Positions 1 through 64,000 of a stretch of DNA of 64,000 bases are shown here, piece by piece. Within the stretch, counting starts at the first letter, position 1. The number at the start of each line of letters is the position of its first letter. The notes beneath the pieces are model-generated. The model saw only the letters and a program-made list of their open reading frames with translations, was not told where the DNA came from and did not search any database. The stretch is from Rhodobacterales bacterium HKCCE4037 (GTDB taxonomy: Bacteria > Pseudomonadota > Alphaproteobacteria > Rhodobacterales > Rhodobacteraceae): the NCBI GenBank assembly GCA_015689645.1, contig WVSM01000002.1:124001-188000 (forward strand), given 5' to 3'. Both the position numbers and the translations under genes were made by a program.

Positions 1-2067
1 GCGTTCGACCTGACGCTGGCGGGCACCGGCAGGGACCTGAGGTTTGTCGAGGCAGTGCCGCCGGAAATATTCGCCGGCCAAACCGATGTTGCGGCGAGCG
101 TGGTGCGTGACGAGACCGGGCTGACCCTGCGCAATCTCACCCTCCGGAACGGTGAGCTTGATCTCTCAGCTCAAGCCTCGCTTTCATCCGGCGACACGAA
201 TGCCTCAGCCGAATTCGAACTGCGGGAGGTCGGCCGTTTCACCGAGCTTCTGTCCGGCCCGGTCACCATTTCCGCGGACGTGGCTCGCACAGGCACAGAC
301 CCGTTCGACATCGACGTGCAACTCTCTGGCCCGAACCAGATTGCGGTTGCGACAGGGGGCAATTTCGACGCCGAAACCGGGGATTTCTCTCTCGATCTGA
401 CCGCTTCCGCCGTAGATCTGAACGTAGGCGACGCCGTCCCACCGCAGCTTCTGGCTGGCCGGACCGAGATTGTCGCCACGGCGAGCCGTTCGGGCGACGT
501 GCTCAGTCTTACCGATTTGTCCGTCCGCAATCCCGAGCTGACCCTCACCGGCGAGGCCAGCGTAAGCCCCACCGTCAGCCGCATCGACGTCGATGCGCGG
601 CTTGCGAATGTCGGATTGTTCACCGATGCCCTTTCCGGTCCGGTCAGCGCCAACGCCACCGTGAACCGGCAGGGCGAGGACCCATGGCAAGTGGACGCGG
701 ACCTTGGCGGACCGGGCGGCATGAGCGCCAATGTCGTCGGCCGTGTGGGTTTGCCCAACGGTGCGGTTGATCTGCGGGTCAACGGGCAGGCACCACTGGC
801 CCTCGCGAATCGCTACATCGCGCCCCGATCCATCCAAGGCACTCTGGGCTTCGACCTCGCGGTCCAGGGGGCGCCTGGCCTGAACGCGATAAGCGGACGC
901 CTCACGACGAATGGCGCACGCGTTTCGGCACCGACCTTCGCGGTCGCGCTTGAGAACATCGGTCTGACCGCGCAGATCTCCGGCGGGCGGCTCAGCCTGA
1001 ACGGCAACGGCACCCTTTCCAGTGGGGGCCAATTGACGGCACAGGGTTCGATCAACCTTGCCAGCGCCGGGATAGACGGACAAATCGACCTGTCACTGGT
1101 CAATGCCCGGATCATCGACCCCACGCTTTATGATGCACGGATTGCCCGTGCGGACCTCTCGGTCAGTGGCCCGCTGGCGCGGGGGCCGCGCATAGCGGGG
1201 GATATCACGCTGGGGGAAACCGAGATCCGGGTGCCTGAAGCCAGCCTTGCCGGAAGTGCCGCGATTCCCGACATTCGTTTCGTCAATGAAACCCCGGAAG
1301 AGCGGCTGACGCGCCAGTTCGCCGGTCTTCTCGGTCGGAACTCCGGCGGCGGTGGCGGGGGCAGTGCGTCGACGGCGCTCGACATCAACATCACTGCGCC
1401 GGGCCGCATCTTCCTGCGTGGCCGCGGCATCGACGCAGAGTTCGGCGGTGCGATCCGACTCTTTGGCACAACCGCGAACGTCATCCCCACCGGCCAGTTC
1501 GAACTGGTGCGCGGGCGACTTTCGATCCTCGGGACCCGACTCGATTTTGTCGAGGGGCAGGCGACCCTACAGGGAAGTTTCAACCCGTTCCTGCGTCTGG
1601 CCGCTGTCAGCCGCGCCTCCGGGTACCAGATCACGATCTCGGTGGTCGGGCCGGCTTCGAACCCCGAAGTCACGTTCTCTTCCGACCCATCGCTGCCAGA
1701 AGACGAAGTCATGGCGCAATTGCTGTTCGGACGCTCCGTTTCCGGCCTTTCGCCCTTGCAGCTTCTGCAATTGGCCGATGCTGCGACGGCGCTGGCCGGG
1801 GGGTCAAGCAATTCCGGCTTTATCGCCGGGCTGCGCGACAACCTTGGCCTCGACGATCTTGATCTCTCGACAGATGCGGAGGGCAATGCCGCGGTGACCG
1901 CCGGGCGCTACCTGTCCGAAAACATCTACACGGATGTGACGATCAATGCAGAAGGCGATGCCGACCTGTCTCTGAACATCGACCTGACGCCGAATATCAC
2001 CGCGCGGGGCAGTGTCGGATCGGACGGCGGATCGAGTATCGGCATCTTCTTCGAGCAGGACTATTGA
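1..2067 (+). CDS. tamB: TamB-like translocation/assembly module protein, 3' part
   Basis: The reading frame is open from the first base of the window, so the 5' end is missing; about 688 residues are visible. The protein is a long, low-complexity beta-rich repeat chain (recurring patterns like LTLTGEASVS and LSLNGNGTLSSGGQLTAQG), as in the TamB/DUF490 family. A glycine-rich linker (six G in a row) precedes the conserved C-terminal domain, which contains the block VRGRLSILGTRLDFVEGQATL and ends in GIFFEQDY. TamB proteins span the periplasm and work with the Omp85 protein TamA in outer-membrane assembly or lipid transport. TamA, if linked, would lie upstream and outside the window. Family assignment is confident; the exact cargo is not readable from sequence. 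Confidence 0.9.
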   Translation, partial: AFDLTLAGTGRDLRFVEAVPPEIFAGQTDVAASVVRDETGLTLRNLTLRNGELDLSAQASLSSGDTNASAEFELREVGRFTELLSGPVTISADVARTGTDPFDIDVQLSGPNQIAVATGGNFDAETGDFSLDLTASAVDLNVGDAVPPQLLAGRTEIVATASRSGDVLSLTDLSVRNPELTLTGEASVSPTVSRIDVDARLANVGLFTDALSGPVSANATVNRQGEDPWQVDADLGGPGGMSANVVGRVGLPNGAVDLRVNGQAPLALANRYIAPRSIQGTLGFDLAVQGAPGLNAISGRLTTNGARVSAPTFAVALENIGLTAQISGGRLSLNGNGTLSSGGQLTAQGSINLASAGIDGQIDLSLVNARIIDPTLYDARIARADLSVSGPLARGPRIAGDITLGETEIRVPEASLAGSAAIPDIRFVNETPEERLTRQFAGLLGRNSGGGGGGSASTALDINITAPGRIFLRGRGIDAEFGGAIRLFGTTANVIPTGQFELVRGRLSILGTRLDFVEGQATLQGSFNPFLRLAAVSRASGYQITISVVGPASNPEVTFSSDPSLPEDEVMAQLLFGRSVSGLSPLQLLQLADAATALAGGSSNSGFIAGLRDNLGLDDLDLSTDAEGNAAVTAGRYLSENIYTDVTINAEGDADLSLNIDLTPNITARGSVGSDGGSSIGIFFEQDY

Positions 2068-2109
2068 CGCCCCCGTTGCGCGGATATATCAGCCGCTCAC
2101 ACGACACCT

Positions 2110-2196
2110 GCCCAGGTGGCGGAATTGGTAGACGCGCCAGCTTCAGGTGCTGGTGTCTGTATGGACGTGGAGGTTCGAGTCCTCTCCTGGGCACCA
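2110..2196 (+). tRNA. tRNA-Leu (anticodon CAG)
   Basis: An 87-nt cloverleaf with a 7-bp acceptor stem (GCCCAGG/CCTGGGC), an anticodon stem CCAGC/GCTGG around the loop TTCAGGT (anticodon CAG, reading CUG), a long class II variable arm and the T-loop GGTTCGAGTCC. The 3' CCA is encoded in the gene (2194-2196). It starts 42 bp after the tamB stop. Confidence 0.97.
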
Positions 2197-2204
2197 ATAT
2201 CCCC

Positions 2205-2261
2205 CAAGCACTGATGGCCTAATTCCCTGAAAACCTTTGGTTTTCAGAGCAACAGTGCTTG
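2205..2261. repeat. Nested perfect inverted repeat downstream of tRNA-Leu
   Basis: Two perfect 9-bp stems are nested. The outer pair is CAAGCACTG (2205-2213) with CAGTGCTTG (2253-2261). The inner pair is CTGAAAACC (2227-2235) with GGTTTTCAG (2239-2247) around a 3-nt loop. No T run follows on either strand, so it is not a classical intrinsic terminator. It lies between the tRNA 3' end and the end of arsJ and could end or process either transcript. Confidence 0.6.
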
Positions 2262-2327
2262 AGAATGGGTGTGCGATTCCCGTTCCTGAAAATATGAGAC
2301 CGCAATTCGGCGAAAGCCGCGTCGGGA

Positions 2328-3584
2328 TCAGGCGAGTCGCAAGCGTCGTGAAGACAGGCTCGCCAGAGCAAGCATGGTGCCCGCGATGGCGAGACACGCC
2401 GCAAGTCCACCGATCTGATAGCTCAAACCGGACAGAAGCGTGCCGATCAGACGCCCCGCCGCGTTCGCCATGTAGTAGAACCCGACATCCATCGTCACCC
2501 GCTCACCGCGCGTGAAAGCGAGGATGAGGTAGGAATGCAGGGCGGAATTCAGCGCGAATACGGCACCGAATGCGAGCAAGCCCGCGACGATCGTTAGCGT
2601 GAGCCAAGGTGCCGGATCACCCACGACGAACACCAGCGCGGCCAAAGCGAACGGCACGATGGACAGCACACCGGACCAGAACGGTGCAACTCCGATCAAG
2701 TCGGCAAGGGGCCGCCGCTTGGCGCCGAGAAGGCGCGGCGCGGACGCCTGAACCGCCCCGTAAAGAATCACCCAGATCGCCATGAACGTGCCGATGGTGA
2801 AGAACGCCGCACGGTTCCCCTCGATGCTGCCATCCGAAAGGACCGCGTAAAAATAGATCGGGATTCCGACGACAAACCAGACATCCCGCGCTCCGAAAAG
2901 AAAGACCCGAGCCGTGCTGAGCCAGTTCACGTTGGGGTCTTTCGAGAAAACCTCGCGAAACTTGGCCTCCTTCCGGCCGGCGGGCAGGCCGGCGGGCATT
3001 TTCAGGACGATCGCAAGGAGAATGCAGGCAAGGACAACTGCCATACCAAGGACGGAGGGCACGAATCCGACCAGCGCAAGGGCAGCCGCGCCGACCAGAA
3101 AACCTAAGCCCTTCACCGTATTCTTCGACCCGGTCAGGATCGCAACCCAGCGAAAAAGACCATCGCCCTCGCTCGGCGCCAGCAGCTTGACGGCCGATTT
3201 CGAGGACATCTTTGCAAGGTCCTTGGCAACCCCCGAGAGGCCCTGCACGCACATCACGAACACGACCGACGCCGACAAACCCCATGCCGGGTCAAGTTGC
3301 GACAGGGCGATCAACGCCACGATCTGCAACCCAAGGCCCGCGTAAAGCGTGGACGTCAGCCCGAACCGCGCGGCGATCCAGCCCGCGGAGAGGTTGGTGA
3401 CGATTCCCGCGATCTCGTAGAGGACGAACAGGTAGGCCAGCTGAACCGGCGAAAAACCGAGCGTGTGGAAATGCAGGAGCACCAGCATGCGCAGCGCGCC
3501 ATCGGTCAGCATGAACGCCCAGTAGGCTGCAGTGACCGCGATGTAGGCGGACAGGCCTTCCGGGCGATCCGGCGTCGTGGTCAC
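2328..3584 (-). CDS. arsJ: Organoarsenical efflux MFS transporter ArsJ
   Basis: A 418-residue major facilitator protein with about 12 hydrophobic segments, recognised as ArsJ. Family knowledge: ArsJ exports 1-arseno-3-phosphoglycerate, made when a dedicated glyceraldehyde-3-phosphate dehydrogenase uses arsenate in place of phosphate; the product breaks down outside the cell, so arsenate is removed. Characteristic stretches include [15 protein letters not shown] near residue 25 and the charged loop [17 protein letters not shown] around 115-131. The start overlaps the stop of the upstream GAPDH gene by 4 bp (ATGA), so the two are translationally coupled. No arsR, arsC or acr3 is nearby. The partner gene makes the ArsJ call strong. 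Confidence 0.9.
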
Positions 3585-4579
3585 AGCGACTCACCCACCA
3601 TCATGGCAACATCTACCAGCCTGTGGGCATATCCCATCTCGTTATCGTACCAGGCGTAAACCTTCACCTGCGTGCCATTGATGACCATTGTCGAAGGCGC
3701 GTCCACGATGCTCGACCGTGTGTCGTTCGTGTAATCGGTGCTGACCAAGGGCCGGGTTTCATAGCCTAGTATGCCTTTCAGGCTCGATTCCGAGGCCTTG
3801 CGGAACATTTCGTTCACCTCCTCGGCAGTCGTCTCGCGCTCGACCTCGAAAACGCAATCCGTCAGCGAGGCGTTGAGAAGTGGCACCCGCACGGCGTGAC
3901 CGTTCAGCCGGCCTTTCAGCTCGGGATAGATCAGCGTGATCGCGGTGGCCGAACCGGTTGTCGTCGGGATCAGCGAATTCAGCGCCGACCGTGCTCGGCG
4001 CAGGTCTTTCGCAGGGCGGTCGACGATGGTCTGCGTGTTGGTGACATCATGGATCGTGGTGATCGACCCATGGCGGATACCCAGCCCCTCGTGGATGACT
4101 TTCACCACCGGTGCGAGGCAATTGGTCGTGCAGGAGGCGGCGGTGACGATGCGATGCGTGTCGGGCTGATAGGTTTCATCGTTCACGCCCATGACGATAT
4201 TCGCGGTCGGACCGTCCTTGACCGGCGCGGAGACGACGACCTTTTTCACACCGGCTTCAAAATAGGGCTCCAGCTTGGCCTCGGTCTTGAACGCGCCTGT
4301 GCAGTCGATCACCACGTCGACCCCCTCAAGCGGGAGTTTCGCCGGATCCCGTTCGTTATGGAGCGGCAGGCGCGTGCCGTCGATCGAAATTGCGCCTTCA
4401 AGCGCTTCGAACTGCGCCGGCCAGCGGCCGTGGACCGTGTCGAATTCCAGAAGATGCGCGTGCATCTCCGCGTCGCCCACTGCGTCATTCAGACACGCGA
4501 TCTGCGCACCGGTTTCGAGAAGCGGGCGGAGGGCCAGCTTCCCGATCCGACCCAGTCCATTCAACGCATAGGTAGTCAT
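3581..4579 (-). CDS. ArsJ-associated glyceraldehyde-3-phosphate dehydrogenase
   Basis: Phosphorylating GAPDH family (about 332 residues), with the N-terminal Rossmann motif NGLGRIGK, the catalytic loop SCTTN (Cys about residue 150) followed by the His-containing THRxx/TIHDVTN region, and the C-terminal WYDNEMGY signature. Pairing with arsJ implies that it forms 1-arseno-3-phosphoglycerate from glyceraldehyde 3-phosphate, arsenate and NAD for export by ArsJ; a general glycolytic role cannot be excluded. An in-frame ATG at 4585 would add two residues, but a GGGGG ribosome-binding stretch (4586-4590) directly abuts it and sits 6 nt from the ATG at 4579, so 4579 is preferred. It is first gene of the GAPDH-arsJ operon, with a Pho box 57-74 bp upstream. 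Confidence 0.9.
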
Positions 4580-4635
4580 CGGCATCCCCCAAGACGTGTT
4601 GCAGCCCGGTTAGAAAAGGCGTGTGCCCCCTGCAA

Positions 4636-4653
4636 GTGACAGTTCCATGACAG
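4636..4653 (-). promoter_or_regulatory. Pho box (PhoB site) before the GAPDH-arsJ operon
   Basis: On the minus strand the sequence is CTGTCATGGAACTGTCAC: two heptamers, CTGTCAT and CTGTCAC, separated by 4 nt. This fits the enterobacterial PhoB consensus at all 14 repeat positions (the last base may be C or T). It lies 57 bp upstream of the GAPDH start and also 48 bp upstream of the likely start of the divergent ABC permease gene, so it could serve either. Binding itself is inferred. Confidence 0.75.
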
Positions 4654-4662
4654 AATGCGGGG

Positions 4663-6375
4663 TTGCAATGCGTCCTGATCCCGAGAAAAAAACCAAGGAT
4701 TATGAGCAAGCGATACGGCGCCTATTCCACGATGCGATTTACCAGCCTGTCCTGGCTGATCGCGGGGATGTGCCTGCTGCCCATGGTGGCCGCCGTCATC
4801 GCGGCGCTTTCCGGCGGGTTCGAGACCCTCGCCGGGCTGTGGAACAGCGTTCTTGGCGAGTTCATCCTGGCAACCTTCTGGCTGATCCTGCTGGTCGGCA
4901 CGGGCACCGCCATCATCGGGACCGGGTCGGCTTGGCTGGTCACGGCAACGCGGTTCCCGGGGCGTCGCCTTCTGGAGATAGCGCTGGCGCTTCCTCTCGC
5001 GTTTCCGGCCTATGTTCTGGCCTATGCCTATACCGATTTCCTCGACCATCCGGGCTGGGTCCAGACTACCCTGCGCGACCTGACGGGATGGGGCCCACGG
5101 GACTATTGGTTCCCGGAAATCCGCTCCCTCGGCGGGGCGGCGGCCATGTTGACGTTGGTGCTTTATCCGTATGTCTACCTGCTGGCGCGGGCCGCGTTCC
5201 TGCAACAATCTGCAACGGCCTACATCGCCGCGCGGACCCTTGGCCAAACTGCCTGGCAGGCATTCTTCCGAGTCAGCCTGCCCATCGCACGGCCGGCCAT
5301 CGCGGGTGGCGTCCTTCTTGCCCTGATGGAAACCTTGGCCGATTACGGCACCGTGTCCTACTTCGGCGTCCGTACCTTCGCGACCGGCATCTACCAGGCG
5401 TGGTATTCGTTCTTCGACCGGGGCGCGGCGGCCCAACTGGCGCTGTGCCTTCTGGTCATTGCCCTTGTGATCGCCTCTCTGGAGCGGAGGCAGAGGCGCG
5501 ACCAACGTCATCACGGGGCCGGACGTCGATTCGAGGCGATGCAGGTCGTCGACCTGACCGGATGGCGCGCGATTGGGGCAATTGTCTTCTGCGGCCTCCC
5601 GGTGCTTCTGGGCTTCATCCTGCCCGTGATCCTGCTGCTGGACCTCGGGTGGGAGTCCTTCGGCAACATGCTGACGCCCCGATATCTGGATTTCCTGCAG
5701 AACTCCGTCGTGCTTGCCATGGTCGCGGCAGCCCTGACCGTTTCCTGCGCCGTTGTTCTGGGCTTCAACGCGCGGCTGCATCCGACGCCGGCGATGAAAA
5801 CCTCGATCCGGATCGCCAGCCTTGGCTACGCCGTGCCTGGTGGCGTCATTGCGGTTGGTCTGCTGGTGCCATTCGCCACCTTCGACAACGTGCTCGACCG
5901 TTTCATGGAGGCGCGGTTCGGTATCGACACTGGCCTGCTCATCACCGGCTCGATCTGGTTGCTTGTCGCGGCCTATGCCGTGCGGTTCATGGCCGCCGCG
6001 CTGAGTGCCTATGATGCGGGTTTGAGTACCATCAACCCCAACGTGGACGCGGTCGCCCGGACCCTTGGACATCGGCCAAGGTCGATGTTGCGCGGAGTGC
6101 ACCTGCCGATCCTGCGCCCGTCGATCCTGACCGGCCTGCTGATCGTGTTCGTCGACGTGATGAAGGAGCTTCCCGCCACGCTCATCATGCGGCCATTCAA
6201 TTACGATACGCTGGCCGTGCAGGCGCACCGGCTCGCATCCGACGAACGGTTGGGCGAGGCGGCGGTGCCATCGCTGGTCATCGCCGCCGTTGGGTTGCTG
6301 CCGGTGATCCTGCTCTGTCTGGGGCTTGGTCGGGAACGCGACGCAAAACGTTTCGTCCCCGAACCCGCAGCCTGA
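4663..6375 (+). CDS. Fused two-domain ABC transporter permease, iron(III)/FbpB type
   Basis: About 570 residues with roughly 12 membrane segments in two homologous halves. Each half carries an EAA-type loop that docks the ATPase: AARTLGQTAWQAFF..LP in the first and VARTLGHRPRSMLR..LP in the second. This is the architecture of FbpB/SfuB-type ferric iron permeases and of related 2-aminoethylphosphonate permeases. No ATPase or substrate-binding protein gene adjoins it: the GAPDH operon is divergent and leuC convergent, only 4 bp away. Alternative in-frame starts are ATG 4702 and ATG 4732; none has an ideal ribosome-binding site (AAGGA lies only 2 nt before 4702). Substrate is unknown; the nearby Pho box leaves phosphonate-type substrates open. 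Confidence 0.82.
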   Translation: MQCVLIPRKKPRIMSKRYGAYSTMRFTSLSWLIAGMCLLPMVAAVIAALSGGFETLAGLWNSVLGEFILATFWLILLVGTGTAIIGTGSAWLVTATRFPGRRLLEIALALPLAFPAYVLAYAYTDFLDHPGWVQTTLRDLTGWGPRDYWFPEIRSLGGAAAMLTLVLYPYVYLLARAAFLQQSATAYIAARTLGQTAWQAFFRVSLPIARPAIAGGVLLALMETLADYGTVSYFGVRTFATGIYQAWYSFFDRGAAAQLALCLLVIALVIASLERRQRRDQRHHGAGRRFEAMQVVDLTGWRAIGAIVFCGLPVLLGFILPVILLLDLGWESFGNMLTPRYLDFLQNSVVLAMVAAALTVSCAVVLGFNARLHPTPAMKTSIRIASLGYAVPGGVIAVGLLVPFATFDNVLDRFMEARFGIDTGLLITGSIWLLVAAYAVRFMAAALSAYDAGLSTINPNVDAVARTLGHRPRSMLRGVHLPILRPSILTGLLIVFVDVMKELPATLIMRPFNYDTLAVQAHRLASDERLGEAAVPSLVIAAVGLLPVILLCLGLGRERDAKRFVPEPAA

Positions 6376-6379
6376 GAGC

Positions 6380-7783
<1,404 letters not shown>

Positions 7784-7849
7784 GGGTGAAATTCCTCGTA
7801 TCCCGGATGTGTCTGGCTGGTCGAAATCGGAAAGCGTGCCGGCGCTATA

Positions 7850-7901
7850 GCCCGCCAAGCCGCGTGGCGCGCATCCCGTGGAACCGCCACGGAAGGCGGG
7901 C
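7850..7901. repeat. Nested inverted repeat upstream of leuC
   Basis: Outer arms GCCCGCC (7850-7856) and GGCGGGC (7895-7901) enclose a second perfect stem, CCGTGG (7876-7881) with CCACGG (7887-7892). It is 67-118 bp upstream of leuC on the minus strand and within the 234-bp leuC/mscS gap. It could be a leader hairpin or lie upstream of the promoter; no leader peptide rich in leucine codons was found. Confidence 0.4.
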
Positions 7902-8017
7902 ACGGTCGCCGATATCGAAAAAGCTGGTCATGGCGCATGGGATTACACGGGCAAGGCAGGCTTGCCAAGGTGGGCCTGCGCACCACTATACTCAGTCAAG
8001 GCAGGCGCGGAGACGGC

Positions 8018-9358
8018 ATGGAGCCAGAAGACGGACAGGTGACGGAGGCCGAAGCGGTTCAGGCCGCCATCGGCGAGATCGTCAGCGTCTGGGACCAGGG
8101 CGTTGCCTTCGCGGAAAGCCTGCTGCGCCCGTGGAATGCCTACCAGGTCGGGATCGCCATCGCGGTCTTCATTGCGGCACTTGTGCTGCGGCATATCCTC
8201 GGCCCGCGCATCCGGGCGTGGATGGCCGCACGCGAGGGCTGGCCAAAGTGGCGGATGCGCGTCCTCGTCGTCATTCACAAACGCCTGAAGATGATCTTCT
8301 TCGTGATCCTGATCTGGGCGGTGATCCTGGTGATGCGGGAGGTCACGTGGCCCTCGCGAACGTTCCTTCTGACCATCATCGCGGAGCTCGCGACCGCCTG
8401 GCTGTTCGTGGCCTTCGCGACGCGCCTGATCCGGTCAACGGTGCTTCGCGCAGTCGTCCGTTATGGCGCGTGGGTGTTCGTGACGCTCGCGATCCTCGAT
8501 CTGCAGGACGAGGTTGGCGCGATCCTCGACTCGGTCGGGTTCAATATCGGGGAGACGCGGCTGTCGCTTCTGACGTTGCTGCAGGCCATCCTCGTCGTCG
8601 CCGCATTAATTATAGTCGCGCGGTTCCTGACCGGCACGGCGACATCCCGGATCGAGAAGAACGACGATATTTCCCCGTCCATGCGGGTGCTTGCCGTCAA
8701 GTTCATGCAGGTGGCGTTCTACGGCGTCGCGATCTACGTCGGTTTGCGCTTGTCAGGGATCGACCTGACCGGTTTGGCTGTGCTGTCCGGTGCGATCGGT
8801 GTCGGTCTCGGCTTCGGTCTGCAGAAGGTCGTCTCGAACCTCGTCTCAGGCGTCATCATCCTGCTCGACAAATCGATCAAGCCCGGTGACGTGATCTCGC
8901 TCGGCGATACGTTCGGCTGGATCAACTCCCTCGGCGCGCGCTACGTCAGCGTGGTCACGCGGGACGGGAAGGAATACCTGATCCCGAACGAGGACCTGAT
9001 CACCAGCCAGGTGGTGAACTGGTCCCATTCCAACGATTTCGTGCGGCTCGATATCTACTTCGGCACGTCCTACGGGGACGATCCGCACAAGGTACGGAAA
9101 CTGGCGATCGAGGCCGCGAAAGGCGTGGAACGGGTCCTCAGCCACCGACCGCCAGTGTGTCATATCGTGGGTTTCGGTGACAGCTCGGTCGACTACATCC
9201 TCCGGTTCTGGATCACTGATCCGACCGGCGGGCTGACCAACATCAGGGGCAATGTCTACCTGGCGCTCTGGGATGCGTTCCAGGAAAACGACATCAACAT
9301 TCCCTTCCCTCAGAGGGAAGTTCGCATGCTGGAAGACAGGACCAAACAGGCCGACTAG
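8018..9358 (+). CDS. Mechanosensitive ion channel protein, MscS family
   Basis: A 446-residue inner-membrane protein with about five hydrophobic segments before the conserved MscS core. The pore-lining helix region reads LTGLAVLSGAIGVGLGFGLQKVVSN, followed by the beta domain IILLDKSIKPGDVISLGDTFGWI and the signature YLIPNEDLITSQVVNWS. MscS-type channels release solutes on hypo-osmotic shock. The ATG at 8018 is preceded by GGAG at about 7 nt, better placed than the upstream start at 7937. It ends convergently with the next gene, overlapping it by 4 bp. The extra N-terminal helices make it larger than E. coli MscS (286 aa). Confidence 0.92.
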   Translation: MEPEDGQVTEAEAVQAAIGEIVSVWDQGVAFAESLLRPWNAYQVGIAIAVFIAALVLRHILGPRIRAWMAAREGWPKWRMRVLVVIHKRLKMIFFVILIWAVILVMREVTWPSRTFLLTIIAELATAWLFVAFATRLIRSTVLRAVVRYGAWVFVTLAILDLQDEVGAILDSVGFNIGETRLSLLTLLQAILVVAALIIVARFLTGTATSRIEKNDDISPSMRVLAVKFMQVAFYGVAIYVGLRLSGIDLTGLAVLSGAIGVGLGFGLQKVVSNLVSGVIILLDKSIKPGDVISLGDTFGWINSLGARYVSVVTRDGKEYLIPNEDLITSQVVNWSHSNDFVRLDIYFGTSYGDDPHKVRKLAIEAAKGVERVLSHRPPVCHIVGFGDSSVDYILRFWITDPTGGLTNIRGNVYLALWDAFQENDINIPFPQREVRMLEDRTKQAD

Positions 9359-10974
9359 AGACTTTTCGTGGTCGCAAGCATCTTGGGATCGAGCCGCAAT
9401 TCAATGATGTGAAGACCGCCCGTCGTGGCCTGTTCGAATGCGGCGGCGAACTGCGCGTTCGTCGTGATCGTGTGCCCGGTGCCGCCGTAAGCCCGGGCCA
9501 GTGCGGCATAGTCGGGATTGAACAGGTCGGTGCCGGACACGCGACCGGGATAGGTCTTTTCCTGGTGCATGCGGATCGTGCCATACCGCCCGTTGTTCGC
9601 GACGATCACGATGATTTCGGCCCCGTATTGGCGCGCCGTCGAAAGCTCCTGGATCGTCATTTGCAGGCAACCGTCACCTGCAAGGCAAACCACCGGCCGA
9701 TCCGGGTGCTGCAGCTTTGCCGAGACAGCGGCCGGAAGGCCATAACCCATGGAGCCGGAGGTCGGCGCAAGCTGCGTGCCGAATTGGCGGAACCGGTAAT
9801 AGCGGTGCAGGAACGCCGCGTAATTGCCGGCACCATTGGCAATGATCGTATCCGGACGCGCGTGGTCTCGCAGCCATCCGATGATCTGTTCAAGTTGCAC
9901 ATCGCCCGGGGTGGGCTGCAATTCCTGCCAGGCCTCGTAATCTGCGCGCGCTTCCATGGCGCCACGATCCGCATCCCGCGCGTCGATCCGTTCAAGCAAC
10001 AAGGGCAAGACGGCGCGTGGCGTGGCCGTGACGGCGTGGGTCGCCGGGTAGACTCGTCCGATGCGATCCTGTTCGGGATGGATCTGCAAGATGACCGGCG
10101 GGTTCGCGGGATCGAGCAGGGAGTATTCGGCCGTGGTGATATCGTTCAGCTCAGCGCCGAGGAGGAGGATGCAATCGGCTGCGGTCATGCGCTTGCCGAG
10201 CGCCGGGTTCATCCCCACGCCGTAGTCGCCTGCATAATTCGGATGGTCATTGTCGATGTAATCCTGTCTTCGGAACGTGACCGCGACTGGCGCGCCAAGC
10301 CGTTCGGCCAGGCTTTGTGCCTCCTCACGATCCGCTTCGGACCATTGCGATCCGCCGCAGACGATCAGCGGACGTTCCGCCCGTTCCAGCTCTGCCACGA
10401 AGGCGGCAAGGGCGTCCGCGTGCACGGAAGGTGTGGCGCGGGCGCCGATATGCACCGCGGGTGCTTCGGCCTCGGCCGACAGGATATCTTCCGGCAGGGC
10501 GAGAACCACGGGTCCGGGGCGTCCCGATTGCGCGATGGCGAATGCCCGGTCGATGTATTCGGCAAGCCGGTCCGTCCGTTCCACTTCTGCGACCCATTTC
10601 ACGAGGGGCCCGAAGAAGGCGCGGTAATCGACTTCCTGGAAGGCGCCGCGGTCTCGATGCCGCAACGGGATCTGGCCTACGAAACAGACCAGCGGCGTTG
10701 CGTCATGCATGGCGATGTGCAGACCGGCGCTGGCATTCGTCGCCCCCGGTCCGCGGGTCACGAAGACGACGCCGGGTTTACCCGTCATCTTGCCATGGGC
10801 CTCGGCCATCATGGCGGCACCGCCTTCCTGCCGACAGACGATGTTCGGGATATCCTCGTCGTAGAGACCGTCGAGCGCCGCGAGGAAACTCTCACCAGGA
10901 ACCGAGAAAACGCGGCTGACCCCGTGCGAAGCGAGCCGTTTTGCCAAGATTTTCCCGCCATGTTGCTTGGTCAT
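9355..10974 (-). CDS. Thiamine pyrophosphate-dependent enzyme, acetolactate synthase-like
   Basis: A 539-residue three-domain TPP enzyme. The N-terminal domain has the cofactor-activating glutamate in SVPGESF, the central domain is the DHS-like region, and the C-terminal TPP-binding motif runs from GDGCLQMT to ANNGRYGTI (GDG...NN). It resembles the large subunit of acetolactate synthase and related decarboxylases (benzoylformate decarboxylase, oxalyl-CoA decarboxylase), and no regulatory small subunit gene is adjacent. The reaction therefore cannot be fixed. The ATG at 10974 (MTKQHGGKILAKRL) is chosen because the upstream extension to 11154 overlaps the divergent reductase gene and has no family-like sequence. 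Convergent with the MscS gene. Confidence 0.85.
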   Translation of the reverse strand: MTKQHGGKILAKRLASHGVSRVFSVPGESFLAALDGLYDEDIPNIVCRQEGGAAMMAEAHGKMTGKPGVVFVTRGPGATNASAGLHIAMHDATPLVCFVGQIPLRHRDRGAFQEVDYRAFFGPLVKWVAEVERTDRLAEYIDRAFAIAQSGRPGPVVLALPEDILSAEAEAPAVHIGARATPSVHADALAAFVAELERAERPLIVCGGSQWSEADREEAQSLAERLGAPVAVTFRRQDYIDNDHPNYAGDYGVGMNPALGKRMTAADCILLLGAELNDITTAEYSLLDPANPPVILQIHPEQDRIGRVYPATHAVTATPRAVLPLLLERIDARDADRGAMEARADYEAWQELQPTPGDVQLEQIIGWLRDHARPDTIIANGAGNYAAFLHRYYRFRQFGTQLAPTSGSMGYGLPAAVSAKLQHPDRPVVCLAGDGCLQMTIQELSTARQYGAEIIVIVANNGRYGTIRMHQEKTYPGRVSGTDLFNPDYAALARAYGGTGHTITTNAQFAAAFEQATTGGLHIIELRLDPKMLATTKSL

Positions 10975-11029
10975 CTGTTCCCCGTGCGCTAAGTGCCAAT
11001 CATCCGAGTTGTGTGGCGGAGAAACGGAT

Positions 11030-11569
11030 ATGTCCAGCGGTCGACTCCTGGGAATTTGCGGCTCTCTTCGCGAAGGGTCGTTCAATCGCAAGCTGCTGAT
11101 GGAAGCGAAGTCAGCCTTCGATCCGGAGACGTTCGTCTTCGCCGATCTGCGCATTCCGCTTTACGACGGCGATCTCGAAACAGCCGAAGGCATCCCCGAA
11201 GGCGTGCAGCGTCTTGCCAACCAGATCGCCGAGGCTGATGCCGTCCTGATCTGCAGCCCGGAATACAACAAGTCGATTTCAGGCGTGTTGAAGAATGCAC
11301 TCGATTGGATCAGCCGGACCGACGGATCGCCGTGGCGCGACAAGCCCGTTGCCATCATGTCGGCGAACGCGGGCCGATCCGGCGGTGAACGTGGACAGCT
11401 GATCCTGCGGGAAAGCCTCGTGCCATTCCGGCCCTTGCTTCTGACCGGGCCAGAAGTCTTTGTCGCGGGTGCGCCGAAACAGTTCGACGGCGAGACACTC
11501 ATCAACGAGCTCAACCGCAAGGCGATGACCGAGCTGATGAGTGAGTTGCGGAAGTTCGCGCGGCTCTAA
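11030..11569 (+). CDS. NAD(P)H-dependent FMN reductase family protein
   Basis: A 179-residue flavodoxin-like protein. The N-terminal GSLREGSFNRKLL is the FMN phosphate-binding loop and CSPEYNKSISGVLKNALDW is the conserved family signature seen in ChrR/YieF and azoreductase-like enzymes. Such enzymes pass two electrons from NAD(P)H to quinones, chromate or azo compounds; the substrate here is unknown. The ATG at 11030 has GGAG about 10 nt upstream; the start at 10967 would overlap the divergent TPP gene. The 3' end overlaps the convergent FAD oxidoreductase by 4 bp. Confidence 0.9.
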   Translation: MSSGRLLGICGSLREGSFNRKLLMEAKSAFDPETFVFADLRIPLYDGDLETAEGIPEGVQRLANQIAEADAVLICSPEYNKSISGVLKNALDWISRTDGSPWRDKPVAIMSANAGRSGGERGQLILRESLVPFRPLLLTGPEVFVAGAPKQFDGETLINELNRKAMTELMSELRKFARL

Positions 11570-12597
11570 AGGCTGGCTTCGGGTCGAAACAGATCAGGGA
11601 TACGGTCTTCGCCGTCCATGATGAGATCTGCCAGCATCTCGGCCACGACAGGCGCCATCGCCAGGCCGATCTTGAACCCCCCGTTGGCAATAAACGCCCC
11701 TTTGCGCGTCGGATGCGGCCCGACCATTGGTGCCCGGCTGCGGGCGCGGGGGCGGAGCCCGGCCCATCGCTGAATCACTGGCGCGGCAGCGAGGGCTGGA
11801 AGCGTAGCACGGGCCTTTTCGATCAATGGCTCAAGCAGAGCGTCGGTGGCTTTCGGATCCTCAAACTCCCGTTCCGTGGTGGAACCGATGGCAACCGTTC
11901 CATCTGCATGGGGAACAATGTGCAGACCGTCGGCAAAGACTTGCGGCGCCTTACGAAGGTCACAGCGGAACAGCGCAGCCTGTCCCTTGATCGGGGCACC
12001 GACCGATTTGTCGAGCGTTTCCGATATTTCGGCAAGATCCGCCGCACCGGTTGCCCGGATCTCGATGCCTTTCGTCTGCGCCTCCCGCAGGATTGGCACA
12101 CCGAGCGTACTGAGCGCAGCAGAGAGGCTCGAACAGGCCTGTTTGGGATGAATCCGGGCGGTCAACGTATCATGGATGAACAGGCCCGTTGCGGAGTGGA
12201 CGTCCATCCCGATGTCATCGCGGGATACCACGCGCCACATGTATTTCCCTTCCCACAGGTCCTTGGCGGTCTCGGCACGTTGCCGTGCTAGAGCCTCGCC
12301 AGCCTCGTCGTTCAGCGGCTGCAGCCGTCCGGTACGGCCATAGCCCGGATCGGTCCCGCCAACCTGTGCGATCTCCGCCCAAAGCACCTCGGCCCGGTCG
12401 AGGGCGTGGAATTGCATGGCCTTCTTCGAGTTCCAGTTTTCCGGCACATGCGGCGCAAGCGCGCCGACGATCCCACCTGACGCCCCGGCTGCCACGCCGT
12501 TCGGATCGACGACCTGCACCTTCGCACCACGCCGGATCAGAACCCATGCGCACATCAGGCCCATGATCCCCGCACCCCTGACCGTGATGTCAGCCAT
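11566..12597 (-). CDS. FAD-dependent oxidoreductase, DAO/MnmC-C-like
   Basis: A 343-residue protein of the D-amino-acid-oxidase fold. The dinucleotide-binding site is VRGAGIMGLMCAWVL with the following VVDPN acidic end, then GASGGIVGAL; near the C-terminus are the blocks HIVPHADGTVAIGSTTE, AGLRPRARSRAPMVGP and ANGGFKIGLAMAP. It faces an MnmD-type methyltransferase divergently, with only 54 bp between the starts. In E. coli MnmC both activities are fused: the FAD domain removes carboxymethyl from cmnm5s2U34 of tRNA and the other domain methylates. A split MnmC is the best inference; glycine oxidase or another amine oxidase is possible. The ATG at 12597 is preceded by GGGAAG. Confidence 0.75.
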   Translation of the reverse strand: MADITVRGAGIMGLMCAWVLIRRGAKVQVVDPNGVAAGASGGIVGALAPHVPENWNSKKAMQFHALDRAEVLWAEIAQVGGTDPGYGRTGRLQPLNDEAGEALARQRAETAKDLWEGKYMWRVVSRDDIGMDVHSATGLFIHDTLTARIHPKQACSSLSAALSTLGVPILREAQTKGIEIRATGAADLAEISETLDKSVGAPIKGQAALFRCDLRKAPQVFADGLHIVPHADGTVAIGSTTEREFEDPKATDALLEPLIEKARATLPALAAAPVIQRWAGLRPRARSRAPMVGPHPTRKGAFIANGGFKIGLAMAPVVAEMLADLIMDGEDRIPDLFRPEASL

Positions 12598-12651
12598 TGC
12601 AACTTCCCACGCGTTGAAAGATCGTCCGCCGGACAGGTGATAGGGCGCGAC

Positions 12652-13317
12652 ATGGGGCAGGACCAGCACAAGATCGAATGGCGCGGTAACGTGCCAGTCT
12701 CGACCCGTTTCGATGATCCCTTCTATTCGCTCGACAACGGGCTTGCAGAGACTGAATATGTTTTCCTTGAGGGGAACGACTTGCCTGCACGGTTCCGGGA
12801 TGGATTTCACGTGGCAGAGCTTGGGTTCGGCACCGGACTGAACTTTCTCGCGACCCTTGCAGCTTTCCGCGCGGCCAATGTCTCGGGGCGGTTGAGGTTC
12901 ACCTCGTTCGAGGCCTATCCGATGTCGGTTGCAGACCTGGCGGAGGCGCTCTCTCCGTTCACGTCTCTCCCGACGGACGTTCTGCTGGATACAGATGCTG
13001 AAACCATTCCCGAAACGCTGATCGGTACCGATTTCGACCTGACAATCGTTCCCGGCGACGCTTTCGGAAGCCTTCTGGCATGGGACGGCCAAGCCGACGC
13101 GTGGTTTCTAGACGGGTTCGCGCCTGCCAGGAACCCCGAGATGTGGACACCGGATCTGATGGCAGAGGTGGCCCGCCACACGTCACCGGGCGGCACATTC
13201 GCGACCTACACCGCCGTGGGGGACGTGAGACGCGCCCTGTCTGCAGCAGGGTTCGAGGTATCACGCGTTCCAGGCTACGGGCGCAAACGCCACATGACGC
13301 GCGGGCGCCTCGCATGA
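12652..13317 (+). CDS. mnmD: MnmD-type tRNA 5-methylaminomethyl-2-thiouridine methyltransferase
   Basis: A 221-residue SAM methyltransferase matching the N-terminal domain of MnmC. Visible are the early IEWRGNVPVSTRFDDPFYS block, the SAM-binding VAELGFGTGLNFLAT, and the family motif DAWFLDGFAPARNPEMWT, followed by GTFATYTAVGDVRRAL and GYGRKRHMTRG. It converts nm5s2U34 to mnm5s2U34 in tRNA. The ATG at 12652 has AGGG about 7 nt upstream and is preferred to the GTG at 12637. Its stop overlaps the start of the next gene by 4 bp. mnmE and mnmG of the same pathway lie at 26.5-29.7 kb. Confidence 0.9.
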   Translation: MGQDQHKIEWRGNVPVSTRFDDPFYSLDNGLAETEYVFLEGNDLPARFRDGFHVAELGFGTGLNFLATLAAFRAANVSGRLRFTSFEAYPMSVADLAEALSPFTSLPTDVLLDTDAETIPETLIGTDFDLTIVPGDAFGSLLAWDGQADAWFLDGFAPARNPEMWTPDLMAEVARHTSPGGTFATYTAVGDVRRALSAAGFEVSRVPGYGRKRHMTRGRLA

Positions 13318-14183
13318 CCGAGAATCCGCGCATCGGCATCCTCCTGATGATCGCCACCACCTTTGTGTTTGCCGTTCAGGACGGGATCAGCCGGCATCTT
13401 GCCGCCGAATACAATGTCCTGATGATCGTCATGATCCGTTACTGGTTCTTCGCAGGCTTCGTCGTGACGGTGGCCTCGCGACAAGCGGGCGGCGTTCGGG
13501 CTGCGGCGAAAACCAGCCAGCCGTTCCCCCAACTGGCACGCGGTGTCCTGCTGGCGACGGAGATCTGCGTGATGGTCGGGGCCTTCGTCCTCCTCGGGCT
13601 GATCGAGGCTCATGCGATCTTCACCTGCTACCCGCTTCTCGTGGCGGCGCTGTCCGGGCCAATCCTCGGTGAAAAGGTGGGTTGGCGGCGCTGGTCCGCC
13701 ATCGGGATCGGCTTCATCGGCGTGTTGGTGATCTTGCAGCCGGGTTATGCTGTCTTCTCCATCGAAGCGCTTGTCCCGCTCTGCGCAGCCTTCATGTTCG
13801 CGCTCTATAACCTGCTGACCCGGTTCGCCGCGCGGAAGGATCGCGCGGCCACGAGCTTTTTCTGGACGGGCACCGTTGGCGCTGTCGTCATGACCTGCGT
13901 GGGAATATGGTTCTGGGAGCCGATGATTGCGCGCGACTGGGTCTGGATGGGCACGCTCTGCATTACAGGTGCGACCGGGCATTTCCTGCTGATCAAGACC
14001 TATGAATTCGCAGAGGCGTCGACCGTTCAGCCCTTCGCCTATCTGCAGCTGGTCTTTGCGTCGACCATTGGACTTGTTGTTTTCGGTGAGGACCTGGCGC
14101 GGAATGTCATGATCGGCGCGCTGATCGTCGTCTGCGCCGGTTTGTTCACATTATGGCGCGCGCGGGCCAGGGCGCAGGAGTGA
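13314..14183 (+). CDS. DMT (EamA) family exporter
   Basis: A 289-residue membrane protein with about ten hydrophobic helices in two EamA repeats, the usual drug/metabolite transporter plan. The first repeat starts ILLMIATTFVFAVQDGISRHL; each repeat ends in the typical GxxLGExxxxxxxxGxxxIxxG pattern (ILGEKVGWRRWSAIGIGFIG in the first, VVFGEDLARNVMIGALIVVC in the second). It is translationally coupled to mnmD by an ATGA overlap. Substrate unknown. A second DMT exporter lies at 60985-61959. Confidence 0.88.
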   Translation: MTENPRIGILLMIATTFVFAVQDGISRHLAAEYNVLMIVMIRYWFFAGFVVTVASRQAGGVRAAAKTSQPFPQLARGVLLATEICVMVGAFVLLGLIEAHAIFTCYPLLVAALSGPILGEKVGWRRWSAIGIGFIGVLVILQPGYAVFSIEALVPLCAAFMFALYNLLTRFAARKDRAATSFFWTGTVGAVVMTCVGIWFWEPMIARDWVWMGTLCITGATGHFLLIKTYEFAEASTVQPFAYLQLVFASTIGLVVFGEDLARNVMIGALIVVCAGLFTLWRARARAQE

Positions 14184-14202
14184 GGCAATCGCAGCGCCCA
14201 CG

Positions 14203-14227
14203 AAAAAGGGCGACCCGAAGGCCGCCC
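14203..14227 (-). terminator. Intrinsic terminator of the cytochrome c gene
   Basis: On the minus strand GGGCGGCC and GGTCGCCC pair around a TTCG tetraloop, followed directly by TTTTT. It is 27 bp past the cytochrome stop. The plus strand lacks a T run, so it serves the cytochrome gene rather than the convergent DMT exporter. Confidence 0.85.
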
Positions 14228-14253
14228 GATCCGTGTTGCGAGCTCCAATGAGC

Positions 14254-14715
14254 TTACTCGCTTTCGGCTTCTTCCGCTTCCGGGCCACCCAGCGAAACGA
14301 GGTAGGCGTAAAGGTTCAGCGCATCTTCTTCGGAGCGAACGCGGAAGCTCATCGCGCCGCGCAGGCTGTTGTCGCCGGCGACTTCGCGGATCCATCCGGT
14401 CGGGTCCTGAACGTAGCCCACAAAGGCCTCCTCGTCCCATTCCATGCCCATGTCCATCAGCGCGGTCAGGCCATCGGAGTAGCGAAAATCATCGACCGAG
14501 CCGATAAGGCGGCCGTGGATACCCCAGAGGTTCGGGCCGGTCCGCGCGTTGCGGCCAGCAAGCGTTTCGCCTGCATCATCGACGACAACGTGGCACGAAA
14601 TGCACTGGCGGAAGGCCGCTTCACCAGCCTCGGCATCGCCGGTTGCGTGGCCATCTGCGAGGGCGGGACTGGTCAGAAGTGCGGCTGCCGCTGTCAGGAC
14701 GGAAAGTCTGTTCAT
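14254..14715 (-). CDS. Secreted class I c-type cytochrome
   Basis: A 153-residue protein with a Sec signal peptide (residues 1-20, ending SPALA before DG) and one haem site, CISCH at 38-42. A downstream Met in the GAMSFRV segment is the probable sixth ligand. Size and motifs fit a cytochrome c2/c550-like periplasmic electron carrier. The C-terminus is acidic (PEAEEAESE). The start has AGGGAG 8 nt upstream, and a clear intrinsic terminator follows, so it is probably transcribed alone. Its electron partners are not in the window. Confidence 0.92.
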   Translation of the reverse strand: MNRLSVLTAAAALLTSPALADGHATGDAEAGEAAFRQCISCHVVVDDAGETLAGRNARTGPNLWGIHGRLIGSVDDFRYSDGLTALMDMGMEWDEEAFVGYVQDPTGWIREVAGDNSLRGAMSFRVRSEEDALNLYAYLVSLGGPEAEEAESE

Positions 14716-14945
14716 GGGTTGCTCCCTGCAAGTGTGATTGCCTTTGATATAGCTTGGGTCAATACGAAGTCGTCCACATTATTCTGTGAGCTCTTTGTGA
14801 GACGGACAACCGCTCAGCCTGCGGCGCATCGTATCTTTTCGCGGCTTCTGAATTGGTTCCGGCACTCCAGAGTGTTGGCAAACGAACCGCGCCTGCCCCA
14901 TATCTGGTACAACATCGAAGACCTTGCAGATTCACTCACAGCACC

Positions 14946-15491
14946 ATGTCCGACGGTCAGACGAATATCGAAATTCCAACCTGGGTCGATGGCACCCTTC
15001 AACCAGTGGAGAAGCTGGAGGCCCATCGGCGTGGCCTGCGGCACAAGGCTGTATCCGTCTTTGTGCTGCGCGAGGGACGGGTGCTCTTGCAACGCCGTGC
15101 ATTGGGGAAATATCACACGCCCGGTCTTTGGGCGAACACCTGCTGCACCCATCCCAATTGGGACGAACGTGCCATGGATTGCGCAATGCGGCGGCTGGAT
15201 GAAGAGCTTGGACTCGCTGGGGTTTCGTTGGAGTTTCGTGACACGGTCGAATACCGGGCCGAGGTCGGCGGTGGCCTCGTCGAACATGAGGTTGTGGATA
15301 TCTTTGTGGGGGATTTGCCGGCCGGGGTAGAGCCGGTTCCGAACTCCGACGAGGTGATGGATACCATCTGGGCTCCGCTCGATACGCTCGCGGAAGAGGT
15401 GCTGCGCAAGCCGGATGGGTTCACGCCATGGCTGCAGATCTATCTGCGCGACCATTCCGGCGTGATATTCGAAGGCGCGACCCGGTCCTGA
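14946..15491 (+). CDS. idi: Isopentenyl-diphosphate delta-isomerase, type I
   Basis: A 181-residue Nudix-fold enzyme interconverting isopentenyl and dimethylallyl diphosphate. The catalytic Cys lies in the block LWANTCCTHPNW and the Nudix-like acidic stretch is AMRRLDEELGL; the metal-binding Glu pair of type I enzymes is matched in VEHEVVDIF. The start MSDGQTNIEIPTWVDG at 14946 is favoured by homology sense; no clear ribosome-binding site precedes it and the frame stays open to 14853. In purple bacteria idi often accompanies carotenoid genes, but none is next to it here. Confidence 0.92.
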   Translation: MSDGQTNIEIPTWVDGTLQPVEKLEAHRRGLRHKAVSVFVLREGRVLLQRRALGKYHTPGLWANTCCTHPNWDERAMDCAMRRLDEELGLAGVSLEFRDTVEYRAEVGGGLVEHEVVDIFVGDLPAGVEPVPNSDEVMDTIWAPLDTLAEEVLRKPDGFTPWLQIYLRDHSGVIFEGATRS

Positions 15492-15501
15492 CCACCCCTG
15501 C

Positions 15502-15533
15502 CTTGCGACCACGAACCGCCCCCTCCATATAGG
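15502..15533 (+). promoter_or_regulatory. RpoH (sigma-32)-type heat-shock promoter of hslV
   Basis: CTTG (15502-15505), an 18-nt spacer, then TCCATATAGG (15524-15533). It fits the E. coli sigma-32 form (CTTGCGA, 14 nt, CTCCATAT against CCCCATnT) and the alphaproteobacterial form CTTG-N17/18-CYTATNTNNG with two mismatches. The predicted start of transcription is near 15540, just before the hslV ribosome-binding site. Same spacer length as the dnaK promoter in this window. Confidence 0.65.
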
Positions 15534-15554
15534 CCGGAACGAATGGAGGCCCCG

Positions 15555-16112
15555 ATGGCGAGAGATGAATTTCCCGGATGGCACGGCACGACGATCATCG
15601 GTGTCCGCAAAGGCGGCAAGGTCGTGGTTGCCGGCGATGGCCAGGTCAGCCTTGGTCAGACCGTCATCAAGGGCAGCGCCCGCAAGGTGCGGCGGCTGAA
15701 GCCGGGCGGTTACGAGGTTGTCTGCGGATTCGCCGGATCGACGGCTGACGCCTTCACGCTTCTGGAACGGCTGGAGAGCAAGCTTGAAGCCACGCCCGGG
15801 CAGCTGCAGCGCGCTTCCGTGGAACTCGCCAAGGATTGGCGGACGGACAAATATCTCCAGAAGCTCGAAGCGATGCTGATCGTGACCGACGGGTCCGAGC
15901 TCTACATCATCACCGGCGCGGGCGACGTGCTCGAGCCCGAGCATGGCATTGCCGCCATCGGCTCGGGCGGGAACTATGCACTGGCCGCCGCGCGTGGCAT
16001 GCTCGACACCGACAAGGATGCCGAAACCATCGCTCGCGAAGCGATGCAGATTGCTGCAGACATCTGTGTCTACACCAACGGAAACCTGACGGTTGAAGTG
16101 ATCGAGGTATGA
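15555..16112 (+). CDS. hslV: ATP-dependent protease subunit HslV (ClpQ)
   Basis: A 185-residue threonine protease of the proteasome beta family. The N-terminal propeptide precedes the catalytic Thr of the TTIIGVRK segment, and the family blocks [14 protein letters not shown] and [13 protein letters not shown] are intact. HslV forms double hexamers capped by the HslU ATPase. GGAGG (15545-15549) is 5 nt before the ATG at 15555, so this start is preferred to the ATG at 15543, which would overlap that ribosome-binding site. The stop overlaps the next gene by 4 bp. Confidence 0.97.
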
Positions 16113-17185
16113 GCGACATCACCCGCGACGATCTGCGGGCCGCGGTGGGTGCCGGGATGATGACCGAGGCCCAGGCGGCCTCTCTCATCACCTTGTCCGA
16201 AGAACGGGAAGGTGTGCGCGCGCGTCGCAGCGGTCTTGATGAGCCGTTCGAGCTGTTCAAGGGCTTCAACGAGATCTTCATTGTCGTCGGTTTGACCATC
16301 CTTTTCCTTGGTTGGTCGGGGATCACCGGCTTTTCCATTCTCGGCGTCACACGCGGTTGGGTCCTGGGGATAGTCTTTTCTCTCGTGGGGATGGCGAGCG
16401 TGGGATTGCTGGCACGCTACTTCACCCTGACCCGGCGAATGATCGCGCCGTCAATCGCGCTGGCGATCATGTTCGCCCTCTCGGCAATGCAATTCGGCGG
16501 ATCCGTCGGGGCAGCCCTGAACCTGCCGTTGCCATCCGCAACAGCGCTGAACGGCATTATCGTGACGGCCTTGCTATGCGGTTTCTACGCGGTGTTCCGG
16601 GTGCCGTTTACCATGGCGCTGATCGCCCTTTCGGTCGTCGTCACAACCTTCGCCGCCTTCACCATCGGCGGTGCCATCCCGAACGAATGGCGCGACTTCT
16701 TCCTTCTCTCATCCGATGGACCGTTCGCTTTTGCGACCATCGGTCTTGGCCTGATCGGTCTGGCTGTCGCGCTGAGTTTCGACATGTCGGACCCGCATCG
16801 GGTCACCCGTCGATCCTCATCAGGCTTCTGGCTGCATGTGATCGCGGCCCCGGCCATCGTGAACACCGTTGCGCTGACCCTGTTCCAGAATGGTACGCCC
16901 ACGGCGAAGCTGATGCTCGTGGCCTTCGTTGCACTCATGGCGCTGTTCGCCATCATCATCGACCGCCGGTCCTTCCTCGTGTCCGGTGTCGGCTACGTCG
17001 TGGCGCTGTCGATCTCGGTCGTCGAGGGCGAAGGCGCGTTTCTCGTCATCCTGTTTCTCGGCCTCGGGCTTGTTCTGCTCGGGGCGCAATGGGAGATGCT
17101 GCGCGGCGCGATCATGCGCGCGCTTCCCGCCTTTCCCGGAAAATCACGTCTGCCCCCATGGGCGGCAAAGGAGTCCACATCATGA
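16109..17185 (+). CDS. Uncharacterised polytopic membrane protein between hslV and hslU
   Basis: A 358-residue protein with a short soluble N-terminus (about 55 residues, rich in charged residues: [23 protein letters not shown] resembles a small helical pair) followed by roughly ten hydrophobic segments. It resembles DUF2157/DUF4401-type bacterial membrane proteins, but this is only a resemblance. ATGA overlaps join it to hslV upstream and hslU downstream, so all three are read from one heat-shock-type promoter. Function unknown; the position suggests a link to envelope stress or proteolysis, by inference only. Confidence 0.85.
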
Positions 17186-18492
17186 GTGACCTCACCCCCC
17201 GCGAGATCGTCTCGGAACTCGACCGGTTCATCATCGGCCAGAAAGACGCCAAGCGCGCCGTGGCCGTGGCCCTTCGCAATCGCTGGCGGCGCAAGCAACT
17301 GGGCGATGACCTGCGTGACGAGGTCTATCCGAAGAATATCCTGATGATCGGGCCGACCGGCGTCGGCAAGACCGAGATCTCCCGCCGCCTGGCCAAACTC
17401 GCCCGCGCGCCCTTCATCAAGGTGGAAGCGACGAAATTCACCGAGGTCGGCTATGTCGGCCGCGACGTGGAACAGATCGTGCGCGATCTCGTGGATGCCG
17501 CGCAGGTGATGATCCGCGAACACATGCGCGAGGAGGTGAAGGCCAAGGCCCATGACGCCGCCGAAGAGCGCGTGATCGAGGCGCTGGCCGGCGAAGGCGC
17601 CCGTGACCAGACCCGCGAGATGTTCCGCAAGAAGCTTCGCGCCGGCGAGCTCGACGACACGATGATCGAGCTTGAAGTCACCGACAATTCCAACCCCCTC
17701 GGCGGGTTCGAGATTCCGGGCCAGCCCGGGATGGGCGGCATGGGCGGCATGATGAACCTCGGCGACCTTTTCAAAGGCATGGGCGGGCGCAAGGTGAAAC
17801 GCCGTCTTTCGGTGGCCGCGAGCTACGATATCCTGATCGACGAGGAAGCCGACAAGCTGCTCGACCCCGAGATGGTGTCGAAAGAGGCCCTGCGTGCCGT
17901 CGAGCAGAATGGCATCGTCTTCATCGACGAGATCGACAAGGTCTGTGCCCGTTCGGATGCACGCGGCGCCGATGTATCCCGCGAGGGTGTACAGCGCGAT
18001 CTGCTGCCCTTGATCGAAGGCACGACCGTCTCGACGAAGCACGGACCGGTGAAGACGGACCACATCCTTTTCATCGCGTCTGGCGCGTTTCACATCGCCA
18101 AGCCCTCGGATCTTTTGCCCGAGCTTCAGGGCCGCTTGCCGATCCGCGTGAACCTGCGGGCCCTGACGGAAGGCGACTTCGTGCGCATCCTGACGGAAAC
18201 CGACAATGCGCTGACCCGGCAATACACCGCGTTGATGGCAACCGAGGAAGTGGAAGTCACTTTCACGGAGGAAGGGATCGCGGCGCTGGCCAAGATCGCG
18301 GCCGAGGTCAATGAAAGCGTGGAGAACATCGGTGCGCGCAGGCTCTACACGGTTCTTGAGCGCGTGTTCGAGGAACTCAGCTTCAACGCACCCGACAAGT
18401 CCGGCCAATCGGTCACGGTGGATGCGGACTTCGTGGAAGCGAACCTCGGCGAGCTGACGCGCAGCACGGACCTCAGCCGTTACGTGCTCTAA
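17182..18492 (+). CDS. hslU: ATP-dependent protease ATPase subunit HslU (ClpY)
   Basis: A 436-residue AAA+ unfoldase that feeds HslV. Walker A is GPTGVGKT at 57-64 and Walker B VFIDEID at 246-252; the I domain between them carries a glycine/methionine-rich stretch ([18 protein letters not shown]). The pore motif is GYVG (90-93) and the C-terminus LSRYVL is the HslU tail that inserts into HslV. Length matches E. coli HslU (443). The start overlaps the stop of the membrane protein gene by 4 bp. Confidence 0.98.
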
Positions 18493-18574
18493 CGGACCTA
18501 AATTTGCGGGCACGTCATGACACATGGTCGCCTGGCGTGTCCGTCTACGCGGCCACCTGACGCGGAACACCGTC

Positions 18575-19180
18575 TCAGCGACGGCGGCGAAGGTAGACGT
18601 AGTAGGCTCCTGTGCCGCCATGGCGCTGATGCGCTTCACGGATATCGAGGACCATCAGCCCGAGCGGCGGGGCATGAAGCCATCCCGGCACCTGGTGTTT
18701 GAGAATACCGCGCCGGATGGGGATCGGCCCGCCACCGTCGCGATCCTTGCCTTTCCCTGTAATCACCAGGACAAGGCGCAGCCCACGTTCATAGGCGCTG
18801 CTGATGAAGGAAATCAGCGCCGGATGCGCCTCGGCGAGCACCATTCCGTGCAAGTCGATCCTATCCTCGGGCTTCAGCTTGCCGCGCAGCATCCGCTTGT
18901 GGGTGCCGTGATCCATCCGGACGGGCGCATGGGCAAGGCGCGCGGACAAGGTCGGTGCGTGGTTCACCGGATTGGCAGAGAAAGAGGCCTTTTCACCAAC
19001 ACGGAAGGCGGGCAATCGCTCGGCCGTCGTGGCCTCCCTTCGGATCGGTGGCTTTGCCTTCGGACTGTCTTCGGTGATCTGCGGCGCGCCGCTTCGGTCC
19101 ATCGGGTTGGCGGTGGCGGCGACCCTGTCCCACAATGCCTTGTCCTCTTTGGACAGGCCGCGTTTGCTGCGCCGCGCCAT
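18575..19180 (-). CDS. Smr/MutS2 C-terminal domain protein
   Basis: A 201-residue protein with a charged, disordered first half and a C-terminal Smr domain: the signature IDLHGMVLAEAHPAL is followed by LVLVITGKGKDRDGGG and ends GAYYVYLRRRR. Stand-alone Smr proteins are nucleases acting on branched DNA or, in some bacteria, on mRNA of stalled ribosomes; which applies here is unknown. It is the last gene of a minus-strand run Tim44-like, mltA, smr with 3-4 bp gaps. Confidence 0.9.
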   Translation of the reverse strand: MARRSKRGLSKEDKALWDRVAATANPMDRSGAPQITEDSPKAKPPIRREATTAERLPAFRVGEKASFSANPVNHAPTLSARLAHAPVRMDHGTHKRMLRGKLKPEDRIDLHGMVLAEAHPALISFISSAYERGLRLVLVITGKGKDRDGGGPIPIRRGILKHQVPGWLHAPPLGLMVLDIREAHQRHGGTGAYYVYLRRRR

Positions 19181-19184
19181 GCCG

Positions 19185-20204
19185 TCAGGCGTCCGGGATC
19201 AGTTGGTGCGCCCGTTCGATCGGCAGCAGTACCATCATCCGACCCGGATCGCGGATAACGCCAGCCGCTTCGCCTGCCTCGTCGCCGAAGCCGAAGAAGA
19301 TGTCCGCCCTTTGTGCCCCCTGAATGGCGCCCCCGGTGTCCTGAGCGATCATCAACCGCCGGATCGGTCCGTCGCCGTCCTTTTCGATCCAGACCGGTGC
19401 CCCGAGTGGCGTGAAATCCGGATCGATAGCAATCGTACGGTGCGGCGTGATATTGCGGTTCATCGCCCCCAGAGGGCCAAGGTCCGGATCGTCGATCTCG
19501 ACCTCGCGGAAGAAGACATAGCTGGGGTTGTGGTGCAGCAGCGTCTGCCCGGCGGCCGGATTGCGCCGCACCCACGACTGGATGACCTGAGCCGAAACCT
19601 GATGCGGCTGGTAGACGCCCCGGCGAACGAGTTCCTGGCCGATACTGCGATATTCATGGCCATTCCGCCCACCGTAACCGACCCGGATATAACCGCCTTC
19701 GGCCAGCCGAATGCGCCCCGATCCCTGGATCTGCAGAAAGAACAGTTCCACCGGGTCATCGACCCATGCGATCTCCAGGCCACGGCCTTCCAGAACCCGG
19801 GTTTCCTCGATCTCCTGCCGCGAAAGCCATTGCCCGTTCACCTCAGGCGGAAGCCGGTAGACGGGATAGCGGTATCGGCCGGACCGCCTGCGGGATCCGT
19901 CGAGTTCCGGCTCATAATACCCGGTAAAAAGCGCAGGTTCCTCCCCGCCGATCAGGACAGGTCGAAAGAACAGCTCGAAAAAGGTGCGGGCATCGGGTGC
20001 GGTTTCGGCCACGGCGCAAAGCGCCTCCCAATCCGAACCGTCCAGATCCATGCAGGTGTTGCGGAAAACGGAAAGGGCCGCGGCATGATCATCCTCGGCC
20101 CATCCATCGAGATCGTCGAACGTCAGAAGCTGCACGGGCTCATCTGCCGTGGCTGCGGTGGCGAGGCAAAGCGCCAGGGCAGTGGCAAACGCGCGCAGTC
20201 CCAT
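19185..20204 (-). CDS. mltA: Membrane-bound lytic murein transglycosylase A
   Basis: A 339-residue protein with an N-terminal signal sequence (about residues 1-20, ending ATAATADE; no lipobox Cys, so it may be periplasmic instead of lipid-anchored). The MltA barrel region is visible from LFTGYYEPELDGSRRR, through FFLQIQGSGRIRL, to the 3D domain ending near RTIAIDPDFTPLGAPVWI, MIAQDTGGAIQG and ADIFFGFG, which includes the catalytic aspartate (family knowledge). It cleaves peptidoglycan glycan strands with 1,6-anhydro ring formation. It lies 3 bp from the Tim44-like gene and 4 bp from smr. Confidence 0.95.
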   Translation of the reverse strand: MGLRAFATALALCLATAATADEPVQLLTFDDLDGWAEDDHAAALSVFRNTCMDLDGSDWEALCAVAETAPDARTFFELFFRPVLIGGEEPALFTGYYEPELDGSRRRSGRYRYPVYRLPPEVNGQWLSRQEIEETRVLEGRGLEIAWVDDPVELFFLQIQGSGRIRLAEGGYIRVGYGGRNGHEYRSIGQELVRRGVYQPHQVSAQVIQSWVRRNPAAGQTLLHHNPSYVFFREVEIDDPDLGPLGAMNRNITPHRTIAIDPDFTPLGAPVWIEKDGDGPIRRLMIAQDTGGAIQGAQRADIFFGFGDEAGEAAGVIRDPGRMMVLLPIERAHQLIPDA

Positions 20205-20207
20205 CGG

Positions 20208-20867
20208 TCATCCGTCGGTCGCCACGAGTTCCCAGTTCGGATCGTCGCGGCCCATCTTGCGGGCGAATGTCCAGACATCGCGCTGTCGTTTGATCTCGGA
20301 GGAGTCGCCCTCGATGATTTCACCATCGGAATTGCGGACCACGCTGGTCAATTCTCCGACAAACCGCACCGTGATCTCGGCTTCGTTGGTCGACCGGTCG
20401 AAGGTGGCATTGTGCAGGGCGATCTCTCGGACCCCGACGAATTCCGCCTGTATGCTGAGGCCTTGCGCGTTGCGCTGCTCGATCACCGTCTCGAAGGTTT
20501 CCATCACATCCGCGGCGAGAAACGGTTTCAAAGCCTCCACATCGCCACGTTCGAACGCCATCAGGATCATTTCGTATGCCTGACGTGCTCCGCCAAGAAA
20601 TTCGCCGACGCTGAAACCCGGCTCGGCCATTTTCATGGCAGCAAGCGCCTTCGCACTCTCGGACCCATCCTCGACGTGGTCGATGATATCCTCGTCCGGA
20701 CCACCTTCGATCACTTCGAAATCGCGGCGCGGGCCGGTGCGGCCGCTTTCCGGGCGGGCGGGAGGGCGTTCGAACCCCTCTCGGGACCCAAGCACGGAGC
20801 GCAGACGCAGGATCAGGAAAATCGCGACGCCGGCGAGCACCAGCAAGGACAAAAGAGACGAGTTCAT
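20208..20867 (-). CDS. Tim44-like (TimA) domain membrane protein
   Basis: A 219-residue protein with one N-terminal membrane segment (LLSLLVLAGVAIFLILRL), a charged linker, and a C-terminal Tim44-like domain (from about residue 85: FLGGARQAYEMILMAFERGDVEALKPFLAADVMETF). Alphaproteobacterial TimA is related to the mitochondrial import motor subunit Tim44 and to ribosome-binding mL45; its bacterial role is not settled. The ATG at 20867 (MNSSLLSLL) is chosen because the signal anchor then starts the protein. First gene of the run leading to mltA and smr; divergent from fxsA. Confidence 0.9.
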   Translation of the reverse strand: MNSSLLSLLVLAGVAIFLILRLRSVLGSREGFERPPARPESGRTGPRRDFEVIEGGPDEDIIDHVEDGSESAKALAAMKMAEPGFSVGEFLGGARQAYEMILMAFERGDVEALKPFLAADVMETFETVIEQRNAQGLSIQAEFVGVREIALHNATFDRSTNEAEITVRFVGELTSVVRNSDGEIIEGDSSEIKRQRDVWTFARKMGRDDPNWELVATDG

Positions 20868-20980
20868 GGCACCTCGGCGGGGGAATGGGTTCAAAACCGG
20901 TTCAGCACGCACATATGTAAGGCAGGGTGGGGGTCAAGTCCATGACACCCGGCCCGCTTCATTGATGGGGATATGCGCCG

Positions 20981-21445
20981 ATGCGGCTCCTTTTGTTATT
21001 TATCGCGGTTCCGTTGATCGAAATCGCCCTGTTCATCCAGGTTGGTGGATGGCTTGGCCTATGGCCGACGCTGGCGATTGTCCTGTTGACCGCCATCGCC
21101 GGAACCATGCTGGTGAGAAGCCAAGGCGCGCAGGCGATGCAGCAGTTGCGAACCTCTTTCGATGATTTGCGCGATCCGACGGAGCCCCTCGCCCACGGCG
21201 CGATGATCCTGTTTTCCGGTGCCCTGCTTCTGACGCCGGGGTTTTTCACGGATGCCATCGGCTTTGCGCTGCTGGTTCCGGGTGTGCGCAATTCCGTGCT
21301 GCGCGAGCTGAAGAAGCGCGTGAATGTCCAGACCGTCCGCACCGACCGGGGCTGGCAGCCGCAGGACGAGACGATCATCGAAGGCACTTACAGCGCGACG
21401 GAGGAGGACCGCCCCTCTGGTCCCTCTGGCTGGACTCGGCATTGA
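20981..21445 (+). CDS. fxsA: FxsA family membrane protein
   Basis: A 154-residue protein whose hydrophobic first part (RLLLLFIAVPLIEIALFI and the WPTLAIVLLTAIAGTML segment) and the pair of helices around GAMILFSGALLLTPGFFTDAIGFALLVPGVR match FxsA, known for relieving F-plasmid exclusion of phage T7 in E. coli. The cytoplasmic tail is hydrophilic. Its housekeeping role is unclear. It is followed by secB 56 bp downstream on the same strand. Confidence 0.9.
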   Translation: MRLLLLFIAVPLIEIALFIQVGGWLGLWPTLAIVLLTAIAGTMLVRSQGAQAMQQLRTSFDDLRDPTEPLAHGAMILFSGALLLTPGFFTDAIGFALLVPGVRNSVLRELKKRVNVQTVRTDRGWQPQDETIIEGTYSATEEDRPSGPSGWTRH

Positions 21446-21501
21446 GACCATCGCGCGGGCCTGTTATGTCGCCTGCAACCTTAAATTCAGGAGAATGATC
21501 C

Positions 21502-22017
21502 ATGTCCGACGCCTCGGCCAATGGCGAAACCGAAAACGGCGCAGCACAGCCTGCGGCGCAACTTCCCAAGATGCAGATCCTCGGCCAGTTCATCCGCGAC
21601 CTGTCGTTCGAGAACGCGGCCGTGCAGAACGCCGTTGTCGCGCAGGGACAGCCCGATATCCAGGTCCAGGTCGCCCTCGACGCGCGCAAGCGCACGACCG
21701 AGAACCAGTACGACGTGATCATGAAGCTCAAGGTCGATTCCAAGACCAAGGAAGACGAGCCAAAATCCGTGTTCCTGATCGAGCTTGAATATGGCGGCGT
21801 CTTCCAGATCGAGAACGTCAGCGAACAGCAATTGCACCCGTTCCTGATGATCGAATGCCCGCGGATGCTGTTCCCCTTTGTCCGCCGCATCATCTCGGAC
21901 GTGTCGCGCGACGGCGGCTATCCGCCGCTGAACCTCGATCAGATCGACTTCGTGGCGCTGTATCGCCAGCAGTTGCAGCAGCGTCAGGCGCAGCAGCAGC
22001 CTCAAGGCACAGCCTGA
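21502..22017 (+). CDS. secB: Protein-export chaperone SecB
   Basis: A 171-residue acidic chaperone that holds precursor proteins unfolded and delivers them to SecA. The family core is visible in QFIRDLSFENAAVQNAV, the VFLIELEYGGVFQIENV strand and the ECPRMLFPFVRRIISDVSRDGGYPPLNLDQIDF block. Both ends are disordered; the C-terminus is glutamine-rich (QQLQQRQAQQQPQ). AGGAGA lies about 7 nt before the ATG. Only 1 bp separates its stop from the convergent dnaQ stop; a hairpin inside dnaQ can act as its terminator. Confidence 0.97.
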   Translation: MSDASANGETENGAAQPAAQLPKMQILGQFIRDLSFENAAVQNAVVAQGQPDIQVQVALDARKRTTENQYDVIMKLKVDSKTKEDEPKSVFLIELEYGGVFQIENVSEQQLHPFLMIECPRMLFPFVRRIISDVSRDGGYPPLNLDQIDFVALYRQQLQQRQAQQQPQGTA

Positions 22018-22018
22018 T

Positions 22019-22717
22019 CTAGTCGAAGCGCGACCAGATCGCGCCTTCCCCAAGCTTCTCGACAAAGGCCGCATGCGCGGCCTTTTCGCTTTCCGTGATC
22101 CGAGGTTGCAGCGGGGCAGGGCGCGGCTTCGGGCGCCAGTCGTCGTTGGTGCTGGCCCGGTCTTTCCGCGATTGACCCTGCGACAGGGCGAAATCGGGCT
22201 GCTTGCCACCAGTAAGCTCCAGGTAGACTTCGGCGAGAATTTCCGAGTCCAGCAACGCCCCGTGCTTTTCACGCGCGGAATTATCGATCCCGAACCGGCG
22301 GCACAAGGCATCGAGCGAGGCAGGCGAGCCGGGGAACCGGCTTCGCGCGATCTTCAGGGTATCAAGCGCCTGATCGTTGGGCAGAAGCCGTTTCCCCGCC
22401 CATTCCAGTTCCGCGTTCAGGAACCGCATATCGAACTCGGCATTGTGGATGACGAGTTTCGCATCGCCAACGAAATCGAGAAACTCCTGCGCCACGGCTG
22501 CGAATACGGGCTTGTCAGCCAGGAAGTCGTCTCCGATCCCGTGCACCTCGAACGCCTCGGTCGGCATATCCCGTTCGGGATTGATGTATTGGTGATAGGT
22601 GCGGCCTGTTGGGACCTGGTTGAACAGCTCGACGGCGCCGATCTCCACGATCCTGTGGCGCGGCGCGTCGAACGGGTTCAGGCCCGTGGTTTCGGTGTCG
22701 AGAACGATTTCTCTCAT
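22019..22717 (-). CDS. dnaQ: DNA polymerase III epsilon subunit
   Basis: A 232-residue DEDDh exonuclease that proofreads during replication. Exo I is VLDTETTGLNP near residue 5, Exo II is HNAEFDMRFLN, and Exo III is HGALLDSEILAEVY. The C-terminal 40-odd residues, which hold the polymerase-binding tail, are basic and then end GEGAIWSRFD. It is last of the operon maf-aroE-coaE-dnaQ; its ATG overlaps the coaE stop by 4 bp. Confidence 0.96.
   Translation of the reverse strand: MREIVLDTETTGLNPFDAPRHRIVEIGAVELFNQVPTGRTYHQYINPERDMPTEAFEVHGIGDDFLADKPVFAAVAQEFLDFVGDAKLVIHNAEFDMRFLNAELEWAGKRLLPNDQALDTLKIARSRFPGSPASLDALCRRFGIDNSAREKHGALLDSEILAEVYLELTGGKQPDFALSQGQSRKDRASTNDDWRPKPRPAPLQPRITESEKAAHAAFVEKLGEGAIWSRFD
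22064..22086 (+). terminator. Intrinsic terminator for secB inside dnaQ coding sequence
   Basis: AAAGGCCGC (22064-22072) pairs perfectly with GCGGCCTTT (22077-22085) around the loop ATGC, with one further T. It starts 47 bp past the secB stop and is placed within the dnaQ 3' coding region, so the same bases encode part of the DnaQ C-terminus on the other strand. Confidence 0.6.
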
Positions 22718-23289
22718 GTCAGCTCTGCAATGATCCGGTCCACTGCATCTTGTGCCACATCCATCGACGAAGTGTCTATGATGTAGTCCGCACGGGCGCG
22801 TTTCTCGGCATCGGGTGTCTGGCGCTTCAGGATGTTCTCAAGGTCTTTTTCGGTCATCGTGCCCCGCGACAGGACCCTATCGCGCTGTATCTCCGCATCG
22901 ACGGATACGACCGCGACCTTGTCGCAATAGGCGTGACCGTCGGTTTCGAACAGCAGCGGCACGTCCAGAACGACCAATCCTTCCGTATCGGCGAGAAAGG
23001 CTGCGCGGTCTTCCGCCACGAGCGGATGGATGATGCTATTGATGCGGTCGAGCACGCTCGCGTCCTCGCCGATCAATTTCCGCAGATGCGCCCGGTCGAC
23101 ATGGCCATCGGCTTGTACCGACCCCGGAAATGCCGCCTCGAGCAATTTCGGCGCCGGACCATCGGGCGCGTAGAGCTTGTGGACCGTCGCATCGGCATCC
23201 CAGACCGGAACACCGCGGTCCCGGAACATCTGCGCCGTCGTGCTTTTGCCCATTCCGATGGAGCCCGTCAGGCCGAGAATTGTCCTCAT
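22714..23289 (-). CDS. coaE: Dephospho-CoA kinase
   Basis: A 191-residue P-loop kinase that performs the last step of coenzyme A synthesis, phosphorylating the 3' hydroxyl of dephospho-CoA. Walker A is GLTGSIGMGKST near the N-terminus, followed by RDRGVPVWDADATVHKLY, and the lid region is SRGTMTEKDLENILKRQ. The start MRTILGLTGSIG at 23289 overlaps the aroE stop by 4 bp; the longer frame to 23406 lies within aroE and is not used. Confidence 0.96.
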   Translation of the reverse strand: MRTILGLTGSIGMGKSTTAQMFRDRGVPVWDADATVHKLYAPDGPAPKLLEAAFPGSVQADGHVDRAHLRKLIGEDASVLDRINSIIHPLVAEDRAAFLADTEGLVVLDVPLLFETDGHAYCDKVAVVSVDAEIQRDRVLSRGTMTEKDLENILKRQTPDAEKRARADYIIDTSSMDVAQDAVDRIIAELT

Positions 23290-24122
23290 CCGCCCAGAAC
23301 CGCCGCGCGCAATTCGTCGTCGACCATCGGCGTGTAGCTGAACCAGCGCTCGAAGCCAGGGACCGCCTGGTGCAACAGCATTCCCAAGCCGTCGACGGTT
23401 TCGCAACCGCGCTCGGCCGCTTCGCGCAGAAGCGGAGTTTCCAGCGGCGTGTAGACGATATCGGTAACGACCGTCGGCGGTTTCAGGCGCGACAGGTCGA
23501 TATTCAGTGGCGATTGTCCCTGCATTCCCAGCGACGTCGTATTCACAATCAGCGCCGCGTCACGCACGTATTCGGGAATCTGCGTCCAGTCGATCGGCGC
23601 GACGCGCGCCCCGAATTGTTCGCGGAGGGCGTCGGCCCGCCCACGGGTTCTGTTGGCAACATGAATGACGGGTGCCCCGTCCGAGATCAGCGCCGAGACA
23701 ATCGCTTTCGCAGCCCCGCCCGAGCCGAGAACCAGCGCGGGACCGGAAGAGGCCGACCAACCGGGCAAGGTTTGGCGAATATTCGACAGGAAACCCATGC
23801 CGTCCGTGTTATCGGCCTGGATGCGGCCATCCGCCGTGAAGGTCAGTGTATTGGCCGCTCCGATCAAAGCCGCGCGGTCGGTTACGGTATCCGCCAGCGA
23901 TAGAACCAGCTCCTTGTGAGGAATGGTGACATTCGCCCCGACAAACCCCATGCGAGGCAGCACACCGAGCGCCTCGGGCAGATCCTGGTGGTTGATGTGC
24001 AGCGGAACGTAATGACCCTTCAAGCCATAGCGTTTCAGCCAATGGCCGTGCAGTCGCGGCGACAGCGAATGCGCCACCGGGTCACCGATGACTCCTGCCA
24101 ATGGGATCGTGTCTCTCGTCAT
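23286..24122 (-). CDS. aroE: Shikimate dehydrogenase (NADP+)
   Basis: A 278-residue enzyme reducing 3-dehydroshikimate in aromatic amino-acid synthesis. The substrate site appears in VIGDPVAHSLSPRLHGHWL and VTIPHKE, with the AANTLTF block next; the NADP site is LGSGGAAKAIV followed by NRTRGRA, and the C-terminal DGLGMLLHQA is typical. The start MTRDTIPLAG at 24122 overlaps the maf stop by 4 bp, supporting it over the open frame to 24194. Confidence 0.96.
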   Translation of the reverse strand: MTRDTIPLAGVIGDPVAHSLSPRLHGHWLKRYGLKGHYVPLHINHQDLPEALGVLPRMGFVGANVTIPHKELVLSLADTVTDRAALIGAANTLTFTADGRIQADNTDGMGFLSNIRQTLPGWSASSGPALVLGSGGAAKAIVSALISDGAPVIHVANRTRGRADALREQFGARVAPIDWTQIPEYVRDAALIVNTTSLGMQGQSPLNIDLSRLKPPTVVTDIVYTPLETPLLREAAERGCETVDGLGMLLHQAVPGFERWFSYTPMVDDELRAAVLGG

Positions 24123-24718
24123 GGGCTCAACATACCGCGCAGGCGCAGATGCGAAAGCACTTCCAGTAACGGCAATCCGAGCACCGAGAACCAATCACCC
24201 TCGATCCGGGCGAACAGGCGCGCGCCCAGAGCCTCGGCCTGATAGGCGCCGACACAATAGGCCACGTCGGGCCAGGCCTGATCGAGATAGGCGTCGATCT
24301 CCGCATTGCTCAGCGCGTGCATCGTCATCCGCACCACGCCAACATGTCGCCATACCGGCTTCAAGTCTTCGTAGAGAACCGCTGCCGACATCAGGTGATG
24401 GGTCTTACCTTGCAACTCCTGCAAATGTCTTGCGGCCTCGGCCTTGTCTGCCGGCTTTGCGTAGAGCCGGCCTTTCAGGGCAAGCACCTGGTCACAGCCG
24501 AGGACAAGCGTACCCGGTTCCGCCTTTTCCGCCACGCGACGCGCCTTGTATTCGGCCAAGGCATCCGCAACGTCCCTTGGCCCCGCCTCCTCCGCGAGGA
24601 GCGAATCGCGGATGGCTTCCTCGTCGATGCGGGCGGGCCGCGATTCGATGCGCAGCCCTGCATTTTCCAGCATCTCCCGCCGGATCGGAGAGGTGGAGGC
24701 GAGGATAAGATCAACCAT
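24119..24718 (-). CDS. Maf-like nucleotide pyrophosphatase
   Basis: A 199-residue Maf/YhdE/YceF family protein. The N-terminal LILASTSPIRREMLENAG is the family signature, and the active-site segment VLGCDQVLALKGRLYAKP includes the general-base Asp; later come GKTHHLMSAAVL and the segment YCVGAYQAEALGARLF. Maf proteins hydrolyse non-canonical or modified nucleoside triphosphates. It is first gene of the operon to aroE-coaE-dnaQ and its start is 550 bp from rho, facing the AT-rich candidate origin. Confidence 0.94.
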   Translation of the reverse strand: MVDLILASTSPIRREMLENAGLRIESRPARIDEEAIRDSLLAEEAGPRDVADALAEYKARRVAEKAEPGTLVLGCDQVLALKGRLYAKPADKAEAARHLQELQGKTHHLMSAAVLYEDLKPVWRHVGVVRMTMHALSNAEIDAYLDQAWPDVAYCVGAYQAEALGARLFARIEGDWFSVLGLPLLEVLSHLRLRGMLSP

Positions 24719-25268
24719 TCTTGGGGGAACTCTGTGGATAGCGTGCAGGGCTGACTATGAGGGAAATGTGCAGGAATCGGCAAGCGACCCCTCCAAGCAA
24801 ATACTTGGCTGATTTTTGGTGGCCCGTTCCCGATTCTTGCCCCGGGTATAGTTCCTCGGGCTGGAAACTGCAGAGAACATGATTACCCCCGGTTCCTCAA
24901 AATTCATCCACATGGTTTCATCTGGAAACCAAATTCTAAACATCTGAAAAGAATATATTTTATGAGATTTTCGGCTTGTACAGATCTTTCTGGAGTGCGT
25001 TTCTGGATCCTCGAAACTTTGTGGACAAGTCTTTAGCTTCCAGGTTTTCCTAGAAATCCACTCTCCTACAAAGAACAACAAACTTCTTTCTTTCTTTTTC
25101 CTTTTAGTAGGAAGAACGGACACGGATGCGTCGGTTGACTTGGACAGGCGAAGTCCTTACCTCCATCGTTGCACTTCGTCCGAAGATGCAGCCTCACAAG
25201 ACCAGACTTCGAAAGAAGACCTACCCGACACTGGCACGTCCAGCCTGTCGCCGTTTGGATGAATTCCC
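24719..25268. other. Candidate replication origin (oriC), AT-rich gene-free region
   Basis: A 550-bp stretch without a credible gene. By hand count, 24901-24960 is about 28% G+C and 24961-25140 about 42%, well below its coding neighbours. It holds three 9-mers one mismatch from the DnaA box TTATCCACA: TGTGGATAG (24733-24741), TCATCCACA (24904-24912) and TGTGGACAA (25020-25028), plus a weaker AAATCCACT near 25054. An A/T tract around 24946-24970 could be the unwinding element, and a pyrimidine tract lies at 25081-25106. Genes point away on both sides (maf operon left, rho-mnmE-mnmG right), and parAB with two parS sites is within 7 kb. It also has to hold the maf and rho promoters. Confidence 0.7.
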
Positions 25269-26540
25269 ATGACAACCGAATCCGTCAGCCTTGCCGACCT
25301 GAAAGCGAAATCGCCAAAAGACCTTCTGGCGATGGCCGAAGAGCTTGAGATCGAGAATGCCTCGACCATGCGCAAAGGCGACATGATGTTCGAGATCTTG
25401 CGCGAGCGGGCCGACGAAGGTTGGGAGATTTCGGGTGATGGTGTGCTCGAAGTCCTTCAGGATGGGTTCGGCTTTCTGCGGTCGCCGGAAGCAAACTACC
25501 TGCCCGGCCCGGACGATATCTATGTCTCGCCTGACATGATCCGACAGCATTCCTTGCGCACGGGCGATACGGTCGATGGCGTCATCACCGCGCCGAAAGA
25601 GAACGAGCGTTATTTCTGCCTGGTCAAGGTCACCCGGATCAACTTCGAAGATCCCGAGAAGGCGCGCCACAAGGTTGCCTTCGACAACCTGACCCCGCTC
25701 TATCCCGACGAGCGCCTGAAGATGGAAATCGAAGATCCGACCATCAAGGATCGCTCGGCACGCATCATCGACCTTGTGGCGCCGATCGGGAAAGGTCAGC
25801 GCGCTCTGATCACCGCGCCGCCGCGGACGGGCAAGACCGTGCTGATGCAGAACATCGCCAATTCGATCGAGACCAATCACCCGGAGTGCTACCTGATCGT
25901 TCTGCTGATCGACGAACGCCCGGAAGAGGTGACGGACATGCAGCGCTCGGTGAAGGGTGAGGTGATTTCCTCGACCTTCGATGAACCCGCGACACGGCAC
26001 GTGGCGGTCTCCGAGATGGTCATCGAGAAAGCGAAGCGCCTTGTCGAACATAAGCGTGACGTCGTGATCCTGCTTGACTCGATTACGCGCCTCGGCCGCG
26101 CCTTCAACACGGTTGTGCCGTCGTCCGGCAAGGTTCTCACCGGGGGTGTGGATGCCAACGCACTTCAGCGTCCCAAGCGTTTCTTTGGTGCCGCGCGAAA
26201 TATCGAAGAGGGTGGTTCGCTCACGATCATCGCAACCGCTCTGATCGATACCGGCAGCCGGATGGACGAAGTGATCTTCGAAGAATTCAAGGGCACCGGT
26301 AACAGCGAGATCGTGCTCGACCGCAAGGTGGCCGACAAGCGCGTCTTCCCGGCGATGGACATCCTCAAGTCCGGAACCCGGAAAGAGGATCTGCTGGTCG
26401 ACAAGGGCGATCTGGCAAAGACCTTTGTTCTGCGTCGCATTCTGAACCCGATGGGCACAACCGATGCGATCGAATTCCTGATTTCCAAGCTCAAGCAGAC
26501 GAAGACCAATTCGGAATTCTTCGACTCCATGAACACCTGA
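25269..26540 (+). CDS. rho: Transcription termination factor Rho
   Basis: A 423-residue hexameric RNA helicase. The N-terminal RNA-binding domain includes [16 protein letters not shown] (56-71), the Walker A is APPRTGKT (183-190), Walker B is the hydrophobic [10 protein letters not shown] strand, and the Q-loop/R-loop region is [20 protein letters not shown]. Length is close to E. coli Rho (419). It is separated from mnmE by 12 bp. The 5' region is the AT-rich candidate origin; rho is known to be autoregulated in other bacteria but no such signal was identified. Confidence 0.98.
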
Positions 26541-26552
26541 TCCAGGGCGCTG

Positions 26553-27824
26553 ATGATGCAGACCATTTTCGCCCTGGCCACAGCCCGGGGGAAAGCGGGC
26601 GTTGCGATCATCCGTGTATCCGGACCTGAAGCTCGAGCCATTGGCGAGGTGCTCTGTGGATCCGTTCCAACTGCCGGATCGCATTCTTTGCGTGCGGTGC
26701 GGGGCGAGGGCGGTACAACGCTCGACCAAGCGCTCGTACTTTGGTTCGAGGGCCCCAATAGCTTCACCGGCGAAGACGTTCTGGAACTGCACCTGCACGG
26801 AAGCGTCGCTGTCGTCAGGGCAGTTGAAGCGCGGATCGCTGCAACCGGTTTGGCCCGAGAGGCGGAGCCCGGAGAATTCACGAAGCGGGCGCTTTTGAAT
26901 GATCGTCTCGACCTGGCTCAGGTGGAGGGGCTGGGTGATCTGATCGAGGCCGAGACCGAAGCACAGCGCGAGCAGGCGCAACGGGTCTTTACCGGTGCAC
27001 TCTCCGAAAAGATGGCACATTTACGGGAACTCGGTATCCGCGCAGCTGCTCTTCTGACGGCGACCATTGATTTCGCCGATGAGGAGGTCCCCGTCGATGT
27101 TCTGCCGGAGGTCCGGGATTTGTTGACGGAAGCGATGGTTGAACTTGAGCAAGAGATCGAAGGCTCACATGTCGCGGAACGGGTCCGGGATGGGTTTGAG
27201 GTTGCGATCCTCGGCGCTCCGAATGCGGGAAAATCGACACTTATCAATACATTGGCTGGTCGCGAGATTGCCATCACCTCCGATATCGCGGGGACCACTC
27301 GCGACGTTCTCGAAGTGCGGCTGGACATTGCCGGCCTTCCGGTGACCGTGCTCGATACGGCTGGTCTACGGGATAGCGAAGATGCGATCGAGGTCATCGG
27401 CGTGTCGCGCGCCGTGGAGCGTGCATTGGCCGCAGACCTTCGGGTGCTCTTGAAAACAGATGATTTCGAGCTCCCCACTGCTTTGGAACAGAACATTGAT
27501 CTCGTCTACGGGGCCAAGGCAGACCTCACCGGCAACGGCGGTATTTCCGGGCTCACCGGGGAAGGCGTTGATCAATTCGTGGCCGATGTCGCACGCATTC
27601 TGTCTGAGAGAGTATCCAAAGTGCGCACAGCGATCTCCTCGCGTCAGCGTCAAGGAATGCAGCGCGCGCTTGTGGCATTCGGGCACGTGATCTCGTCGGT
27701 GGAAACGGAGATTGCCGCCGAGCATGTTCAGGATGGGCTTCACGCGCTTGACTCGGTCATCGGTCATGTGGATGTAGAGGCCATTCTCGGCGAAATTTTC
27801 TCCCGGTTCTGTATCGGGAAATAG
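26553..27824 (+). CDS. mnmE: tRNA uridine-5-carboxymethylaminomethyl synthesis GTPase MnmE
   Basis: A 423-residue protein that with MnmG builds (c)mnm5 side chains on tRNA U34. It has the N-terminal folate-binding domain (from [14 protein letters not shown]-like start [23 protein letters not shown]), a helical domain, an inserted G domain, and the C-terminal FCIGK catalytic Cys. G1 is GAPNAGKS (221-228), the G2 region is DIAGTTRD, and G3 is DTAG (268-271). The G4 position reads AKAD (321-324), not NKxD, and the stretch between is shortened, so nucleotide specificity may be relaxed. It is slightly shorter than E. coli MnmE (454). mnmG starts 2 bp after the stop. Confidence 0.96.
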
Positions 27825-27826
27825 GA

Positions 27827-29701
27827 GTGTTTCACGTGAAACATCCGGACTTCGATGTTGTGATTGTGGGCGGCGGGCACGCGGGGGTTGAGGCCGCCGA
27901 TGCCGCACGCCGTACCGGTGCGCGGACAGCGCTTGTCACGCTGCGCAGGGAAGACTTGGGCGTGATGTCCTGCAACCCGGCGATTGGCGGTCTCGGGAAA
28001 GGCCATCTTGTCCGCGAGATCGACGCACTTGGGGGCATCATGGGCCGGGCGGCCGATGCGTCTGGCATCCAGTATCGCCTGCTCAATCGTCGAAAGGGCG
28101 CAGCGGTGCAAGGACCGCGGACTCAATCGGACCGCGCTCTCTATGCAGCAGCGATTCGAAACCACGTGGCAGAGGCGGATGGCCTTACGTTGATTGAGGC
28201 CGAGGTCGCGGATCTCATCGTACGCGACAACCGCGCATGTGGTGTCGTTCTTGCAGATGGGTCCGAAGTTCCGGCCAATGCCGTCGTGCTGACGACCGGC
28301 ACCTTCCTGCGCGGCATCATCCACATCGGTGACCGGAAGATCGAAGGCGGACGAATGGGTGATCGACCGTCCGTGGCGTTGGCCAACCGGATGGAGAACC
28401 TGGGTTTGCCCCTTGGGCGCCTGAAAACAGGAACGCCGCCGCGCCTGGCGGGGAAGTCGATCAACTGGGACATCCTGCAAGAGCAGCAGGCCGACGAGGA
28501 CCCAACGTTCTTTTCGTTCCTCACGACCAAGGTTCATGCGCGTCAGATCGCGTGTGGGATTACACATACCAACGCGCATACCCACGACATCATCCAGAAA
28601 AACCTCGGCCGATCCGCGATGTACGGTGGAATGATCGGGGGGATTGGACCGCGCTATTGCCCGTCGATCGAAGACAAAGTCGTTCGGTTCGCGGACAAGG
28701 ACTCGCACCAGATCTTTCTTGAGCCCGAGGGCCTGACGACGGACGTTGTCTATCCGAACGGCATTTCAACGTCGCTTCCGGAAGACGTGCAGCATGACTA
28801 CGTTCATTCCATCGTAGGGCTTGAGCGGGCCGAAATCCTGCAACCGGGATACGCGATCGAATATGATTTCGTAGATCCGACCAGCTTGTCTGACCAGCTC
28901 GAGCTGCGCGTTCTTGGCGGATTGCATCTCGCCGGCCAGATCAACGGCACAACCGGTTATGAAGAGGCGGCCGCGCAAGGGCTTGTCGCAGGGCTGTCTG
29001 CCGCACGGCAAAGCCTCGGGTTGGATCCTGTCACGTTCTCACGGCGTGAAAGCTACATCGGCGTAATGATAGACGACCTGGTGACCCGTGGCGTCGCCGA
29101 ACCGTACCGCATGTTCACGTCGCGGGCGGAGTACCGTCTCTCGCTTAGGGCGGATAATGCTGACGCGCGGCTCACGCCGATTGGCTTGTCACTGGGGATC
29201 ATTGATGACACCCGCAAGCAGGTATTCGAGGCCAAGATGGAACGTCTGGAGAAGGGACGTGCCCTGCTGAATTCCGTTACCGCGACGCCAAAAGAGGCGC
29301 AGGCAGTGGGGATCACCGTGAACTCTGACGGCAAGCGGCGAACCGGGATGGAGCTTCTGGCCTTTCCTGATCTGGACATTGCCGATCTCGCTCGAATTTC
29401 GCCGGAGGTTTCTGGCCTCGATTGTGAGACAGCGAGCCAACTGAAGATCGAGGCAACCTATGCAACCTATGTTGCGCGTCAGCAGAAAGATGCAGAAGCG
29501 CTCAACCGCGACGAAGCCAAGCAAATCCCGCAGGATTTCCCCTATGGCGAGGTCGTTGGGCTGTCGAATGAATTGCGTGGAAAGTTGACACGGGTGCGTC
29601 CTTCGACCTTGGGCCAAGCGGGCCGGATCGACGGGATGACGCCGGCGGCGCTGGCCTTGATCCTGACCAAGCTGCGTCAGTTGGATCGGATCTCGGCGTG
29701 A
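27827..29701 (+). CDS. mnmG: tRNA uridine-5-carboxymethylaminomethyl synthesis enzyme MnmG
   Basis: A 624-residue FAD protein partner of MnmE. The FAD site is [14 protein letters not shown] (15-20 core GGGHAG), followed by [24 protein letters not shown], both family signatures, and the C-terminal domain ends with [22 protein letters not shown]. The start is GTG at 27827 with AGGAG just upstream; the perfect parS palindrome spans its first codons, so it encodes the residues FHVKH at positions 2-6. The stop overlaps rsmG by one base. Confidence 0.97.
27828..27843. other. parS centromere site 1 (within the mnmG 5' end)
   Basis: The perfect palindrome TGTTTCACGTGAAACA, the consensus ParB-binding site of bacterial chromosomes. 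It covers the second base of the mnmG start codon to codon 6. It lies 2.6 kb right of the candidate oriC and 3.3 kb left of parB. Confidence 0.92.
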
Positions 29702-30333
29702 TGCCAGCGGATGGCAAAGCGTGGTTTGAAGCCAGTGTTTCACGTGAAACACTGGAGAGGCTAAAGACCTATCACGCACTTCTGTCGAAATGGCAGCGCA
29801 CCATAAACCTCGTCGCGCCCACAACCTTGGACGACGCCTGGAACCGCCACTTCATGGATTCCGCGCAATTGTTCTCGATGGCGCCCGAGAAAGCGGAACG
29901 CTGGTTGGACCTTGGATCAGGCGGCGGTTTTCCAGGTCTGGTCGTGGCCGCAATGGGTGCCGAGCGCGAGCTCCCCATGAGCGTGACGCTGGTCGAAAGC
30001 GATATTCGCAAATGTGGTTTCTTGAGGGAAACGGCCCGCGAAATGGGTGTGAGGGTCAACATTCTCTCGCGGAGGATCAGCGAAATTCCCCGGCAAACTC
30101 CTGACGTCATTTCTGCCCGTGCGCTCAGTGGTCTGGATAAACTCATCGCCTTCGCCGAACCTCATCTGACCGAGCGTACACACCTTCTTTTTCCGAAAGG
30201 CGGCAACTGGCGAGAAGAACTTGAAACGCTCCCTTCACACTGGCAAACGATCTGTGAGCCGGTCCCCAGCATGACCCATGAGGACGCGGTGGTCCTGAAA
30301 TTCGATGTCTCCAATCTGAAGGACGATGCGTGA
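29701..30333 (+). CDS. rsmG: 16S rRNA (guanine-N7)-methyltransferase RsmG
   Basis: A 210-residue SAM methyltransferase that modifies G527 of 16S rRNA (formerly GidB). The SAM site is WLDLGSGGGFPGLVVA, the N-terminal block is LLSKWQRTINLVAPT, and the later ERTHLLFPKGGNW is typical. Loss of RsmG gives low-level streptomycin resistance in other bacteria. The ATG at 29701 shares one base with the mnmG stop (TGATG). The parS site near its start encodes VSRET. Confidence 0.97.
   Translation: MPADGKAWFEASVSRETLERLKTYHALLSKWQRTINLVAPTTLDDAWNRHFMDSAQLFSMAPEKAERWLDLGSGGGFPGLVVAAMGAERELPMSVTLVESDIRKCGFLRETAREMGVRVNILSRRISEIPRQTPDVISARALSGLDKLIAFAEPHLTERTHLLFPKGGNWREELETLPSHWQTICEPVPSMTHEDAVVLKFDVSNLKDDA
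29736..29751. other. parS centromere site 2 (within the rsmG 5' end)
   Basis: A second perfect TGTTTCACGTGAAACA. The symmetry extends to a 24-bp perfect palindrome (29732-29755, adding CCAG and CTGG at the ends). It encodes RsmG residues around VSRET and lies 1.4 kb from parB. Confidence 0.92.
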
Positions 30334-31111
30334 AATGCGGATTATTGCGATCACCAACCAGAAGGGCGGCGTTGGAAAGACGACCACGGCCATCAACCTG
30401 GGCGCCACACTTGCCTCGATGAACTTCAAGGTTCTGGTTGTTGATCTTGATCCACAGGGAAACGCCTCGACCGGGCTGGGAATTGAGCCGGCCGATCGCA
30501 ACATGACCACCTATGACCTTCTGCTGGACGGCGCCGACCTTGCCGACGTCGCAATCGAGACCGAAGTCGAGCGGCTTTGGATCGCACCCGCGACCACGGA
30601 TCTCAGCTCGGCCGACATTGAAATGGGACAACGCGACAACAGGATTTTCCTGCTGAAAGAGGCGCTCGCGACAGCAACGGCATATGATTTTGTCCTGATC
30701 GACTGCCCGCCCTCACTCAGCTTGCTGACGCTGAACGCCCTGACTGCGGCGCATTCCCTGCTGGTGCCTCTGCAGGCGGAGTTCTTTGCGTTGGAAGGCT
30801 TGTCTCAACTGATGCTAACTGTTCGGGAAGTTCGTGAGACGGCCAACCCAGCGCTGCGCATCGAAGGTGTGGTTCTGACCATGCATGATGCGCGCATGAA
30901 CCTTAGCCGGCAGGTGGAGGAAGATGCCCGCGCGACCCTCGGAGAATTGGTGTTCGACACGGTCGTTCCAAGAAATGTCCGGCTGAGCGAGGCGCCTTCC
31001 TACGCGTTGCCGGTGATCGCTTATGATCCGGCCTCCAAAGGCAGCCAGGCGTATATCGACTTGGCCAACGAATTGCTGGAACGCAGCCCCCGAAAGAAGG
31101 AAAGCGCATAA
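30326..31111 (+). CDS. parA: Chromosome-partitioning ATPase ParA
   Basis: A 261-residue deviant Walker ATPase that segregates newly replicated origins with ParB. The Walker A is KGGVGKTTT at 13-21, the A' region is VVDLDPQGNAS, and DYVLIDCPPSLSLLTLNAL-type Walker B/switch region (reads FVLIDCPPSLSLLTLNAL) follows. The ATG at 30335 (MRIIAITNQKGG) may be the true start; the ATG at 30326 lies inside rsmG and is only 2 nt from the GAAGGA at 30318-30323, which is nearer a normal distance (11 nt) from 30335. It abuts parB. Confidence 0.95.
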   Translation: MREMRIIAITNQKGGVGKTTTAINLGATLASMNFKVLVVDLDPQGNASTGLGIEPADRNMTTYDLLLDGADLADVAIETEVERLWIAPATTDLSSADIEMGQRDNRIFLLKEALATATAYDFVLIDCPPSLSLLTLNALTAAHSLLVPLQAEFFALEGLSQLMLTVREVRETANPALRIEGVVLTMHDARMNLSRQVEEDARATLGELVFDTVVPRNVRLSEAPSYALPVIAYDPASKGSQAYIDLANELLERSPRKKESA

Positions 31112-32008
31112 ATGGCACGGACACCGGATAAACGGCGCTTGGGCCGCGGTCTATCGGCTCTGATGGCCGATATCGAACCAACCACTACCGAGCCTTCCGC
31201 CGAGCCCGAGCAGGTCGCCGCGCCCCGGGCGGATCGCTTGGTTCCCATTGAAGACATCCACCCTAATCCGGACCAGCCCCGTCGCGCGTTCTCAGATGAA
31301 GCCCTACGCGAATTGGCTGCTTCGATCCAAGCCCACGGCATCATTCAACCCCTGATTGTTCGACCCGATCCGGCAGCGTCGGGACAATATCAGATTGTTG
31401 CGGGTGAACGCCGCTGGCGGGCAGCGCAGGTGGCGCAATTGCACGATGTGCCGGTTCTGGTGCGAGAGTTCGATGACGATGAAACGCTTCAGGTGGCGAT
31501 CATCGAAAACGTGCAGCGCGCTGACCTGAACCCGCTGGAAGAAGCGCTTGGTTACAAGCAACTGATTGACCGGTTCGGGCACACCCAGCTGGAGTTGTCG
31601 ACGGCGATGGGCAAAAGCCGTTCGCACCTGGCGAACGTCATGCGGTTGCTGCAACTGCCCGACGAAATTCAGGTGATGGTCCGTGACGGGGATCTGAGCG
31701 CCGGCCACGCGCGGGCGCTTTTGACCGCGGATGAACCGATTGCGCTGGCGAAGCGCGCCGTGCGCGAAGGACTTTCGGTTCGGGCGGTAGAGAAAGCGGC
31801 GAAATCCGCGGGGCAATCGACGGCGGCACCCGGGCGAACCAGACCGGAAAAGGATGCCGATACACGTGCGCTCGAATCGGATCTGTCGGCGGCCTTGGCG
31901 ATGAAAGTCGAAATCGACCACGGCAAAGATGGATCGGGAAAAATGGTCATTAAATACAATGACTTGGAGCAGCTCGACGATCTGATGCGCAAGCTGAACG
32001 CCGGATAG
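31112..32008 (+). CDS. parB: Chromosome-partitioning protein ParB
   Basis: A 298-residue CTPase and DNA clamp that loads at parS. The N-terminal LGRGLSALMAD motif is the ParA-stimulating region, IQPLIVRP and VAGERRWRAAQVA lie in the CTP-binding domain (the GERRxRA motif), ENVQRADLNPLEEALGY follows, and the helix-turn-helix is in the STAMGKSRSHLANVMRLL block. The C-terminus is the dimerisation domain. parA stops immediately before the ATG. Convergent with hemW (3 bp apart). Cognate parS sites are at 27828 and 29736. Confidence 0.97.
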   Translation: MARTPDKRRLGRGLSALMADIEPTTTEPSAEPEQVAAPRADRLVPIEDIHPNPDQPRRAFSDEALRELAASIQAHGIIQPLIVRPDPAASGQYQIVAGERRWRAAQVAQLHDVPVLVREFDDDETLQVAIIENVQRADLNPLEEALGYKQLIDRFGHTQLELSTAMGKSRSHLANVMRLLQLPDEIQVMVRDGDLSAGHARALLTADEPIALAKRAVREGLSVRAVEKAAKSAGQSTAAPGRTRPEKDADTRALESDLSAALAMKVEIDHGKDGSGKMVIKYNDLEQLDDLMRKLNAG

Positions 32009-32011
32009 GTT

Positions 32012-33169
32012 TTAGGCCAGAAGGCTGCGGAGAATACCGTTGAGAACCGGACGCCCGGCCTGAGTCGCCGCTAGACGATCGTCTTTCAGCTCTACAAGCG
32101 CAAGGTCCTCAAGCTCGTTTACTCTTGTCCTATCAATAGGTTGGCCCATAAGCCGGGTAAACCGGCGCAGGTCGCTGCCCTCGGCCAAGCGAAGGGACAT
32201 CATCAAGTATTCCTCGGCCTGTTCGGTCGGGGTGATGATGACGCGATCACTCTCACCTATGCCCCGCGTTGAGACCGCTTCTATCCATTTCTGTGGTGCG
32301 AGATACGTCTCGGTGGCAAGGCGCTGGCCCTCGAGGGTCAGGCGACCGTGAGCGCCGGGGCCGATCCCGACGTAATCTCCACCACGCCAATAAATGAGAT
32401 TGTGCCGCGACTGCGCCATGTCAGCGGCGTGGTTCGAGATTTCATAAGCGGGCAGGCCAGCGTGATAACAAATCTCCTGTGTGACCTCGTAAAGATCAGC
32501 GGACAGGTCTTCATCGGGGAGACCTTTCAGACCGCCGGCCTTGTGCCGTGCCCCGAAGGCCGTGCCAGGTTCGATCGTAAGCTGGTAGAGCGACAGGTGA
32601 TCGCTGCCCCAGGATAACGCCTCCATCAATTCGGAACGCCAGTCCGCCAACGTCTGATCCTGACGCGCGTAAATCAGGTCGAAACTGACCCGCTCGAAAC
32701 AGGACCTGGCGATCTCGAACGCCTTTCGGGCCTCTTCCACCGAGTGCAGCCGCCCAAGACGCCGCAAGTCATCGGCGTTCAGCGCCTGAACACCCATGGA
32801 GATCCGTGAAACACCGGCATCGCGAAACCCGGCAAACCGCCCTGCTTCAACCGACGAAGGATTGGCTTCCAGCGTAATCTCAATGTCGTTCGCAACCGGC
32901 CACGCCTTCCGCACGGCTTGCAATATCTCGGCGACCGTTTCCGGCTGCATCAGGGAGGGGGTGCCACCTCCGAAGAACACGCTTCGCAACGTTCGACCCG
33001 GTGTTTCGGCGGCCGCGCGGGCGATCTCGGAGAGATAAGCCGTCCGCCAGGCCGATTGATCGATCGACGCAGCAACATGGCTGTTGAAGTCGCAATACGG
33101 ACATTTGGCCTCGCAAAACGGCCAATGGATGTAGAGGCCGAAGCCGCCTTCCTGCCAATCAGGCGTCAC
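32012..33169 (-). CDS. hemW: Radical SAM haem chaperone HemW
   Basis: A 385-residue radical SAM protein with the CxxxCxxC cluster site FCEAKCPYCDF near residue 18 and the early IHWPFC. It also shows FFGGGTPSLM, the IEITLEANP block and MGVQALNADDLRRLGR. It lacks the second, third and fourth residues peculiar to oxygen-independent coproporphyrinogen oxidase HemN and has the shorter HemW length; HemW inserts haem into acceptor proteins. It overlaps rdgB by 11 bp in the order rph-rdgB-hemW. Confidence 0.92.
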   Translation of the reverse strand: MTPDWQEGGFGLYIHWPFCEAKCPYCDFNSHVAASIDQSAWRTAYLSEIARAAAETPGRTLRSVFFGGGTPSLMQPETVAEILQAVRKAWPVANDIEITLEANPSSVEAGRFAGFRDAGVSRISMGVQALNADDLRRLGRLHSVEEARKAFEIARSCFERVSFDLIYARQDQTLADWRSELMEALSWGSDHLSLYQLTIEPGTAFGARHKAGGLKGLPDEDLSADLYEVTQEICYHAGLPAYEISNHAADMAQSRHNLIYWRGGDYVGIGPGAHGRLTLEGQRLATETYLAPQKWIEAVSTRGIGESDRVIITPTEQAEEYLMMSLRLAEGSDLRRFTRLMGQPIDRTRVNELEDLALVELKDDRLAATQAGRPVLNGILRSLLA

Positions 33170-33770
33170 CGAAAATCTTCACAAGCTGTGCGACGGCGCG
33201 TGCACGGTGGCTGATCTTGTTCTTCTCCCACCGGTCCATTTCGCCGAAGGTGATATCGTAGCCGTCGGGCTGAAAGATCGGATCGTAGCCGTGCCCCTGG
33301 TCGCCGCGCATCGGCCAGACCACCTGGCCTTCCATCACGCCGGGGAACACTTCGTCATGGCCGTCCGGCCAGGCAAGGACAAGCGTGCAACAGAAGCGCG
33401 CGGTGCGGGGGAACGGCGCGGCAATCGCCGTGAGTTTCTCGTTCGTCACCCGCATCGCCATCTCGAAATCGCGACCGTTCGGGGTTTCGGCCCAATCCGC
33501 GGTGTAGACACCGGGCGCTCCGCCCAAGGCGTCGATTTCGATACCACTGTCATCCGACAAGGCCGGAAGGCCGGTCGTCTGCGCGGCGGCATGGGCCTTG
33601 AGGCGCGCATTCTCGACGAACGTCGTTCCGGTTTCCTCGGGCTCCGGCAGATCATGGTCCTTCGCGCCGGTGACCGTGATGCCGAACGGTTCGAGCAGAT
33701 GGCGCATCTCGTCCAGCTTGCCCTGGTTGTGCGTCGCCACCAGAAGCTCTGACCCGGTGAACCTGCGCAT
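33159..33770 (-). CDS. rdgB: dITP/XTP pyrophosphatase (non-canonical purine NTP pyrophosphatase)
   Basis: A 203-residue Ham1/RdgB protein that removes deaminated purine nucleotides from the pool. Motifs: LLVATHNQGKLDEM near the N-terminus, ETGTTFVENARLKA, SDDSGIEIDALGGAPGVYTADW and the C-terminal GYDPIFQPDGYDITFGEM then SHRARA. The ATG at 33770 shares one base with the rph stop (TGATG), so the two are translationally coupled. Confidence 0.97.
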   Translation of the reverse strand: MRRFTGSELLVATHNQGKLDEMRHLLEPFGITVTGAKDHDLPEPEETGTTFVENARLKAHAAAQTTGLPALSDDSGIEIDALGGAPGVYTADWAETPNGRDFEMAMRVTNEKLTAIAAPFPRTARFCCTLVLAWPDGHDEVFPGVMEGQVVWPMRGDQGHGYDPIFQPDGYDITFGEMDRWEKNKISHRARAVAQLVKIFGDA

Positions 33771-34483
33771 CAGGCAGTTGCCGCGTTCTGGGCGGCGACC
33801 AGTTCGGCCACACCCTTCTCGGCGAGGATATAAAGCTGGTCGAACTCCTCGCGCGAAAAGGTCGCCCCCTCTGCGCTTGCCTGAAGCTCAACGACCTTTC
33901 CGGCACCGGTCATGATGAAGTTGCCGTCTGTCCCGGCCTCGGAATCCTCGGGATAATCGAGGTCGAGCACGGGCTGGCCCGCGTAGATCCCGCAGGAGAC
34001 GGCGGCGATATTGTCGATGATCGGATCGGTGATGATGTCGCCCGCTTTCAGCAGTTTGTTCACAGCAAGGCGCAGCGCAACCCACCCACCGGTGATCGAC
34101 GCGCAACGCGTGCCGCCATCGGCCTGAATCACGTCGCAGTCGACCGTGATCTGGCGCTCTCCCAAAGCGTTCCGGTCGATACAGGCGCGCAGGCTGCGCC
34201 CGATAAGGCGTTGAATTTCCTGCGTGCGGCCTGATTGCTTGCCCGCCGCAGCCTCGCGCCGGCCACGGGTGTGCGTGGCGCGGGGAAGCATCCCGTATTC
34301 CGCCGTCACCCAGCCTTGGCCGGAATTCCTCAGGAACGGCGGAACACGTTCTTCCAGCGAAGCGGTGCACAGCACATGGGTATCGCCACAGCGGATCAGG
34401 CAGGAGCCCTCCGCATGGCGGGTCACGCCGGTGTCGATGGAAATCGGGCGCATTTCGTCTAGGTTTCGACCGGAAGGACGCAT
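33770..34483 (-). CDS. rph: Ribonuclease PH
   Basis: A 237-residue phosphorolytic 3' exonuclease that trims tRNA 3' ends. The start [16 protein letters not shown], the block [67 protein letters not shown] and the end region [20 protein letters not shown] are all typical. The ATG at 34483 has GGAG 6 nt upstream, which decides it over the longer open frame. It diverges from hrcA 54 bp away. Confidence 0.97.
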
Positions 34484-34537
34484 AAATATCTCCATCATGT
34501 GCTTGGTTGTGCCGTGCCGGGATAATCCGGCAAGCCG

Positions 34538-35644
34538 ATGGCTCGCAACCCCGAATGGATGAGTTCGACGAACGAGACGATGACGGAACAAGGCAAAATC
34601 CTTGAAGAGCTGAACGACCGGTCGCGCGAAGTGTTTCGCCGGATCGTGGAAGGCTACCTTGAAAGTGGTAGCCCCGTCGGATCCCGAACGCTGACGCGCA
34701 CGATGACGGAAAAGGTCTCTGCCGCGACGATCCGCAACGTGATGCAGGACCTCGAATTCCTGGGGCTGCTCGATTCGCCGCATATCTCGGCGGGACGGGT
34801 GCCAACGCAGCTTGGCCTGCGGATGTTCGTGGACGGGTTCCTTGAAACCGGCGACCTGTCGAACGACGACAAGCTCGCCCTGCAGGAGACATTGGGGAAC
34901 AACGCGTCGGACGTGCCGGCGTTGCTGGACCGTGTGGGCTCCGCGCTGTCGGCCGCCACCCACGGGGCAAGCCTTGTGCTGACACCCAAACGCGAGGCGC
35001 CGATCCAGCATATCGAATTCGTGCCGCTCTCGGCCGAACAGGCCCTGGTTGTGCTGGTGTTCTCGGATGGTCATGTCGAGAACCGACTGTTCACACCGCC
35101 CAAGGGCACCACCCCGAGCGCGATGCGGGAGGCGGCGAATTTCCTGAATGCGCGCATCGGCGGGCAGACCGTGAATTCGATACGCAGCCAGCTCGAGGCC
35201 GATATGGAGACCCGGCGCCGCGAGATCGACGACCTCGCCTCCGGCCTGATCGATTCCGGTCTGGCCGTGTGGGACGACAATGACCGGCAATCGGCTCGCC
35301 TGATCGTCCGGGGGCGCGCGAATCTGTTGTCCGACACCCGCGAAGCCGAAGACCTGGAGCGCATTCGAACCCTATTCGACGACCTCGAACGCAAACGTGA
35401 CATCGCCGATTTTCTTGAATTGACCGAGGAAGGCGACGGTGTGCGGATTTTCATCGGGTCGGAGAACAAGTTGTTCTCACTTTCGGGTTCCTCTCTGGTG
35501 GTGTCTCCCTATATGAACGCTGATCGAAAGATCGTCGGCGCGGTGGGGGTGATCGGACCCACGCGCCTCAACTACGGACGTATCGTTCCGATCGTGGATT
35601 ATACGGCGCAACTGGTCGGGAAACTCATCTCGGACCGGTCGTGA
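34538..35644 (+). CDS. hrcA: Heat-inducible transcription repressor HrcA
   Basis: A repressor of about 368 residues as drawn, with a winged-helix N-terminus ([45 protein letters not shown]), a following [18 protein letters not shown] block and a C-terminal GAF-like domain with [25 protein letters not shown]. HrcA binds CIRCE elements, usually before groESL; none was found in this window, so its targets lie elsewhere. The start is uncertain: ATG 34559 or ATG 34580 ([11 protein letters not shown]) are plausible and fit the family better. grpE follows 9 bp later. Confidence 0.95.
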
Positions 35645-35653
35645 GAGGATGAC

Positions 35654-36256
35654 ATGGGTGAACCGAAAAAAGACGGCTTCTACGACGATGGTCAGGCGGA
35701 AAAGAAAGTGTCGCTGGCCGAGGACGGCCTTGGCGACGCGCCGGATTACGATGACGAAGATGTCGGTGATGTAGACCTTGGGGCCGAGGCAATTATTGCC
35801 GCTCTGGAGGCCGAGCGGGACGAGATTCGCGATCGCATGCTGCGGGCGCTGGCCGAGGCCGAGAACATGCGCAAACGCGCGGACCGAGATCGACGCGAGG
35901 CCGAGAATTACGGCGGCTCCAAGCTGGCGCGCGACCTGCTGCCGGTCTTCGACAACCTGCACCGCGCGCTGGACGTGGCCGACGAGGCCTCGAAGGAAAC
36001 CGCAGGCCCTCTGATCGAAGGGGTGGAGCTGACGTTGAAAGAGCTTCTGAACGTCTTCTCGAAGCATGGCGTCACACCGGTTCAGCCCGAAGTGGGCGAC
36101 AAGTTCGACCCGCAACTTCACCAAGCAATGTTCGAAGCGCCCGTGCCGAACACGAAGGCAGGCGACATCATCCAGGTCGCTGCCACCGGCTTCATGCTGC
36201 ACGATCGCCTGCTGCGCCCCGCGCAGGTCGGCGTGTCGTCTACTCCGGCGAGCTAA
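35654..36256 (+). CDS. grpE: Nucleotide exchange factor GrpE
   Basis: A 200-residue acidic protein that releases ADP from DnaK. It has an acidic, disordered first 50 residues, a long coiled-coil helix (LEAERDEIRDRMLRALAEAENMRKRADRDR) and the C-terminal beta domain signature GVEMTLKEL-like (GVELTLKELLNVFSKHGV) through FDPQLHQAMFEAPV and VAATGFMLHDRLLRPAQVGVS. It is read with hrcA. Its 3' end overlaps the convergent mutS by 17 bp. dnaK and dnaJ lie 6-9 kb away. Confidence 0.96.
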   Translation: MGEPKKDGFYDDGQAEKKVSLAEDGLGDAPDYDDEDVGDVDLGAEAIIAALEAERDEIRDRMLRALAEAENMRKRADRDRREAENYGGSKLARDLLPVFDNLHRALDVADEASKETAGPLIEGVELTLKELLNVFSKHGVTPVQPEVGDKFDPQLHQAMFEAPVPNTKAGDIIQVAATGFMLHDRLLRPAQVGVSSTPAS

Positions 36257-38879
36257 GCTGCGCTTTCAGCTCATAGAGCAAATTCAAAGCCTCGCGCGCC
36301 GTCATCTCATCGGGATGCACGGCGCGTAGTTTTTCTTCGACCGCCGAAGGCTTCGCCGGCCGTGGCGCGGGGGCAGGTGTGGCACTGAACAGCGGCAGAT
36401 CGTCGATCACCGCCTTGCGCTGGCCACCTTCCCGCTCGCCCTTTTCGAGCGCATCCAGAACAACTTGCGCGCGTGTGATCACAGCCTCGGGCAGCCCCGC
36501 GAGCTTCGCCACCTGCACCCCGTAGGACCGATCCGCAGCACCGTCGCGGACTTCGTGCAGGAAAATGACCTCTCCCTCCCATTCCTTGACGGCCATGGTC
36601 GCGTTGATCAGCCCCTCCAGCTTCGCGGACAGCGAGGTCATCTCATGGTAATGGGTGGCGAACAGGGCCCGACAACGGTTCGTATCGTGCAGATGTTCAA
36701 GCGTCGCCCAGGCAATCGACAGGCCGTCATAGGTCGCCGTGCCGCGCCCGATCTCGTCAAGAATAACCAGCGCGCGTTCATCCGCCTGGTTCAGGATCGT
36801 GGCGGTTTCGACCATTTCCACCATGAAGGTCGAGCGGCCCCGGGCAAGATCGTCAGACGCGCCCACGCGGCTGAAAACCTGGCTGACGACGCCGATCCTC
36901 GCGCGCGATGCAGGCACGAAACTGCCGATTTGAGCCAGAATCGCGATCAGCGCATTCTGCCGCAGGTAGGTCGATTTACCCGCCATGTTCGGGCCGGTCA
37001 GCAGGCTGATCGCGGCGCCGTCCTCGGCAGTCAGCCTGCAATCGTTGGCGATGAAAGGCTCACCGTCTTTTGCAAGGGCAGCTTCGACGACCGGATGACG
37101 ACCGCCCTCGATTTCGAAGCTCCGGTCCTCGCTCATCTCGGGCTGAACCCAGTCGCCTTCCCGCGCACGGCGCGCGAGCGCACTGGCAAGGTCAAGTTCC
37201 GCCAGTCCACGCGAGGCGTCGCCGATCTTGTCCTGCGCATCGAGAACCGCTTCGCGGAGTGACGCGAAGAGTGTCCGCTCAATCTCCAGCGCACGATTCC
37301 CGGCGTTCAGGATCTTCGTCTCGAGCTCCGATAGCTCCACAGTGGTAAAGCGCACAGCATTTGCAGTGGTCTGGCGATGGATGAACCGTTCCGACAGCGG
37401 CGGGTTCAGCATCTTCTCGGCGTGGGTCGCCGTGGTCTCGATGAAATACCCCAGCACGTTGTTATGCTTGATCTTCAGGCTCGAAACGCCGGTCGCCTCA
37501 CAATATTCCGCCTGCATCGACGCAATCACGCCCCGCCCCTCGTCTCTCAGCTTGCGCGCCTCGTCCAGTTCCTCGTGGTAGCCGGCCGCGATAAGGCCGC
37601 CATCACGGAGCTGGACAGGAGGCTCCGCGACCAGCGCGGCGTCCAGCAGGTCGATCAATTCCGAATGGCCGGTGAGGCTATCGCAGGCGTCGGCTAAAAT
37701 GGTGGGCAGGTCGATGCCCTCCAAGCGTTGATGCAATCGGTCCGCGCCGATCAGACCGTCCCGAATGGCGGCAAGGTCTCGCGGTCCGCCGCGATCCAGG
37801 GCCAACCGTGATAGCGCGCGATCAAGGTCGGGGATCCGGCGCAGTTCTCGCTCCAGACCGTCTCGAACAAGCGTGTCAGAGACACAGAACGCCACCGCCG
37901 CATGCCGATTTCGGATCACGGCAAGGTCGGTGGACGGCCCGGTCAGGCGCCGCTCCAGAAGCCGCGCACCGGCGGCGGTCAATGTGCGGTCCAAGACGGC
38001 AAGGAGCGAATTGGCGCGACCGCCCGACAGCGCGTGGGTCAACTCCAGATTGCGGCGCGTCGCCGTGTCGATTTGCAGGAGCTTTTCCGCCCTCTGCTTC
38101 CGCGGCGCCCGCAGCAGCGGCAGCGCCCCCTTTTGTGTCAATTCAAGATAATCTATCAACGCGCCCATCGCGCTCAGCTCGGGTCGCGTGAAGCTTCCGA
38201 AGCCTTCCAGCGTCGAAACGTTGAACAGGTTCGAGAGCCTTTTTTCGGCGGAGGCGGAATCGAATGATCCGGGCGACAGCGGCGTGACCGCAGCCCCCAA
38301 TTCTACCATCGAATCCTGCCGGGCGATCTCCAGCCCGTCCGACACCAGCACTTCTTTCGGAGACAGGCGCGCCAGTTCTGGACCCAAACGCACCGGAGGG
38401 CAGGCCATCACACGAAAATCGCCGGTGGAAATGTCGCACCACGCCAGCGCACCGTCACCGCGCACCTCGGCATAGGCTGCGAGGTAATTGTGTCTCCGCG
38501 CCTCAAGCAGCGTGTCCTCGGTCAGCGTGCCGGGCGTGACAAGCCGCACCACATCGCGCTTCACGACCGACTTCGAGCCACGCTTCTTCGCCTCTTCCGG
38601 GCTTTCCAATTGCTCGCCGATGGCGACGCGGAATCCCTTGCGGATCAGGGTCAAAAGGTAGGATTCGGCACTGTGTGCGGGCACGCCGCACATCGGGATA
38701 TCGTCGCCGTCGTGCTTGCCGCGCTTGGTCAGGGCAATGTCCAGCGCCTCGGCGGCGGCAACGGCGTCGTCGAAGAACATCTCGTAGAAATCGCCCATGC
38801 GATAGAACAGGATCGCATCCGGATGCTGCGCCTTGATCTCCAGATATTGCGCCATCATCGGCGTCACTTGCGCGTTCAT
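36240..38879 (-). CDS. mutS: DNA mismatch repair protein MutS
   Basis: An 879-residue mismatch-recognition ATPase. The mismatch-binding Phe-x-Glu occurs in YRMGDFYEMFFDDA near residue 33, the N-terminal domain starts MNAQVTPMMAQYLEIK, Walker A is GPNMAGKSTYLRQNALI, followed by the signature FSRVGASDDLARGRSTFMVEM and LDEIGRGTATYDGLSIAWA. The ATG at 38879 has GGGG 9 nt upstream. It faces maeB divergently. Convergent overlap with grpE is 17 bp. Confidence 0.97.
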   Translation of the reverse strand: MNAQVTPMMAQYLEIKAQHPDAILFYRMGDFYEMFFDDAVAAAEALDIALTKRGKHDGDDIPMCGVPAHSAESYLLTLIRKGFRVAIGEQLESPEEAKKRGSKSVVKRDVVRLVTPGTLTEDTLLEARRHNYLAAYAEVRGDGALAWCDISTGDFRVMACPPVRLGPELARLSPKEVLVSDGLEIARQDSMVELGAAVTPLSPGSFDSASAEKRLSNLFNVSTLEGFGSFTRPELSAMGALIDYLELTQKGALPLLRAPRKQRAEKLLQIDTATRRNLELTHALSGGRANSLLAVLDRTLTAAGARLLERRLTGPSTDLAVIRNRHAAVAFCVSDTLVRDGLERELRRIPDLDRALSRLALDRGGPRDLAAIRDGLIGADRLHQRLEGIDLPTILADACDSLTGHSELIDLLDAALVAEPPVQLRDGGLIAAGYHEELDEARKLRDEGRGVIASMQAEYCEATGVSSLKIKHNNVLGYFIETTATHAEKMLNPPLSERFIHRQTTANAVRFTTVELSELETKILNAGNRALEIERTLFASLREAVLDAQDKIGDASRGLAELDLASALARRAREGDWVQPEMSEDRSFEIEGGRHPVVEAALAKDGEPFIANDCRLTAEDGAAISLLTGPNMAGKSTYLRQNALIAILAQIGSFVPASRARIGVVSQVFSRVGASDDLARGRSTFMVEMVETATILNQADERALVILDEIGRGTATYDGLSIAWATLEHLHDTNRCRALFATHYHEMTSLSAKLEGLINATMAVKEWEGEVIFLHEVRDGAADRSYGVQVAKLAGLPEAVITRAQVVLDALEKGEREGGQRKAVIDDLPLFSATPAPAPRPAKPSAVEEKLRAVHPDEMTAREALNLLYELKAQLSSPE

Positions 38880-38993
38880 ATTCGCACCCCCCGGCGAGAA
38901 TCTACGCAAGGCGGGACCGGGATTGAAGCGCAATCAGTTGCGAATTCGCGCGCTGTCAGGCTATGCCGGTTCGGCACCGGAGGAGAGGGCACC

Positions 38994-41258
38994 ATGGCCG
39001 ACAAGCAGAAGATCACCCGTGAAGAGGCGCTCGCCTACCACCTCGAACCGACTCCGGGGAAAATCGACATCAACGCCTCGACCCCCATGGCGACGCAGAG
39101 GGACCTTTCGCTGGCCTATTCGCCCGGCGTCGCCGTGCCCTGCCAGGTGATCGCCGAAAAGCCCGAGACCGCCTACGATTACACGACCAAGGGCAACATG
39201 GTCGCCGTGATCTCGAACGGGACGGCCGTGCTGGGTTTGGGGAACCTCGGCGCGCTGGCGTCCAAGCCGGTGATGGAGGGGAAATCGGTTCTGTTCAAAC
39301 GGTTCGCCGACGTGAACTCCATCGACATCGAGCTCGACACGGAAGATCCGGATGCCTTCTGCAACGCCGTGAAGCTGATGGGGCCGACCTTCGGGGGCAT
39401 CAACCTCGAAGACATCAAGGCGCCTGAATGTTTCATCATCGAGCAGCGCCTGAAGGAAGAGATGGATATCCCGGTCTTCCACGACGACCAGCACGGAACG
39501 GCGGTGATCTGTGCGGCCGGCCTGATCAACGCGCTGCACCTGAGCGGCAAGAAGATCGAAGACGTTCGCATCGTGCTGAACGGGGCCGGGGCGGCCGGGA
39601 TCGCCTGCCTCGAGCTGCTCAAGGCGATGGGAGCGCGGCATGAAAATTGCATCATGTGCGACACGAAAGGCGTGATTTTCCAGGGTCGGACCGAGGGGAT
39701 GAACCAATGGAAGTCGGCCCACGCCGTCGCCACCGAGCTTCGCACGCTGGAGCAGGCCATGGTGGGTACGGACGTGTTCCTCGGTGTATCGGTCAAGGGG
39801 GCCGTGACCCCCGAGATGGTGAAAAGCATGGCCGACAACCCGGTGATCTTCGCCATGGCGAACCCCGACCCGGAAATCACGCCGGAAGAAGCGCACGCGG
39901 TGCGGGTCGATGCGATCGTTGCAACCGGGCGCTCGGATTATCCCAACCAGGTCAACAACGTGCTGGGATTTCCCTACCTCTTCCGCGGCGCTTTGGACAT
40001 TCATGCCCGTGCAATCAATGACGAAATGAAGATCGCCTGCGCCCGTGCGCTGGCCGAGCTTGCGCGGGAGGATGTGCCGGATGAAGTGGCGATGGCGTAT
40101 GGGCGGAAGCTGACGTTCGGGCGGGATTACATCATTCCGACGCCGTTCGATCCGCGGCTGATTTACACGATCCCGCCGGCGGTTGCGCAGGCGGGGATGG
40201 ACACCGGCGCGGCGCGGCGGCCGATCATCGACCTGGAGCGATACGCGACGGACCTGCAGGCACGGATGGATCCGACCTCGTCGATCCTGCAGGGGCTCTA
40301 CGTGCGCGCGCGGAATGCGCAGGCGCGGATGATCTTTGCCGAAGGTGACGACGTGCGCGTGCTGCGTGCGGCGGTGGCGTACCAGCGGCAGGGGTTGGGC
40401 AAGGCGCTGGTTGTCGGACGTGAACAGGACGTGCGTGAGAAGCTCGAAGGTGCGGGGCTTGGGGACGCGGTGCGCGAGCTGGAAATCGTGAACGCGGCCA
40501 ACACGCGGCACCTCGATACCTACAAGGAGTTCCTCTACGAGCGGCTGCAACGCAAAGGCCATGACGCAAGCGATATCCACCGGCTCGCGGCGCGGGACCG
40601 GCACGTCTTCTCGGCCCTGATGCTGGCCCATGGGCATGGCGACGGCCTTGTCACCGGCGCAACCCGCAAGAGCGCCCAGGCCCTTGAGATGATTGGAAAA
40701 GTCTTCGACGTGAAGGCCGAGGATGGCGCCGTCGGTGTCACCGCCCTGCTGCACAAGGGGCGCATCGTCCTGATCGGCGACACGCTGGTGCACGAGTGGC
40801 CATCGGACGAGGATCTGGCGCTGATCGCGGAGCGTGGCGCCGCCGTTGCGCGGGGTCTGGGGCTGGAGCCCCGGGTGGCGTTCGTCAGCTTCTCGACCTT
40901 CGGCTATCCGATCAGCGAGCGAGCGGAAAAGATGCACATGGCGCCCAAGGTCCTGGACAAGCGCGGGGTGGATTTCGAGTACGAGGGCGAGATGACGGTG
41001 GACGTTGCGCTGAACCCGCGCGCGGCGGAGGCTTACCCGTTTTCGCGCCTCAGCGCGCCTGCGAATATCCTCGTGGTTCCGGCGCGGCACTCGGCTTCGA
41101 TCAGTGTGAAACTGATGCAGGAAATGGCGGGCGCGACGGTGATCGGGCCGATCCTGACGGGGCTGGATCACCCGGTTCAAATCGCCTCGACCGTGTCGAC
41201 GGCGAACGACATTCTCAACATGGCGGTGATGGCGGCTTGCGAGATCGGGCGGGTCTGA
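38994..41258 (+). CDS. maeB: NADP-dependent malic enzyme with C-terminal phosphotransacetylase-like domain
   Basis: A 754-residue MaeB-type enzyme converting malate to pyruvate and CO2. The N-terminal malic enzyme domain (1 to about 430) shows YSPGVAVPC, TNGTAVLGLGNLGALASKPVMEGK-like residues (reads SNGTAVLGLGNLGALASKPVMEGK), HDDQHGTA and FAMANPDPEI; the C-terminal PTA-like domain (430 to the end) is regulatory in related enzymes and includes HGHGDGLVTGATRKSAQALEMIGKVF. AGGAGAG lies about 7 nt before the ATG at 38994. The long upstream open frame is not coding. Confidence 0.97.
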   Translation: MADKQKITREEALAYHLEPTPGKIDINASTPMATQRDLSLAYSPGVAVPCQVIAEKPETAYDYTTKGNMVAVISNGTAVLGLGNLGALASKPVMEGKSVLFKRFADVNSIDIELDTEDPDAFCNAVKLMGPTFGGINLEDIKAPECFIIEQRLKEEMDIPVFHDDQHGTAVICAAGLINALHLSGKKIEDVRIVLNGAGAAGIACLELLKAMGARHENCIMCDTKGVIFQGRTEGMNQWKSAHAVATELRTLEQAMVGTDVFLGVSVKGAVTPEMVKSMADNPVIFAMANPDPEITPEEAHAVRVDAIVATGRSDYPNQVNNVLGFPYLFRGALDIHARAINDEMKIACARALAELAREDVPDEVAMAYGRKLTFGRDYIIPTPFDPRLIYTIPPAVAQAGMDTGAARRPIIDLERYATDLQARMDPTSSILQGLYVRARNAQARMIFAEGDDVRVLRAAVAYQRQGLGKALVVGREQDVREKLEGAGLGDAVRELEIVNAANTRHLDTYKEFLYERLQRKGHDASDIHRLAARDRHVFSALMLAHGHGDGLVTGATRKSAQALEMIGKVFDVKAEDGAVGVTALLHKGRIVLIGDTLVHEWPSDEDLALIAERGAAVARGLGLEPRVAFVSFSTFGYPISERAEKMHMAPKVLDKRGVDFEYEGEMTVDVALNPRAAEAYPFSRLSAPANILVVPARHSASISVKLMQEMAGATVIGPILTGLDHPVQIASTVSTANDILNMAVMAACEIGRV

Positions 41259-41280
41259 ACGACCGAAAATCGGTGTAAAG

Positions 41281-41313
41281 ATCCTGTAGTTATCCCGTAG
41301 TGATCCCGTAGTT
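41281..41313. repeat. Three tandem 11-bp repeats
   Basis: ATCCTGTAGTT, ATCCCGTAGTG and ATCCCGTAGTT follow each other without a gap, each differing by one or two bases, 22 bp after the maeB stop. No function is evident. Confidence 0.6.
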
Positions 41314-41351
41314 ACCAAGATCGTGTGGGCCGAAGGGCGATAGGCACAAGA

Positions 41352-41379
41352 AAGCCCCCGGCCTTACGGCGGGGGGCTT
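41352..41379 (-). terminator. Intrinsic terminator of dnaJ
   Basis: A 12-bp stem (AAGCCCCCCGCC with GGCCGGGGGCTT on the minus strand, one mismatch) around a 4-nt loop, followed on the minus strand by TTCTT. It lies 51 bp beyond the dnaJ stop. The plus strand lacks a good T run, so any role for maeB is weaker. Confidence 0.7.
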
Positions 41380-41389
41380 ATGGTGGGAG

Positions 41390-41412
41390 ATCCTCGGGTC
41401 AAGCCCGAGGAT
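41390..41412. repeat. Palindromic intergenic repeat
   Basis: ATCCTCGGG, loop TCAAG, CCCGAGGAT: a perfect 9-bp stem between dnaJ and the terminator hairpin. The sequence resembles dispersed palindromes often seen between genes of alphaproteobacteria; only this one copy was noticed here. Confidence 0.55.
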
Positions 41413-41429
41413 GACGGGACCGTCCGAAG

Positions 41430-42590
41430 TCAGTCCTTGATGGAGTCCCAGAAGGTCTTGACCTTGTCGAAGAAGCCCGAGGCATTCGGATTGTTCGACT
41501 TCTTGAGGCTTTCGTCGAGCTGTTTGAGCAGGTCTTTCTGATCGCTGGTGAGGTTCACCGGCGTCTCGACCTGCAACTCGATATACATGTCGCCGTGACC
41601 CGGGCCGCGCAGGGCGGGCATGCCCTTGCCACGCAGGCGCATCTGGCGACCGGATTGCGAGCCTTCCGGAACCCGCACACGGGAGCGGCCGCCGTCGATG
41701 GTCGGCACCTCGATCTCGCCCCCCAGGGCGGCGGCGACCATGGAGACAGGGACGCGGCAGAACAGGTCCATCCCGTCGCGCTGGAACAGCGTGTGATCGG
41801 CGACGTCGACGAAGATGTAGAGGTCGCCCTGCGGTCCGCCACGCAATCCGGCCTCGCCCTCGCCGGAGAGTCGGATGCGGGTGCCGGTTTCGACACCGGC
41901 CGGAATGTTCACGCTGAGCGCGCGTTCCTTTTCGACCCGGCCTGCACCGCCGCAGACCTTACAGGGGTTCTTGATGATCTGGCCAAGGCCCGAACAGGTC
42001 GGGCAGGTGCGCTCGACCGTGAAGAAGCCCTGCTGTGCCCGGACCTTGCCCATACCCGAGCAGGTCGGGCAGGTCGTGGGCTCGGCGCCCGCTTCGGAGC
42101 CGGTGCCGTCACAGCTGCCGCATTGCACGGAGGCAGGCACGGTGATCTGCTTGGTCAGGCCCGAGTGCGCCTCTTCCAGCGTGATCTTGAGGTTGTAGCG
42201 CAGGTCCGAGCCACGGGTCGCGCGGGAGCGACCGCCGCCGGCGCGGCCACGCTGGCCGCCCATGAAATCGCCGAACAGGTCTTCGAACACGTCGGAGAAG
42301 GCGGAGGCGAAATCGCCCTGACCGGCGCCACCGGGACCGGGACGCGGGCCGGCACCCATACCACCGTCAAAGGCCGAGTGGCCGAACCTGTCGTAGGCGG
42401 CTTTCTTGTCGGCATCCTTCAGGACGTCATAAGCCTCGTTCGCTTCCTTGAATTGCGACTCGGCCTGCGGGTTGTCCTTGTTGCGGTCGGGATGGAGTTC
42501 CTTGGCCTTCTTGCGATAGGCCTTCTTGATCTCGTCCGCGCTGGCGCCTTTGGCGACGCCAAGCACTTCGTAATAATCGCGTTTTGCCAT
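41430..42590 (-). CDS. dnaJ: Molecular chaperone DnaJ
   Basis: A 386-residue type I J-protein and DnaK co-chaperone. The J domain has HPD at 33-35, followed by a glycine-rich linker, then four CxxCxGxG zinc repeats ([32 protein letters not shown]) and the C-terminal substrate-binding domain. The ATG at 42590 begins [12 protein letters not shown]. It follows dnaK by 71 bp, a gap filled by a strong hairpin. Confidence 0.98.
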
Positions 42591-42610
42591 GGTTTTCCCT
42601 TTTGAAAACA

Positions 42611-42647
42611 CATGGGCCGGCCGGGGAAATCCCCAGCCGGCCGCATG
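42611..42647 (-). promoter_or_regulatory. Hairpin in the dnaK-dnaJ intergenic region
   Basis: GGCCGGC then GGGG (42615-42626) pairs with CCCC then GCCGGCC (42631-42642) with one mismatch around AAAT; CATG ends extend it. On the minus strand it sits just after the dnaK stop (15 bp) and before dnaJ. It may be a leaky terminator or an RNA-processing/stability element giving less DnaJ than DnaK. Confidence 0.6.
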
Positions 42648-42661
42648 GGGTCAAACAGCGA

Positions 42662-44584
42662 TCAGCCGCGTTTGCGGTCGTCGTCGAGGTCTTCGAAATC
42701 GGCATCCACGATGTCTTCGTCGACACCGCGCTGCTCATCCTTGTCCTCGGCATCGTCGGAGCCGGTTTCCGCCTGCTCCTGCTCGGCCTTGTAGATGGCC
42801 TCGCCCAGACGCATGGCGGCTTCGGTCACGTTCTGAATGCCGCCCTTGATCTTGGCTGCATCGTCGGTTTCGAGCGTCTCTTTCAGGGCGTTCAGCGCCA
42901 GCTCGATCGCCTCGATCGTGGAGGCGTCGACCTTGTCGCCATGCTCTTCGATGGACTTCTCGGTGCCGTGGATGAGGCTTTCGGCCTGGTTCTTGGTTTC
43001 CACCAGATCGCGGCGGCCCTTGTCGGCCTCGGCGTTTTCCTCGGCTTCGCGGACCATCCGGTCGATGTCCTCGTCGCTGAGACCACCGGAGGCCTGGATC
43101 GTGATCTGCTGTTCCTTGCCGGTGCCTTTGTCCTTGGCGCCGACGGAGACGATGCCGTTGGCGTCGATGTCGAAGGTCACCTCGATCTGCGGCACGCCGC
43201 GCGGGGCGGGCGGGATGTTCTCGAGGTTGAACTGGCCGAGCATCTTGTTGTCGGCAGCCATCTCGCGTTCACCCTGGAAGACGCGGATCGTCACGGCGTT
43301 CTGGTTGTCTTCCGCAGTCGAGAAGATCTGCGACTTTTTCGTCGGGATCGTCGTGTTGCGGTCGATCAGGCGCGTGAACACGCCCCCCAGCGTTTCGATG
43401 CCGAGCGACAGCGGCGTCACGTCGAGCAGGACCACGTCCTTGACGTCACCTTGCAGAACACCGGCCTGAACGGCGGCGCCCATGGCGACGACTTCGTCGG
43501 GGTTCACACCCTTGTGCGGCTCTTTCCCGAAGAAGTTGGTCACTTCCTCGATCACCTTGGGCATGCGGGTCATACCGCCGACGAGAACGACTTCGTCGAT
43601 CTCACCCTTGGAGAGGCCGGCATCCTTGAGGGCTGCGGCGCAGGGCTTGAGGGACGCCTTGATGAGGTCGCCGACAAGGCTTTCCAGCTTCGCACGGGTC
43701 AGCTTCATGACCATGTGCAGCGGCTGCCCGTTCGAGCCCATCGAGATGAACGGTTGGTTGATCTCGGTCTGGGTCGAGGAGGACAGCTCGATCTTCGCCT
43801 TCTCTGCCGCTTCCTTCAGGCGCTGGAGCGCCATCTTGTCCTGCGTCAGGTCGGTGCCGTGTTCCTTTTTGAACTCGTCCGCGAGGTAGTTCACGATGCG
43901 CATGTCGAAGTCTTCACCGCCGAGGAACGTGTCGCCGTTGGTGGATTTCACTTCGAACAGGCCATCGTCGATTTCGAGGATGGTCACGTCGAACGTACCG
44001 CCGCCGAGGTCATAGACCGCGATGGTCTTGGTTTCTTCCTTGTCGAGGCCATAGGCCAGTGCGGCCGCGGTCGGCTCGTTGATGATGCGCAGCACTTCGA
44101 GGCCGGCGATCTTGCCGGCGTCTTTCGTGGCCTGACGCTGGGCGTCGTTGAAGTAGGCGGGCACGGTGATGACGGCCTGCGTGACTTCTTCGCCGAGGTA
44201 GGATTCGGCGGTTTCCTTCATCTTCTGGAGGATGAAGGCGGAAATCTGGGAGGGAGAATATTTCTCACCCTTGGCTTCGACCCATGCGTCGCCATTGCCG
44301 CCGTCGATCACGTTGAACGGCAGGTTCTTCTTGTCCTTCTTGAGATGCTCGTCATCGAACCGGCGACCGATCAGGCGCTTGACGCCAAAGATGGTGTTTT
44401 CCGGGTTGGTGACGGCCTGACGCTTCGCGGCCTGGCCGGCGAGGCGTTCGTCATCCGTGAAGGCGACGATCGAGGGGGTCGTGCGGGCGCCTTCGGAATT
44501 CTCGATGACGCGGGGTTGCGAACCATCCATGATGGCAACGCAGGAGTTGGTTGTACCGAGGTCGATACCAATGACTTTAGCCAT
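42662..44584 (-). CDS. dnaK: Molecular chaperone DnaK (Hsp70)
   Basis: A 640-residue Hsp70. The ATPase domain starts [21 protein letters not shown] and includes [14 protein letters not shown] and [11 protein letters not shown]; the linker [14 protein letters not shown] follows, then the substrate-binding domain, and a C-terminal lid ending in the EEVD-less acidic tail [29 protein letters not shown] lies before the ATG and gives a clear ribosome-binding site (AGGG). Transcribed from an RpoH-type promoter about 110 bp upstream, with dnaJ downstream. Confidence 0.98.
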
Positions 44585-44696
44585 TTGCGTGTCCCTTTCT
44601 TAAAGCGAACAGGCGGGAGCGGGTCCAAGCTGCGGCCCCCGCGCCGCCATTACAGTGACTGTGACGAACGCATGACGCGCCCGCTTGAGTTCGAGG

Positions 44697-44728
44697 GGTA
44701 TATAAGTAGGGGGTTTTGGGGCTGCAAG
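44697..44728 (-). promoter_or_regulatory. RpoH (sigma-32)-type heat-shock promoter of dnaK
   Basis: On the minus strand CTTG (44725-44728), an 18-nt spacer, and CTTATATACC (44697-44706). The -10 matches the alphaproteobacterial form CYTATNTNNG at all fixed positions but the last. It predicts transcription starting near 44689, about 105 nt before the dnaK ATG. The region also holds the 5' side of the divergent alkB-like gene. Confidence 0.75.
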
Positions 44729-44762
44729 CGGTCCGGGGCAGGGGATTTGCAGGGAAATTGCG

Positions 44763-45362
44763 ATGATTGTCGATGTCGGTGGGATCAAGGTGCATCCGGG
44801 CGTGCTCGATGCGGGCGAACAGGCGGAACTGGTGGAGCAGGTGCGCCGCGTGGTGCGGGCGGCACCGCTGTTCCGGCCCGAGACGAAGCGCGGGCGCAAG
44901 ATGTCGGTCCGGATGACCTCGGCCGGGCGCTACGGGTGGATCTCGGACCGGGCGGGATACCGGTACGAGCGGCACCATCCCGACGGGCAGGAATGGCCGC
45001 CGATGCCGGCCCTGGCCAAGGAGGTCTGGCGGCGCGTCTCGGGCGTGAGCCGCGATCCGCAATCCTGCCTGATCAATTACTATGACGCCGATGCGAAGAT
45101 GGGGATGCACCAGGACCGGGACGAGGCGAATTTCGAGATGCCGGTGGTCTCGATCTCGCTGGGGGACGATGCACTGTTCCGCGTCGGCGGGGCGGAACGC
45201 GGCGGCAAGACGCAGTCGATCTGGCTGCAGTCCGGCGACGTGGCGGTGATGGGGGGCGACGCGCGGCTGAATTTCCACGGCATCGACCGGCTTCGGCCCG
45301 GGACGTCTTCGCTTCTGCCGAACGGCGGGCGGATCAACCTGACGCTGCGGGTGGTCGACTGA
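44763..45362 (+). CDS. alkB: AlkB-like 2-oxoglutarate/Fe(II)-dependent dioxygenase
   Basis: A 199-residue dioxygenase of the AlkB family. The iron triad is H116-x-D118 (in MHQDRDE) and H172 (in NFHGIDR); the 2-oxoglutarate and base contacts fit R190 and R196 in GGRINLTLR. The nearby CLINYYDADAKMGM and SISLGDDALFRVGG are family blocks. AlkB removes alkyl groups such as 1-methyladenine and 3-methylcytosine from DNA or RNA. It stands alone between dnaK and the polysaccharide permease. Confidence 0.93.
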   Translation: MIVDVGGIKVHPGVLDAGEQAELVEQVRRVVRAAPLFRPETKRGRKMSVRMTSAGRYGWISDRAGYRYERHHPDGQEWPPMPALAKEVWRRVSGVSRDPQSCLINYYDADAKMGMHQDRDEANFEMPVVSISLGDDALFRVGGAERGGKTQSIWLQSGDVAVMGGDARLNFHGIDRLRPGTSSLLPNGGRINLTLRVVD

Positions 45363-45371
45363 CGGCTGAAG

Positions 45372-46196
45372 TTACCGCTTCGCGCCCCAGCTCTGCGAGG
45401 CGTGCTGGCGGGTGTAATGTTCCAGCATCATGCCGATCAGCAGGAACACCAGCGACATGTAGAAGGGGTAACCCGCGTTGGTGTTGTGGGGCACGTAATT
45501 CACGAAGACATGGCCGCGCGTCTGGTCGATGATGTGGAACAGCGGGTTCCACGTAAAGACCGGCAGCATCATCGCGGGCATCATGTTGGCCACGAACATC
45601 TTGCCCGAGAAGATCATGTTGGCGCGGATGTAGACCATCGACAGGATATTGATCAGGTCGGGGAACCAGAGCTTCAGCGACATGAAGATGATGCCGAGGG
45701 TCACACCCACGAACCAGGCCAGCAGGAACATCCCGAGTGCGCCGGGCCAATAGTAAATTTCGACCGGTTCGATCACCGTGTGGATCAACAGCAAGATACA
45801 CAGGAGTGAGACGAACTGCGTGTAGAGGACAGCGAGGGCCGACGAACAGATCGAAACCAGCGTGTTCATCGGCGCATGTTGCATCATGTCCGATGTCGGA
45901 CCTTCGGCCTGCATGACGCCCCGCATGGTCTGGATATGCGTCAGGTAGATGAAGATCCCCGACATCAGGTACAGCAGGTAATTGCCCCGGATCGCCATGG
46001 TGCGACCGCCGAGGAACTGGAACATGAAGAAGAAGGCCGCGACGAAAAGCAGGCTTTGGACGATCGACAATGCGATGGCGAGAATGGCGTTGCCGTGGTT
46101 CTTGCGGACCTTGCGGACGGTCGCGTGGAACGTGACTTCCAGGAAATTGAAGATCAGACCCAGTGTCGAGCTGGTATTCCGAGTGGATTCGAACAT
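45372..46196 (-). CDS. KpsM-like ABC-2 type polysaccharide export permease
   Basis: A 274-residue membrane protein with six or seven helices, of the ABC-2 family that exports capsular or O-antigen polysaccharide. Typical features are the amphipathic start (LGLIFNFLEVTFHATVRK), the ALSIVQSLLFVAAFFFMFQFLGG helix and the late NPLFHIIDQTRGHVF. The matching ATPase (KpsT-like) is not adjacent. It faces the polysaccharide operon divergently across 152 bp, so a joint role is plausible; no regulator is present. Confidence 0.82.
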   Translation of the reverse strand: MFESTRNTSSTLGLIFNFLEVTFHATVRKVRKNHGNAILAIALSIVQSLLFVAAFFFMFQFLGGRTMAIRGNYLLYLMSGIFIYLTHIQTMRGVMQAEGPTSDMMQHAPMNTLVSICSSALAVLYTQFVSLLCILLLIHTVIEPVEIYYWPGALGMFLLAWFVGVTLGIIFMSLKLWFPDLINILSMVYIRANMIFSGKMFVANMMPAMMLPVFTWNPLFHIIDQTRGHVFVNYVPHNTNAGYPFYMSLVFLLIGMMLEHYTRQHASQSWGAKR

Positions 46197-46348
46197 GAAT
46201 CATCCAGCCTGTCGTTCGGGCCCTGCCATCCGGGGGTCGGCTTTGTTGAACTTGATTTCGCCCGAAGAAGGCGAAGCTTGCCGTTCCCACCTTCGCGGAC
46301 GATAACGCGGGAGCCGTTAATATTCAATTCAACCGCAAGCGAGACGAG

Positions 46349-47146
46349 ATGGATTACCAGAAACTTGTTGCCGTCATGCGCGAAGCCGCGTTGGAGGCCG
46401 GGCAGGTCATCATGGAGGTCTACGAGGCCGATGATTTCGACGTCAAAGTGAAATCCGACGACAGCCCGGTGACGGAGGCTGATGAAAAGGCCGACGCCGT
46501 GATCTCGGCCCACCTGCGGGCGGCCTTTCCCGATGTCGCCTTGGTGACGGAGGAGCAGGCCGACAGCCACGATCTGAGCGCCTCGGAATTCCTGATCGTC
46601 GACCCGCTGGACGGCACCAAGGAGTTCATCAAGCGGCGCGGCGATTTCACCGTGAACATCGCGCTGGTGAAGGATGGAACGCCGATCCGGGGGATCGTCT
46701 ACGCGCCCGCAAAGGGGCGGTTGTTCTATACTGACGCCGATGGCGTGAGCGTCGAGGAACAGGGGCCGTTCGACCCGAAGACGCCCGGTCGGGTCGAGGA
46801 AATGGCCGTTTCCGACCCCGATAACAGTGCCTTGCGTGTCGTGGCGTCGAAATCGCACCGGGATCAGGCGACCGACGATTACATCAACAAGTACGCCCAT
46901 GCGGACATGAAATCGGCGGGGTCGTCGCTGAAATTCTGCCTCGTGGCGACCGGGGAGGCGGATCTTTACCCGCGCCTCGGCCGCACGATGGAATGGGACA
47001 CCGCCGCGGGCGACGCGGTCCTGCGCGGCGCGGGCGGCAAGATGGTCCGTTTCGAGGATCACGCCGTGTTCGATTACGGCAAGGACGGCTTCGCCAACGG
47101 GTTTTTCATCGCCTACGCGCCGGGCGTGGAGCTGAAACAGCCGTGA
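46349..47146 (+). CDS. cysQ: 3'(2'),5'-bisphosphate nucleotidase CysQ
   Basis: A 265-residue inositol monophosphatase-fold enzyme that hydrolyses PAP (3'-phosphoadenosine 5'-phosphate) to AMP. Metal-binding motifs: VTEEQAD, then DPLDGTKEFIKRRGDFTVNIAL, and the late WDTAAGDAVLRGAGG. PAP is the by-product of PAPS-dependent sulfation and sulfate reduction. Its place as first gene of an operon ending in a sulfotransferase fits PAP removal. GTGA overlaps the stop with kdsB. Confidence 0.93.
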   Translation: MDYQKLVAVMREAALEAGQVIMEVYEADDFDVKVKSDDSPVTEADEKADAVISAHLRAAFPDVALVTEEQADSHDLSASEFLIVDPLDGTKEFIKRRGDFTVNIALVKDGTPIRGIVYAPAKGRLFYTDADGVSVEEQGPFDPKTPGRVEEMAVSDPDNSALRVVASKSHRDQATDDYINKYAHADMKSAGSSLKFCLVATGEADLYPRLGRTMEWDTAAGDAVLRGAGGKMVRFEDHAVFDYGKDGFANGFFIAYAPGVELKQP

Positions 47147-47940
47147 GCGTCGCCTGTGTGATCCCGGCGCGCTATGCCTCCAGCCGCTATCCGGGCAAAC
47201 CGCTTGCCGTGCTGCGCGGCGCGACCGGTGAAGGCCGGAGCCTGATCGAACGGTCCTGGCGCGCGGCGCAGGGGGTTGCGGGGCTCGACGCGGTTTACGT
47301 CGCCACCGATGACGAGCGGATCGCCGAGGCCGCGCGCGGGTTCGGGGCGGAGGTTCTGATGACCTCCTCCGACGCGCGGAACGGGACGGAACGCTGTGCC
47401 GAGGCGCTGGAACTGCTCGGCGACGTCGAGATGGTGGTGAACCTGCAAGGCGATGCGCCCCTGACGCCGCACTGGTTCCTGGAAGAGCTGATTGAAGGAT
47501 TGCGCGCCGACAGCCAGGCGGCGCTCGCCACGCCGATCCTGCGTTGCGACGGCGAGACGCTGGCCGCGTTCAAGGCCGATCGTGCGGCGGGGCGTGTTGG
47601 CGGCACAACGGCGGTGGCTGACAGCAAGATGCGCGCGCTCTACTTCTCGAAGGAAGTGGTGCCTTACACGGCGGAGACCTATGCGCCCGATGCGCCGACG
47701 CCGGTGTTTCATCACGTCGGGGTCTATGCCTACCGGCCCTGGGCGCTGCGGGCCTATCCGCATTGGCCTGTCGGGCCGTTAGAGACGCTTGAAGGGTTGG
47801 AGCAACTGCGCTTCCTCGAGGCCGGGCACCCGGTGCTGTGCGTCGAAGTGGAGGCGCGCGGGTCGAAATTCTGGGAATTGAACAATCCCGAGGACGTGCC
47901 ACGAATCGAGGCCATGATGGCCGAGATGGGGACCGAGTGA
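47143..47940 (+). CDS. kdsB: 3-deoxy-manno-octulosonate cytidylyltransferase
   Basis: A 265-residue nucleotidyltransferase making CMP-Kdo from Kdo and CTP. The N-terminal VACVIPARYASSRYPGKPLA is the family signature and VNLQGDAPL the nucleotide/metal site; the end of the protein runs GLEQLRFLEAG and GVDTPEDL-like (reads LNNPEDVPRIEAMM). It supplies lipopolysaccharide or, in capsule clusters, the Kdo linker. GTG start overlapping the cysQ stop (GTGA); the following glycosyltransferase starts with GTG overlapping its own stop. The block RNGTERCAEALELLGD is intact. Confidence 0.9.
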   Translation: MSVACVIPARYASSRYPGKPLAVLRGATGEGRSLIERSWRAAQGVAGLDAVYVATDDERIAEAARGFGAEVLMTSSDARNGTERCAEALELLGDVEMVVNLQGDAPLTPHWFLEELIEGLRADSQAALATPILRCDGETLAAFKADRAAGRVGGTTAVADSKMRALYFSKEVVPYTAETYAPDAPTPVFHHVGVYAYRPWALRAYPHWPVGPLETLEGLEQLRFLEAGHPVLCVEVEARGSKFWELNNPEDVPRIEAMMAEMGTE

Positions 47941-49160
47941 CACCCGCGGACCTGAGCGTTGTCGTCGTCAGCGCCGGGCGGCCGGAGGCCCTGCATCGGT
48001 GCCTTTTGGGGTTGAGCCAGCTTGCCCATGCGGGATGCGAGGTTGTCGTCGTTGCCGACGAGGCCGGGCGCGGGGCGGTGAAGCCGTTCTGGGATCGCAT
48101 CAAGCTTCTGCCGCAGGACGTGCCCAACATCTCGGCCGCGCGGAATGCCGGGATCGGGGCGGCGGCGGGTCGGATCGTTGCGTTTGTCGACGACGACGCC
48201 GTGCCGGAGCCGACCTGGGCCGATGCGCTGATGAACGCTTTCGATGATCCGGACCTGATGGCCGTGACCGGGCCCGTGCTGGGGCGGAACGGGATTTCTG
48301 TGCAATGGGGCCCGCTGGTGGTGAACGGGCTGGCCGAGGACCTTCCGAGCGACCCGAATGCGCCGGTTCGGCACGGTTTCGCCCGAAAGTTGCTGGGCAC
48401 GAACATGGCCTTCCGCCGGGAGGTTTTCGAAAGTGTCGGCGGCTTCGACGAGGCGATGCACTTCTACCTCGACGATACCGACATGGCGCTGCGGGTCGCA
48501 CAGGCCAATCTGAAGACGGCGTGGGTGCCGGGGGCGGTGGTGCATCACGGGTTCCACGCCAGCAGCCGACGCTCGGACGACCGTGTGCCGCTGAGCCTGT
48601 TCGATATCGGGGCATCTACGTCGGTGTTTCTGCGCAAACATGCGGATGGCGCGGATGTGTCGGATGCCGTGCGGGACATGGAGGCGGCGCAAAGCTCGCG
48701 CCTGTTGCGGCTGGCGCGGGAGAAGAAGCTCGATCCCGACAAGATGCGCGCCCTGATGGAGAGCCTGAAAGACGGGCTGGCCGAGGGCGAGACACGGCAG
48801 AGCCTCTCGCCCGCGATCATCGACGAGGGCCAGCCGTTTCTGCCCTTTGCAAAGACTGATCCGCCGCCCCCGCTGGTGCTCTCGGGGCGTCCTTTTCAGC
48901 GGTATCGCCTGCACCGGGAGGCCGCCCGCCACGTCGCCGCGGGCCAGCCGGTGAGCCTTTTCGTGTTCGGGCCGACGCCGCGCAAGCACAAGGTCACCTT
49001 CACGCCCGGCGGCTGGTGGGAGCAGAGCGGCGGCCTCTTCGGCCCCGCCGACCGTCGCGAGCCGCGATTGCGGATGCACACGTTCCGAGGTCGTCTTTCG
49101 AAGGAAGTCCGTCGCATTTCTGCCACGCGGGGTCTTACCCCGCCGGGGGGACCCAATTGA
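47937..49160 (+). CDS. Family 2 glycosyltransferase
   Basis: A 407-residue enzyme. The N-terminal GT-A domain (1 to about 220) has SVVVVSAGRPEALHRCL, the metal-binding DDD region IVAFVDDDAVPEP and the conserved GTNMAFRREVFESVGGFDEAMHFYLDDTDMALR, where the ED/DD acidic pair lies. The C-terminal 180 residues are charged and of unknown role. Starts on a GTG overlapping the kdsB stop. Sugar specificity is not readable; it belongs to the putative sulfated polysaccharide operon. Confidence 0.87.
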   Translation: MTPADLSVVVVSAGRPEALHRCLLGLSQLAHAGCEVVVVADEAGRGAVKPFWDRIKLLPQDVPNISAARNAGIGAAAGRIVAFVDDDAVPEPTWADALMNAFDDPDLMAVTGPVLGRNGISVQWGPLVVNGLAEDLPSDPNAPVRHGFARKLLGTNMAFRREVFESVGGFDEAMHFYLDDTDMALRVAQANLKTAWVPGAVVHHGFHASSRRSDDRVPLSLFDIGASTSVFLRKHADGADVSDAVRDMEAAQSSRLLRLAREKKLDPDKMRALMESLKDGLAEGETRQSLSPAIIDEGQPFLPFAKTDPPPPLVLSGRPFQRYRLHREAARHVAAGQPVSLFVFGPTPRKHKVTFTPGGWWEQSGGLFGPADRREPRLRMHTFRGRLSKEVRRISATRGLTPPGGPN

Positions 49161-49254
49161 ACATTTCCCATATCCTGATCTTTCGTTAAACTTCAGGGTA
49201 TAACAAGAAAGCGGCACGCTTCGGACAACCGATCAGTGCATCGAGAGGCAAGGT

Positions 49255-50148
49255 ATGAAGAGAAAAGTAACGAAGGCGATCTTTCCGGTCGCGGGTCTTG
49301 GCACCCGTTTTCTTCCGGCCACGAAGTCGATCCCGAAAGAGATCATGACGCTGGTCGACCGCCCCCTGATTCAATACGCCATCGACGAAGCGCGCGCGGC
49401 GGGGATCAAGGAATTCATCTTCGTGACGAGCCGCGGCAAGGGTGCGCTGGAAGATTATTTCGACCATTCGCCCGAGCTTGAGAATACGCTGCGCAAGAAG
49501 GGCAAGACCGACCTGCTCGAGATGTTGAAATCCACCAACATGGACAGCGGCGCGATTGCCTACATCCGCCAGCACAAGGCGCTGGGCCTTGGCCACGCGG
49601 TTTGGTGTGCGCGGCGGCTGCTGTCGAACGAGCCATTCGCGGTGATCCTGCCCGACGACGTCATCGCCGCCGACACTCCGTGCCTGCAACAGATGGTCGA
49701 GGCGCATGCCGAGACCGGCGGCAACATGGTCGCCGCGATGGAGGTGCCGACCGAGAAGACTTCGGCCTACGGTGTGCTCGACATCAAGGAAGACATGGGG
49801 TCGGTCGTGTCCGTCAAGGGCATGGTCGAGAAGCCCGACGCGGACAAGGCGCCGTCGAACCTTGCCGTGATCGGGCGCTACATCCTGACGCCGGATGTCA
49901 TGAATCACCTGAACCGGATCAAGTCCGGTGCGGGCGGCGAGCTGCAACTGACCGACGCCATCGCGCAGGAAATCACCAGCGCGGACAACGTCTACGGCTT
50001 CCGGTTCAAGGGGCAACGGTTCGATTGCGGATCGAAGGCGGGCTTCCTGCAGGCGACGGTCGCCTTCGGCCTTGCACGCGACGACCTGAAAGACGAGTTC
50101 CAGGATTACCTGGCTGACATGATGTCGGTCCGGAGCGCGGCGCAGTAG
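49255..50148 (+). CDS. galU: UTP-glucose-1-phosphate uridylyltransferase
   Basis: A 297-residue enzyme making UDP-glucose. The start KKVTKAIFPVAGLGTRFLPATKSIPKEI-like segment (reads KRKVTKAIFPVAGLGTRFLP) holds the nucleotide-binding GxGTRxxP, followed by the Lys-containing PKEIMTLVDRPLIQYAIDEA, and later the VILPDDVIA acidic motif and GRYILTPDV. UDP-glucose and its derivatives feed surface polysaccharides. A 94-bp gap separates it from the preceding gene, so it may have its own promoter. Confidence 0.95.
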   Translation: MKRKVTKAIFPVAGLGTRFLPATKSIPKEIMTLVDRPLIQYAIDEARAAGIKEFIFVTSRGKGALEDYFDHSPELENTLRKKGKTDLLEMLKSTNMDSGAIAYIRQHKALGLGHAVWCARRLLSNEPFAVILPDDVIAADTPCLQQMVEAHAETGGNMVAAMEVPTEKTSAYGVLDIKEDMGSVVSVKGMVEKPDADKAPSNLAVIGRYILTPDVMNHLNRIKSGAGGELQLTDAIAQEITSADNVYGFRFKGQRFDCGSKAGFLQATVAFGLARDDLKDEFQDYLADMMSVRSAAQ

Positions 50149-50161
50149 GCCGAGATTCCCG

Positions 50162-51397
50162 ATGAACGCGGTGTCTCACCTTCCGGCCGCGTGGCTGGAC
50201 GTGACGCGCACCCTCACCCGGATCGGCTGGGGCGCCGCCACGGGCATCGACCGGGTCGAGGTGGAATACCTGCGCGCCTTCCTGGACGCCGGATGCAATC
50301 GCTTCCTGTGCCGCACGACACGGGGCTACCTTCTGCTGGACAGGATCGGGGCGGAGCGGCTTCTTGAGCTGGCCGAGGGAAAACGCCCCTTGGGGCGGGC
50401 CGACTGGATGTCCCGGCTTACCTTTCGCGGCAACCGCCCGCGCCACAGGGCCGAGGCTGACCTGCGATCGTTGGCGATTGATCGGTGTCGATACAAGGCT
50501 CTGTTCTGCATGATCGAGCGGAACGGCGGTGCCGGGTGCACCTATGTGAACGTGGGTCATTCCAACCTCACGGAGGGGACCCTTTCGGCCTTCGGCACGC
50601 TTGGGCGGTGCGTGGTAATGATCCACGACCTGATCCCGATCACGCATCCCGATCTTGTCGCCGACACCCAGCCGCAGAATTTCGCGGGACGGATCGCGCG
50701 GGTGCGAAAACACGCCAGCCACGTCATCGCCAATTCGCAGGCGACGGCAGATGACCTTGCCGAACATTGGGCGGACGAAACTCGTATCCCCGAGGTGTTC
50801 GTCGCGCATCTGGGTGTCGCCGAGATCGAGGCCATGCCGACCCCCCGCGACCCGCTGCATTTCGTGATGCTGGGCACGATCGAGCCGCGCAAGAACCACG
50901 CGATGATCGTGGACGTCTGGGAGGCCCTGGCGAAGGAATACCCGCCCGAGAGCCTGCCGCAGCTTCACATCATCGGCAGGCCCGGCTGGAAGGTCGATGA
51001 CCTGATGGCGCGGCTTGAGGCGCATCCGCTTCTCGGGACCGCGATCCATCTTCACGGCGCGCTTCCCGATGCCGAAATGCGCGCCCATCTGGCCAGCGCA
51101 AAGGCCCTGTTGTTCCCTTCGATCACCGAAGGCTACGGCTTCCCGCCGCTGGAGGCGGCGATGGCCGGGGCGGTTCCGGTCTGCTCGGACCTGCCGGTGT
51201 TTCGGGAAACGGTTGGCGAATGTGCCGTTTACGTCAACAATTCAACGGCGTATCACTGGAAAGAAACCCTTGAGCAACTCATTGCAGGTAGTATCGCTTT
51301 GCCGGATCTGACCAAGGTCAAGCGTCCGACCTGGAAGGAGCATTTCGAGATCGTGGCAAAGGCTTTGAATTCGCAAGACGGGCGCGGCCGGTCATGA
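50162..51397 (+). CDS. Family 4 (GT1-superfamily) glycosyltransferase
   Basis: A 411-residue GT-B enzyme. The C-terminal domain shows the sugar-nucleotide binding block EPRKNHAMIVDVWE, LHIIGRPGWK, ALPDAEMRAHLASAKALLFPSITEGYGFPPLEAAMAGAVPVCSDLP, with the E-x7-E signature; the N-terminal half is variable. It starts 13 bp after galU and shares an ATGA overlap with the next gene (51394-51397). Donor and acceptor unknown. Confidence 0.87.
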   Translation: MNAVSHLPAAWLDVTRTLTRIGWGAATGIDRVEVEYLRAFLDAGCNRFLCRTTRGYLLLDRIGAERLLELAEGKRPLGRADWMSRLTFRGNRPRHRAEADLRSLAIDRCRYKALFCMIERNGGAGCTYVNVGHSNLTEGTLSAFGTLGRCVVMIHDLIPITHPDLVADTQPQNFAGRIARVRKHASHVIANSQATADDLAEHWADETRIPEVFVAHLGVAEIEAMPTPRDPLHFVMLGTIEPRKNHAMIVDVWEALAKEYPPESLPQLHIIGRPGWKVDDLMARLEAHPLLGTAIHLHGALPDAEMRAHLASAKALLFPSITEGYGFPPLEAAMAGAVPVCSDLPVFRETVGECAVYVNNSTAYHWKETLEQLIAGSIALPDLTKVKRPTWKEHFEIVAKALNSQDGRGRS

Positions 51398-52404
51398 AGG
51401 CCGTGCGGCGATACGGGCTGCGTCTCGAACGCAAGCGGTTCCTTGTGCGCGCGTGGCGCAAATCGCGCGGGCTGGAGGAGATTGCCAACCGCACCGACAA
51501 GATCCGCGACGGCGATGTCCTGTGTTTCGTCACCTTGCGGAACGAGAAGATCCGGCTGCCCTATTTCCTCAAATACTACCGTGAGCGTGGCGTCTCGCAT
51601 TTCCTGTTCGTGGACAACGACAGCGGCGACGGCACCCGCGAATACCTGAGCGAACAATCCGATTGCTCGGTCTGGTGGACAGACGAAAGCTACAAGCGAT
51701 CGCGGTTCGGCATGGACTGGATGAACCGGCTGCTCCGGCTCTATGGCCACGATCACTGGTGCCTGACCGTCGACCCGGACGAATTCCTCGTCTACCCGTT
51801 CTCGGACACGCGGCCGATCCCGGCGCTGACGGATTGGCTGCAATCCTCGGCGATCAAGTCGTTCGGCGCGATGCTTCTGGATATGTATCCGAAAGGTCCG
51901 ATCACGGCGCAACCCTACCAGGAGGGGCAGAACCCGTTCGATATCGCCTGCTGGTTCGATGCCGGAAACTACGCGATCGAGCGGAACTGGGACTACGGCA
52001 ACCTGTGGATACAGGGTGGGCCACGGGCGCGCGCCTTCTTCCAGGACAACCCGGAACGCGCGCCGGCGCTGAACAAGACGCCGCTGGTTCATTGGCAGAA
52101 GCATTACGCCTACGCGTCCTCCACCCACATGCTGCTGCCGCGCGGGCTGAACCTCGTCTACGACGAATGGGGAGGGGAGAAGGCGTCGGGCGTCCTGATG
52201 CATGCCAAGTTCCTCGACACCTTTACCCAGAAGGCCGCGGAAGAGCTGGACCGCCGCCAGCATTACGCGGCCTCCGCCGAATACAAGGCCTATGCCGACG
52301 GGTTGCGCGACAATCCGGATTTCTGGACGAAATGGTCTGAGAAATACATCAACTGGCGCCAGCTCGAGATCCTCGGCCTCATGTCCAAGGGAAACTGGGC
52401 ATGA
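51394..52404 (+). CDS. Family 2-like glycosyltransferase
   Basis: A 336-residue protein of the Glyco_tranf_2_4 type. The core runs from VLCFVTLRNEKIRLPYFLKYYRERGVSHFLFVDNDSGDGTREYL, with the WCLTVDPDEFL metal-binding DPDEF motif, to VHWQKHYAYASSTHMLLP. N-terminal arginine-rich extension. Translationally coupled at both ends (ATGA overlaps at 51394 and 52401). Precise sugar specificity is unknown. Confidence 0.85.
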   Translation: MKAVRRYGLRLERKRFLVRAWRKSRGLEEIANRTDKIRDGDVLCFVTLRNEKIRLPYFLKYYRERGVSHFLFVDNDSGDGTREYLSEQSDCSVWWTDESYKRSRFGMDWMNRLLRLYGHDHWCLTVDPDEFLVYPFSDTRPIPALTDWLQSSAIKSFGAMLLDMYPKGPITAQPYQEGQNPFDIACWFDAGNYAIERNWDYGNLWIQGGPRARAFFQDNPERAPALNKTPLVHWQKHYAYASSTHMLLPRGLNLVYDEWGGEKASGVLMHAKFLDTFTQKAAEELDRRQHYAASAEYKAYADGLRDNPDFWTKWSEKYINWRQLEILGLMSKGNWA

Positions 52405-54101
52405 GCACGCTCGGCTTTGTCATGATGTGCCATACCGCGCTGGACCGCGCCGCGCAGGTCGCGCGCCATTGGGCCGAACGCGATTGCCCGGTGGTGGTTC
52501 ACCTCGACAAGCGGGTGGCAAAGGCCCGGTTCGAGTGGCTGAAGAAGGAATTGTCAGACCTCGAGAATGTGAAATTCTGCAAGCGCCACAAATGCGAGTG
52601 GGGCACGTGGAGCCTTGTGGCCGCCAGCCAGACGGCCAGCGAGATGATGCTGAAGGAGTTTCCGGGAGTGCGGCACGTCTACCTCGCCTCGGGCTCGTGC
52701 CTTCCGCTCCGGCCCGTGGACGAGCTGCGCGCCTACCTCGCCGCGCGGCCGATGACCGATTTCATCGAAAGCGTCACGATCCGCGATGTGGACTGGACGG
52801 TGGACGGGCTGAACACCGAACGGTTCCAGCTGCGGTTCCCCTTTTCGTGGAAACGGCACCGGTTCCTGTTCGACCGGTACGTCGAATTTCAGCGCCGGAT
52901 CGGCTTCAAGCGCAAGATGCCCGAGGGGGTCACGCCGCATCTCGGCAGCCAATGGTGGTGCCTGTCGCGCCAGACGCTGAGCACGATCCTGACCGATCCG
53001 AAGCGGCGCGAATTCGACCGCTACTTCAAGCTCGTGTGGATTCCGGACGAAAGCTATTGGCAGACACTGGTCCGCAACTATTCGCGCAACATCGAAAGCC
53101 GGTCCCTGACGCTGTCGAAGTTCGATTTCCAGGGCAAGCCGCACGTCTTCTACGACGATCACCTGCATCTTCTGAAACGGTCGGATTGTTTCGTCGCCCG
53201 CAAGATCTGGCATCGGGCGGACCGGCTTTACGAGACGTTCCTTGATGATTCCACAAGTGACGCCCGGCGGGCGGAGCCGACGCCGGGCAAGATCGACCGC
53301 GTCTTCGCCAAGGCGCTGGAACGCCGGACGCAGGGCCGCGCGGGTCTTTACATGCAAAGCCGGTATCCCAACGTCGAATGGGAAAACGGCAAGACGGCCG
53401 CGCCCTACTCGGTGTTTCACGGCTTCAATGAACTGTTTCTGGATTTCGAGCCGTGGCTGTCGCGGCGGCTGGGGACGTCGGTTCACGGCAACCTGTTCGA
53501 CCTCAAGCGCGCACGGTTCGCGGGGGATGCGGATACCTATGCCGGGTGCCTTTCGGCGGCACCGATCCTGCGCGATTACAACCCCGAACATTTCCTGACG
53601 AGCCTGATCTGGAACACCCGGGGCGACCGGCAGGTGTTCATGTTCGGCCCGCAGGACAACCAGCGCCCCGGTGCCTTCATGGCCAGCGACTCGAACGCGC
53701 AGATCAGTGTCATCACCGGCGCCTGGGCGGTGCGCCTGTTCACGGCCAACCGCAATTTCAGCGACATCCGGACGGAAGCCGCGCGGCTGCAACGGCGCGA
53801 GGTGGAATTCGTGAACACCCTGCGCCATGTCCGCAGCCGGGCCGAGATCCGCATCTGGTCGCTGGCGGAATTCCTCGAAGAACCGATGGAAAACCTGCAA
53901 CGCATCCTGGATTCCATCGAAGGGGCGCAGGCCAGCCGCCTGACCGAAGCGCCGCGCATGGCCGATCTGACCGGCCTGCCGAAATTCCTGCAATACCTGA
54001 AGAACCAGGGGATGAACCCGTTCGCCGTGGGGGACTTCCCGCCAGAGGGCGTTGCCCCGATCCCCGATGGGGCCAACAGCCGCCCCTACCTCGTGAGGTA
54101 A
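52401..54101 (+). CDS. Core-2/I-branching-like glycosyltransferase (GT14) with C-terminal DUF5928-like region
   Basis: A 566-residue two-part protein. Residues 1 to about 270 match the core-2/I-branching (family 14) glycosyltransferase fold known from xylosyl- and N-acetylglucosaminyltransferases: MMCHTALDRAAQVARHW, WGTWSLVAASQTASEMML, YLASGSCLPLRPV and SQWWCLSR then IPDESYWQTL. Residues 300-566 form a region of unknown role resembling DUF5928, a domain found with such enzymes in Rhodobacterales. It may add a second activity or position the acceptor. Coupled to the previous gene and 3 bp before the sulfotransferase. Confidence 0.8.
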   Translation: MSTLGFVMMCHTALDRAAQVARHWAERDCPVVVHLDKRVAKARFEWLKKELSDLENVKFCKRHKCEWGTWSLVAASQTASEMMLKEFPGVRHVYLASGSCLPLRPVDELRAYLAARPMTDFIESVTIRDVDWTVDGLNTERFQLRFPFSWKRHRFLFDRYVEFQRRIGFKRKMPEGVTPHLGSQWWCLSRQTLSTILTDPKRREFDRYFKLVWIPDESYWQTLVRNYSRNIESRSLTLSKFDFQGKPHVFYDDHLHLLKRSDCFVARKIWHRADRLYETFLDDSTSDARRAEPTPGKIDRVFAKALERRTQGRAGLYMQSRYPNVEWENGKTAAPYSVFHGFNELFLDFEPWLSRRLGTSVHGNLFDLKRARFAGDADTYAGCLSAAPILRDYNPEHFLTSLIWNTRGDRQVFMFGPQDNQRPGAFMASDSNAQISVITGAWAVRLFTANRNFSDIRTEAARLQRREVEFVNTLRHVRSRAEIRIWSLAEFLEEPMENLQRILDSIEGAQASRLTEAPRMADLTGLPKFLQYLKNQGMNPFAVGDFPPEGVAPIPDGANSRPYLVR

Positions 54102-54104
54102 GCC

Positions 54105-55541
54105 ATGAGCCGCCGTTTCGACGCTTTCGTGCTGTTCGCCGAAATGCGGACCGGGTCCAACTACCTTGAGGATTCGCTGAACAATTTCGAAAGCATCCAG
54201 TGCCTGGGCGAGGTCTACAATCCCACCTTTCTCGGCCATCACAACACGTTCGAGATGCACGGCTACGACATGGACCGGCGCGAGGCCGATCCGCTTGGCC
54301 TGCTGGAGACGATCATCGAAAATGCCGGCGACGCCTTGCCAGGCTTCCGCCTGTTCCACGACCACGACGACCGCGTGGTGGAGCGTGTCCTGCCCGACCC
54401 GCGCATCGCCAAGGTGATCCTGACGCGCAATCCGCTCGACAGCTACATCAGCCGCAAGATCGCAAGCGCCACGGGGCAGTGGCGGCTGACGGACCTGAAG
54501 CACGCAAAGACCGCGAAGGTCACATTCGACGCGGCGGAATTCCGCGATCTGGTCGATACGCTCGGCGGCTTCCAGGAGCGTCTGCGCAAGGGCCTGCAAC
54601 GCACGGGGCAGGTGGCGTTCCATGTCCGCTACGAGGATATCAACGAGGCCGATGTGCTGAACGGGATCGCCGCGTTTCTGGGGTCGGACGAGCGGGTCGA
54701 CGCGACCTCGAAGAAGCTGAAAAAGCAGAACCCCAGCCCGCTGCGGGACAAGGTCGAGAATTACGACGAGATGGTCGAGGCGCTGGCCGACCTGGATCGC
54801 TTCGGGCTGGAGCGTTCGCCCGAGCTGGAGCCCGAGCGCGCCGCGCAGGTGCCGAATTTCGTGGCGCATCCGACGAAGGGCCTGCTGTTCTGCCCGATCA
54901 AGGGCGCGCCCGAGAACGCGGTGCTCGACTGGATGGGCAAGATCGACAACGTGGGCCGCGATGCCCTGATCCGCAAGATGAGCCAGAAGCAGCTGCGCCA
55001 ATGGATGAAGGACAATCCGGGCTTCCGCAGCTTCAGCGTCCTGCGCCACCCGGTCGCGCGGGCCTATTGCACGTTCAACCGGTATATCCTGCCCGATGAC
55101 CGCCCGATGTATGCCGATCCGCGCAAGATCCTGCGGCAACGCTACAAGGTGCCGATCCCCGGCAAGACCCCGGGCGACGAGTGGACGGAGGAGGAGCAGA
55201 AGGCAGCTTTCGCCGGGTTCATCGACTTTCTGAAGGGCAACCTGAACGGCCAGACCTCGGTGCGTGTGGATCAGGCCTGGGCGACCCAGACGGCGATCCT
55301 GCAGGGTATCGCGCAGGTCATGATCCCGCAGGCGCTGGTGCACGAACACCAGATGAAAGAGGTGCTGCCAGCCCTCGCCCATGAGGCCGGTGTCGAAGAT
55401 GCGCCCGAGGTGGTGGGTGAGGCGATGCCGGGGGCTTACCCGCTGAAATCCATCTACGACGGCAAGATCGAACAGGCTTTGATCGACACCTATCGACGCG
55501 ACTACATCGGCTTCGGCTTCAAGCGCTGGAACAAATCGTAA
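54105..55541 (+). CDS. Double-domain sulfotransferase family protein
   Basis: A 478-residue protein that reads as two sulfotransferase-like halves. The first has a PAPS-binding loop EMRTGSNYLEDSL (14-25) and a 3'-phosphate loop VILTRNPLDSYIS (104-116). The second shows a degenerate loop PIKGAPENAVLDW (264-276) and a 3'-phosphate loop SVLRHPVARAYCTF (311-324). NodH-type and Sulfotransfer_2 families move sulfate from PAPS to sugars. Last gene of the glycan operon that starts with cysQ. Whether both halves are active is unknown; the second may have lost part of its PAPS site. Confidence 0.8.
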   Translation: MSRRFDAFVLFAEMRTGSNYLEDSLNNFESIQCLGEVYNPTFLGHHNTFEMHGYDMDRREADPLGLLETIIENAGDALPGFRLFHDHDDRVVERVLPDPRIAKVILTRNPLDSYISRKIASATGQWRLTDLKHAKTAKVTFDAAEFRDLVDTLGGFQERLRKGLQRTGQVAFHVRYEDINEADVLNGIAAFLGSDERVDATSKKLKKQNPSPLRDKVENYDEMVEALADLDRFGLERSPELEPERAAQVPNFVAHPTKGLLFCPIKGAPENAVLDWMGKIDNVGRDALIRKMSQKQLRQWMKDNPGFRSFSVLRHPVARAYCTFNRYILPDDRPMYADPRKILRQRYKVPIPGKTPGDEWTEEEQKAAFAGFIDFLKGNLNGQTSVRVDQAWATQTAILQGIAQVMIPQALVHEHQMKEVLPALAHEAGVEDAPEVVGEAMPGAYPLKSIYDGKIEQALIDTYRRDYIGFGFKRWNKS

Positions 55542-55544
55542 GCG

Positions 55545-56009
55545 TCAGGCCGCCTTCGTTGTCACATGCTCGGTCAGCAGCGCATACAGCGCGGCGGGGT
55601 CCGAGTTCGCCCGCAATTTGGCGCAGAGATCCGGGTCGCGCAGGGTGCGCGACACCAGCGCCAGCGCCTTGAGGTGATCGACGCCGGAATCCACCGGCGC
55701 GATCAGGGCGAAGATCAGGTCGACGGGCATCCGATCCGCCGCGTCGAAGTCAATCGCACGCTCAAGCCGCATGAACACGCCAGTGACACGGTCAATGCCC
55801 GGCAGGCGGGTGTGGGGCAGGGCGATGCCGTTCCCCACACCGGTCGGCCCAAGGCTTTCGCGTTCCTGAAGCGACTCAAAAATACGTGCGGCGGGCGTAC
55901 CGGTCACGTTTTCGGCCACCTCGGAGAGGGCCTGGAACAGGCGCTTCTTGCTGCTGACATCACTCAGAACCTTGACGGCCTGCGGTGCAAGCAAGGCAGA
56001 GAAATCCAT
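55545..56009 (-). CDS. ptsN: PTS IIA-like nitrogen regulatory protein PtsN
   Basis: A 154-residue EIIANtr domain protein. The phosphorylatable His is in GIALPHTRLP, preceded by ESLGPTGVGNG; the C-terminal RDPDLCAKLRANSDPAALYALL is typical. PtsN links nitrogen and potassium status to gene expression. It follows hpf on the same strand with a 46-bp gap. The ATG at 56009 begins MDFSALLAPQAV. Normally rpoN lies upstream of hpf in this cluster, but it does not here. Confidence 0.93.
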   Translation of the reverse strand: MDFSALLAPQAVKVLSDVSSKKRLFQALSEVAENVTGTPAARIFESLQERESLGPTGVGNGIALPHTRLPGIDRVTGVFMRLERAIDFDAADRMPVDLIFALIAPVDSGVDHLKALALVSRTLRDPDLCAKLRANSDPAALYALLTEHVTTKAA

Positions 56010-56055
56010 ATCCAAGCGTCCCCTTCGCCAGCCGTTCGGCCCGGCGGTTTCGATG

Positions 56056-56631
56056 TCAGTCTTTTCCGGGGTCGATCCAGCCCACGTTGCCGTCGTCGCG
56101 GCGGTAGACCACATTCACCCTTTCGTGCCCCTCGTTGCGGAACACCAGCAGGGGTGCGCCCGCGATCTCCATCTGCATCACGGCCTCGCCGACGGACAGG
56201 GATGGGATACGTGTTTCCATCTCGGCCACGATGATCGGCTGCAGGCTGTCGGGTTCGGACTCCTCATCCGTCTCCTCAGATGACGCGAGGATATAGGAGG
56301 AGCCGCCATAGACATCAATGGGCTGTGACCGCTCGCGGTGGTGATCTTTCAGGCGCCTCTTGTAGCGGCGCAACTGTTTCTCGAGTTTCTCGGCCGTGGC
56401 CTCGAACGCGGCATAGATTTCGTGGGCATGGCCCTTGGCGGAGGCGGTCAGGCCAGTGGACAGATGAACGGAGGTTTCGCAGACGAATTCGGACCCGGAC
56501 TTGGAAAAGATGATCGTCGCGTCGGTCGGGCGCTCGGCGTATTTTTCGGCGATCGCGCCGAGATTATCCTGCACATGGGTTTGCAGAGCCTGGCCGATCT
56601 CGATTTGTTTTCCACTGATCTGATACCGCAT
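56056..56631 (-). CDS. hpf: Ribosome hibernation-promoting factor, long form
   Basis: A 191-residue HPF/YfiA protein. The N-terminal domain (MRYQISGKQIEIGQALQTHVQDNLGAIAEKY, then IVRLSTG-like VHLSTGLTASAKGHAHEIYAAFEATAEKLEKQLRRYKRRLKDH) binds the ribosome decoding site; the C-terminal 60 residues, ending MEIAGAPLLVFRNEGHERVNVVYRRDDGNVGWIDP, are the long-form dimerisation domain that joins two ribosomes into 100S particles in stationary phase. GGAGG lies 5 nt before the ATG at 56631. A 16-bp palindrome sits 35 bp upstream. Confidence 0.94.
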   Translation of the reverse strand: MRYQISGKQIEIGQALQTHVQDNLGAIAEKYAERPTDATIIFSKSGSEFVCETSVHLSTGLTASAKGHAHEIYAAFEATAEKLEKQLRRYKRRLKDHHRERSQPIDVYGGSSYILASSEETDEESEPDSLQPIIVAEMETRIPSLSVGEAVMQMEIAGAPLLVFRNEGHERVNVVYRRDDGNVGWIDPGKD

Positions 56632-56665
56632 GAAACCTCCGGTCTTTCTGGGGTGGCCGACGGGG

Positions 56666-56681
56666 TTATCACGCGTGATAA
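56666..56681. promoter_or_regulatory. Perfect 16-bp palindrome upstream of hpf
   Basis: TTATCACGCGTGATAA, perfectly symmetric, 35 bp upstream of the hpf start. Operator-like in form; the regulator is unknown. Confidence 0.45.
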
Positions 56682-56833
56682 GGCCCGTAAGCCTCTGTTT
56701 ATCTTGTATTTTTGAGATATAGGTATTCCAACGCATGCGCGGAAGGGCAGCACCGGAATAAGATGAAGCAAATGCAACCATCGCCTTCATTTGGCGACGA
56801 GTCGCACCATTCTGTCAACGAAAACCGGATCGG

Positions 56834-56930
56834 CGCGTTCCGGGAAAACATTGAATCGCAAATACCTTGCCGCGCTTCGCGCTCTCAGGACATTTGCGAT
56901 CCGAGGGTCCGTGAGATTTCCCGAAACGCG
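56834..56930. repeat. Nested hairpin element after lptB, in the expected rpoN position
   Basis: Three stems nest within 97 bp. The outer 14-nt arms (56834-56847 and 56917-56930) pair with one mismatch. The middle arms ATCGCAAAT (56855-56863) and ATTTGCGAT (56892-56900) pair perfectly. The inner GCGC-TTC-GCGC is at 56872-56882. It begins just after the lptB stop codon on the minus strand. The remainder of this 299-bp interval holds nothing else recognised except the palindrome near hpf. Confidence 0.6.
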
Positions 56931-57680
56931 TTAACCGATCCGGAAGCTCTGGCCCAGGTAGACGCGGCGGACGTTCTCGTCGCGCACCACTTCATCGGCG
57001 GTTCCGGACATGATGATCGACCCGTCGTGCAGGATATAGGCGCGGTCCACGATGGCCAGCGTCTCCTGCACGTTATGATCGGTGATCAGAACGCCGATAC
57101 CACGCCCCTTCAGTTCCGCGACCAAAGCGCGGATATCCCCGACCGAGATCGGATCGACCCCGGCAAAGGGTTCATCGAGCAGGACGTAACGCGGATCCGA
57201 GGCCAGGCAGCGGGCGATTTCCACCCGGCGTCGTTCCCCGCCCGACAGCGACAGCGCGGGCGCGCGGCGCAGGTGTTCGATGGAAAACTCGCTGAGCAGT
57301 TCCTCCAGCCGGTCGCGCCGTTTCTTGCGCTTGGGTTCGACCACTTCGAGGATCGCCATGATGTTGTCCTGCACGGACAGCCCGCGAAAGATCGACATTT
57401 CCTGCGGCAGGTAGCCCACACCGGCACGGGCGCGGCGATACATCGGGAACAGCGTCACGTCCTGCCCGTCAATCGTGACCTTGCCGCCATCGGGCGTGAT
57501 GAGGCCGGCGATGCAATAGAAGGACGTGGTCTTGCCGGAACCGTTGGGGCCCAGCAGGGCGACGACCTCACCCCGGTTCAGTTCCAGCGAGACGTCGCGG
57601 ATCACCGGGCGCTTGCGATAGCTTTTGCGCAATTTCTCGACGCGCAGACCGGCCGAGCCCTCTGTGACGTCCAGCGCCAT
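56931..57680 (-). CDS. lptB: Lipopolysaccharide ABC transporter ATP-binding protein LptB
   Basis: A 249-residue ABC ATPase powering LPS extraction from the inner membrane with LptF and LptG. Walker A is [19 protein letters not shown], the Q-loop and signature are [18 protein letters not shown] and Walker [13 protein letters not shown]. The end region runs [22 protein letters not shown]. The ATG at 57680 follows the lptA stop by one base (TGACATG); a TTG at 57698 would extend it by six residues. Confidence 0.96.
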
Positions 57681-57681
57681 G

Positions 57682-58164
57682 TCAGTCGCCACCGCCAAGC
57701 ACCGTGCGCACGCGTCCGTCGACCGAGCCGCTTCCCGTCCGCATGTTCACGACCATGCTGTCGCCGGCGATGGCCGTGGCACCTTGCGTGACGAGCACGT
57801 CGCCCGAAAGCGTCAGAAGGGACGAGGCGACGTCGAACCGGGCCTGCCCGCCTTCCGCCGCATCGTCGCCGCGTGTCACCAGCACACCGCCGGACGCAAT
57901 CACCTCGCGCACGTCCTGTTGACCGCTGGTCGCGTAAACCACGCGGACCGAGCCGGCCGCCATGCGCAGATCCCCCTGCACGACGATGACGTTGCCGGTG
58001 AACACGGCCTCACCGGTGGCCTGATCGACGGTCAGGGCGTCCGAGGTCACTTCGATGGGCTGGCGGGAGTCGTAGCTGACACCGCCGAAGCCGATATCGA
58101 CCTGCGCCGTGGCAGGGCCGCAAAGGCTCAGGACAAGCCCCAGAAGGACGAAAATACGCTGCAT
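57682..58164 (-). CDS. lptA: LPS transport periplasmic protein LptA
   Basis: A 160-residue protein with a Sec signal peptide (residues 1-20, [21 protein letters not shown]) and the OstA/LptA beta-jellyroll: [34 protein letters not shown]. It bridges the periplasm as part of the LPS transport bridge. The ATG at 58164 follows the lptC stop by 10 bp and lptB starts one base after its stop. Confidence 0.92.
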
Positions 58165-58174
58165 GTGATGCCTC

Positions 58175-58771
58175 TCAGTTTTGCGGATCGTATAGCATCC
58201 GAACCGAGCCAGTGAAACGGAGGATTGGCGCACCGTCCACTTCCTCCATTTCCATGGCATCCGCGGTCAGCTCCAGCCCGGGGCCGGTGATGCGAACCGG
58301 CGTGGGCGCGTTCAGCCGCACTTCGTTGAGGGCCACGTTCATCGTGTCGCTGTCCAGCCTGTATCCGCGCGTCGTCTGAACCGTCACGCCATCCCTCAGC
58401 AAGGCGGTTTGGCCTGCCATGTCGATATCGCCGAGCGCGGCCCGCAAGGTCATGATCTCCGAGATCCCGAGCTCGATCCGCCCGTCAATGGATTGCGCAT
58501 GGATCTGTTCGATCTCCTCGCCCTGAACCACGACCGCCTCGGCCCGGAGAACGATTTCCTGATCGTCGCCCACGACACCGGCAAAGCGCGGCGCCGTCAC
58601 GCGCTGTTCGCTGGTGATCTGTTCGATATCGACTTCGGCATAGGGCAGCGCCGCGTCCGGGTCGGGAGTGCCGGACAACAGGAACAGGCTCGACAGCAGG
58701 GCAAGCGCGATGATCGGCAGGGTGATTTTCACCCAGACCACGAGATTCGAATAGAAATCGGTGCGCGCCAT
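58175..58771 (-). CDS. lptC: LPS export ABC transporter periplasmic protein LptC
   Basis: A 198-residue bitopic protein with one N-terminal membrane segment (VWVKITLPIIALALLSSLFLL) and a periplasmic beta-jellyroll domain. It receives LPS from LptB2FG and passes it to LptA. Identity rests on the anchor, the size, the pattern of DGVTVQTTRGYRLDSDTMNVALNE and the position before lptA. Start ATG 58771 (MARTDFYSN). Confidence 0.88.
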   Translation of the reverse strand: MARTDFYSNLVVWVKITLPIIALALLSSLFLLSGTPDPDAALPYAEVDIEQITSEQRVTAPRFAGVVGDDQEIVLRAEAVVVQGEEIEQIHAQSIDGRIELGISEIMTLRAALGDIDMAGQTALLRDGVTVQTTRGYRLDSDTMNVALNEVRLNAPTPVRITGPGLELTADAMEMEEVDGAPILRFTGSVRMLYDPQN

Positions 58772-58796
58772 GTGCGGAGCCTCAGCCCGGGGCCGG

Positions 58797-59432
58797 TCAA
58801 TGCGAGAAGATGTCGATCTCGGGCCAGCCGGCAAGGTCGAGCTTCGCACGGGTCGGCAGGAAGTCGAAACACGCCTGCGCGATCTCGGTGCGGTTTTCGC
58901 GCGCGAGCATCGCGTCGAGCTTGTCCTTCACCCGGTGCAGGTAAAGCACGTCGGAGGCCGCGTAGGCCTGCTGGGCCTCGGTCAAGTCCGCCGCCCCCCA
59001 GTCCGAGCTTTGCTGCTGCTTCGAGATATCGACGTCGATCAGTTCCTGGAGAAGATTCTTCAGCCCGTGCCGGTCGGTGAAGGTCCGCACCAGCTTGGAG
59101 GCGATCTTGGTGCAATAGACGGGCGCGGCCAGCGCGCCGAAGGCGTGATACATGACCGCGATGTCGAACCGGCCGAAGTGGAACAGCTTCAACGTGTCGG
59201 GGTCTTCCAGCAGGCGGCTGAGGTTCGGGGCCTCGGTCTGGCCCTGGGCGATCTGAACCAGGTGCGCGTGCCCGTCGCCGTCCGACAGCTGCACCACGCA
59301 CAGCCGGTCGCGATGCGGGTTCAGGCCCATGGTTTCACAGTCGATGGCCACGATGGGACCAAGGGTCAGGTCATCGGGCAGGTCGCCTTGGTACAGGTGG
59401 TTGGTCATGGGTTTTTTCGCCGATCTCGCCAT
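58797..59432 (-). CDS. Ribonuclease D-like 3'-5' exonuclease
   Basis: A DEDDy exonuclease of 211 residues. Exo I is AIDCETMGLNPHRDRLCVVQLS, the middle part has LKLFHFGRFDIAVM, and Exo III is ADLTEAQQAYAASDVLYLHRV with Tyr. RNase D trims tRNA and structured RNA 3' ends; it lacks a C-terminal HRDC domain, so the closest match is the short RNase D-like type. The ATG at 59432 has AAGGAG 9 nt upstream; ATG 59408 (MTNHLYQGDLP) is an alternative. It leads the lptC-lptA-lptB run. Confidence 0.9.
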   Translation of the reverse strand: MARSAKKPMTNHLYQGDLPDDLTLGPIVAIDCETMGLNPHRDRLCVVQLSDGDGHAHLVQIAQGQTEAPNLSRLLEDPDTLKLFHFGRFDIAVMYHAFGALAAPVYCTKIASKLVRTFTDRHGLKNLLQELIDVDISKQQQSSDWGAADLTEAQQAYAASDVLYLHRVKDKLDAMLARENRTEIAQACFDFLPTRAKLDLAGWPEIDIFSH

Positions 59433-59477
59433 TTCTGCTGGCTCCTTACACCGAAGCATCCTCCGGGGGAATGTGTC

Positions 59478-60758
59478 CTACCGGACGGTCGCGCCCTTGG
59501 GCAGGATCGGGTCGGAGGCGTTAAGCCGCTCCATCGCGAAGCCAGCGGCGGTCTTGTAGGCCGACATGAACTCCGCCCTCTCCTGCTCGGGGATGATATC
59601 GTCGATATTGTCGAACTCGCCTTCGCAGCGGTCGTTGACCATGTTCAGCAGGCCGAACGGGCCCGCGCCCCGGTTGCGCAGCACGATTTCCGAGACCGGG
59701 CCGCACAGCTTGGCGTCGAAGGCGGCGAGTGCTGCGGGCGTCACGCCATGGTCGACCATCGCCAGCCCAAGCTCGCGCGTGTCGATCACCGCCTGGCTCG
59801 CGCCGTTGGAGCCGGTCGGATACATCGCATGGGCCGCGTCGCCGATCAGGATCACCCTGCCGTCGGCCCAAGTGTCGATCGGATCGCGGTCGATCATCGG
59901 GTTCTCGTAGGCCACGTCGGCCCCGCGCAGCAGCGTCGGCACGTCGAGCCAATCGTAGGTCCAGCCTTCGAAATGCCCGATGAAGTCGTCGATCTCGACG
60001 GGGCGGAACCAGCCCTCCTGTTGCCAGCCATCGGCATTGTCGACGGTCAGCTCGGCAATCCAGTTGATGAGGGCCAGGCCGGTCTCAGGGTCGGCCGGGC
60101 CGATGGGGTAGATCACCATCCGGTGCCGATGGGTGCCGAGCCCGATGAAGGACGAGTCCGTGCGCACGGGCTTCGCCATGCTGGTGCCGCGCCACATGAT
60201 CGCGCCGCCCCAGTTCACCGGCGGCTGATCCGGATGCATCTGCGCGCGAATGGCCGAATTGATGCCGTCCGCCCCGATCAGCACCGTGCCGGTTTCCTCG
60301 GACCGGGTGCCATCGGCGGACTCGACCAGCGCCGTGACGCTGTGCGCGTCCTGCCGGTAGCCGGTGATCCGCTGCCCAAGGCGCAACGCGTCCGGTCCCA
60401 GGCGATCCTCGACCTTGCGGGCCAGCAGCATGTGCAACTTGCCCCGGTGCGCGGCGTATTGCGGCCAGTTGTAGCCCGCGTCGGTGCCGCGCGGCTCGGA
60501 ATAGATCTCCGCCCCGTTGAGGCCCACAAGCGCCCATTCCTTCGCCGGGATGCCGACCTCGTCCAGATCTTCGGCGGTGATGCCCAGGTCGAACAGTTCG
60601 CGCACCGCGTTGGGCTGGAGGTTGATGCCGACGCCAAGGGGCTTGAGGCTGCGGACGCTTTCGAACACCACGCAGGGCACGCCGATCTGGTGCAGCGTCA
60701 GCGCCATGGTCAGCCCGGCGATCCCGCCGCCGGCGATCAGAACCTTGGTTTCGGTCAT
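59478..60758 (-). CDS. FAD-dependent aromatic-ring monooxygenase-like protein
   Basis: A 426-residue flavoprotein of the p-hydroxybenzoate hydroxylase fold. It has the GxGxxG VLIAGGGIAGLTMALTLHQIG, the middle DG motif GTVLIGADGINSAIR, and the GD motif ILIGDAAHAMYPTGSNGASQAVID. It resembles salicylate, 3-hydroxybenzoate 6-hydroxylase and PhzS-type monooxygenases; the substrate is unknown and no aromatic degradation genes are adjacent. It is on its own between rnd and the tRNA-Pro. Confidence 0.87.
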   Translation of the reverse strand: MTETKVLIAGGGIAGLTMALTLHQIGVPCVVFESVRSLKPLGVGINLQPNAVRELFDLGITAEDLDEVGIPAKEWALVGLNGAEIYSEPRGTDAGYNWPQYAAHRGKLHMLLARKVEDRLGPDALRLGQRITGYRQDAHSVTALVESADGTRSEETGTVLIGADGINSAIRAQMHPDQPPVNWGGAIMWRGTSMAKPVRTDSSFIGLGTHRHRMVIYPIGPADPETGLALINWIAELTVDNADGWQQEGWFRPVEIDDFIGHFEGWTYDWLDVPTLLRGADVAYENPMIDRDPIDTWADGRVILIGDAAHAMYPTGSNGASQAVIDTRELGLAMVDHGVTPAALAAFDAKLCGPVSEIVLRNRGAGPFGLLNMVNDRCEGEFDNIDDIIPEQERAEFMSAYKTAAGFAMERLNASDPILPKGATVR

Positions 60759-60860
60759 GCAGGACCCTCCCGATATCAGTTCAGCGCCTTTACCATTGCG
60801 GCGAGGCGGATCGCCACCCTTTTGGGGCGATCACGAAAGATTTGGCGATGTTCTGAAAAT

Positions 60861-60937
60861 TGGTCGGAGTGGCGAGATTCGAACTCACGACCCCTGCCTC
60901 CCGAAGACAGTGCTCTACCAGGCTGAGCTACACTCCG
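60861..60937 (-). tRNA. tRNA-Pro (anticodon CGG)
   Basis: A 77-nt cloverleaf on the minus strand: acceptor stem CGGAGTG/CACTCCG, discriminator A and encoded CCA, anticodon loop TTCGGGA (anticodon CGG, reading CCG), T-loop GTTCGAATC. Flanked by the monooxygenase gene and a DMT exporter. Confidence 0.97.
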
Positions 60938-60984
60938 ACCGTGGGGCGCGGCATAGCGGGGGGCGGTCGACTTGGCAAGGGGTC

Positions 60985-61959
60985 TCAGTGCGCATCTTCG
61001 GCTTCCACCGGGCCGCGTCGGTCCCGGCTGAGGAAGGGCGAGATGCGGAATCCGGCGGGCGTGCCAAGGCGGGTGCGCGTGCGCAGCACCGGCGTGTTGG
61101 CAGACCGTCCGCTTCGTCCCTCGCGCAGGACGATGTAGATGCCCGATGCGACGATGATTGCCGAGCCGATGACGGTGGGTCTGTCGAGGCTCTCGTCGAA
61201 CAGAACCACACCGAACAGCGTCGCCCAGATGATCTGCGAATACTGCATCGGTGCGACCATGACGGCCGATGCCAAGCGATACGCGAGGATGAGGAAGAAA
61301 GTCGCGATGAACGCCAGCGCCGCCATGACCGCCAGGCCCGCAACGTCCAGCCCCGGCATGGGTTCATAGACGAAGGGCATCGCCGCCCCCATCAGCAGGA
61401 AATTGGCCACCATCGGGTAGAGGATCAGGACAACGGGCCGCTCTTCCTGTCCGATCTTGCGCACGACCAGCGATGCGAAGGACCCGGTGAAGGCGGCGAC
61501 CAGGGCTGCGGCATGTCCCAGTGACAATTCGGTCTGACCGGGTTGCAGCACCACCATGACACCGCCAAGACCGACGAAGACTGCCATTGTGCGCCGCCAG
61601 CCGACCTGTTCACCCAGCATTGGGATCGCGAGCAGCGTGATCAGCAGGGGTGAGGCGAAAAGGATCGCGTAGGTCTGCGCCAGTGGCAGCACCGAAAACG
61701 CGTAGAAGGCGCAGAGGCCCGTGACGACCGTGGCAAGCGTGCGCAGCGCGATCCACCATGGATGCCTGGGGATCAGGTTCGCCTCCGACGCGTCCCTGAG
61801 GAGCATCAGCGTGACGAAGGGAAAACCGAACAGGACCGAGAAGAAGACGATCTGGAACGGGGCGTAGCTTCCGCCGAGCCATTTGATGATGACGTCATGG
61901 GTCGCAAAGATCGCGAATGCCAGAAGCGCGAGAAGGGAGCCGCGAAGAGAAGCCGACAT
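60985..61959 (-). CDS. DMT (EamA) family exporter
   Basis: A 324-residue membrane protein of the same family as 13314-14183, with two EamA repeats. The first is GSLLALLAFAIFATHDVIIKWL and IPMLGEQVGWRRTMAVFVGLGGV; the second ends with TLFGVVLFDESLDRPTVIGSAIIVASGIYIVL. The C-terminal tail is hydrophilic and positively charged. ATG at 61959 (MSASLRGSLLAL) with GGAAC about 8 nt upstream; the open frame continues to 62022. Substrate unknown. Confidence 0.88.
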   Translation of the reverse strand: MSASLRGSLLALLAFAIFATHDVIIKWLGGSYAPFQIVFFSVLFGFPFVTLMLLRDASEANLIPRHPWWIALRTLATVVTGLCAFYAFSVLPLAQTYAILFASPLLITLLAIPMLGEQVGWRRTMAVFVGLGGVMVVLQPGQTELSLGHAAALVAAFTGSFASLVVRKIGQEERPVVLILYPMVANFLLMGAAMPFVYEPMPGLDVAGLAVMAALAFIATFFLILAYRLASAVMVAPMQYSQIIWATLFGVVLFDESLDRPTVIGSAIIVASGIYIVLREGRSGRSANTPVLRTRTRLGTPAGFRISPFLSRDRRGPVEAEDAH

Positions 61960-61997
61960 GGTACTGTTCCGTTTTGGGGTATCGAGCGGGCCGATAC

Positions 61998-62357
61998 TCA
62001 GAGGCAGGGATCGCTCGTCCAATCCCGGTTTTCACCGCGATAACAGCGTTGCTGTATCTCGGCTTGAAGGACCTCCCATCCCTCGGCGGTACGGGTCACC
62101 ACGTAGATCGCCCGCTGTCCTTCGACGGAATCGTCGAGAAAGCCGGTCTCTTCGATGATGACCTCAAGATAGTTCTCGTCATTCGGCGCCATGCTGATGT
62201 TCAGCGCTGGTCGCCCCTCCCCAAAATACTCGAACGCGGAAACGAAGGGGTCCGTCAGGTCGCTGAGGCTGGGCACGACATCCCCGACCGAACTGCCGAA
62301 ATCCTGCGCGTGGCAGGGCAGGCCGATGCAAAGGGCGAGGGCGGTCAGGCGCAGCAT
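61998..62357 (-). CDS. Small secreted protein of unknown function
   Basis: A 119-residue protein with a signal peptide (MLRLTALALCIGLPCHAQ, cleavage near CHAQ) and an acidic mature part; it has two C-terminal cysteines (RCYRGENRDWTSDPCL) that could form a disulfide. GGAG lies 7 nt before the ATG at 62357. No family is recognised. It lies between leuB and a DMT exporter on the same strand. Confidence 0.65.
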   Translation of the reverse strand: MLRLTALALCIGLPCHAQDFGSSVGDVVPSLSDLTDPFVSAFEYFGEGRPALNISMAPNDENYLEVIIEETGFLDDSVEGQRAIYVVTRTAEGWEVLQAEIQQRCYRGENRDWTSDPCL

Positions 62358-62420
62358 GGGACATCTCCGCATCAAAGCTGCGCCCGAGTCTGCAACAGGT
62401 GGGCGAAAATTGCGAGGGGG

Positions 62421-63521
62421 TCAGGCCGCCAATTTCGCGACGATCGCATCCCCCATCTCGGAGGTGCTGATCGGAGTGCCGCCTTCGGGGCCCATCAGGT
62501 CCGCGGTGCGCGCGCCATCGGCCAGAACCGCCTCGACCGCGTCTTCCAGCCGGGTCGCCTCGTCTCCGAGGTCGAAGCTGTAGCGCAGCGCCATGGCGAA
62601 GCTGAGAATGCACGCGATCGGGTTGGCCTTGCCCTGGCCCGCGATATCGGGGGCGGAGCCATGGACGGGTTCGTAAAGCGCCTTCGGGCGGCCATTGGCC
62701 ATCGGTGCGCCCAGCGAGGCCGAGGGCAGCATGCCCAGCGAGCCGGTCAGCATCGCGGCGAGGTCGGACAGAAGGTCACCGAAAAGGTTGTCGGTCACGA
62801 TCACGTCGAACTGCTTGGGCCAGCGGGTCAGCTGCATCGCGCCGGCGTCGGCATACATGTGGCTCAGCTCCACATCGCCGTATTCGGCGGCGTGCACTTC
62901 GCTGACCACGTCGCGCCACAGGATGCCCGATTCCATCACGTTGGCCTTCTCCATCGAGCAGACCTTGTTGTTGCGGCGGCGCGCGAGTTCAAACGCCGAG
63001 CGGGCGACACGGGCGATCTCGCTTTCCGTGTACCGCTGGGTGTTGATGCCGACGCGCTCGTTGCCTTCCTTGTGGATGCCGCGTGGCTCGCCGAAATAGA
63101 CGCCCGAGGTCAGCTCGCGCACGATCATGATGTCGAGGCCCGCGACCACGTCCTTCTTCAGCGACGAGAAATCGGCCAGCGCGTCGAAGCACTGCGCCGG
63201 GCGCAGGTTCGAGAACAGGTCCATCTCCTTGCGCAGCCGCAAAAGGCCGCGTTCCGGCTTCACCGAGAAATCCAGATCGTCGTATTTCGGGCCACCCACG
63301 GCGCCGAGCAGCACCGCATCGACATTCTGCGCCTGCTCCATCGTCTCGTCGGTCAAAGGCGTGCCGTGCGCGTCATAAGATGCCCCGCCGACCAGCCCCT
63401 CGGACACCGTGAACCCGATCCCCCGCGCCGCACCGAACCAGTCGATGACCTTGCGGACCTCCGCCATCACCTCGGGGCCGATCCCGTCACCGGGAAGGAT
63501 AAGCAAGCTGCGGTCGGACAT
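62421..63521 (-). CDS. leuB: 3-isopropylmalate dehydrogenase
   Basis: A 366-residue NAD-dependent enzyme oxidising 3-isopropylmalate in leucine synthesis. Motifs: [27 protein letters not shown], the substrate loop [61 protein letters not shown] and the NAD-binding [20 protein letters not shown]. It is downstream of an endonuclease-like gene with a 149-bp gap. Confidence 0.97.
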
Positions 63522-63670
63522 GGTCTGGATTCCCTCGTTTGTATGCTGCGCCTCGCGTAGCCCGGCGCGGAGGGAAGTTCAAGAAAGCGGTGCGCAGACC
63601 GGACCGGATGGGTGGGTGCAAGCCCTCACGCGATGCCAACCGGCCTTGCGCAAAGGGGCATGCCCTCACG

Positions 63671-64000
63671 CTAGCCGTTCAGGTCGATGTCGACCCAGAC
63701 CAGCCGGTGATCGGAGGCTGTCGTGGCGTCCTCCGTCAGCGCCCCCTCCTCCGGCCAAAGGACGGCACTTTCAATCACTGAAAGATCGCTGGATGGCAGG
63801 ATGTAATCCACCCGCAGATCACCGGGCGTCGGGTCGTTCCAATCGGCGGTTGCAAGGCCGCCCGCACCCTCCGGCCTCGGATCCTGAAGTCGGTCCAACG
63901 CGAGCAGCTGCTGCACCACCTCGCGTCGCCCCTCACCGCGTTCCGGGTCGACGTTCAGCGTGCCCATCAACGCGAAGGGACCGGCGGCCGGCCCTGCGCC
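63671..64000 (-). CDS. Endonuclease/exonuclease/phosphatase family protein, 3' end only
   Basis: The frame runs off the right edge, so the N-terminal part is absent; about 109 residues remain. The end of the family core is visible: FALMGTLNVDPERGEG (the D/N metal-binding strand), VDYILPSSDL, and the catalytic-His motif ASDHRLVWVDIDL. Substrate unknown. On the minus strand it lies before leuB. Confidence 0.85.
   Translation of the reverse strand, partial: GAGPAAGPFALMGTLNVDPERGEGRREVVQQLLALDRLQDPRPEGAGGLATADWNDPTPGDLRVDYILPSSDLSVIESAVLWPEEGALTEDATTASDHRLVWVDIDLNG

Follow-up and report, generated by a model that had tools for sequence, protein, structure and literature searches.

A candidate Pho box before gap-arsJ, a predicted arsenate-export operon without an adjacent arsR, in a Rhodobacteraceae bacterium

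Background

The var operon of Vibrio cholerae, arsR-varG(GAPDH)-varH-arsJ, deals with arsenate by complexing it with a glycolytic intermediate, and its transporter is ArsJ (PMC9601151); the terms PhoB, phosphate starvation and low phosphate do not occur in that paper. For a cyanobacterium, induction of GAPDH and ArsJ by phosphate limitation has already been reported, as has, for Halomonas, control of an arsenite oxidase by PhoB. Arsenate enters mainly via the phosphate transporter that is induced by phosphate deprivation (PMC4284471). In Nodularia, phosphate limitation brings log2 increases of up to 2.41 for GAPDH and up to 1.20 for ArsJ transcripts; the authors found no P-box and little change in most arsenate-related genes (PMC9846622); Nodularia arsR, sphX, gap and mfs(arsJ) form one cluster (PMC3610870). 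In Prochlorococcus, arsR, mfs and gap1 are among the phosphorus-acquisition genes (PMC10504305); PstS-Gap3-MFS occurs with arsB/arsC in cyanobacteria (PMC4284471), and Crocosphaera arsB is induced by phosphate starvation (reported in PMC4284471). In Halomonas HAL1, PhoBR controls the arsenite oxidase genes aioBA, with an 18-bp Pho box (PMC4563254), and in Agrobacterium PhoB1 acts at the aioXSR promoter (review PMC7533571).

The locus analysed here lies in a 64,000-nucleotide stretch of DNA (termed here the window) from Rhodobacterales bacterium HKCCE4037, which has a 3.8-Mb genome and is related to the marine roseobacters. Like the var operon, the locus encodes an ArsJ-type GAPDH together with ArsJ, to which the complexing of arsenate with a glycolytic intermediate is likewise ascribed--the function of the pair being taken from the work on ArsJ and GAPDH (PMC9601151); unlike the window, the var operon has a single promoter, on which ArsR acts as repressor and arsenate as inducer. 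The gap-mfs(arsJ) clusters in which a phosphate-binding protein gene stands beside gap, as in one relative surveyed below (L317), differ from the window in belonging to Cyanobacteria and, in Nodularia, in retaining arsR. Halomonas HAL1 and Agrobacterium resemble what is proposed here in that PhoB acts on arsenic genes, and differ in that these genes serve arsenite oxidation, not arsenate export; moreover, aioBA of Halomonas HAL1 is arsenite-induced (PMC4563254). The arsRC-gap-arsJ operons of other Rhodobacteraceae contain the same pair (at the same locus in the five nearest relatives) and often a Pho box, and differ from the window in having an ArsR-ArsC fusion gene (HTH_20 + LMWPc) with a palindrome over its start. 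No report of a Pho box at gap-arsJ was found in the literature, which is weak evidence, subscription journals lying mostly outside the coverage.

Sample and methods

A search of 394 genomes from the family gave ArsJ-model matches in 268 (251 over the cut-off). Loci were taken from 144 of these 268 genomes, best scores first, and the 80 best-ranked named loci among 586 candidates were added. In all, 233 loci plus the window were entered, some loci twice, of which 207, later 206, were non-redundant. The rows dropped were 23 near-copies (>99% alike), three with a partial gap match (L077, L136 and L220), one without arsJ (L306) and one (L264) in which an adjacent arsRC is cut by the contig end. 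Upstream sequence was limited to 238, 542 and 401 bases at L112, L266 and L267, respectively, and four arsRC-type loci had too little of it for the promoter scan.

In relatives, a site was called a Pho box when it scored over a 1% shuffle threshold; this threshold is arbitrary, and recognisable boxes at L129 and L156, which differ from the plain consensus at 1 and 3 positions, respectively, fall below it. Two earlier counts were set aside. The absence of any Pho box with at most 3 mismatches from 172 ArsR-adjacent loci was misleading because the scanned stretches lay inside arsRC, and scanning upstream of arsRC changed the count. Similarly, a leave-one-out matrix derived from the ars promoters themselves passed 20/28 arsR-less and 5/172 ArsR-adjacent loci at the 1% level, the latter again having been scanned inside arsRC.

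Results and discussion

The gap-arsJ locus

The features of the locus are given in Table 1. Adjacent genes pass the curated cut-offs of both the ArsJ and the ArsJ-associated GAPDH models, as a GAPDH-ArsJ pair is defined, and the gap stop and arsJ start overlap by 4 bp (GTGA). Residues 151-155 of the GAPDH are SCTTN, which is taken here to be the GAPDH catalytic motif. The true start of gap may be a second in-frame ATG at 4579; the alignments of most relatives start at residue 2 or 3. The interval 3581-4653, given for the operon in the earlier note, covers gap and the box, and arsJ falls outside it. Beyond the divergent permease gene, the next gene is leuC, on the other strand; the permease is thus flanked by gap and leuC only, and has neither a binding-protein gene nor an ATPase gene next to it.

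Table 1. Coordinates and properties of the features of the gap-arsJ locus, in window positions
Feature	Position	Strand	Remarks
tRNA-Leu	2110-2196		beyond arsJ
arsJ	2328..3584	-	MFS exporter, 418 aa, GTG start; NF033734 534.3 bits (cut-off 400)
gap	3581..4585	-	ArsJ-associated GAPDH, 334 aa; NF033735 555.7 bits (cut-off 450)
Divergent intergenic region	4586..4701	.	116 bp; Pho box present, ArsR-type palindrome of relatives absent
Pho box (candidate)	4636..4653	-	CTGTCATGGAACTGTCAC; two 7-bp direct repeats, 4-bp spacer; 50 bp before first gap ATG
Fused ABC permease	4702..6375	+	BPD_transp_1; divergent, outside the operon

The Pho box before gap

At the level of sequence, the candidate Pho box before gap-arsJ is confirmed. 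It has 1 mismatch to CTGTCATNNNNCTGTCAT, and its single mismatch to CTGTCAT-N4-CTGTCAT is a change of the final T to C. The PhoB consensus allows C at the final repeat position. Hence the claim that the box matches this consensus at all fixed repeat positions is right, because the consensus permits the one substitution present. The spacer, GGAA, is half A+T rather than AAAA, and no clear -10 hexamer could be made out by eye where one would normally follow the box.

A loose match to the plain consensus is uninformative because, when as many as 3 mismatches are tolerated, the window holds 4 matches against 3.3 expected; the box is the only one of these 4 with fewer than 3 mismatches. Therefore a matrix was built from promoters independent of the gap-arsJ locus, namely from pst promoters only: in each of 21 genomes (the bacterium's own and those of 20 relatives), the best site ahead of pstC was taken, with variants of the E. 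coli Pho-box consensus as seeds. Each of the 21 pst promoters had a site that passed the cut, the typical form being (C/T)TGTCAT(G/A)AAACTGT(T/C)AC, the bacterium's own being GTGTCATAAAACTGTTAC. By this pst-trained matrix, the box before gap scores 23.2 and is the top site of the window on either strand, the next scoring 11.7; when the intergenic region was dinucleotide-shuffled 20,000 times and scanned on both strands, no shuffle reached 23.2 (best, 19.9).

Over the 3.8-Mb genome, the pst-like pattern has 12 matches with at most 3 mismatches, where the reversed control has 2, and with 1 mismatch the pattern finds only the pst promoter and the box in the window. For the plain consensus the corresponding figures are 165 and 59, with two sites at 1 mismatch. 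The other of these two (contig C31, 198038-198055) is not among the pst-like matches; it precedes a gene for a 468-aa, exported-looking, acidic protein without a Pfam or NCBIfam match. The genome has its own pst-phoB operon with its own Pho box: PhoB (335.9 bits; cut-off 296.2) is at C1:411061 and PstC (285.6 bits; cut-off 196.45) at C1:407264, and the direct-repeat layout of the window's box--two 7-bp repeats with a 4-bp spacer--is the same as in that pst promoter.

Pho boxes and ArsR-type palindromes in relatives

Within the family, gap usually has directly upstream of it a gene of about 280 codons, termed here arsRC, whose product (in the two examined with Pfam) fuses an ArsR-like HTH_20 domain to a low-molecular-weight phosphatase domain (LMWPc), whose fold is that of one class of arsenate reductase. 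A palindrome, TTCCATAATTCATGAAATATGGAA, extends from about -18 over the arsRC start codon and occurs with at most 7 mismatches in 159/167 cases; from its place and symmetry, it is probably the ArsR operator. The earlier note was therefore correct in calling ArsR-type control the usual arrangement: arsRC usually precedes gap-arsJ, with this palindrome over its start.

Pho boxes occur with both arrangements. Upstream of arsRC, a box lies on the coding strand in 45/167 promoters and on the other strand in 10/167; 32 of the 45 start at -52 to -54. Before arsRC at L154 stands CTGTCATGGAAGTGTCAC, a single base from the window's box. At loci with no ArsR in the stretch covered, the window included, a box points toward gap in 17/27 and lies on the other strand in 1/27. 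The same kind of site thus stands before arsJ operons of relatives, as the earlier note had proposed to check, in 16/26 arsR-less loci even when the window is set aside; ten of the 27 have no box over the threshold, one of them (L317) lying behind pstS. Where ArsR is placed otherwise, 1/8 loci has a box, and of 1391 control tiles taken from farther upstream, most of them in coding sequence to judge by position, 6 and 15 pass on the two strands. In other alphaproteobacterial families (29 loci, within 210 bp of gap), a box is found in 4/9 arsR-less loci (at one of these, L440, the opposite strand passes as well) and in 0/20 with ArsR, a weak contrast because, when ArsR is present, the scanned stretch often lies inside the upstream gene. 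Many ArsR-type relatives also carry a Pho box, so the connection to phosphate extends beyond the loci that lack ArsR.

ArsR in the window and elsewhere in the genome

That no arsR lies nearby was borne out: an ArsR-profile search of the window's ORFs of at least 60 aa gave 0 matches, and all 11 HTH_5 matches in the genome are on contigs other than the window's. An ArsR site controlling the operon, which the earlier note had named as evidence against itself, was likewise looked for in the form of the palindrome seen at 159/167 arsRC genes, and is absent before gap, where the best match has 12 mismatches of 24. Nor does the palindrome (at most 7 mismatches) occur within 60 bp of gap in any of the 27 arsR-less promoters; over 250 bp it occurs in 1/28 (L120, 6 mismatches; a count in which L264 is still included).

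An intact arsRC is present on another contig (C32:233277-234113), alone as far as that contig was read. Its promoter contains a perfect palindrome, TTCCATAATTCATGAATTATGGAA, and a Pho box of its own, CTGTCACCAAACCTTCAC, scoring 18.2. Because this arsRC is closer to those of other lineages (up to 73% identity) than to those of the window's sister loci (59-65%), it is apparently a separate copy and not the window copy relocated. No ACR3 match was found in the genome. Near full-length arsRC matches elsewhere in the genome were found for 6 of 19 arsR-less genomes searched (this one included), and in three of the six the match runs through a stop, as expected of two adjacent genes.

The C32 gene gives rise to an alternative, that its product or another ArsR--the HTH_5 matches offering candidates--still places gap-arsJ under arsenic control, the Pho box being minor or idle. 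This appears unlikely: the palindrome that is perfect at the C32 arsRC is, at best, half mismatched at the gap promoter and, within 60 bp of gap, is missing from all 27 arsR-less promoters.

History of the locus

By path length in a tree of gap plus ArsJ, the five rows nearest to the window are L241, L251, L253, L172 and L225; a set of six rows that holds the window, presumably together with these five, has 99% local support. Among the loci searched, the divergent permease occurs only in these five relatives and in L238, a more extended piece of the L172 genome. In all five, arsRC lies between the permease and gap: L241, L251, L253 and L172 have the permease, a box at -53, the palindrome and arsRC in the same place, and L225 has the permease, palindrome and arsRC and no box. 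From these layouts it follows that the window is the same locus without arsRC and the palindrome and with the box. Hence the window's lineage apparently lost arsRC and the palindrome and kept the Pho box. Three other loci look like intermediates in which gap directly follows a Pho box and a palindrome-like relic: L120 and L128 (6 and 8 mismatches) and L086, where the reading was by eye.

These layouts also bear on the permease, which was the first guess as the reason for the box and was dropped. On that account, the box would serve the divergent permease (perhaps, as a guess, for phosphonate or iron uptake), with gap-arsJ a bystander. The box is 48 bases from the permease ATG, and the permease is weakly similar to 2-aminoethylphosphonate permeases (PhnU2, 77 bits, far below the cut-off of 593); against this, the box is oriented toward gap, four sisters have it at -53 from arsRC, and among the loci searched the permease is confined to five relatives and is found at 0/16 other boxed arsR-less loci within the stretches covered, which makes this account very unlikely. 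Scarcely credible is a chance 18-mer before an operon that is constitutive or otherwise controlled: sites with at most 3 mismatches are as common in the window as chance predicts, and inert, mostly intragenic PhoB sites are common in E. coli (PMC10294691), but the score, position and orientation of the box, and its recurrence in relatives, speak against coincidence.

Across the family, the arsR-less state requires 23 changes on the best tree (FastTree; 54/203 inner branches well supported), which implies many losses or gains of ArsR. An association of ArsR loss with box presence on the tree did not reach significance: a Fisher test of 17/27 against 45/167 gives p = 0.00055 and ignores kinship, and kinship-aware sign tests over 15 independent pairs gave a median p of 0.18 (first classification) and of 0.34 (better classification), neither significant.

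A proposed mechanism

The reading preferred here is that gap-arsJ is an arsenate-export operon activated by phosphorylated PhoB, with a promoter descended from a dual Pho box/ArsR promoter; from the sequence comparisons above, this is considered probable. The dual promoter, consisting of Pho box and ArsR palindrome, would have driven arsRC-gap-arsJ; arsRC and the palindrome would then have been lost, leaving the Pho box. In dual promoters, ArsR would restrain the operon until arsenic appears; the promoter in the window seems to have no recognisable restraint. When phosphate is scarce, PhoB would become phosphorylated, bind the box and activate gap-arsJ; the GAPDH would make 1-arseno-3-phosphoglycerate, which ArsJ would export. 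The same scarcity would induce the high-affinity Pst transporter, which carries arsenate in. Because Pst is induced under scarcity and admits arsenate, the exporter would be made together with the importer, without arsenic being sensed. Thus gap-arsJ seems to be turned on by phosphate shortage and not by arsenic sensing, and the series of relatives suggests that the arsenic sensor was lost here and the phosphate switch stayed; phosphate control 'instead of' arsenic control, as the earlier note put it, would fit this reading.

In low-phosphate water, the phosphate importer is arsenate's door. Tying a detoxification operon to the importer's regulator would be a form of feed-forward control, in which protection precedes the felt poison, and the series of relatives--ArsR only, ArsR plus Pho, Pho only--offers a test bed for the takeover of an operon by a regulon. 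Belief and doubt are evenly balanced on a broader proposal: that Alphaproteobacteria repeatedly rewire arsenate export from arsenic sensing to the sensing of phosphate hunger, with the dual promoter as a stepping stone and loss of arsRC yielding a purely PhoB-driven, anticipatory exporter.

Phosphate-related genes beside gap-arsJ operons of relatives

At L317 (Rhodobacteraceae bacterium SB2), pstS immediately precedes gap-arsJ and shares its strand (features at 3835-4842 and from 5004 onward), and two overlapping Pho-box matches (13.2 and 12.2) precede pstS; this arrangement may be another way of placing gap-arsJ under phosphate control. At L223, a phoB gene (4189-4869, minus strand), 72% identical to that of the window's genome, lies about 135 bp upstream of arsRC-gap-arsJ in the same direction. 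Relatives of pstS (44-45% identical) stand beside arsRC-type operons at L308 (2922-3956) and L158 (4440-4997), and at L308 a strong Pho box (20.8) is directed at the divergent pstS. At the arsR-less locus L207, a strong Pho box (19.9) lies about -102 upstream of gap, on the other strand and pointing away.
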